DNA of 34,246 bases from Betaproteobacteria bacterium. Its GTDB lineage: Bacteria; Pseudomonadota; Gammaproteobacteria; Burkholderiales; CAIKXV01. This document shows, one piece after another, positions 1-34,246 of the stretch; the first letter of the stretch is position 1, and each line of letters opens with the position of its first letter. The translations under genes were made by a program, and so were the position numbers. Where the stretch lies: assembly GCA_947458835.1 (NCBI GenBank), contig CANHBC010000014.1:1-34246 (forward strand). The letters are read 5' to 3'. The notes beneath the pieces are model-generated. The model ran no database searches, was not told where the DNA came from, and saw only the letters and a program-made list of their open reading frames with translations.

Positions 1-75
1 CACCTGCACCAGCGTGGTGATGCCGATGACGGTCAGCGGCCGGAGCGACCAGTGAAGGCCCGGCGTCGGTTGCAC
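1..75 (-). CDS. Possible N-terminus of a transporter-like protein, truncated by the window edge (QPTPGLHWSLRPLTVIGITTLVQV...)
   Basis: Minus-strand frame opens at GTG (73-75), has no stop to the window edge and becomes hydrophobic. Only about 25 codons are visible. Confidence 0.3.
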   Translation of the reverse strand, partial: MQPTPGLHWSLRPLTVIGITTLVQV

Positions 76-85
76 CCGCAGGGGC

Positions 86-1153
86 TCAGAGGGCTTCGGC
101 GATCGCCTTCCCGAGGTCGACGGTGCCAGCCGTGCCGCCGATATCGCGGGTACGCGGCGCGCCGCTGCCCGGCTCGAGCACCTTCTCGATCGCCTTGACG
201 ATCGCATCGCCCGCCTGCGGATAGCCGAGGTGGTCGAGCATCATCGCGCCCGACCAGATCGCGCCGATCGGGTTGGCCACGCCCTTGCCGGCGATGTCCG
301 GCGCCGAGCCATGCACCGGCTCGAACAGCGATGGGAACTTGCGGTCGGCGTTGATGTTGCCCGAGGGCGCGATACCGATGGTGCCGGTGCAGGCCGGCCC
401 GAGGTCGGACAGGATGTCGCCGAACAGGTTCGACGCCACCACGACGTCGAACCAGTCGGGATGCAGCACGAAGTTCGCGGACAGGATATCGATGTGGTAC
501 TTGTCCCACTTCACGTCCGGGTAGTGGGTGGCCATCGCCTCGACCCGCTCGTCCCAGTAGGGCATCGTGATCGAGATGCCGTTCGACTTGGTCGCCGAGG
601 TCAGGTGCTTCTTCGGGCGGCGGTTTGCCAGTTCGAACGCGAACTTCAGGATGCGGTCGGTGCCAATGCGGGTGAAGGTCGACTGCTGGCACACCACCTC
701 GCGGTCGGTACCGGGGAAGGAGCGCCCGCCGATCGACGAATACTCGCCCTCGGTGTTCTCGCGGATGATCCAGAAGTCGATGTCGCCGGGCTTGCGGTCG
801 GCGAGCGGGCTCTTGATGCCCGGCATCAGCCGGCACGGCCGCAGGTTGACGTACTGGTCGAACTCGCGGCGGAACTTGATCAGGGAATCCCAGAGCGATA
901 CATGGTCGGGCACCGTGGCGGGCCAGCCCGAGGCGCCGAAGAACAGGCAGTCGTGGCCGCCGATCTGGTCCTTCCAGTCGGCCGGCATCCACGAGCCGTA
1001 CTTGCCGTACATGTCGCAGCCCCAGTCGAAGTGGTCGAAGTGGATAGCGATGCCGAACTTGCGTGCGGCCGCGTCGACCACGCGGATGCCCTCGGGCATC
1101 ACTTCCTTGCCGATGCCGTCGCCGGGGATGACTGCGATGCGATGGGTGCTCAT
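86..1153 (-). CDS. Tartrate dehydrogenase/decarboxylase-like (isocitrate/isopropylmalate dehydrogenase family)
   Basis: MSTHRIAVIPGDGIGKEVMPEG start, IIRENTEGEYSSIGG, SNLFGDILSDLG, EPVHGSAPDIAGKGVANPIGAIWS: hallmark beta-decarboxylating dehydrogenase motifs. Confidence 0.9.
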   Translation of the reverse strand: MSTHRIAVIPGDGIGKEVMPEGIRVVDAAARKFGIAIHFDHFDWGCDMYGKYGSWMPADWKDQIGGHDCLFFGASGWPATVPDHVSLWDSLIKFRREFDQYVNLRPCRLMPGIKSPLADRKPGDIDFWIIRENTEGEYSSIGGRSFPGTDREVVCQQSTFTRIGTDRILKFAFELANRRPKKHLTSATKSNGISITMPYWDERVEAMATHYPDVKWDKYHIDILSANFVLHPDWFDVVVASNLFGDILSDLGPACTGTIGIAPSGNINADRKFPSLFEPVHGSAPDIAGKGVANPIGAIWSGAMMLDHLGYPQAGDAIVKAIEKVLEPGSGAPRTRDIGGTAGTVDLGKAIAEAL

Positions 1154-1257
1154 GGGGTTCTCCAACCGGATGCTTCAGGACAGCCCGAAATGTTAGCACG
1201 CAGGCCGCCGCGATCTTCCCCGCGCGGGGCGCCGCATCGGGCCGTCACATCGGGCTG

Positions 1258-1380
1258 TCACATCGCCGAGAGCCAGTCGACGATCGCCTCGCGCATCGCC
1301 TCGAATGGCTCAGCCCAGCGCGTGTCACGCGCGCCGTGGGCGAACAGGATCAGCGGAGGCTGGGATGTCGGCGTGCTCAT
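1258..1380 (-). pseudogene. Truncated CbiX/sirohydrochlorin chelatase-like N-terminus (40 aa: MSTPTSQPPLILFAHGARDTRWAEPFEAMREAIVDWLSAM*)
   Basis: Manual translation of the minus strand gives LILFAHGARDxRWAEPF, the CbiX N-terminal signature as I recall it, followed by a premature stop. Too short to be in the supplied ORF track. Confidence 0.6.
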
Positions 1381-1388
1381 CCCCGGGC

Positions 1389-1396
1389 ACTATACT
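1389..1396. promoter_or_regulatory. Symmetric -10-like element ACTATACT (TATACT on +, TATAGT on -) between divergent start codons
   Basis: TATACT at 1391-1396 is 6 nt from the + ATG (1403). TATAGT on the minus strand (1394-1389) is 8 nt from the minus ATG (1380). Confidence 0.5.
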
Positions 1397-1402
1397 CGGG
1401 TC

Positions 1403-1813
1403 ATGTCGCCATCCGTCCTTCCTCGCGCGCGCCGGGCCGTCCTGTGCCGGCTGTCGTCGGCGCTACTGCGTTGCCTGCTGCTGGTCGGCTGCCTCACCCA
1501 CCTGCTGCTGCCGGCCACCGTCGGTGCGATGCAGTTCGCGCAGGCCCGGGCCGCGGCGGGCGTATGCTCTGCGGCCGGCCAGCTGGCCGGACCGGCGACC
1601 GACCACGCGGCGGCGACCCACCTGACCCATGCTGCCGACTGTGCCGTCTGCCTGGCCAGTGCGGCCGGCGGGCATACCGGTCCGACCGTATCCTCGACCG
1701 CCGCCCGCCTCGCTGCGGTGGCGCTGCCGTTGCCCGTGCTGCCGGTGCCGCGCGAGGTGGCCGCCTTCCTCAGGCCGGCGAGTCGTGCGCCGCCGGCTGC
1801 CTTCGTGGCCTGA
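1403..1813 (+). CDS. DUF2946-like small membrane/secreted protein, first gene of a copper operon
   Basis: N-terminal hydrophobic segment, HAADCAVC motif, directly upstream of PCuAC and Sco genes. Confidence 0.65.
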   Translation: MSPSVLPRARRAVLCRLSSALLRCLLLVGCLTHLLLPATVGAMQFAQARAAAGVCSAAGQLAGPATDHAAATHLTHAADCAVCLASAAGGHTGPTVSSTAARLAAVALPLPVLPVPREVAAFLRPASRAPPAAFVA

Positions 1814-1872
1814 CCGATCCGATGCGCGCGGCTGCGCGCATCCTCCACGAACGCAGCTTAAGGAACTGCAAC

Positions 1873-2379
1873 ATGCAGAAGCACCCCATTGCCGGGCGCC
1901 TCGCAGCCCTCGTGCTGCCGGCCTCGCTCCTGTTCACCAGCAGCATCGCCTTCGCCCAGGTCGTCGTCAGTGATCCCTGGGTACGCGGCACCGTCGGCGG
2001 CATGCGTGCCACCGGCGCCTTCATGCAGATCACTTCGAAGTCGGACACCCGGCTGGTCGCAGCGGCCTCGCCCGCGGCCAGGGTGGTCGAGGTCCACGAG
2101 ATGGCGGTGGTCGACAACGTGATGCGCATGCGCGCGATCGAGGCGATCCCGGTCACCGCCGGCAAGCCGGTGATGCTCGAGCCCGGCGGCTACCATGTGA
2201 TGCTGATCGGACTGGAGAAGCCCCTGACCCCGGGACAGACGGTGCCGATCACGCTTACCTTCGAAGGGCCGGAGGGCCGGCGGCAGCAGGTGCAGGTCAA
2301 GGCCGAGGTCAGGCCCTTGAACGCACCCGCCGGCCACGGCGGAGGCGCCCGGGGCGCCCACCCACCGCATTCCAAGTGA
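1873..2379 (+). CDS. Periplasmic copper chaperone PCuAC (DUF461)
   Basis: Signal peptide then VVVSDPWVRGTVGGMRATGAFMQI...VVEVHEMAVVDNVMRMRAIEAIPVTAGKPVMLEPGGYHVMLIGL: H(M)X10MX21HXM-like PCuAC pattern. Confidence 0.9.
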   Translation: MQKHPIAGRLAALVLPASLLFTSSIAFAQVVVSDPWVRGTVGGMRATGAFMQITSKSDTRLVAAASPAARVVEVHEMAVVDNVMRMRAIEAIPVTAGKPVMLEPGGYHVMLIGLEKPLTPGQTVPITLTFEGPEGRRQQVQVKAEVRPLNAPAGHGGGARGAHPPHSK

Positions 2380-2402
2380 TCGAACGTCCACGGAGACTGG
2401 CC

Positions 2403-3014
2403 ATGGTGCCGCACGAACATCCTTCCCCCGCCCGACGCCGGATCGCCATCGGCTCGGGCCTTGCGCTGCTGCTCGCGGGTTGCGGGGAGGCGCCCCGGCC
2501 CACCTTCCATTCGATCGACGTCACTGGCGCCACGTTCGGGCAGGGGTTCGCGCTCACCGACTTCAACGGGCAGCCGCGCACCCTCGCCGACTACAAGGGC
2601 AAGGTGGTCGCACTGTTCTTCGGCTTCACCCAGTGCCCGGATGCCTGCCCGAGTGCGATGAGCAAGCTCGCGGGGATCGCCCGGGCGCTCGGGCCGGACG
2701 CGGCGCGCCTGCAGGTGGTGTTCATCACCGTCGACCCGGAGCGCGACACCCCGGCGCTGCTCAAGGAGTACGTGCCGGCGTTCGATCCTTCGTTCGTCGG
2801 CCTGCACGGCACGCCGCAGCAGGTGGCCGAGGTTGCGAAGGCGTACAAGGCGTTCTACGGCAAGGTGAAGGGATCGACGCCAGAGAGCTACACGATCGAC
2901 CACTCCACCTTCACGTACCTGTACGACACGCAGGGCCGCCTGCGGTTGATGGCCCGCCACGAGATCACCGCCAAGGACCTCGAGGCGGATATCCGGGCCC
3001 TGCTCAGGAGCTGA
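2403..3014 (+). CDS. SCO1/SenC family cytochrome oxidase assembly protein
   Basis: Lipoprotein-like N-terminus (LLLAGCG), FFGFTQCPDACPSAM (CxxxC), ITVDPERDTP, IDHSTFTYLYD. Confidence 0.92.
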   Translation: MVPHEHPSPARRRIAIGSGLALLLAGCGEAPRPTFHSIDVTGATFGQGFALTDFNGQPRTLADYKGKVVALFFGFTQCPDACPSAMSKLAGIARALGPDAARLQVVFITVDPERDTPALLKEYVPAFDPSFVGLHGTPQQVAEVAKAYKAFYGKVKGSTPESYTIDHSTFTYLYDTQGRLRLMARHEITAKDLEADIRALLRS

Positions 3015-3052
3015 ACCCGGCGCCGACCGGCGGCGCTGTCGTCACCGGTTCG

Positions 3053-3517
3053 TCACCGCGGCCGCTGTCCCGGGGTGCTCGTCTCCGGTGCTGCCTGTCG
3101 CGCCGGTCGTGCGGACGCCTGCGCGTTGGCCTCAGCCTGCTGTGCGCGGGTACGCCGCTGGATCTCGGCGAGCCGTTGCCCGCGCAGCTTGCGCCGCTCC
3201 GCCTCGTCGGGGGCGGCGGCCAGCTTCTGCTGCCAGGCCTCACGCTCCTCGGGGGTGAAGTGGCGCGTCCAGTCGCCCTTGGGTGCGGCGTTGGTTGCCT
3301 TGGGCGCGCTGGCAGCAGCGCGCGCCTGCGGCCGCTCGGCCGCGTCGCCCTTCATCGGCTGTGCTGCCGACTGGGCCAGTGCGGTGCCGGCCAGCCCGCA
3401 GGTGACCATGGCGCAGGCCAGGGCGTTGACTACGCGCCGGCGGCGGCCGGACTGTTCAGTGGTCGAGGCCGCGACCGCGGCGGGAATGGGGGCGGGGACG
3501 TTCGTTCTGCGTTCCAT
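3053..3517 (-). CDS. Hypothetical exported protein (charged, helical, possibly DUF3106-like)
   Basis: Start MERRTNVPAP; internal hydrophobic/signal segment ALACAMVTCGLAGTALAQS followed by FTPEEREAWQQKLAAAPDEAERRKLR. Confidence 0.55.
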   Translation of the reverse strand: MERRTNVPAPIPAAVAASTTEQSGRRRRVVNALACAMVTCGLAGTALAQSAAQPMKGDAAERPQARAAASAPKATNAAPKGDWTRHFTPEEREAWQQKLAAAPDEAERRKLRGQRLAEIQRRTRAQQAEANAQASARPARQAAPETSTPGQRPR

Positions 3518-3676
3518 GGATGCGCTCCGTGAATGGACGGGAAGGGGGGCGGGGCAGTCCGCGCAGCGCCTCGCGGCCTGCGCCTGTCCCTGTCCGCCAG
3601 TCTCCCCGTGCCGGTGCGCGTCGGCGAACGGTGATTGAACCCGATAGCGCGGCAAACCCGCCCGCGCCCAGGGCGG

Positions 3677-4789
3677 TCAGTCGTACACGACCACGCTGCG
3701 GATCGACTCGCCCGAGTGCATCAGATCGATCGCGCGGTTGATGTCCGACAGCGGCATCGTGTGCGTGATCAGCTCGTCGATGCGGATCTTCCCGTCCATG
3801 TACCAGTCGACGATCTTCGGCACGTCGGTGCGGCCGCGCGCGCCGCCGAAGGCTGTGCCCTTCCAGACGCGTCCGGTGACCAGCTGGAACGGCCGGGTGC
3901 GGATCTCCTGGCCGGCACCAGCTACGCCGATGATGATCGACTCGCCCCAGCCTCGGTGGCAACACTCCAGCGCCTGGCGCATGAGGTCGACGTTGCCGAT
4001 GCACTCGAAGCTGTAGTCGGCGCCACCGTCGGTGAGGGCGACCAGGTAGGGTACGAGATCGCCTTCGACCTCCTTCGGGTTGACGAAGTGGGTCATGCCG
4101 AACTCGCGGCCCAGGGCCTCGCGCGCCGGGTTGATGTCCACGCCGATGATCATGTTCGCGCCGGCCAGGCGCGCACCCTGCACTACGTTGAGGCCGATCC
4201 CGCCCAGGCCGAACACCACCACGTTTGCGCCCGGCTCGACCTGCGCGGTGTTGATTACCGCACCGATGCCGGTGGTGACGCCGCAGCCGATGTAGCAGAC
4301 CTTGTCGAAGGGTGCGTCCTCGCGGATCTTCGCCAGCGCGATCTCGGGCAGCACGGTGTGGTTGGAGAAGGTGGAGCAGCCCATGTAGTGGTGCACCATG
4401 CGACCGCCGATCGAGAAACGACTGGTGCCGTCGGGCATCAGGCCCTTGCCCTGCGTGGTGCGGATCGCGGTGCACAGGTTCGTCTTGCGCGACAGGCACG
4501 ACTTGCACTGCCGGCACTCGGGCGTGTAGAGCGGGATGACGTGGTCGCCCTTTTTCAGCGTGGTCACGCCCGGCCCGACATCGACCACCACGCCGGCGCC
4601 CTCGTGGCCGAAGATCGCCGGGAACAGTCCTTCCGGGTCGCCGCCCGAGCGAGTGAACTCGTCGGTGTGGCATACGCCAGTGGCCTTCAGCTCGACCAGC
4701 ACCTCGCCGGCCTTCGGCCCTTCGAGATCGACGGTCTCGACGACCAGCGGTTGCCCAGCGGCGTAACAGACGGCTGCTTTCGTTTTCAT
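3677..4789 (-). CDS. frmA: S-(hydroxymethyl)glutathione dehydrogenase / class III alcohol dehydrogenase
   Basis: [56 protein letters not shown] zinc motif, [18 protein letters not shown]. Confidence 0.93.
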
Positions 4790-4856
4790 CCCGGCCTCCG
4801 ATTCGTTGAGGCCGATTATCGCGCGGCACCCGCCTGCGTGGAATGACGCGACCGGT

Positions 4857-6200
4857 TCATCGAGCGTCGCGCGCCAGTCGCGCGCCGGAGAACTGCCAGC
4901 GTGCATCCGGCGGGAAGAAGTTGCGGTAGGTCGCGCGCAGGTGAGAGCGGGGCGTCGCGCAGGATCCGCCACGAAGCACCAGTTGTTGGCTCATGAACTT
5001 GCCGTTGTACTCGCCGATCGCGCCGGCCGCAGTGCAGTAGCCGGGGTAGGGCAGGTAGGCGCTCTGCGTCCATTCCCAGACGTCGCCGAACAGCTGTGCT
5101 GGCTGGCCCGGTCTGGAGGGGGCCATCGGCTCGGCTGGATGGCAGAGCCCCGCTTCGAGCAGGTTGCCCTCGACCGGATATCCGCGCGCGATGCGCTCCC
5201 ACTCGAACTCGGTGGGCAGCCGTGCACCGAGCCAGCGGGCGATCGCGTCCGCCTCGTAGTGGCTGAGGTGGACCGCGGGGACATCGGGCGACACCGCGAC
5301 CGGGCCGCGCAGGGTGAATGTGGACCAGCCGGACGTCTGCCGGTCGCCTCCGGCGTCGCGCTCCCAGTAGAGCGGTGCCTGCCAGCCACGTGCCTGCACG
5401 GTGTCCCAGCCCGCAGACAGCCAGCACTCGGGTCGACGGTAGCCCCCGGCCTCGATGAAGGCGATCACCTCGCCGCAGGACACCGGGCGCCGTGCGATCT
5501 CGAATGGCTCGACGAACGTACGGTGCATCGGCCGCTCATTGTCGAACGCGAAGCCCGTGCCGGGTACGCCGGTGGTGTCGAGTCCACCTTCGCAGGCGAA
5601 CCAGCCCGCGGGTGCCGCGGCCACCGGGATCGGCGGCCAGCCTTCGCGCCACGCGGGTAGCAGCGGATTGCGCGAGAACAGGTGCTTGAGGTCGGTGAGC
5701 AGCAGTTCCTGGTGTTGTTGCTCATGGTGGATGCCCAGTTCGACCACTTCGGCCAGCCCCGCGGCGTCGGCGGCCGACAGACCCGGCGCCCGCGCGAGCG
5801 CATCGAGCCGGCCCTCGACCTCTGCCCGGTAGGTCACCACGGTGGGCAGGCCCGGCCGAGACACCAGTCCGCGCTCGGCACGCGGGTGCTTCTCGCCCAC
5901 GCCGTTGTAGTAGCTGTTGAACAGCATCCGGAACGCCGGGTGGAAGGGCCGGAAGCCGGGCTCGAAGCGCTCCAGCGCGAACACCTCGAGGAACCAGGTG
6001 ACATGGGCCAGGTGCCACTTGGCCGGGCTCGCATCGGGCATCGATTGCAGCGCGCAGTCTTCTTCGGACAGCCCGTCGACCAGCGCGAGCGTCTGCGCAC
6101 GTACCTGGTGGAACTGCGGCAGCAGGCGCGCGAGCGCGGCATGCGGTTCTGCGGCGGGGACGGCCGTGGCGCCAGCGGACGGCAGGGCGGGTCGGGTCAT
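4857..6200 (-). CDS. egtB: Ergothioneine biosynthesis protein EgtB (DinB_2 plus FGE-sulfatase domains)
   Basis: [84 protein letters not shown]. Confidence 0.93.
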
Positions 6201-6349
6201 CTGTACATCTCCTGCGGCGCGGTTGTAGGGTGCGGCGCGCGGCGCGCGCGGCACGCGGCTGCGTGCGGCCGTTTTCTGGCGTACGCGTGGCCATCCGCAT
6301 GAGCGCTGTGACCCTGGCTGCATCATCGGGGTTCCTGTGGGCGCCGGGC

Positions 6350-7201
6350 TCAGGCCGTTCTGGCCGCCTGCAGCGGATAGCCGGCGGCTACGCGCGCCAT
6401 CTCGCGGATCGGGGTGTACCAGGCATCGTCCACCGGCGCAAAGCCGAGCACATGCGCGCGACGGAAGGCTGAGCGGGCCTGCGCGTCGCACTGAAGGGTC
6501 AGCAGCGCCTCGCGCAGCGCTGCCCGTGTCGCGGCCGGCAGCCGGGTCGAGGCGACCCATGGTGGGATCGGACTCGGTCCGAAGGTGGCGATCGAGCGCA
6601 GCGCGCGGGCGCGTCCGGGCTCGTACCGCAGTTCCGTGTCGAGCACCGTGGAGTCGATCGCCGCGGCATCGATCGCGCCGGACTCGATCAAGGCCAGCGA
6701 GCGCTGGTGCGCGCCCGATTCGACCACCTCCCCGAAGAAGCCGTGAGGCAGGCGGGCCGCTGCGAGCGCATGGCGGAGCACGCCATGTCCGGAGTGCGAG
6801 TTAGGCTCGTTGATCGCGACCGTGGCACCCAGCAGGTCGGCGAGGCTGCGCGCAGGATGGTCGCGGCGCACGATCAGGTCGGAGAAGTAGACCGGCCGGC
6901 CGCCGTAGCGCTCGCCCTGCATGACCGGCGCCGCCAGCAGTTCGTAGCGCGGCTGCCCGCGGACGGCTTCCTGCACGTAGGGAAGCCCGCACAGCCAGCC
7001 CACCTGAACCTCGCCTGCCTGCAGCGCACGCTCGCGCTCTGGCCACGGACGGTCGGTGATGAATTCCACCGGCACCCTCAGCAACCGGCCTAGTGCCGCC
7101 GCCACCTCGGCCGCGAACGATTCGGCATTGTCCGCCATGCACGAAACGACGCGCAGCAGGGGTAGCGTGCCGATGGGCAGGTGAACCGGATGTTTACGCA
7201 T
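6350..7201 (-). CDS. PhnD-like phosphate/phosphonate-type substrate-binding domain protein, no apparent signal peptide
   Basis: VQVGWLCGLPYVQEA, YFSDLIVRRDHPARSLADLLGATVAINEPNSHSGHGVLR, SGAIDAAAIDSTVLD. The N-terminus MRKHPVHLPIGTLPLLRVVSCM lacks a typical signal sequence. Confidence 0.75.
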   Translation of the reverse strand: MRKHPVHLPIGTLPLLRVVSCMADNAESFAAEVAAALGRLLRVPVEFITDRPWPERERALQAGEVQVGWLCGLPYVQEAVRGQPRYELLAAPVMQGERYGGRPVYFSDLIVRRDHPARSLADLLGATVAINEPNSHSGHGVLRHALAAARLPHGFFGEVVESGAHQRSLALIESGAIDAAAIDSTVLDTELRYEPGRARALRSIATFGPSPIPPWVASTRLPAATRAALREALLTLQCDAQARSAFRRAHVLGFAPVDDAWYTPIREMARVAAGYPLQAARTA

Positions 7202-7295
7202 CGGCGCATGCTACACCGGCCGCACGCGCCGTCGCATCCGCGCGCCGCGCTATGCTGGCGAAGGGAAACTTACCCGTAACCAAAGGGAGCATCGA

Positions 7296-7580
7296 ATGCC
7301 CAGGGCCGTCTGGCAGGGAGCCGTGATCGCGCAGAGCGACCGGACCGAAGTCGTCGAAGGCAACCACTACTTTCCCCCGGAATCGGTCGACCGGACGCAG
7401 CTGCGCGATAGCGCGACGCACACCACCTGCGGCTGGAAAGGGGTGGCGAGTTACCACGACGTCGTCGTGGGCGATGCGGTGAACCCGGACGCGGCCTGGT
7501 ACTACCCTGCGCCGAAGGACGCAGCGCGGCAGATCGCCGGCTACATCGCCTTCTGGAAGGGCGTTAAGGTCGAGCCCTGA
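7296..7580 (+). CDS. DUF427 domain-containing protein
   Basis: VVEGNHYFPPESVD...THTTCGWKGVASYHDVVVGD...AWYYPAPKDAARQIAGYIAFWKGVKVE: DUF427 pattern. Confidence 0.92.
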   Translation: MPRAVWQGAVIAQSDRTEVVEGNHYFPPESVDRTQLRDSATHTTCGWKGVASYHDVVVGDAVNPDAAWYYPAPKDAARQIAGYIAFWKGVKVEP

Positions 7581-7712
7581 GCATCGCCGCAGTGGTGCGC
7601 CGGCCGCCGAGGGTGATGTCAGCAACAGCGATACACTTGAGGCCTTCGCCTGGCGCCTGGCCGCTGCTCCTACCTGCGACCCGTGCGCCACCCGCCCTTC
7701 AGAGACATCGCG

Positions 7713-9056
7713 ATGCCCCTGCAGACGCCGAAACCCTTGTCCTACACCGCCCGACTCGCCGACTTTGCGTCGGGCGCCGATACGCCGAGCGCTTTCCTGG
7801 AACGTTGCCTGGCGAACGTCGAGGCCTTCGAACCAGTGGTCGGTGCATTCGTACATGTCGAGATCGAGAAGGCGCGGGCCGCGGCCGCCGCCTCGACCGC
7901 CCGCTGGAGCGAGGGCAGGCCGCTGTCGCGCATCGACGGCATGCCGGTGGGCATCAAGGACGTGATCGAGACCGCTGACATGCCGACGCAGTGCGGCTCG
8001 CCGGTGTTCGAGGGCCACCGGTCGAACCGTGATTCGGCCAGCGTGGTCGCGCTGCGGCAGGCGGGAGCAGTGATCCTCGGCAAGACGGTCACCACCGAGT
8101 TCGCCGCCCGGGTGGCGCGCGGCACGCGCAACCCCTGGGACCCGACGCGCACCCCCGGCGGCTCCAGCAGCGGCTCGGCAGCAGCCGTGGGCTGCGGCAT
8201 GATCCCCGCGGGTCTGGGCACTCAGGTGATCGGTTCGCTGCTCCGCCCGGCCAGCTACTGCGGGGCCTACGCGTTCAAGCCGACCTTCGGCGCGATCAAC
8301 CGCGGCGGTTCGCACGATGGACTGTCGCAGTCGGTGCACGGGCCGATCGCGGCGACGCTCGCGGATGCCTGGCTTGTCGCGCGCGAGATCGCCGACCGCG
8401 CCGGCGGCGACCCCGGCTACCCCGGCCTTTACGGTCCGTCGGAGACGCCGGCCCCGGTGCGCCCATCGCGCATCGTGGTGCTCGAGACCGCCGGCTGGAA
8501 GCGGGCCGATGCCGACGCACGTGCCGCGTTCGAAGCGGCGGTCGCGCGGCTTGCCGCGGAGGGCGTGCGGGTGCACCGTCGTGCCGACGATGCACGCGTG
8601 GCGCTGCTCGAGGTCGCGCTGGAGGACGCCGGCCGGGTGTCGCATGGGCTGGTCGACTACGAGTCGGTCTGGCCGCTGAATACCTACCGCGACAGCGACC
8701 CCTCGAAGCTGAGCGGCTTCCTGCGCGAACGTCTGGCGGAGGCCGAGAAGATGACGCTGGCCGATTACCGCAAGCTGCTGGCCACCCGCGCCGCCGCGCG
8801 GGCGGCGCACGCCATGCTGCTCGGCGACTGCGACGTGCTGCTCACGCTGTCGGCGCCGGGCGTTGCGCCAGTGGGCATCGAGTCCACCGGCGACACCGTG
8901 TTCAACATCCCGGCGTCCTACCTCGGTGCGCCCGCGCTGAGCCTGCCGCTGCTCGACGTGCAGGGGCTGCCTCTGGGCGTACAGGCGATCGGGTTCATGG
9001 ACCGCGACGCAGAACTGTTCGAGTCCGCCGGCTGGATCGACCGGGTGCTTCGGTAG
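7713..9056 (+). CDS. Amidase signature family protein
   Basis: GMPVGIKDVIET (Lys), TPGGSSSGSAAAVG (cis-Ser), GTQVIGSLLRPASYCG (nucleophilic Ser). Confidence 0.92.
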   Translation: MPLQTPKPLSYTARLADFASGADTPSAFLERCLANVEAFEPVVGAFVHVEIEKARAAAAASTARWSEGRPLSRIDGMPVGIKDVIETADMPTQCGSPVFEGHRSNRDSASVVALRQAGAVILGKTVTTEFAARVARGTRNPWDPTRTPGGSSSGSAAAVGCGMIPAGLGTQVIGSLLRPASYCGAYAFKPTFGAINRGGSHDGLSQSVHGPIAATLADAWLVAREIADRAGGDPGYPGLYGPSETPAPVRPSRIVVLETAGWKRADADARAAFEAAVARLAAEGVRVHRRADDARVALLEVALEDAGRVSHGLVDYESVWPLNTYRDSDPSKLSGFLRERLAEAEKMTLADYRKLLATRAAARAAHAMLLGDCDVLLTLSAPGVAPVGIESTGDTVFNIPASYLGAPALSLPLLDVQGLPLGVQAIGFMDRDAELFESAGWIDRVLR

Positions 9057-9067
9057 CCATTCCGCGG

Positions 9068-9961
9068 ATGGGCCCATGGCCGATGCTGGTCGGTACCGGC
9101 GTGATGCTCGGCCTGAGCATCCCGATCGCGCGGGCCGCAGCGTCGGCGGGCGTATCGGCGATCGCCTACGCGTTCTGGCCGACCGCATTCGCCGCCGCGC
9201 TGCTGGCGCTGTTCGCCGCCCGACGGCACGGCCGGCTGCGCCCGACCCTGCCGTTGTGTCGCTATGCCGCCGCGTCCGGGTTCCTTGGCCATGCGGCGCC
9301 GATGACCGTGACGTTCTGGGTGTCGGCGCAGGCTGGCGCCGGCTTCGCCGCGCTCGCGTTCACCCTGACGCCAGTGACCACGGTCGCGATCAGCCTGCTG
9401 CTGCGCCACGAGCGTTTCAGCCGGTTACGGCTGGCCGCGGTGGTGATCGGCTGCGCCGGGGCCGTGGTCCTGGTGCTTGGCCGCGGTCAAGCGATGGAGG
9501 GTGCTTCGATGGCCGTCGTGCTGGCGCCGCTGATCCCGGTGCTGATCGGCGGCGGCAACGTCTACCGTGCACGCCACACGCCGGTGGGAGTCGCCGGTGG
9601 CTGGCTCGGGTCGATGAACCTGGCCGCTTCCTGCGCGATGCTGCTGATGGTCGGGCTGGCCACCGGACACATCGGCTTCACGCCGACCCCGGCCGCGCTC
9701 GGCTGGCTCGCGCTGCAGGCGCTGGCGATGGTGGCTGGCTACGCGATGTACTTCGAGCTGATCCGGCGCAGCGACGCGGTGACCTTCAGCTTCGTGGGCT
9801 ACGTGATGATGCTGACCGGGGTCGCGGTGGGCGTGGGCATCCTCGGCGAGCGGCTGCCGCCCTCGGCGATGCCTGCGCTGGCGCTGATCGTCACCGCCTT
9901 TCTGCTGATCCGGCGTGCGGCCAGGCTCACGGCTCGGAATACTTGCGCGACGACCCCCTGA
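9068..9961 (+). CDS. DMT/EamA family transporter
   Basis: About ten hydrophobic segments; ALAFTLTPVTTVAISLLLRHERFSRLRLAAVVIGCAGAVVLVLG is typical of the EamA first repeat. Confidence 0.85.
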   Translation: MGPWPMLVGTGVMLGLSIPIARAAASAGVSAIAYAFWPTAFAAALLALFAARRHGRLRPTLPLCRYAAASGFLGHAAPMTVTFWVSAQAGAGFAALAFTLTPVTTVAISLLLRHERFSRLRLAAVVIGCAGAVVLVLGRGQAMEGASMAVVLAPLIPVLIGGGNVYRARHTPVGVAGGWLGSMNLAASCAMLLMVGLATGHIGFTPTPAALGWLALQALAMVAGYAMYFELIRRSDAVTFSFVGYVMMLTGVAVGVGILGERLPPSAMPALALIVTAFLLIRRAARLTARNTCATTP

Positions 9962-10289
9962 ACTGCTCGGCGGGGTACTTGAGCGCGTTCAGCCCGATCT
10001 TCTCCTCGGCCGCGGCGACGAGGTCGAACTGCAGCCGGTCGGCGAGGCGAACCAGATAGAGCAGCACGTCGGCCGATTCATGCCGGATGCGCTCCCGGTG
10101 CGCCGGTTCGGGGTGGTAGCTTTCCGGGCCCTCGATCCACAGGAATTCGGCCGCGAGTTCACCCGCCTCGGAAGCCACGCCGATCGCGAGGTTCTTGGGC
10201 GAGTGGAACTGCTCCCAGTCGCGTTCCGCGGCGAAGCGGCGAAGGCGTTCAGTGAGGCCGGCAAGGCTGTCCGGGGTCATCGCTGCCAT
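9927..10289 (-). CDS. MazG-like nucleotide pyrophosphohydrolase
   Basis: RDWEQFHSPKNLAIGVASEAGELAAEFLW...RHESADVLLYLVRLADRLQFDL: EAxE...ExAD MazG-like motif. Confidence 0.9.
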   Translation of the reverse strand: MAAMTPDSLAGLTERLRRFAAERDWEQFHSPKNLAIGVASEAGELAAEFLWIEGPESYHPEPAHRERIRHESADVLLYLVRLADRLQFDLVAAAEEKIGLNALKYPAEQFRGSSRKYSEP

Positions 10290-10359
10290 CCATGGAGGTC
10301 GGTCGCCGGAGTCTAGCGCTACACTCGGCGACGGGACCAAACGCCTGCAGGGGGCATGC

Positions 10360-11082
10360 ATGTACAACCTCTACTACTGGCCGCATATCCAGGGGCGCGG
10401 CGAGTTCGTCCGCCTTGCGCTCGAGGCCGCCGGCGCCGAGTACGTCGACGTGGCGCGCCAGCCCGAGAAGAAGGGCGGCGGGCGTGCCGCCGTGGCCGCG
10501 CTGCTGCAGGGTACTGACCCGCGTGCCCCTTTCGCGCCGCCGATCCTCGAGGTCGACGGCGAGTGGATCTCGCAGACCGGCAACATCCTCGCCTTCCTGG
10601 GCCCCCGCCTGGGGCTGGTGCCCAGGGATGAGCGCTCGCGCCGCTGGGCCAACCAGCTGCAGCTGGTGGTCGCCGACTTCGTGGTCGAAGCGCACGATAC
10701 CCACCATCCGATCGCCAAGCATCTCTACTACGAGGAGCAGAAGCCGGCTGCCCGCCGGCGTTCCAGGGCGTTCGTGGAACTGCGCATGCCGAAGTTCCTC
10801 GGGTACTTCGAGGCGGTGCTCGCGCGCAACCCGAAGGGCCCGGAGTGGATGGTCGGGGCCGCGATGTCGTACGTCGACCTCTCGGTGTTCCAGGTGGTGG
10901 CCGGGCTGCGCTACGCCTTCCCGAAGGCGATGTCGCGGCTGGAGCCGGCGCATCCGCTGCTGGTGGCCCTGTGCGCCCGGGTCGCCCGGCAGCCCCGGGT
11001 CGCGCGTTACCTCCGGTCGAAGCGGCGCATCCCGTTCAACCAGGGCGGCATCTTCCGGCATTACCCTGAACTGGACCGGTGA
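10360..11082 (+). CDS. Glutathione S-transferase family protein
   Basis: YNLYYWPHIQGRGEFVRLALEAAGAEYVDV thioredoxin-like N-domain; ISQTGNILAFLG. Confidence 0.85.
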   Translation: MYNLYYWPHIQGRGEFVRLALEAAGAEYVDVARQPEKKGGGRAAVAALLQGTDPRAPFAPPILEVDGEWISQTGNILAFLGPRLGLVPRDERSRRWANQLQLVVADFVVEAHDTHHPIAKHLYYEEQKPAARRRSRAFVELRMPKFLGYFEAVLARNPKGPEWMVGAAMSYVDLSVFQVVAGLRYAFPKAMSRLEPAHPLLVALCARVARQPRVARYLRSKRRIPFNQGGIFRHYPELDR

Positions 11083-11129
11083 GGCCGCCGGTCGTACCGA
11101 CCTTCGGCGGTGCGACCGGATGCTGCTGC

Positions 11130-12191
11130 TCAGGCAGCCGTCGCCACCGGATAGTCTGTGTAGCCCTTTTCGCCGCCGGCATAGAACGTCGACGGGTCGG
11201 CCGCGGCCAGCGGCGTCCCTTCGCGCAGCCGCTGCGGCAGGTCAGGGTTGGCGATGAACAGCTGGCCGAACGCGACCGCATCCGCGCCACCCGAGGCGAC
11301 GATCGCTGCCGCGCTGCCGGCGTCGAATCCGGCGCCGGCGATGTAGGTGCCGGGGAAGCGCTTGCGCAGTTCGTGGTGGTACTCCGACTGGCGTGCGGCG
11401 GGTGCGACGTGCAGGTAGGCCAGCCCCAGCGGTGCGATCTGGTCGACCAGCGTCGTGCAGGTCTGCATCGGATCGTGGTCGGTGATGTCGTTGAAGGCCA
11501 TCTCCGGGGAGATCTTGATGCCGAGGCGGTCCGCACCGATGGCCGCGGCGATCGCCTGCAGCGCCTCCACCGTGAAGCGCACCCGGTTGGTCGCACTGCC
11601 GCCATAGCGGTCGGTACGCAGGTTCGTGCCGCTGGAAAGGAACTGCATCGGCAGGTAGCCCGACGCCGCGTGGAACTCGACGCCGTCGAAGCCTGCCTCG
11701 ATCGCACGTCGTGCCGCTGCTGCATAGCCCTGGATCACCGCCGCGATGCCGCCTTCGGTCAGCGCCACCGGCACCGGGTGCGGCAGCATTCCGCTGTCGG
11801 TATACACGGTGCCCTCGGCCCGCACGGCCGACGGTGCCACCGGTGTCGCGTTGCCCGGCAGCAGTGACGGATGGCTGATCCGGCCCGCGTGCATCAGCTG
11901 CGCGACGATCTCCCCGCCCGCGACGTGCACCGCGGCGGTGACCGCCTTCCATGCTTCCACGTGGACGGCGTCCGCCAGGCCGGGCGTGTGCACGTAGCCC
12001 TTGCCCATCGGCTCCGGGAAGATTCCTTCGCTGATGATCAGTCCGGCGCTGGCGCGCTGGGCGTAGTAAGTGGCGGCTATCGGCAGCGGGCGACCTGAAT
12101 CGTCGGCGCGTGCGCGGGTCATCGGCGCCATCACGACGCGGTTCCGGAGGGTGAGCCGGCCAACCTTGAGCGCATCGAACAACGTGGTCAT
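11130..12191 (-). CDS. Old Yellow Enzyme family alkene reductase (NemA-like)
   Basis: LKVGRLTLRNRVVMAPMTRARADDSGRP, AQLMHAGRISHPSLLPG, FDGVEFHAASGYLPMQFLSSGTNLRTDRYGGS. Confidence 0.93.
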   Translation of the reverse strand: MTTLFDALKVGRLTLRNRVVMAPMTRARADDSGRPLPIAATYYAQRASAGLIISEGIFPEPMGKGYVHTPGLADAVHVEAWKAVTAAVHVAGGEIVAQLMHAGRISHPSLLPGNATPVAPSAVRAEGTVYTDSGMLPHPVPVALTEGGIAAVIQGYAAAARRAIEAGFDGVEFHAASGYLPMQFLSSGTNLRTDRYGGSATNRVRFTVEALQAIAAAIGADRLGIKISPEMAFNDITDHDPMQTCTTLVDQIAPLGLAYLHVAPAARQSEYHHELRKRFPGTYIAGAGFDAGSAAAIVASGGADAVAFGQLFIANPDLPQRLREGTPLAAADPSTFYAGGEKGYTDYPVATAA

Positions 12192-12387
12192 TGAACGCTC
12201 CTGAGTGTTTGCGGGTACGGGATGGATCCAATGCTCGCGTGTATTCGCCGGCAATGAAATCGGAGAATTCGGATCGTTTCGTTCAGATTCGTTGAAAGAT
12301 TCCTGTGCTGACGCGCAGGCCTCGAACTCGAGGTCGGTGAGGCCGGAAGTAGGCGGCGGGGTGCGCGCCCGCTAGAATGCGCCCACC

Positions 12388-13653
12388 TTGGATGCTCCGA
12401 CCAGTCACGTTCCCGATGCCCCTTCACGCCTTCGCGTGAACCCGTCCGTCCCGGCGCGCGACCTGTGCACCGACTGCGGCATCTCGCGCAGCAGCGACCC
12501 GAAGCGCTGCGGCCGTGCCTGCCAGTTCATCCGCCCGGACTACCCGGCGCTCGAGACGCAGGTGCACGGGCGCAGTCGCGACCCGGCGCGGCCGGACGAA
12601 CTGCACTTCGGGCCGTTCCGGCGCATGGTCCGTGCCTCGATGAAGCAGCCATCGGCGGGTGCGCAGTGGACGGGCATCACCACCGGCATCGCCGAACGGC
12701 TGCTGGCTCGCGGGCTGGTCGACGCGGTGCTCACCATGGCGCCCGATCCGGCGGATCGCTGGCGTCCAGTGCCGGTACTGGTCACCTCGGCGGCGGACAT
12801 GGCGACCTGCCGTGGCATGCGCATGGGATACGCGCCGCTGCTCTCGTTGCTCGAGCCGGCGCTGGCCGCCGGCCACAAGCGGCTGGCGGTGGTCGGCATC
12901 CCGTGCCAGGTCTACGCACTGCGCGCGCTCGAGCAGGAACTCGGCTTCGAGCGCCTTTACGTGATCGGTACGCCCTGCTCGGACAACACCACCACCGAGA
13001 ACTTTCACGCCTTCCTCGAACTGCTGGCGGACGACCCGGCGACCATCACCTACCTCGAGTTCCGCGCCGACTACCGGGTCGAGCTGCGATTCACCGACGG
13101 GCGTACGAAGCTGATTCCCTTCCTCGACCTGCCGATCTCGAAGCTGCCGCCGGACTTCTTCCCGCTGACCTGCCGCACCTGCGTCGACTACACCAACGTG
13201 CTGGCCGACATCACCGTCGGCTACATGGGCGGGCAGGGCGAGCAGTGGCTGCTGGTGCGCAACGAGCGAGGCGAGGAACTGCTCGGGCTGCTGGGCGACG
13301 ACGTGCGCACCGCGGCTCCGGGCTCGGCCGGCAAGCGGCAGGGCCCGGTGAAGGGCTTCCTCGCCAACGTCGAGCGCGCCGCCGGGGGGCTGCCGCTGCG
13401 CCGGATGCCGGGCTGGCTGCGGCCGCTGGTGAACTTCCTGATGCCACGCATCGGTCCGCGCGGGCTGGAGTTCGCCCGCACCCGGGTCGAGATGAAGGCG
13501 CTCGAGTCGGTCGTGCACCTGCGCCGGGAGCGGCCGCGCCGCCTGCGGCACATGGTGCCGGCCCATGTCTGGGCGCTGGTGGAGGCGTACGGGTTGAAAC
13601 CGCGCGACGACGAGCGCCGCGCACCTCGGGGCGGCCCGCACCCCGAGGGCTGA
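12388..13653 (+). CDS. Coenzyme F420 hydrogenase/dehydrogenase beta-subunit family, BciB-like (putative 8-vinyl reductase) ferredoxin-dependent Fe-S flavoprotein
   Basis: CTDCG-x9-RCGRAC Fe-S motif, LHFGPFRRMVRASMKQPSAGAQWTGITTGIAERLL, VVGIPCQVYALRALEQELGFERLYVIGTPCSDNTTTENFHAFLE, CRTCVDYTNVLADITVGYMGG. These resemble cyanobacterial BciB from memory. Start uncertain: TTG at 12388 or GTG at 12436. Confidence 0.75.
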   Translation: MDAPTSHVPDAPSRLRVNPSVPARDLCTDCGISRSSDPKRCGRACQFIRPDYPALETQVHGRSRDPARPDELHFGPFRRMVRASMKQPSAGAQWTGITTGIAERLLARGLVDAVLTMAPDPADRWRPVPVLVTSAADMATCRGMRMGYAPLLSLLEPALAAGHKRLAVVGIPCQVYALRALEQELGFERLYVIGTPCSDNTTTENFHAFLELLADDPATITYLEFRADYRVELRFTDGRTKLIPFLDLPISKLPPDFFPLTCRTCVDYTNVLADITVGYMGGQGEQWLLVRNERGEELLGLLGDDVRTAAPGSAGKRQGPVKGFLANVERAAGGLPLRRMPGWLRPLVNFLMPRIGPRGLEFARTRVEMKALESVVHLRRERPRRLRHMVPAHVWALVEAYGLKPRDDERRAPRGGPHPEG

Positions 13654-13665
13654 GCGCAGGCGCGC

Positions 13666-14307
13666 TCAGGCAGCCCTGGCGAACTGCGCCATGACGTCCT
13701 TCTCGTAGGCCTCGACTTTCTGCACGCTCGGCCGGGCACGCATGCGGTCCATGTGCGCGAGGCAGTTCGGGAACGCGGACAGGTCGAGCTTGAACTGGGT
13801 CGCGCGCCGGAAGCACCAGAAGAAGTAGGTATCGACGGCTGTGAAGTGGTCGAAGAACCAGTCACGGCCCTGGAGCCGTTCCTCGGCGATCTTCAGGTCT
13901 TCGAACAGCAGTTTCTGCGCGACCCGCTTCACCCCGTCGAAGGCCTCGGGGATGTCGCAGTAGTTCTCCGGCCGTGCATTCGGCGTGAGGTGCGGATGGA
14001 TGGTCGAGGCGAACCAGGCCATCAGCGAGATCGCCTTGAACTCGTCGAAGCCTGCAGGCAGCAGGTTCGCCGCCGGGAAGCTGCGTGCGATGAACTGCTG
14101 GATCGCCACGTTCTCGGTCAGTGGGTAGCCGTCGACCAGCAGCACCGGGACCTTGCCCTTCGGGTTCATCGCGAGGTACTCGGCGCTCTTCTGCTCCCTG
14201 GCGCCGGTGTTCACCGTGCGCACCGTGAAGGGCGCACCGGCCTCGGTCAGGTTCACGTAGGCCACCAGCGAGCAGGCCATCGGGGCGTAGCAGAGCGTCA
14301 GGTCCAT
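13666..14307 (-). CDS. Glutathione S-transferase family protein
   Basis: MDLTLCYAPMACSLVAYVNLTEAGAPFTVRTVNT...NPKGKVPVLLVDGYPLTENVAIQQFIAR. Confidence 0.9.
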   Translation of the reverse strand: MDLTLCYAPMACSLVAYVNLTEAGAPFTVRTVNTGAREQKSAEYLAMNPKGKVPVLLVDGYPLTENVAIQQFIARSFPAANLLPAGFDEFKAISLMAWFASTIHPHLTPNARPENYCDIPEAFDGVKRVAQKLLFEDLKIAEERLQGRDWFFDHFTAVDTYFFWCFRRATQFKLDLSAFPNCLAHMDRMRARPSVQKVEAYEKDVMAQFARAA

Positions 14308-14390
14308 CGGTGTCTCCTCCATGTCGGGGCGTGCATCGTACCCGCACGGGCTCTCGATCGGTCAACAGCTGGCCGGGTGCGCGCGTTAGG

Positions 14391-15071
14391 ATGACTGCCA
14401 TGGCCCTTTCCCGCGCCGACCTCGAAGCCGACCTGCTGCGCAGGCAGTACGAACAGTTCCATCCCGAACTGCCGATCGTGCCGCAGCAGGCGTTCGACGC
14501 CTCGCTCGATTGCGTACTCGAGGCGGTCGGCGAAGGCCGCGACCTGTGGCTGTTCGCCTACGGGTCGCTGATCTGGAACCCGCTGTTCCACTTCGAGGAA
14601 CGGCACCCCGCGCTGGTGCACGGGTTGCACCGCCGCTTCTGCCTCTGGTCGAGGATGGGTCGTGGGTCGCCCGATCGGCCGGGACTGATGCTCGCGCTCG
14701 AGCACGGCGGGCGCTGCCACGGCTTCGCGTTTCGCATCCCGGCGCACCTGCTGCGCACCGAACTCACGCTGATCTGGCGGCGCGAGATGGTGATGGGCGC
14801 CTACCAGGCGCGCTGGGTGAATGCGGTCGTGCGCGGCCAGCCGGTGCGCTCGCTCGCGTTCGTGGTCAACCGCAAGGGCTGGCAGTACGCGGGCAAGCTG
14901 CCGGCCGACGAGGTGGTACAGGTGCTCGCGCATGCGCGCGGGCGGCTCGGTTCGGCAGCCGACTACCTGTTCCAGACGGTCGACTGCCTGCGCACCAACG
15001 GCGTGCAGGATGCACGGCTGTTCGCGCTTGCCGAGCAGGTGGCCCGGCTCCGGGCGCCGCTTGCGCCCTGA
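14391..15071 (+). CDS. chaC: Gamma-glutamylcyclotransferase (ChaC family)
   Basis: LWLFAYGSLIWNPLFHFEERHPALVHGLHRRFCLWSRMGRGSPDRPGLMLALEHGGRCHGFAFRIP; ChaC YGSL motif. Confidence 0.93.
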   Translation: MTAMALSRADLEADLLRRQYEQFHPELPIVPQQAFDASLDCVLEAVGEGRDLWLFAYGSLIWNPLFHFEERHPALVHGLHRRFCLWSRMGRGSPDRPGLMLALEHGGRCHGFAFRIPAHLLRTELTLIWRREMVMGAYQARWVNAVVRGQPVRSLAFVVNRKGWQYAGKLPADEVVQVLAHARGRLGSAADYLFQTVDCLRTNGVQDARLFALAEQVARLRAPLAP

Positions 15072-15152
15072 ACCACGGCCGCCCCGGTGCAACAGAAAGA
15101 CCCTTCTCGCGTACGATCGGCGGCCACTGACACCCCGACCAGGAGCGCTGCG

Positions 15153-16145
15153 ATGCCGTTCGAGACTCGACCCTTCCGATGCCCCGTCCCGGTGGTCGCG
15201 GCGCTGCTGCCGGCCCTCGCGCTGGCGGCATTGCCGGCCGGCGCCCAGCCGTTCCCGTCCAAGAGCCTGCGCATCGTCGTGCCGTACGCCCCGGGCGGCG
15301 TCGTCGACTATGTCGGCCGCACGCTCGGACAGAAGCTGTCGGAGCAGCTCGGCCAGTCGGTAGTGATCGACAACCGCGGCGGGGCGGGCGGCATCGTCGG
15401 CGTCGAGGTTGCCGCGCGGGCCGGCGCCGACGGCTACACGCTGCTGGTGATGGACCCGGCGATCGTGATCAACCAGGGCCTGCAGCCGCAGGTGCCCTAC
15501 GATGTTCTGAAGGATTTCCGCACCGTGACGATCGTCACGTCATCCCCCCTGGTGCTGGCGATCAACCCCAAGGTCGGCGCGCGCAGCGTCGCCGAGCTGA
15601 CCGCGATCGCCAAGGCGAAGCCGGGTACGCTGTCGTTTGCCTCGGCCGGCATCGGTACCACGCCGCACATGGCGGGCGAGTTCTTCAAGTCGCGCATCGC
15701 ACAGGACATCGTCCATGTGCCCTACAAGGGCAGCGGCCCGGCGATGACCGACCTGATCGCCGGCAACGTGCAGATGACGTTCTCTTCGATCGCAGCCGCC
15801 ATCCCGTTCTTCAAGGATGCGCGCCTGGTGGGTCTTGCCACCACCGGGCCCCGGCGCGTTGCCGCGCTGTCCGACCTGCCGACAATGATCGAGGCGGGCT
15901 TCGCCGGCTTCGAGGTCGAGCTGTGGCAGGGGCTGTTCGTGCCCTCGGCCACGCCGAAAGACACCGTCGCCCGACTGCATGCCGAGACGGTGAAGGCGTT
16001 GGCCACGGCCGAGCTGCGCGCCGCGCTGGCCAAGGTCGGCAACGATCCGGTGGGCAATTCGCAGGCCGAGGCGGAGCAGTTCGTGCGCGCCGAACTGGCG
16101 AAATGGGCGAAACTGGTGAAAGTCGCCGGCATCAAGCCGCAGTGA
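15153..16145 (+). CDS. Tripartite tricarboxylate transporter substrate-binding protein (Bug family)
   Basis: Signal peptide; [65 protein letters not shown]. Confidence 0.95.
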
Positions 16146-16155
16146 GGGAGCGAAC

Positions 16156-16914
16156 ATGGCTGGACAATCGACCCGGGTAGCCATCGTCACCGGTGCCGGC
16201 AGCGGCATCGGCCGCGCCTCCGCGCTCGCGCTGCTGCGCGACGGCTGGCATGTCGCGCTGGCCGGGCGCCGCCCCGACGCGCTGCAGGCTGTGGCAGCGG
16301 AATCGGGTGCCGGCGCGCGTGCGCTTGCGGTGCCCACCGACATCACCTCGCCCGACTCGGTCGCAGCACTGTTCGCCGCGGTGAAGCAGGCCTGGGGCCG
16401 GCTCGACCTGGTGTTCAACAACGCCGGCCTGAACGCACCCGGCGTACCGCTGGAAGACCTGCCGGTCGAGAAGTGGCTGGCCGTGGTCAACACCAACCTG
16501 ACCGGGGCCTTCCTGTGCACGCAGCAGGCGTTCCGGATGATGAAGGCACAGGACCCGATGGGCGGCCGTATCATCAACAACGGCTCGATCTCGGCACAGG
16601 TTCCGCGGCCCGACTCCGCGCCCTACACCGCGAGCAAGCACGGCATCACCGGCCTCACGAGGACCACCGCGCTCGACGGGCGCAAGTACGACATCGCCTG
16701 CTGCCAGATCGATGTCGGCAATGCGATGACCGAGCTGGCCGCGCGCATGTCCAAGGGCGTGAAGCAGGCCAACGGCGAGATCAAGGCCGAGCCGATGATC
16801 GACGTCGAGGACGTCGGCCGCACCGTGCTGCACATGGCCAACCAGCCGCTGAACGTGAACCTGTTCACCGTGACCATCATGGCGACCAAGATGCCGTTTG
16901 CCGGGCGGGGCTGA
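16156..16914 (+). CDS. SDR family NAD(P)-dependent oxidoreductase
   Basis: [49 protein letters not shown]. Confidence 0.93.
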
Positions 16915-16942
16915 ACCCGCTCCTTCACCCCGCCCCGCTCTA

Positions 16943-17009
16943 CCCCAAAACCCGGGTCAGACACGGTTTTCGCGGTTTTCAGAAACCGTGTCTGACCCGG
17001 GTTTTGGGG
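16943..17009. repeat. Perfect inverted repeat, 27-bp arms, 13-nt loop (REP-like palindrome)
   Basis: ccccaaaacccgggtcagacacggttt (16943-16969) / tcgcggttttcag / aaaccgtgtctgacccgggttttgggg (16983-17009). Arms are exact reverse complements. Confidence 0.95.
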
Positions 17010-17126
17010 CGGGTCTGGGCTCGGTCTTGACCGGATTCGACGTGCCAGGGAATACCGCTCGCGTGAGTTAAGCTGCCACGCACCGCGCCGCGTCGTGCGC
17101 CCGCCCTTCTCCCCGACAGGACGATC

Positions 17127-18587
17127 GTGTCTCCCTTCCGCTTCGACACTACCTACACCCGCCTGCCACGACTCTTCTACGCGAAGCAGCATGCCGCCGC
17201 CGCTCCTGAGCCTCGCCTGGTGCTGCTCAACCGCGCGCTCGCGCAGGACCTCGGCCTGGACTTCTCCGGCATGGACGATGTGGCACTGGCCGCGCTGTTC
17301 TCGGGTAACGCGATCCCCGCGGGTGCCGAGCCGTTCGCGCAGGCCTATGCGGGGCACCAGTTCGGCGGTTTCTCGATCCTCGGCGACGGTCGGGCGCTGG
17401 TGCTCGGCGAGCACGTGACGCCCGATGGCCAGCGCGTGGACATCCAGTTCAAGGGCTCCGGCCCGACGCGCTTCTCGCGCAGCGGCGATGGCCGGGCTGC
17501 GCTCGGACCGATGCTGCGCGAGTACGTGATCAGCGAGGCGATGCAGGCGCTGGGCATCCCTACCACCCGTTCGCTGGCGGTGGTCGCCACTGGCGAGGCG
17601 GTCTACCGCGAGCGGCCGCTGCCGGGGGCAGTGCTGACCCGCGTGGCGGCGAGCCACCTGCGGGTGGGCACCGTGCAATACGCCGCCGCGCAGGGCGATC
17701 CTGCGCTGGTGGCGGAACTGGTCGACTACGCGCTCGAGCGCCACTACCCGCACCTGAAGGACGAGGCCAACCGGGGGCTTGCGCTGCTGCGTGCGGTCGG
17801 CGAGCGGCAGGTTGCGCTGGTTGTCGAATGGCTGCGCGTGGGCTTCATCCACGGCGTGATGAACACCGACAACGTGACGCTGTCGGGCGAGACCATCGAC
17901 TACGGACCGTGCGCGTTCATGGATGCCTACGACCCGACCACCGTGTTCAGCTCCATCGACCATCAGGGCCGCTATGCGTTCGGCAACCAGCCACGCATCC
18001 TGCTCTGGAACCTCGCCCGCTTCGCCGAGGCGCTGCTGCCGTCGATCGACGCCGACGGCGAGCGGGCGGTGGAACTGGCCACCGCGCTGCTGCACGAGCT
18101 GACCGACGCCTTCGAGGCCGGATGGCTGTCGATGATGGGACGCAAGCTCGGGCTGTCCGGCAGCGAGCCGGATGATCGTGCGTTGTGCGACGACCTGCTG
18201 AACTGGATGGCACAGATGCGTGTCGACTACACCAACACCTTCCGTGCGCTGCCGGTCGCGCTGGAGCTCGATGGCCCGCCGCCGGGTGAAGCGTTCGCCG
18301 ATCCGGCCTTCGGTCAGTGGCACGCTCGTTGGCGCGCGCGGCTGGCGCGCCAGGGCGACGGGCTCGCGGTGGCGGTCGAGCAGATGCGCGCGGCCAGTCC
18401 GGCGTACATCCCGCGCAACCACCAGGTCGAGGCGGCACTGGCTGCCGGGGTCGCGGGCGACCTGGCGCCGCTGCAACGGCTGCTCGAGGTGCTTGCCGAC
18501 CCGTATTCGGAACGTTCGGGACTGGACGATTACGCGCAGCCGGCGGTGCCCGACGGGCGTGCCTACCAGACGTTCTGCGGGACGTGA
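17127..18587 (+). CDS. selO: SelO/YdiU family protein adenylyltransferase (pseudokinase AMPylator)
   Basis: YAGHQFGGFSILGDGRALVLGE, DIQFKGSGPTRFSRSGDGRAALGPMLREYVISEAMQALGIPTTRSLAVV, GFIHGVMNTDNVTLSGETIDYGPCAFMD. GTG start; ends ...YQTFCGT. Confidence 0.96.
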   Translation: MSPFRFDTTYTRLPRLFYAKQHAAAAPEPRLVLLNRALAQDLGLDFSGMDDVALAALFSGNAIPAGAEPFAQAYAGHQFGGFSILGDGRALVLGEHVTPDGQRVDIQFKGSGPTRFSRSGDGRAALGPMLREYVISEAMQALGIPTTRSLAVVATGEAVYRERPLPGAVLTRVAASHLRVGTVQYAAAQGDPALVAELVDYALERHYPHLKDEANRGLALLRAVGERQVALVVEWLRVGFIHGVMNTDNVTLSGETIDYGPCAFMDAYDPTTVFSSIDHQGRYAFGNQPRILLWNLARFAEALLPSIDADGERAVELATALLHELTDAFEAGWLSMMGRKLGLSGSEPDDRALCDDLLNWMAQMRVDYTNTFRALPVALELDGPPPGEAFADPAFGQWHARWRARLARQGDGLAVAVEQMRAASPAYIPRNHQVEAALAAGVAGDLAPLQRLLEVLADPYSERSGLDDYAQPAVPDGRAYQTFCGT

Positions 18588-18662
18588 TCGCGCGCCGCGC
18601 CGCGCCCCGGCAGCCGGGCGGGTGCCGGAATGCCGTATCCTGACAGGCGGGTAGCCTGCCTT

Positions 18663-18690
18663 CGGCGCCCGGGCGCCGCCGCGGTATGAT
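18663..18690 (+). promoter_or_regulatory. Putative promoter/operator: 16-bp perfect palindrome cggcgcccgggcgccg followed by TATGAT -10-like box
   Basis: Palindrome at 18663-18678; TATGAT at 18685-18690, upstream of the Bug gene starting at 18770. Confidence 0.4.
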
Positions 18691-18769
18691 CCGGCCCCGG
18701 GCGCACCGGTGTGCCCGCGTCCCCAGCGCAGGGACTGCCCGCCTCAATCGCCGTCCATCGGAGGTCTCA

Positions 18770-19732
18770 ATGAATACTCGTCTCGCCGTGGCGTCCCTCG
18801 CCGTGCTGTCCGCCGCGTTCGCGCCGCTGGCGTCCGCGCAGAACTATCCGACCAAGCCGTTGCGCATGATCATTCCGTTCGCGCCCGGCGGTGGCAGCGA
18901 CTTCATCGGCCGCATCGCCGCACAGCAACTGTCCGACTCGCTCGGCCACCAGGTGGTGGTCGAGAACCGCGGCGGCGCGGGCGGCTCGCTCGGCGTCGAG
19001 GTCGGCATGAAGGCCCCGCCCGACGGTTACACGCTGACCCTGATCGCAGCCAGCTATCCGGTGAACCCGGCGCTCTACAAGCTGAACTTCGACCCGATCA
19101 AGGACATCCAGCCGGTGATCCAGATGTCCCAGGGCCCGTTCCTGGTGGCGGTGCATCCGACGCTGCCGGTGAAGACGGTGAAGGACCTGATCGCGCTGGC
19201 GAAGAAGAACCCGGGTGGCTTGAACTACGCCACCAGCGGTCAGGGCAGCATCGTGCACCTGGCGACCGAACACTTCGCCAGCATGTCCGGCATCCGGATG
19301 ACCCATATTCCGTACAAGGGGACCGGCCCGGCGCTGACCGACACCATCGGTGGCCACACCCAGCTGATCTTCGGCAGCATCGCCTCCACGCTGCCGTTCG
19401 TGCGTGCGAACAAGCTGCGCCCGATCGCGGTCACCACCGCCAAGCGGATCGGCGCCGAGCCGAATATTCCGTCGATCGCCGAGACGGTGCCTGGTTACGA
19501 CGTGACCAACTGGCACGGCGTGATCGTCCCGCGCAACACGCCGCGGTCTATCGTCGACCGGATCAACGGTGACCTGCAGAAGGCGCTGTCGAACAAGGAG
19601 ATGATCAGCCGGCTGAACGCCGACGGTGTCGAGCCGGCCGGCGGCACGCCCGAGGCTTTCGGCGCGCGGATCGCCCGCGAGATCGAGCTCTGGCGCAAGA
19701 TCGTTGCACAGGCCGGCGTGAAGGCCGAATAA
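18770..19732 (+). CDS. Tripartite tricarboxylate transporter substrate-binding protein (Bug family)
   Basis: Signal peptide ending ASAQ; NYPTKPLRMIIPFAPGGGSDFIGRIAAQQLSDSLGHQVVVENRGGAGGSLGVEVGMKAPPDGYTL. RBS ggagg upstream. Confidence 0.96.
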   Translation: MNTRLAVASLAVLSAAFAPLASAQNYPTKPLRMIIPFAPGGGSDFIGRIAAQQLSDSLGHQVVVENRGGAGGSLGVEVGMKAPPDGYTLTLIAASYPVNPALYKLNFDPIKDIQPVIQMSQGPFLVAVHPTLPVKTVKDLIALAKKNPGGLNYATSGQGSIVHLATEHFASMSGIRMTHIPYKGTGPALTDTIGGHTQLIFGSIASTLPFVRANKLRPIAVTTAKRIGAEPNIPSIAETVPGYDVTNWHGVIVPRNTPRSIVDRINGDLQKALSNKEMISRLNADGVEPAGGTPEAFGARIAREIELWRKIVAQAGVKAE

Positions 19733-19770
19733 CCGCAGGCGCTGGCGGGCCCTGCGGTCCGCATCGAACG

Positions 19771-19807
19771 ACGGGGTCAGGCCGGAAGGTCTGGCCCCGT
19801 TGTTTTT
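19771..19807 (+). terminator. Rho-independent terminator after the Bug gene
   Basis: ACGGGGUCAGGCC-GGAA-GGUCUGGCCCCGU (13-bp stem with two G-U pairs, tetraloop) followed by TGTTTTT. Confidence 0.9.
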
Positions 19808-19883
19808 CCGGGCGCGGCTCAGCCGCTGCAAGACCGCCCGCCGGCGCGGGGATCGCGTCGCGCCCCGTCGGGCCTCGCCCGAA

Positions 19884-21182
19884 TCAGGCGCGGGCGAGGG
19901 TGGACGCCGAGCGGCTGGTGCGCCGGGGCAGGCCGAGGAACGCGAAGTCCACCTCGGGTTGCCGTTCGCTGACGATGTCGGCGATCGCCTTGCCCGAGCC
20001 GCAGGCGTGCGTCCAGCCGAGCGTGCCGTGGCCGGTGTCCAGGTACAGGTTGGGGATCCGGCTGCGGCCGATCAGCGGCAGGTTGGACGGCGTGGCCGGC
20101 CGCAGTCCGGTCCAGTAGCGTACCTGCGAGCGATCGCCCGCCTCGGGGAACAGCGTGAACAGCCGGTCGACGATCGCGCGGCAGCGGGTCTCGTTGAGCT
20201 CGGTGTCGTAGCCGTTCAGCTCGGCGGTGCCGGCACAGCGCAGCCGGTCGCCCAGGCGCGAGAACACGATCTTGTACTCGTCGTCGGTCAGGCTGACCGA
20301 AGGCGCCACATGCTGTGGCCCGACCGGCAGCGTCACCGAATAGCCCTTGGCCGGGTAGATCGGCACGTCGATGCCGACCGTGCGCAGCATCCGGGCGCTG
20401 TAGCTGCCCAGTGCCATCACGCAGGCATCGGCGCGCAGCGTCGATGGCGTGCCGTTGGCGTCGACCACACGCACCGATTCGATACGGCCGCCGGCCTGGT
20501 CGAGTCCGAGGATGCGCGTCTCGGTCATGAACGACACCCCGCGCGCGGCGGCGAGCTTCGCCAGCTCGATGCTGAACGTGTGCGCGTCGCCCGACTCGTC
20601 GCTGGCGGTGAAGCTGCCTCCGACCAGCCGATGGCGCGAAGCGGCGAGCGCGGGCTCGATGCGCACGCAGGCGTCCGCGTCGAGCAGTTCGATCTCGCAG
20701 CCGTGCTCGCGCATCACCTGGGCCGGCTCGATGGCCGCCTCGAACTCCCTCGGGTCGGTGTAGAAGTGCAGGATGCCGCGCGCCAGGTGGTCGTACTCGA
20801 GACCGGTCTCGGCTCGCAGCGCCTGCAGCGTCGCGCGGCTGTACAGGCCCAGGCGCACGATCTGGGCGATGTTGTGCCGGGTGCGCGAGGGCAGGCATTC
20901 GAGCAGGAAGCGCGCGCACCAGCGCCACTGCGCCGGGTCCATGCGCGGACGGAACAGCAGCGGCGCATCCTCGCGCGCGAGCCACTTCAGCACCTTCAGC
21001 GGCGCCGACGGGTTCGCCCAGGGCTCGGCATGACTGACCGAGATCTGCCCGCCATTGGCGAAGCTGGTCTCGTTGCCCGCGACCGGCTGGCGATCGACCA
21101 CGGTGACATCATGACCGGACTTGTTGAGGAACCACGCTGCAGTGGTACCGACGACGCCGGCACCGAGCACGATGACTTTCAT
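19884..21182 (-). CDS. dadA: D-amino acid dehydrogenase (FAD-dependent, DadA family)
   Basis: MKVIVLGAGVVGTTAAWFLNKSGHDVTVVDRQPVAGNETSFANGGQISVSHAEPWANP; C-terminal GLRPATPSNLPLIGRSRIPNLYLDTGHGTLGWTHACGSGKAIADI. Confidence 0.94.
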   Translation of the reverse strand: MKVIVLGAGVVGTTAAWFLNKSGHDVTVVDRQPVAGNETSFANGGQISVSHAEPWANPSAPLKVLKWLAREDAPLLFRPRMDPAQWRWCARFLLECLPSRTRHNIAQIVRLGLYSRATLQALRAETGLEYDHLARGILHFYTDPREFEAAIEPAQVMREHGCEIELLDADACVRIEPALAASRHRLVGGSFTASDESGDAHTFSIELAKLAAARGVSFMTETRILGLDQAGGRIESVRVVDANGTPSTLRADACVMALGSYSARMLRTVGIDVPIYPAKGYSVTLPVGPQHVAPSVSLTDDEYKIVFSRLGDRLRCAGTAELNGYDTELNETRCRAIVDRLFTLFPEAGDRSQVRYWTGLRPATPSNLPLIGRSRIPNLYLDTGHGTLGWTHACGSGKAIADIVSERQPEVDFAFLGLPRRTSRSASTLARA

Positions 21183-21241
21183 CGCTTTCTCCAGGGTTGT
21201 GCGGACAAGGAGGCAGCATCGATGAACCCGACGCCGCCCGA

Positions 21242-21497
21242 CTGTCCGTTTACCTGAGAGATTGCGCAGTCCGGACGTTCAGGCGTCCGTGGCCACGTTG
21301 CCCCTTCGGTGGGCCCCATCCCACGCTGCGTCCGCACGACTCACATCGCCATTCGCACCGCGACCGGGCCGCTCTCCAGTCTGCCAAACCGTATCCAGTA
21401 TATGGGCCTGAGCGATCCCGGGCGGGTTGCGCCTTCGGCGGTCGGTCGCGTCCGACGGCACTTCGAATTCCATCTGCGACCGGCACTCTCCTGAATA
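21242..21497 (-). ncRNA. Tandem glycine riboswitch (two aptamers)
   Basis: Minus strand: GUAUUCAGGAGAGUGCCG...CCGCCGAAGGCGCAAC...GGGAUCGCUCAGGCCCAUAUACUGGAUAC (aptamer 1), then CAGACUGGAGAGCGGCC...CCACCGAAGGGGCAACGUGG...GCAAUCUCUCAGGUAAACGGACAG (aptamer 2). Canonical glycine aptamer elements, twice. Confidence 0.93.
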
Positions 21498-21504
21498 CGA
21501 TTTT

Positions 21505-21534
21505 AGTCTAAGCCGTGGGAGCGGGGGAGGTCAA
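21505..21534 (-). promoter_or_regulatory. Putative sigma70 promoter driving the glycine riboswitch
   Basis: Minus strand TTGACC (21534-21529), 18-nt spacer, TAGACT (21510-21505). Predicted start is close to the first aptamer. Confidence 0.65.
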
Positions 21535-21662
21535 TTGCGAACGCTGCGGCGCGAGCGCAAGGTGGCGGTGCCCAACCGCGGTCGGACACCCGCAGGTCGC
21601 TGCTGCTGTGTGCCGTTGCGCTGCGCCCGATACAAGCGCGCTGCATCGGCCTGATTCCTTCC

Positions 21663-22844
21663 TCACCCAGTGCGTGCCACTGTCCGCGCGTGCCGGATCG
21701 CCATCAGCAGGCAGGCCAGGCCGAAGGTGGCCGCGCCAGCCAGCGACCCGAACATCGCCGGATAGCTGCCGGAGAGCTGGTAGCCGACCGCGAACAGCGC
21801 CGGGCCGGCCAGCACGCCGGAGTAGGCGAACGACGAGGTGCCGGCGGTGATCGTCGCGATCTCGCGCGGCGGCGAGATGCGCGTCGCCTCGGCATGGTAG
21901 ACGCCGTTCCACCCGTAGGACGTCGCGCCGAGGACGCCGACGATCAGCGCGACCAGGGCGGGCGGCCAGCTGCCGTCGAGCCAGAACAGGGCGAGGCAGG
22001 TGGCGATCGTGCACAGTGACAGGCCGATCAGCACGGGCGGCCCGGAGCTGCGGTCGGCGAGGATGCCCCACACCGGCCGGGCGAGGCCGCCGGCGGCCTG
22101 GTAGAGCGCCAGCAGCGCCCCGGCCTCGACCAGCGAATAGCCGGCGACCAGGTACAGGTACGACACCAGGAAGGTCAGAACGCTGCGCTGGATGAACGCG
22201 AACCAGAAGCCGGACAGCGCCAGCCAGCGCAGCGCCGGCCGTCGCCAGACCATGCCGATGCCGCCGCTGCGTGTGCCGAACAGCTTCGCCTCGCGGTTGC
22301 GTTCACTGTCCCAGACCGGGTGCACCCACTGCATCAGCAGCAGCGCCGCCAGTGCGATCACGATCGCGGGCAGTACCGACCACTGCCAGCCGAGGCTCAC
22401 CGCGATCAGCGGCGCGGTCAGGCCGACGGCCACGCCGCCCAGCGGGACGCCGCTCTGCTTGACCGAGAAGATCAGGTTGCGGTGCCGCGGCGGCGTGAAG
22501 CGCACGATCACCTGCGCCGCTCCGGGGTTGACCAGCCCGAGCGCGAAGCCGCAGAGCAGCGTGGACACCGCCATGGTGGCGATCGAGGGCACCGCGGCCA
22601 GTGCCATGCCGGCCATGCTGAGCAGTGCCGCGACCTGCCCGGTGCGCGCCGGGCCGAGCCGGGCCACCATGCCGCCGCCGAAGGTCGCGCTGAGCACCGC
22701 ACAGCCGAACAGCAGGCTCACCTGGTAGCCGATCCACGAGGCGTCCACGCCGAGTGTCTGGGCGATCTTCGGCGCGACGGTCGGCAGCGTCACGTTCGCG
22801 CAGGCCGACACCGACTGCACCAGGGTGATCAGGACCACGGTCAC
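21663..22844 (-). CDS. MFS transporter
   Basis: Multiple TM segments; LGVDASWIGYQVSLLFGCAVLSATFGGGMVARLGPART, HRNLIFSVKQSGVPLGG. Start uncertain: GTG at 22844, with the frame open further upstream. Confidence 0.88.
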   Translation of the reverse strand: MTVVLITLVQSVSACANVTLPTVAPKIAQTLGVDASWIGYQVSLLFGCAVLSATFGGGMVARLGPARTGQVAALLSMAGMALAAVPSIATMAVSTLLCGFALGLVNPGAAQVIVRFTPPRHRNLIFSVKQSGVPLGGVAVGLTAPLIAVSLGWQWSVLPAIVIALAALLLMQWVHPVWDSERNREAKLFGTRSGGIGMVWRRPALRWLALSGFWFAFIQRSVLTFLVSYLYLVAGYSLVEAGALLALYQAAGGLARPVWGILADRSSGPPVLIGLSLCTIATCLALFWLDGSWPPALVALIVGVLGATSYGWNGVYHAEATRISPPREIATITAGTSSFAYSGVLAGPALFAVGYQLSGSYPAMFGSLAGAATFGLACLLMAIRHARTVARTG

Positions 22845-22920
22845 CCAGGCCGAGGTACGTGGGTCGGTGCGTTCGGGGGACGCTGCAGTGGCCGGGTCTA
22901 TCGCGGGATGCTCCAGGAAC

Positions 22921-22944
22921 GGAAACGGGCGCCGCAGCGCCCGT
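22921..22944 (-). terminator. Possible weak terminator hairpin after the PEP-CTERM gene
   Basis: Minus strand acgggcgc-tgcg-gcgcccgt (8-bp perfect stem) followed by ttcc; poor T-tract. Confidence 0.4.
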
Positions 22945-22971
22945 CCGTCCGGTACGGAGCCCCTGCGGTGG

Positions 22972-23631
22972 TCAGTTGCGCTTGCGTGTGGCCCAGCCCA
23001 TCAGGGCGAGCCCGCCCAGGAACAGCGCGACCGCCGGCGGCACCGGGATGACGGTGGCGCCGCCCGCACGGATCGCTTCGAAGGTCAGGTTGTTCAGGCC
23101 GATGTTCCAATCATAGCCCCACTGCACCGACAGGCCGGCGGTCGAACTCACGTTGGGCATCAGCGTCCGGGTGCTGTCGACGATGACGCTCGGCGAGCCG
23201 TGGTCCCACATCACGGTGCCGGTGCCGACTTCCACCACGCGCAGCAGCGTGGCCGTCCGGCTCGGGCCGATGCCGGAAGTGCCTGCATCGTGGCTGCCGA
23301 GCTGGAACGAGAGCAGGTTCACCGAGAAGCCGGCGATCGGCGTCAGGGTGACCTCGCCGCCGCGGCCGTCGGTTTCCGCGAACACGACCGCTGGCAGGCT
23401 GCTGTAGCCGCTGTTCCAGAACGCGAGGCTGCTGGAATACGTCGTCTTGCCGGCGTCGCTGTTGAACGTACGGGTGGTGACCGAGACCTCCGGCGTAGAT
23501 CCGAAGGTCGTCACGGGGCTGTAGTCCGCGAGGGGCTGCAGGCTGGCGTAGTCGATGACCGCGGCTGCCGAGGCGGTCGAGGCGATGCCGAGGGCCAGCG
23601 TGAGCGCCGCGAGCATGCGGGCGATGGACAT
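22972..23631 (-). CDS. PEP-CTERM/VPxPP-type exosortase-sorted secreted protein
   Basis: Signal peptide MSIARMLAALTLALGIASTASAA; C-terminal VIPVPPAVALFLGGLALMGWATRKRN (motif, TM helix, basic tail). Confidence 0.85.
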   Translation of the reverse strand: MSIARMLAALTLALGIASTASAAAVIDYASLQPLADYSPVTTFGSTPEVSVTTRTFNSDAGKTTYSSSLAFWNSGYSSLPAVVFAETDGRGGEVTLTPIAGFSVNLLSFQLGSHDAGTSGIGPSRTATLLRVVEVGTGTVMWDHGSPSVIVDSTRTLMPNVSSTAGLSVQWGYDWNIGLNNLTFEAIRAGGATVIPVPPAVALFLGGLALMGWATRKRN

Positions 23632-23640
23632 GGCGTGTTC

Positions 23641-23723
23641 CTCGAAGTGGAGGCTTCGAGTCTGCTGCCCGGCCAAACGCTGGCGCAAGGCAGCAGTACC
23701 GCACCATTAGTCCTTTCGGACTA
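23641..23723 (-). promoter_or_regulatory. Structured leader/operator region upstream of the PEP-CTERM gene (three hairpins)
   Basis: Minus strand: TAGTCC-GAAA-GGACTA (23723-23708); CTGCTGCC...GGCAGCAG with inner stem (23696-23662); CTCGAAG-CCTCCA-CTTCGAG (23660-23641). Confidence 0.5.
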
Positions 23724-23747
23724 TTCGCCGCCTCCGGCCACGCCCGG

Positions 23748-24305
23748 TCAATCGATGGGTCGGTATTCCACCTCGAGGATCTCCACGTCTTCCAACCCCG
23801 CCGGCGTATGCAGCGTCACCGTGTCGCCCTCGCGCGCCCGGGTCAGCGCGCGCGCCATCGGCGACACCCATGAGATGCGTCCGCGCTCGGTGTCGATTTC
23901 GTCGATGCCGACGATCGACAGCAACTGCTCGATGCCGTCCTCACGTGCGATCCGGACGGTGGCGCCGAAGAACACCTGGTCGGTCCATTCGCGCGCGGCC
24001 GGGTCGACGATCTCGGCGAGGTCCAGTCGACGGGTGAGGAAACGGATCCGGCGGTCGATCTCGCGCAACCGGCGCTTGCCGTAGATGTAGTCGGCATTCT
24101 CCGAGCGGTCCCCGTTGGACGCCGCCCACGACACCGCCTTCACCACCTCCGGCCGCTCGCGGTCGAGCAGGTGCTTGAGTTCGGTCTTGAGCCGGGTGTA
24201 GCCGGCCGGGGTGATGTAGTTCCGGCTGCCTGCCGGCAGCGGCGACGGCGCCTCGAGTTCGTCGTCGTCGTCGCTGTCCGATTCCTTCGTGAATGCCTTG
24301 TTCAA
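23748..24305 (-). CDS. greB: Transcription elongation factor GreB
   Basis: NYITPAGYTRLKTELKHLLDRERPEVVKAVSWAASNGDRSENADYIYGKRRLREIDRRIRFLTRRL...VFFGATV...ISWVSPMARAL. Confidence 0.96.
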   Translation of the reverse strand: MNKAFTKESDSDDDDELEAPSPLPAGSRNYITPAGYTRLKTELKHLLDRERPEVVKAVSWAASNGDRSENADYIYGKRRLREIDRRIRFLTRRLDLAEIVDPAAREWTDQVFFGATVRIAREDGIEQLLSIVGIDEIDTERGRISWVSPMARALTRAREGDTVTLHTPAGLEDVEILEVEYRPID

Positions 24306-25549
24306 GGGTGTTCCCGCGTGTGGGTCGCCGCTGTCGCTGACGCCGCGTCGGCGCGTGCCCGGCGTACATCCGATTGTGCACGCAGCGCGAGCAGCATGCC
24401 CGCGAGCGGCGCGCAGGCGAGCAGCGCGAAGGTCGTGGTGTAGCTGCCCGCCCAGCCGTAGAGGGTGGTGAACACCGACGGGCCAGCCAGCGCGGTGAAG
24501 AACAGGAAGAAGCCGGCGCCGCTGGACACCAGCCCGACCTTGCCCGGGGGCGACAGTCTTGCGAGCTGGCCGTGGAACACGCCGTTCCAGCCGATGCCGA
24601 TGAAGCCGAACAGCACGAACACCGCGATCACCGCCGGCCGCGGCCAGTCTTCACCCATCAGCCCGGTGACCATGCACATCACCGTCATCAGCGTCCCCGC
24701 GACGGTGAGGATGGCCAGGCTGTCGCGGACCCGGTCGGCGAGGAATCCGAGGGACACACGGCCGAGGGTGCCGCCGAGCTGTGCCGCGCCGGCGATCAGT
24801 CCGGCCACCACCAGCGAATAGCCGATGTCCTTCACGAGCAGGTTCACGGTGAACGCGGTCAGCGCCACGTGCATCACGTTGAACGAGGCACCGGCCAGCG
24901 CGAGATGGCGGATCGGCGCATTCGACCAGACCGCCGGGATGCCGCCGAACGGATGCTGCAGCCAGGGCGCGCGCGGATCGCGGTCGTCGTCCCAGCGCGC
25001 GCGGTGCGGTTGAAGCGCAGCCACGAGCGCGAGGCAGCAGGCGGCATAGAGCACCAGTGCGCTGCGCCAGCCGAAGGACACCGCCACCAGTGGCCCGATC
25101 ACCGAGGCGAGCATCGTCCCGGCCGGCACGCCGGCCTGCTTCAGCGAGAACACGATGTTCTGGCGTTCGATCGGGGTGAAGCGGGCCATCGCATGGGCGG
25201 TGGCCGGGGTGGTGACGCCGAGCGCCAGGCCGATGCAGACCGAGCCGGCGACGATCAGCGGCACCGTGCCGCCGCTGGCCAGCAGCAGACCGAGTGCGCT
25301 GGTGGCGAGCGTGCACTGGATCGTGCGCGCCGCCCCGAGCCGACGGATCAGCGTGCCGGTGACGAAGGTCGAGCACAACGCACAGCCATAGACGATGCTC
25401 GCCTGGAAGCCGATCAGCGAGGCGTCCACGCCGAGCGCGCGCGCGATCATCGGCGCCAGTGCCGGCAGCGCGGCCGTGCAGATGGCAAGCAGCGCCTGGG
25501 TCGCGCAGGCGAGCGCGATCACCGTGGTGGCGGAGGTGGGGACGCTCAC
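24302..25549 (-). CDS. MFS transporter (related to the one at 21663-22844)
   Basis: LGVDASLIGFQASIVYGCALCSTFVTGTLIRRLGAART, IERQNIVFSLKQAGVPAGTM; TM-rich. GTG start at 25549; ATGA overlap with greB. Confidence 0.85.
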   Translation of the reverse strand: MSVPTSATTVIALACATQALLAICTAALPALAPMIARALGVDASLIGFQASIVYGCALCSTFVTGTLIRRLGAARTIQCTLATSALGLLLASGGTVPLIVAGSVCIGLALGVTTPATAHAMARFTPIERQNIVFSLKQAGVPAGTMLASVIGPLVAVSFGWRSALVLYAACCLALVAALQPHRARWDDDRDPRAPWLQHPFGGIPAVWSNAPIRHLALAGASFNVMHVALTAFTVNLLVKDIGYSLVVAGLIAGAAQLGGTLGRVSLGFLADRVRDSLAILTVAGTLMTVMCMVTGLMGEDWPRPAVIAVFVLFGFIGIGWNGVFHGQLARLSPPGKVGLVSSGAGFFLFFTALAGPSVFTTLYGWAGSYTTTFALLACAPLAGMLLALRAQSDVRRARADAASATAATHTREHP

Positions 25550-25566
25550 GCTCGTTGCAGGTACAT
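25546..25566 (-). other. Short uORF (MYLQRA*) whose TGA overlaps the MFS GTG start
   Basis: Minus strand TATACT-cgacagcc-ATGTACCTGCAACGAGCGTGAGCG; GTGA overlap. Confidence 0.35.
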
Positions 25567-25825
25567 GGCTGTCGAGTATATCGCGTACCCCTGCGCGGCC
25601 ATCCCGTGCCTGCGGCCCGCGCGGACACCGGCCTGCTGGATACCGACTGGGGGAGTGCCTGCCCTGTCCCCCGCGGGGGCTGTCCCGGCCGCCGCCGCTC
25701 CCGGGTTCCCGCCGGCGGCGGGCCCGCGCTATGCTGTTCGCTGCATGGCGTGCACCGTGTCCCGCTCCGGGGCTGGCGCCGCCCGCTGAATCCGCCGGCC
25801 CATGGCCTGGAACGAGAGCATCCGG

Positions 25826-26512
25826 ATGCGCATCCTGATCGTTGAAGACGAACCGCTGCTGGCCGACGGGCTGTCCCGCTCGCTGAAGCAGGCTGGCTAC
25901 GCGGTCGACTGCCTCGACGACGGGCAGGCGGCAGACACCATGCTGATGTCCGAGCAGTACGACTGCGTGATCCTCGATCTCGGCCTGCCACGGATGGACG
26001 GGCTGCAGGTGCTGGCGCGGCTGCGCAAGCGCGGTGGCCGGATCCCGGTGCTGATCCTCACCGCACGTGACCGGCTGACCGATCGCGTGGACGGACTGGA
26101 CCTTGGTGCGGACGACTACATGACCAAGCCGTTCGACCTGCCGGAACTCGAGGCGCGGGTGCGTGCGCTGATCCGCCGCGCGCAGGGCTCGGCTAGCGCC
26201 GACATCGTGGTGGGTGGCCTGAGCCTGGACACCGTCGGCAAGCGGGCCTCGGTGGGCGGCACCGTGATCGAACTGTCCGCCCGGGAGTTCGCCGTGCTCG
26301 AGGTGCTGATGCTGCGCACCGGCCGGGTGGTCGGCAAGACCCAGCTCTCCGAGCGCCTGTACAGCTTCGGCGAGGAGGCCGGCCCGAACGCGATCGAGGT
26401 CTACATTCACCGCCTGCGCAAGAAGCTCGATCCTTCGATCGTCGGCATACGGACGATCCGCGGGCTGGGCTACCTGCTCGAAGAACCGGCGGTCGCGCCC
26501 GATGCTCGCTGA
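25826..26512 (+). CDS. OmpR-family response regulator (TctD/QseB-like)
   Basis: MRILIVEDEPLLADGLSRSLKQAGYAVDCLDDG...DCVILDLGLPRMDGLQVL...LGADDYMTKPFDLPELEARVRAL plus wHTH C-terminus. Confidence 0.95.
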   Translation: MRILIVEDEPLLADGLSRSLKQAGYAVDCLDDGQAADTMLMSEQYDCVILDLGLPRMDGLQVLARLRKRGGRIPVLILTARDRLTDRVDGLDLGADDYMTKPFDLPELEARVRALIRRAQGSASADIVVGGLSLDTVGKRASVGGTVIELSAREFAVLEVLMLRTGRVVGKTQLSERLYSFGEEAGPNAIEVYIHRLRKKLDPSIVGIRTIRGLGYLLEEPAVAPDAR

Positions 26513-28130
26513 CGCGCCGCTGCGCCGGCAACTGCTGGTCTGGCTGCTGCCGCCGATCCTGGTGATCTGGTCGGCGAGCGCCTGGCTCACCTACACGCTG
26601 GCCTACCGATTCGCCACCAGCGCCTACGATCGCGCGCTCCACGACTCGGCGATCGCGCTGGCCGGACAGCTGCGCATCGACCGCAGCGGGCGCGTGGTGG
26701 TCGACCTTCCGCAGATCGCACAGAAGGTGCTGGTGTCCGACCTGCGCGACCGGGTCTACTACGCGGTCTCGGGGCCGAAGGGCGAGTTCGTGATGGGCTA
26801 CAGCGGCATGCCGGTGCCGCCCGCCGGGGGTGCCACTGCGCGGCAGCCGCCGGTCGCGCCCGACCCGGTGCAGGACACCGACGCCGGGTCGGGGCCGGAC
26901 ATCGAGCTGCCCCCGCCACGCTTCTACCAGGCCGAGTACCGGGGGCAGCCGGTACGGATCGCCGCGATGACCGTGCCGCTGGCGCCGCTGTCGGCCGGTG
27001 AGGTCGACGGCTTCGCGCTGGTACAGGTTGCCGAGACGCTGGTCGAGCGGCGCGAGATGGCACGCGATGTACTGATCGCGACGCTGCTGCCTCAGCTCGC
27101 GCTGATGCTGCTCATGGCCAGCATCGTCTACGTCGGCATCGGTCGCGGCGTCGCGCCGCTGGAGGCGCTTCGGCGCGAGATCGAGAACCGGTCCATCCGG
27201 GACCTCACCCCGGTCAAGGAGGACCGGGCTCCGCCCGAGGTGCGTCGGCTGGTGCGCTCCCTGAACGCCCTGCTTGGCCGGATGGCGACCACGCTCGCCG
27301 CCCAGCAGCGTTTCATCGCCGACGCGGCGCACCAGCTGCGCACGCCCACCGCGGCGCTCAAGACGCAGGTCGAACTCGCCCAGCGCGCGACCGACCCGGC
27401 CGAGACGCGCCAACGGCTGGCGCAGATCCACTCTGCGGCCGACCGCAACGGCCGGTTGGTGAACCAGCTGCTGTCGCTCGCGCGCGCCGAGCCGGGCCGT
27501 ACCGAACCGATGGCGCACGGCCCGGTGGACATCGTCGACATCGCGCGTGCGACCGCCGAGCAGTGGGTGCCGCAGGCGATCGCGCGCTCGATCGACCTGG
27601 GCTTCGAGGGCGGATGCCGCCGCACCGACGGCCCGGCCACCGTCTCCGGCGATGCCCTGATGCTGGCCGAGATGCTCGGCAACCTGATCGACAACGCCCT
27701 GCGCTACACCCAGCCTGGCGGCACGGTGACCCTTTCGGTCGAACGCTCGGTCGAGGACGGCCGGCGCAAGGTGCGGCTGTCGGTCGAGGACAACGGCCCG
27801 GGTATTCCTCTCGCCGAGCGGGAGCGGGTGTTCGAGCGCTTCCACCGGGTACTCGGCACCGGTACCGAGGGCGCGGGCCTGGGCCTGGCGATCGTGCGCG
27901 AGATCGCGCGCGCGCACGGCGGACGGGTCGAACTGGCACCGGGCGCAGGCGGCGTCGGTGCCCGCTTCACGGCCGTCCTGCCGCTGTCCGCGTCCGATTC
28001 GCTCGACGCGCCAGCCCCGTCGGCCGGCGCCGTCCCTGCAGTCGTGGCCGCCAAGGGCCAGGCCGACGCCGGCGCGTTGCCGGCCGGGGCGGCTGGTAAC
28101 GCGACACCGGGTGCGCCACAGGCGGGTTGA
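26502..28130 (+). CDS. Sensor histidine kinase (TctE-like, 2CSK_N domain)
   Basis: N-terminal TM, periplasmic region, second [57 protein letters not shown] boxes [11 protein letters not shown]...VEDNGPGIP...[12 protein letters not shown]. Confidence 0.94.
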
Positions 28131-28185
28131 AATCCACCGGGGCGTCCCCACCTCCCCGGTTTTCCCGCAATCCAAGCAGGACGCC

Positions 28186-30141
28186 ATGACCGATACTTCC
28201 ATTGCCCCCGACACCGCGGCTGCCGACGGCGGCCGCCAGACCCTGGGTTTCCAGGCCGAGGTGAAGCAGCTGCTGCACCTGATGGTGCACTCGCTTTACA
28301 GCAACAAGGAGATCTTCCTCCGCGAGCTGATCTCCAATGCGTCCGATGCCTGCGACAAGCTGCGCTTCGAGGCGCTGGCCGACGCGGCGCTGTTCGAAGG
28401 CCAGTCCGACCTGGCGATCGACGTGGGCTTCGACCCGGCCGCGCGCACCCTCACGATCACCGACAACGGCATCGGCATGACCCGGCAGGAGGCGATCGAC
28501 AATCTGGGCACCATCGCCAAGTCGGGCACGCGCGAGTTCCTGTCCCGGCTGTCGGGGGACCAGGCGAAGGATGCCAGCCTGATCGGTCAGTTCGGCGTCG
28601 GCTTCTACTCGGCGTTCATCATCGCCGACCGGGTGACGGTGAGCACTCGCCGCGCGGGCGTACCGGCGGCGCAGGGCGTGCGCTGGGAGTCCACCGGCGA
28701 CGGCGAGTACACGCTGGAGGCGATCGATCGCGCCGAGCGCGGCACCGAGGTGACGCTGCACCTGCGCGAGGGCGAGGACGACTTCCTCAACGCGATGCGC
28801 CTGCGCACCGTGATCCGCAAGTACTCCGACCACATCACGCTGCCGGTGCGCATGCACAAGGAGCGCTGGGACGCCGAGCAGTCGTCCTACGTCACCGAGA
28901 CCGAGCGCGAGACGGTCAACCAGGCCTCCGCCCTCTGGTCGCGCGCGAAGTCCGATATCACCGAGGAACAGTACCGGGAGTTCTACAAGCACGTCGCGCA
29001 CGATTTCCAGGACCCGCTCGCCTGGGCGCATGCCCGCGTCGAGGGCAAGCAGGAATACACGCAGCTGCTGTACGTGCCGGCGCGCGCGCCGTTCGACCTG
29101 TACGACCGGCAGCACCGGCGCGGCCTGAAGCTCTACGTGCGGCGCGTGTTCATCATGGACGACGCCGAGCAGCTGCTGCCGGCCTACCTGCGCTTCGTGC
29201 GCGGCGTGGTCGACTCGAACGACCTGCCGCTCAACGTGTCGCGCGAGATCCTGCAGCAGAGCCGCGACATCGACGCGATCCGCGCCGGCTGCACCAAGCG
29301 CGTGCTGACGATGCTCGATGACCTGGCCGAGAACCAGAAGGAGAAGTACGCGTCGTTCTGGACCGAGTTCGGAAAGGTGATGAAGGAAGGCGTCGGCGAG
29401 GACTTCGCCAACCGCGAGCGCATCGCGAAGCTGTGCCGGTTCGCGAGCACCCTTGCGGGCAGCGCGGTGCAGGACGTGTCCCTGGCGGATTACATCGGTC
29501 GCATGAAGCCCGGCCAGGAGAAGATCTACTACATCACGGCCGACACCCAGGCGGCGGCGGCCAACAGCCCGCACCTCGAAGTGTTCCGCCGCAAGGGCAT
29601 CGAGGTGCTGCTGCTGTCCGACCGGGTCGACGAGTGGATGGTGTCGAACCTGCCCGAATACGACGGCAAGCCGCTGGCCTCGGTGGCCAAGGGCCAGCTC
29701 GACCTGGGCGCGCTGGAAGACGAGGCAGAGAAGGCCGAGCAGACCAAGGTCGCCGAGTCGTTCAAGCCGCTGGTCGAGCGGGTGAAGGCCGCGCTCGGCG
29801 AGCGTGCGAAGGACGTTCGCGTGACGCTGCGCCTGACCGACTCGCCGGCCTGTCTGGTGGTCGAGGAGGGCGACATGGGCATGAACCTCGAGCGTCTGCT
29901 CAAGGCAGCCGGCCAGAGCACGGGTCCCGGCAGCACGCCGATCCTCGAGATCAACCCGCATCACGCACTGGTCGAGCGGCTCGGTGCGGAAGCCGACGAG
30001 GCTCGCTTCGCCGACTGGGCCAACCTGCTGTTCGAGCAGGCGATGCTCGCCGAGGGTGGCCAGCTCGAGGATCCGGGCTCGTTCGTGCGCCGCCTCAATG
30101 GCCTGATGCTGGCGCTGGCCGGGCAGGCGAAAGCCGGTTAG
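28186..30141 (+). CDS. htpG: Molecular chaperone HtpG (Hsp90)
   Basis: [87 protein letters not shown]. Confidence 0.98.
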
Positions 30142-30203
30142 GCGTCGGGCTGCTGTGCGCGGGGGCCGTTCGGCGCCCCGCGATTCCGGACGCCCGCGAA
30201 GGG

Positions 30204-30860
30204 TCAGGGCACGATGGCCCGCCCTGCGACGGCGAACCCCTTCTCCGGTCGCGCGGGGGACGGTCTGAGCGCGATGAATTCGCCCATCGCGGGCACCAGG
30301 CCGGTCAACGCGGTGATGTTCACCTGGTGCGTCACCACCACCAGCGTGCCCGGTCCGCGGTGGGTCGCGACCCGCTGGCGCAGTTCGGCCGTCTGCCGGG
30401 CCGCGGGTTCGTCGCGGCCCTCGTCCCGACGGTCGAAGAAGGAGTCGGCTGCCGCCCACGGCGTGACCCGGCCGAAGGCCTCGGTGGCGGTGTCCAGGCA
30501 GCGGCACCAGCGGCTCGACAGCACCTCGTCGACCACCACGCCGGCGCGGCGCAGGGCCTCGCCCAGCCGGCGCGCCTGCTGGCGACCTTCCTCGGACAGG
30601 TTGCGCTGGGTCGAGCAGTCCTGCAGCCGGAAGCCGGGCGGATCGCCGATGCCTGGCACCGTCTGCGCATGACGCAGCACGACTACCGCGCCACCGGCAC
30701 GCAGCGCCGCCCAGGCCGGGTCGGCAGGGGCCTGGGCGCGGGCCGCGACCGCCATCGGCCATCCGCCGAGCAGGCCGAGCAGGGCTGGCAGTTGCGCGAG
30801 CCGCCGGCGCGAGGTGGACGGGGCGGGGTGCGCAGGCTGCGTGGGCGGAGGCGATTGCAT
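30204..30860 (-). CDS. Histidine phosphatase family protein, probably exported
   Basis: AVVVLRHAQTVPG, CSTQRNLSEEGRQQARRLGEALR, VLSSRWCRCLDTATEAFG, VVVTHQVNITALTG. Confidence 0.9.
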   Translation of the reverse strand: MQSPPPTQPAHPAPSTSRRRLAQLPALLGLLGGWPMAVAARAQAPADPAWAALRAGGAVVVLRHAQTVPGIGDPPGFRLQDCSTQRNLSEEGRQQARRLGEALRRAGVVVDEVLSSRWCRCLDTATEAFGRVTPWAAADSFFDRRDEGRDEPAARQTAELRQRVATHRGPGTLVVVTHQVNITALTGLVPAMGEFIALRPSPARPEKGFAVAGRAIVP

Positions 30861-31025
30861 CGCGCCAGTCTAGCGGCAGGCTCCGGGCCGGGATCCGGCA
30901 CTGCGATTGCCCACCCGGACCGCCCGCGCACTATCATCGCGTCCAGCCGCGGTGATCGACAGGCCGCACGACGGATCCGGTGCCCGGGCACCCGGACGCA
31001 GACGACTTCCAGGAGGACAGCCCCG

Positions 31026-31619
31026 ATGATCAAGCTCTACACGACGAAAAGTTCCGGCAACGGCTACAAGGTGCGGCTGCTCGCCTCGCTGGTCGGTGCG
31101 CCGGTCGAGCAGGTGTTCATCGATTTCGAGGGCAAGGAGCACAAGTCGCCGGCGTTCCTGAAGCTCAACCCGCGTGGCCAGGTGCCGGTGATCGAGGTCG
31201 AGGGCCGGGTCATCTGGGATTCCACCGCCTGTCTGGTGTATGTCGCTCGCAAGCATGGCGGCGAGTCCTGGCTGCCGACCGATCCGCTCGGCATGGCCGA
31301 GGTCGCCCAATGGCTGGCGGTCGCCTCCAACGAGATCCAGTTCGGCATCCAGCTCGCGCGCGGCATCCTGCGGCTCGGTCGCCAGGGTAACCTCGAGGAG
31401 GCGCAGGCACGCGGCCGCATCGCGCTCGATGCGATCGAGCAGCGGCTGGCCGACACGCCGTGGCTCGCGCTCGGCCGCCCGACGGTCGCCGACATCGCCT
31501 GCCAGGCCTATGTCGGCGTGGCGGACGAGTCTGGCATCGACATGTCGAAGTATCCGCTGACGCAGGCCTGGCTGAAGCGTATCGAAGGGCTGCCGGGCTG
31601 GGTCAGCCGGGCGCAGTGA
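31026..31619 (+). CDS. Glutathione S-transferase family protein
   Basis: MIKLYTTKSSGNGYKVRLLASLVGAPVEQVFIDF...NPRGQVPVIEVEGRVIWDSTACLVYVARKHG. Confidence 0.93.
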   Translation: MIKLYTTKSSGNGYKVRLLASLVGAPVEQVFIDFEGKEHKSPAFLKLNPRGQVPVIEVEGRVIWDSTACLVYVARKHGGESWLPTDPLGMAEVAQWLAVASNEIQFGIQLARGILRLGRQGNLEEAQARGRIALDAIEQRLADTPWLALGRPTVADIACQAYVGVADESGIDMSKYPLTQAWLKRIEGLPGWVSRAQ

Positions 31620-31632
31620 GCGCGGCCGCGCG

Positions 31633-32775
31633 ATGAGCCTGCCGCTGCCGGCCCCCGCGCCCGGGCCGGCCTTCATCCACGCACATTCTGCCAGGCCAGG
31701 CTGGCGGGCTGCCGCCGATGCCTGCGCGCGCACGATCTCCGGTTCCGGCATCGGCGCCAACCTCGGGTTCGTGTACGTCACCGACAGCCATGCGGACCAC
31801 CTGCCGTCGATCGTCGACCGGTTGCGCGCGCGCAGCGGCGTCGAGCACTGGGTGGGCACGGTCGGCATCGGCGTGTGCGCGACCGGCGTGGAGTACCTCG
31901 ACCAGCCGGCGATCGTCACGCTCGCCGGGGCCTTCCCGGAGGACGGCTTCCGGCTGCTGCCGGCGATGCAGGATGCGTCCGCGCTGCCCGACGGGTTGTA
32001 TGCCTGCGGCGCGCAGGACGCGAACCTCGCCGTGCTGCATGGCGATCCGTCCAGCCGCCACCTGCAGTCGCTCATCGCCGGTCTGGCGCAGCGGGTGTCC
32101 AGCGGTTTCGTGATCGGCGGCTTGACCAGTTCGCGCAGCGCGGTCTGGCAGGTCGCGGACGACCTGTCGACGGGCGGCGTCTCCGGCGTGCTGTTCGGCG
32201 AGAACGTCCCGGTGCTGACCCGGCTGACCCAGGGCTGCGTGCCGATCGGACCGCGGCACAAGGTCACCGAGTGCCATCGAAATGTCGCGATGAAGCTCGA
32301 TGGCAGGCCGGCGCTGGAAGTGTTCGATGCTGACCTGGGCAAGCCGCTCGCCGGTGACTACGAGCGGGCTGCTTCGGAGGTGTTCGCCGCGGTCATCCTG
32401 CGCGGCAGCGACACCGGCGATTACGTGGTGCGCAACCTGGTCGGCATCGATCCGCAGCAGCAGTGGGTGGCGGTCGGCGACTGGCTGGAGCCGGGCGCCG
32501 AGATCCAGTTCTGCCGGCGCGACCTCAAGAGCGCGACCGAGGACCTGGAACGGGTGCTCGCCGGCGCCCGGGAGGCGATCGGGGGTGTACCGCGCGGCGG
32601 GCTCTACTTCTCCTGCCTTGGCCGTGGCGAGAGCCTGTTCGGCGAAGGTTCGTTCGAACTCGGGCTGATCGCCAGGCACCTGGGCGAGTTCCCGCTGGCC
32701 GGCTTCTTCGGCAATGGCGAGATCTCGCACGATCGTCTGTACGGCTATACCGGCGTGCTCCTGCTGTTTCCCTGA
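31633..32775 (+). CDS. FIST N/C-domain protein (putative small-ligand sensory protein)
   Basis: ADHLPSIVDRLRARSGVEHWVGTVGIGVCATGVEYLDQPAIVTLAG; C-terminal YFSCLGRGESLFGEGSFELGLIARHLGEFPLAGFFGNGEISHDRLYGYTGVLLLF. Confidence 0.88.
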   Translation: MSLPLPAPAPGPAFIHAHSARPGWRAAADACARTISGSGIGANLGFVYVTDSHADHLPSIVDRLRARSGVEHWVGTVGIGVCATGVEYLDQPAIVTLAGAFPEDGFRLLPAMQDASALPDGLYACGAQDANLAVLHGDPSSRHLQSLIAGLAQRVSSGFVIGGLTSSRSAVWQVADDLSTGGVSGVLFGENVPVLTRLTQGCVPIGPRHKVTECHRNVAMKLDGRPALEVFDADLGKPLAGDYERAASEVFAAVILRGSDTGDYVVRNLVGIDPQQQWVAVGDWLEPGAEIQFCRRDLKSATEDLERVLAGAREAIGGVPRGGLYFSCLGRGESLFGEGSFELGLIARHLGEFPLAGFFGNGEISHDRLYGYTGVLLLFP

Positions 32776-32853
32776 GGCATGTACGGGCCGCGAGCTTGAC
32801 CCGGGGCCGGCCCGCCCCCATATCGGCACCTAGTACAGGATGGCAGGCTCCAG

Positions 32854-33762
32854 ATGCAATTCAAGGACTACTACAAGATTCTCGAGGTCGAACGCGGGGC
32901 GAGCGACGACGATATCCGCAAGGCGTATCGCCGGCTCGCGCGCAAGTACCACCCGGACGTCTCCAAGGAGAAGAACGCCGAGGAGCAGTTCAAGGCGGTC
33001 GGCGAGGCTTACGAGGTCCTGAAGGACAAGCAGAAGCGTGCTGCCTACGACCGGCTCGGCACCTACCGGCCGGGGCAGGATTTCCGTCCTCCGCCCGGGT
33101 GGGAGCAGCAGTACGGGCGCGGCGGTGGCTTCCGCAGCGAGGACATGGACGGCCTGGACCTCGGCGACCTGTTCAGTGGCCTGTTCGGTGGTGGTGGTGC
33201 CAAGGGCGGCGGGTTCGGACGGGGGCGGGCGCGCAGTGCGCCGCCGCGTCCACCGATCGAGGCCGACGTGACGATCACGCTCGACGAGGCGCTGAACGGC
33301 ACCGAGCGCACCTTCCAGGTCTCCAGCGGCGACGGCACCCAGTACCCGGTGACCGTGCGCATCCCCAAGGGGGCGACGCAGGGTGCGCGGATGCGTGTGC
33401 CCAGCCGCGGCGTGGCCGGCGACATCATGCTCACCGTGCGTATCGCTCCGCATCCGCTGTACACCGTCGATGGCCGCGACCTGCAGGTGGAGGTGCCGGT
33501 CACGCCCAGCGAGGCCGCGCTCGGTGCCACCGTCGAGGTGCCTACGCCGGCGGGCGCGGTACGCCTGAAGGTCAAGCCGGGTACCTCGAGCGGCCAGCGC
33601 CTGCGCCTGACCGGGCGCGGCCTGCCCAACCCGAGCGGCGATCCGGGGAACCTGTACGCGCTCGTGCTGGTGAAGGTGCCGGCCGAACTGAGCGACGCGG
33701 AACGCGAGGCCTACGAGCAGCTGGCGCGGGTGTCCACGTTCGATCCGCGCGCCCTGCGCTGA
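32854..33762 (+). CDS. cbpA: DnaJ C-terminal domain protein, CbpA-like co-chaperone
   Basis: [56 protein letters not shown] region; no zinc-finger cysteines; DnaJ_C domain. Confidence 0.93.
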
Positions 33763-33769
33763 GCCAGCG

Positions 33770-34213
33770 TCAGCCCGGCATTGGCGGAGCGAGCTGGCGC
33801 ACGCAGTCGCGCAGCAGTTCGACCAGGCCCTGCTCGCGGGCGGCATCCCAGACCACCACCTGCGTGTCGGCGGCGCTGCCATCGCGAGACGGGAACCGCG
33901 CGACCAGTCGTACCACGGGTACCGGGCCGGCCGCTGCCGGCGGCATCACGCCGGCGTGAGGGGTGACTTCCGCCTCGACGGGCGACAGGGCCTCGCCAGC
34001 GGGCACGGCAGGGTCGCGCCGGCGGGCGAACTTCACCTCGAGTGCGACGGGGAGCCGTTCGAGCACGGCAGCCGAGCGCAGCACGCGGTGGCGGATCACT
34101 TCCGTGCTTGCCGCCGCGGCGGCATCGGCGAACCGGACTGCCTCTTCCAGCGCCGGCGCTGCCAGCCTGTGCAGTGCCGAGGTGTCGAGTACCCACTGCC
34201 AGAGCTCGGCCAT
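33770..34213 (-). CDS. Hypothetical protein, possibly extending beyond the window
   Basis: MAELWQWVLDTSALHRLAAPALEEAVRFADAAAAASTEVIRHR...; frame remains open (VDRGALSSGQG) to the right edge. Confidence 0.5.
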   Translation of the reverse strand: MAELWQWVLDTSALHRLAAPALEEAVRFADAAAAASTEVIRHRVLRSAAVLERLPVALEVKFARRRDPAVPAGEALSPVEAEVTPHAGVMPPAAAGPVPVVRLVARFPSRDGSAADTQVVVWDAAREQGLVELLRDCVRQLAPPMPG

Positions 34214-34246
34214 CCCCTGGCCGGACGACAGCGCGCCGCGGTCGAC

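Follow-up and report, generated by a model that had tools for sequence, protein, structure and literature searches.

The locus

The stretch of DNA analysed here (the window) is contig 14 of a betaproteobacterial genome and has a length of 34,246 nucleotides. It contains a gene for an Fe-S flavoprotein, flanked on the opposite strand by an Old Yellow Enzyme (OYE)-type oxidoreductase gene and a glutathione S-transferase (GST) gene (Table 1); Pfam confirmed both of these neighbours, which the first-pass annotation had already named. The reading frame of the flavoprotein begins with a TTG codon and has a third-codon-position GC content of 0.90, and the protein is single-copy in the host genome. 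In an alignment of the upstream DNA, the TTG start of close relatives is aligned with that of the window gene, as is a -10-like box. No box of the PpsR/CrtJ type (TGT-N12-ACA) is present upstream of the window gene. Such boxes were found in 11 of 79 upstream regions with ~4 expected, an excess that a -35 element could explain because several of the matches contain TTGACA.

Between positions 10195 and 15068, two GST-type genes, the OYE-type oxidoreductase gene and a ChaC-like gene surround the flavoprotein gene, giving the neighbourhood a glutathione/electrophile theme. The OYE gene also lies beside the gene in one relative's locus (L002) and was not detected near it in three others (L003-L005). 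A functional link between the flavoprotein and OYE, GST or ChaC was considered and rejected: the neighbourhood is common only to the closest relatives.

Table 1. Features of the bciB-type gene and its immediate neighbours, in window coordinates.
Feature	Position	Strand	Basis
bciB-type gene, Fe-S flavoprotein of the BciB/HCAR branch, 421 aa	12388..13653	+	Pfam, structure search, fold, tree
TAGAAT, -10-like box, 9 bp upstream of the TTG codon	12373..12378	+	aligned in close relatives; putative promoter element
N-terminal cysteines C27-x2-C30-x10-C41-x3-C45, putative proximal [4Fe-4S] ligands	12466..12522	+	conservation
Second cysteine set C173 (IPCQ), C197 (TPCSDN), C262 and C265 (CRTC), putative distal [4Fe-4S] ligands	12904..13182	+	conservation
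D199 in the invariant motif PCSDN, probably equivalent to D197 of Synechocystis BciB	12982..12984	+	motif, not alignment to the Synechocystis sequence
OYE-type FMN oxidoreductase, neighbour, outside the system	11130..12254	-	Pfam Oxidored_FMN
Glutathione S-transferase, neighbour, outside the system	13666..14322	-	Pfam GST_N

Family, fold and phylogeny

The protein matches the Pfam domains FrhB_FdhB_N (4e-22) and FrhB_FdhB_C (4e-26), both far over cut-off. These two domains are common to FrhB and FpoF, and taken by themselves they would also suit an F420-dependent enzyme of that kind. However, the NCBIfam models for FpoF and FrhB score the window protein at 61-75 bits against cut-offs of 269-475, i.e. 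far under. Among solved structures, the top match of the single sequence is Arabidopsis HCAR (5dqr; E = 2e-70, residues 20-406) with an F420-type subunit next (3e-16), and a profile of 40 relatives gives the same order (HCAR, 5e-84; F420-type subunits, 4e-21). An AlphaFold2 model of the window protein (mean pLDDT 82.9) superimposes end-to-end on 5dqr with a TM score of 0.85 and an rmsd of 2.3 Å over 397 columns, whereas F420-type proteins match over the core only (TM ≤0.58 by query length) and are 15-24% identical in structural alignments.

In a maximum-likelihood tree, in which HCAR and a BciB from Thiodictyon (Chromatiaceae) stand as proxies for the biochemically characterised Slr1923 of Synechocystis and Ctha_1208 of Chloroherpeton, the window protein, its relatives and the two proxies group together in one clade (ultrafast bootstrap support, 100%), outside which lie FrhB, the F420-dependent sulfite reductase and paralogues resembling FrhB. 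With the tree apart from FrhB and the fold much nearer to HCAR, we consider an F420-dependent enzyme extremely improbable. The assignment to the BciB/HCAR branch in the first-pass annotation was thus borne out by profile, tree and predicted fold, all of which side with HCAR rather than FrhB; the grouping with FrhB that the annotation had named as speaking against it did not occur. The sequence motifs quoted there were all recovered from the translation (the string written KQPxxGAQWTGI reads KQPSAGAQWTGI).

Judged through these proxies, the window protein is on the same branch as the ferredoxin-dependent BciB proteins, to which it is also alike in its two four-cysteine sets, its distribution among phototrophs and its complementarity to BciA. 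HCAR and the Thiodictyon protein each share only ~35-40% identity with the window branch (39% for the latter); the Thiodictyon protein itself groups with HCAR (98%).

Conserved cysteines

Eight cysteines (C27, C30, C41, C45, C173, C197, C262 and C265) are invariant in 40 aligned relatives and are putatively able to hold two [4Fe-4S] clusters. The second set is conserved in HCAR (all four residues) and in the Thiodictyon protein. The N-terminal quartet of the first-pass annotation is likewise present in the window protein, but with a spacing unlike that of HCAR. The pattern C-x2-C-x10-C-x3-C is found in 81 of the 81 proteobacterial branch sequences examined and in relatives down to 62% identity, while HCAR and the Thiodictyon protein, the two proxies used for this comparison, have C-x2-C-x2-C-x11-C. 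At the third canonical cysteine position, all window-branch proteobacterial sequences examined have a serine. Two FrhB-like proteins that are more distantly related (L132, L152) also have the C-x2-C-x2-C stretch with which the HCAR/Thiodictyon pattern starts.

The pattern suggests that one ligand of the N-terminal [4Fe-4S] cluster moved in the proteobacterial branch: counted from the first cysteine, the one at +6 would have been lost and another acquired at +14. In a model of Synechocystis BciB, the N-terminal region is the ferredoxin-docking site and D197 contacts the substrate Mg (PMC13297055). That the move accompanies a change of ferredoxin partner, or greater oxygen tolerance in aerobic phototrophs, is a tentative idea that we hold to be rather less than an even chance. 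Our literature search found no mention of the shifted N-terminal pattern, which is possibly a new detail.

A phototrophic host

The host genome, 3.76 Mb in 257 contigs, was searched for gene families, and two further contigs were inspected. Contig 45 carries pufL, pufM and bchX as well as bchC, bchY and bchZ over curated cut-offs; contig 16 carries bchL, and crtI, bchH and bchB over curated cut-offs, together with a BCHF-domain protein, a DUF3623 protein and a rubrerythrin-domain protein consistent with AcsF. The host is a phototrophic bacterium related to Burkholderiales metagenome-assembled genomes (MAGs). No photosynthesis gene was seen in the 34-kb window, a part of whose ORFs was matched to a family library. 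The gene looked out of place because the other photosynthesis genes of the host sit on other contigs. In other words, the description of the gene as lying outside any photosynthesis cluster holds for the 34-kb contig and fails for the genome as a whole. The genome-wide search for bch and puf genes that had been proposed to settle the matter found pufLM, bchXYZ, bchL and bchB elsewhere. Thus, the first of the two alternatives originally offered, a phototroph with a dispersed bciB, proved right, with pufLM and bch genes on two other contigs.

In other lineages, the gene lies among photosynthesis genes. It is ~8-16 kb from pufM in four genomes (G001, G050, G093, G244). In Polynucleobacter loci it is flanked by lhaA- and bchP-like genes, and acsF-like genes are close by; it is also near bchL, bchH, bchB and bchN in a further locus (L078), and near crtE-bchCXY in another (L069). 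The BciB-like gene on the Candidatus Thiodictyon syntrophicum plasmid pTs485 (L103:11923-13167) is separated from bchI by ~2 kb, and past bchI lie bchD and bchO. A search for further canonical BciB sequences gave this single one from plasmids and none from viral contigs. Transposase genes lie downstream of the BciB-like gene on pTs485.

Co-occurrence with reaction-centre genes

Full-length copies occur in 24 of 399 genomes from the host's order; all 24 belong to the 40 with pufLM, and the 359 non-phototrophs have none (Fisher p = 3e-28). In 387 alphaproteobacterial genomes, seven of eight carriers have pufLM (p = 2e-8). Because the members of each sample share ancestry, these p-values and the pooled one given below overstate independence and serve as guides only. 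In a third set, carriers traced from relatives' loci and including Rubrivivax, Roseococcus, Polynucleobacter, Methylobacterium and Rhodopseudomonas, 29 of 30 genomes have pufLM; a few of them also belong to the two samples above. The orthologue in Rubrivivax gelatinosus is ~78% identical.

The exceptions are G540, a near-closed alphaproteobacterial genome, and the MAG G427, in which neither pufLM nor a bchL over cut-off was detected. G540 has an intact BciB (L145:9004-10161) that is 71% identical and keeps 150 of 154 invariant residues; candidate readings of this copy are a relic, an absent photosynthesis plasmid or a non-photosynthetic use. A further trace was seen in the non-phototroph G178, where a match to the C-terminal 61 residues (C148; L148:4783-4968) must be a remnant rather than a contig-edge fragment because it lies inside a 55-kb contig. 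The genus of G178 (g28) contains BciB-bearing phototrophs, and the remnant looks as if the gene decayed once phototrophy had been lost.

The second of the original alternatives was a non-photosynthetic ferredoxin-dependent reductase of unspecified substrate. The two carriers without pufLM, G540 with its intact and well-conserved copy foremost, could be cited in its favor, as could the OYE, GST and ChaC genes that adjoin the gene in the window. By contrast, the host is phototrophic, carriers are nearly all phototrophs in three samples, and the window neighbourhood is confined to the closest relatives while the copies of other lineages lie among photosynthesis genes. The co-occurrence with pufLM disfavors a non-photosynthetic enzyme, and we regard it as very improbable.

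BciB and BciA replace each other

BciA/DVR, the NADPH-dependent 8-vinyl reductase, is an unrelated protein of the short-chain dehydrogenase type that most likely does the same job and replaces the gene across related genomes. BciA was searched for with an Arabidopsis DVR sequence rather than with a curated profile; true matches were 45-56% identical with E < 1e-48, which makes the query workable, and generic NAD-binding matches had E values of ~1e-4 to 1e-13, plus a single value of 2e-19 from a BciA-bearing genome. With this query, no BciA was found in the host genome, nor in any of the 30 carriers traced from relatives' loci. In the host's order, 14 of the 16 phototrophs without BciB have BciA, and the 24 with BciB all lack it. 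In the alphaproteobacterial sample, 12 of 19 BciB-lacking phototrophs have BciA (in pieces in one of the 12, G749), seven phototrophs have BciB, seven have neither and none has both. Pooled, the 66 phototrophs of these two samples comprise 31 with BciB, 26 with BciA, nine with neither and none with both, against an expectation of 12.2 (Fisher p = 6e-11). Within each of two genera (g16 and g28), both BciB and BciA are used, and these switches inside genera are a stronger argument than the p-values. Because each replaces the other so cleanly, BciB and BciA most likely do the same job. Having the two together is possible in principle, as in Acaryochloris (PMC4836224).

In G749, BciA residues 7-180 and 174-336 are encoded in two pieces ~2.3 kb apart with stops (C1:4891560-4894853, minus strand), and a third piece lies elsewhere; this BciA is possibly interrupted by an insertion. 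Nine genomes with pufLM have neither an intact BciA nor a BciB that we could detect (G166, G194, G504, G567, G655, G666, G710, G723 and G777), one of which (G666) keeps a short BciA-like fragment. Because nine of 66 phototrophs have neither, an 8-vinyl reductase of the BciB/BciA kind is not indispensable. These nine are candidates for 8-vinyl reduction by chlorophyllide oxidoreductase (COR) only or by an undescribed route.

A reductase of the same fold could, in principle, act on a different step of the chlorophyll pathway, as HCAR does on the 7-hydroxymethyl group, with the 8-vinyl group left to COR. HCAR is the closest solved structure. It belongs, however, to the chlorophyll b-to-a cycle of plants and acts on 7-hydroxymethyl chlorophyll, a substrate that derives from chlorophyll b and is unlikely in a purple bacterium; to our knowledge, purple bacteria do not make chlorophyll b. 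Moreover, action on another step does not explain the complementarity of BciB and BciA (31, 26 and none with both), which is what would be expected if both did the same job. That some phototrophs have neither BciA nor BciB, and that COR is able to reduce the 8-vinyl group (PMC4214422), fits a different step; all in all, we consider it unlikely, if less so than a non-photosynthetic role.

Discussion

Based on these data, we suggest that the window gene very probably encodes a BciB-type 8-vinyl reductase of bacteriochlorophyll a synthesis. The suggestion builds on the family and fold of the protein, the phototrophic host, the co-occurrence with pufLM and the replacement by BciA; for substrate, cofactors, ferredoxin and reaction, it draws on the characterised relatives. 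The second cysteine set and the PCSDN motif with D199 are kept, and we infer the electron path and reaction of those relatives. In this model, reduced ferredoxin probably gives electrons to the N-terminal [4Fe-4S] cluster, from which they would pass through the second [4Fe-4S] cluster to the flavin, and the flavin would reduce the vinyl group at C8 of 8-vinyl (proto)chlorophyllide to an ethyl group. FAD is found in BciB (PMC13297055), and this literature together with the match to the HCAR fold points to bound FAD in the window protein. The preferred substrate of BciB is 8-vinyl chlorophyllide (PMC4214422). BciB would then do the work of BciA in the host, and the host COR (BchXYZ) may be a back-up for 8-vinyl reduction, an activity that COR of the Blastochloris type lacks.

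BciB has been reported from some purple bacteria (reviewed in PMC7242693), and purple nonsulfur bacteria figure in a published study that compared the BciA tree with that of BciB (PMC4836224). Because purple-bacterial BciB has already been reported, the window gene adds to a known kind. What deserves follow-up is the either/or distribution of BciA and BciB with its switches within genera, together with the altered cysteine spacing.

With these results, an apparent orphan becomes an assigned pigment-biosynthesis gene. The shifted cysteines, at the region modelled as the ferredoxin-docking site, pose a concrete biochemical question. Across whole genomes, the distribution argues clearly that a purple bacterium has either BciA or this branch of BciB, and not both. 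The switches within genera make the reason for the choice, be it the supply of ferredoxin or NADPH, iron or oxygen, testable between close relatives.
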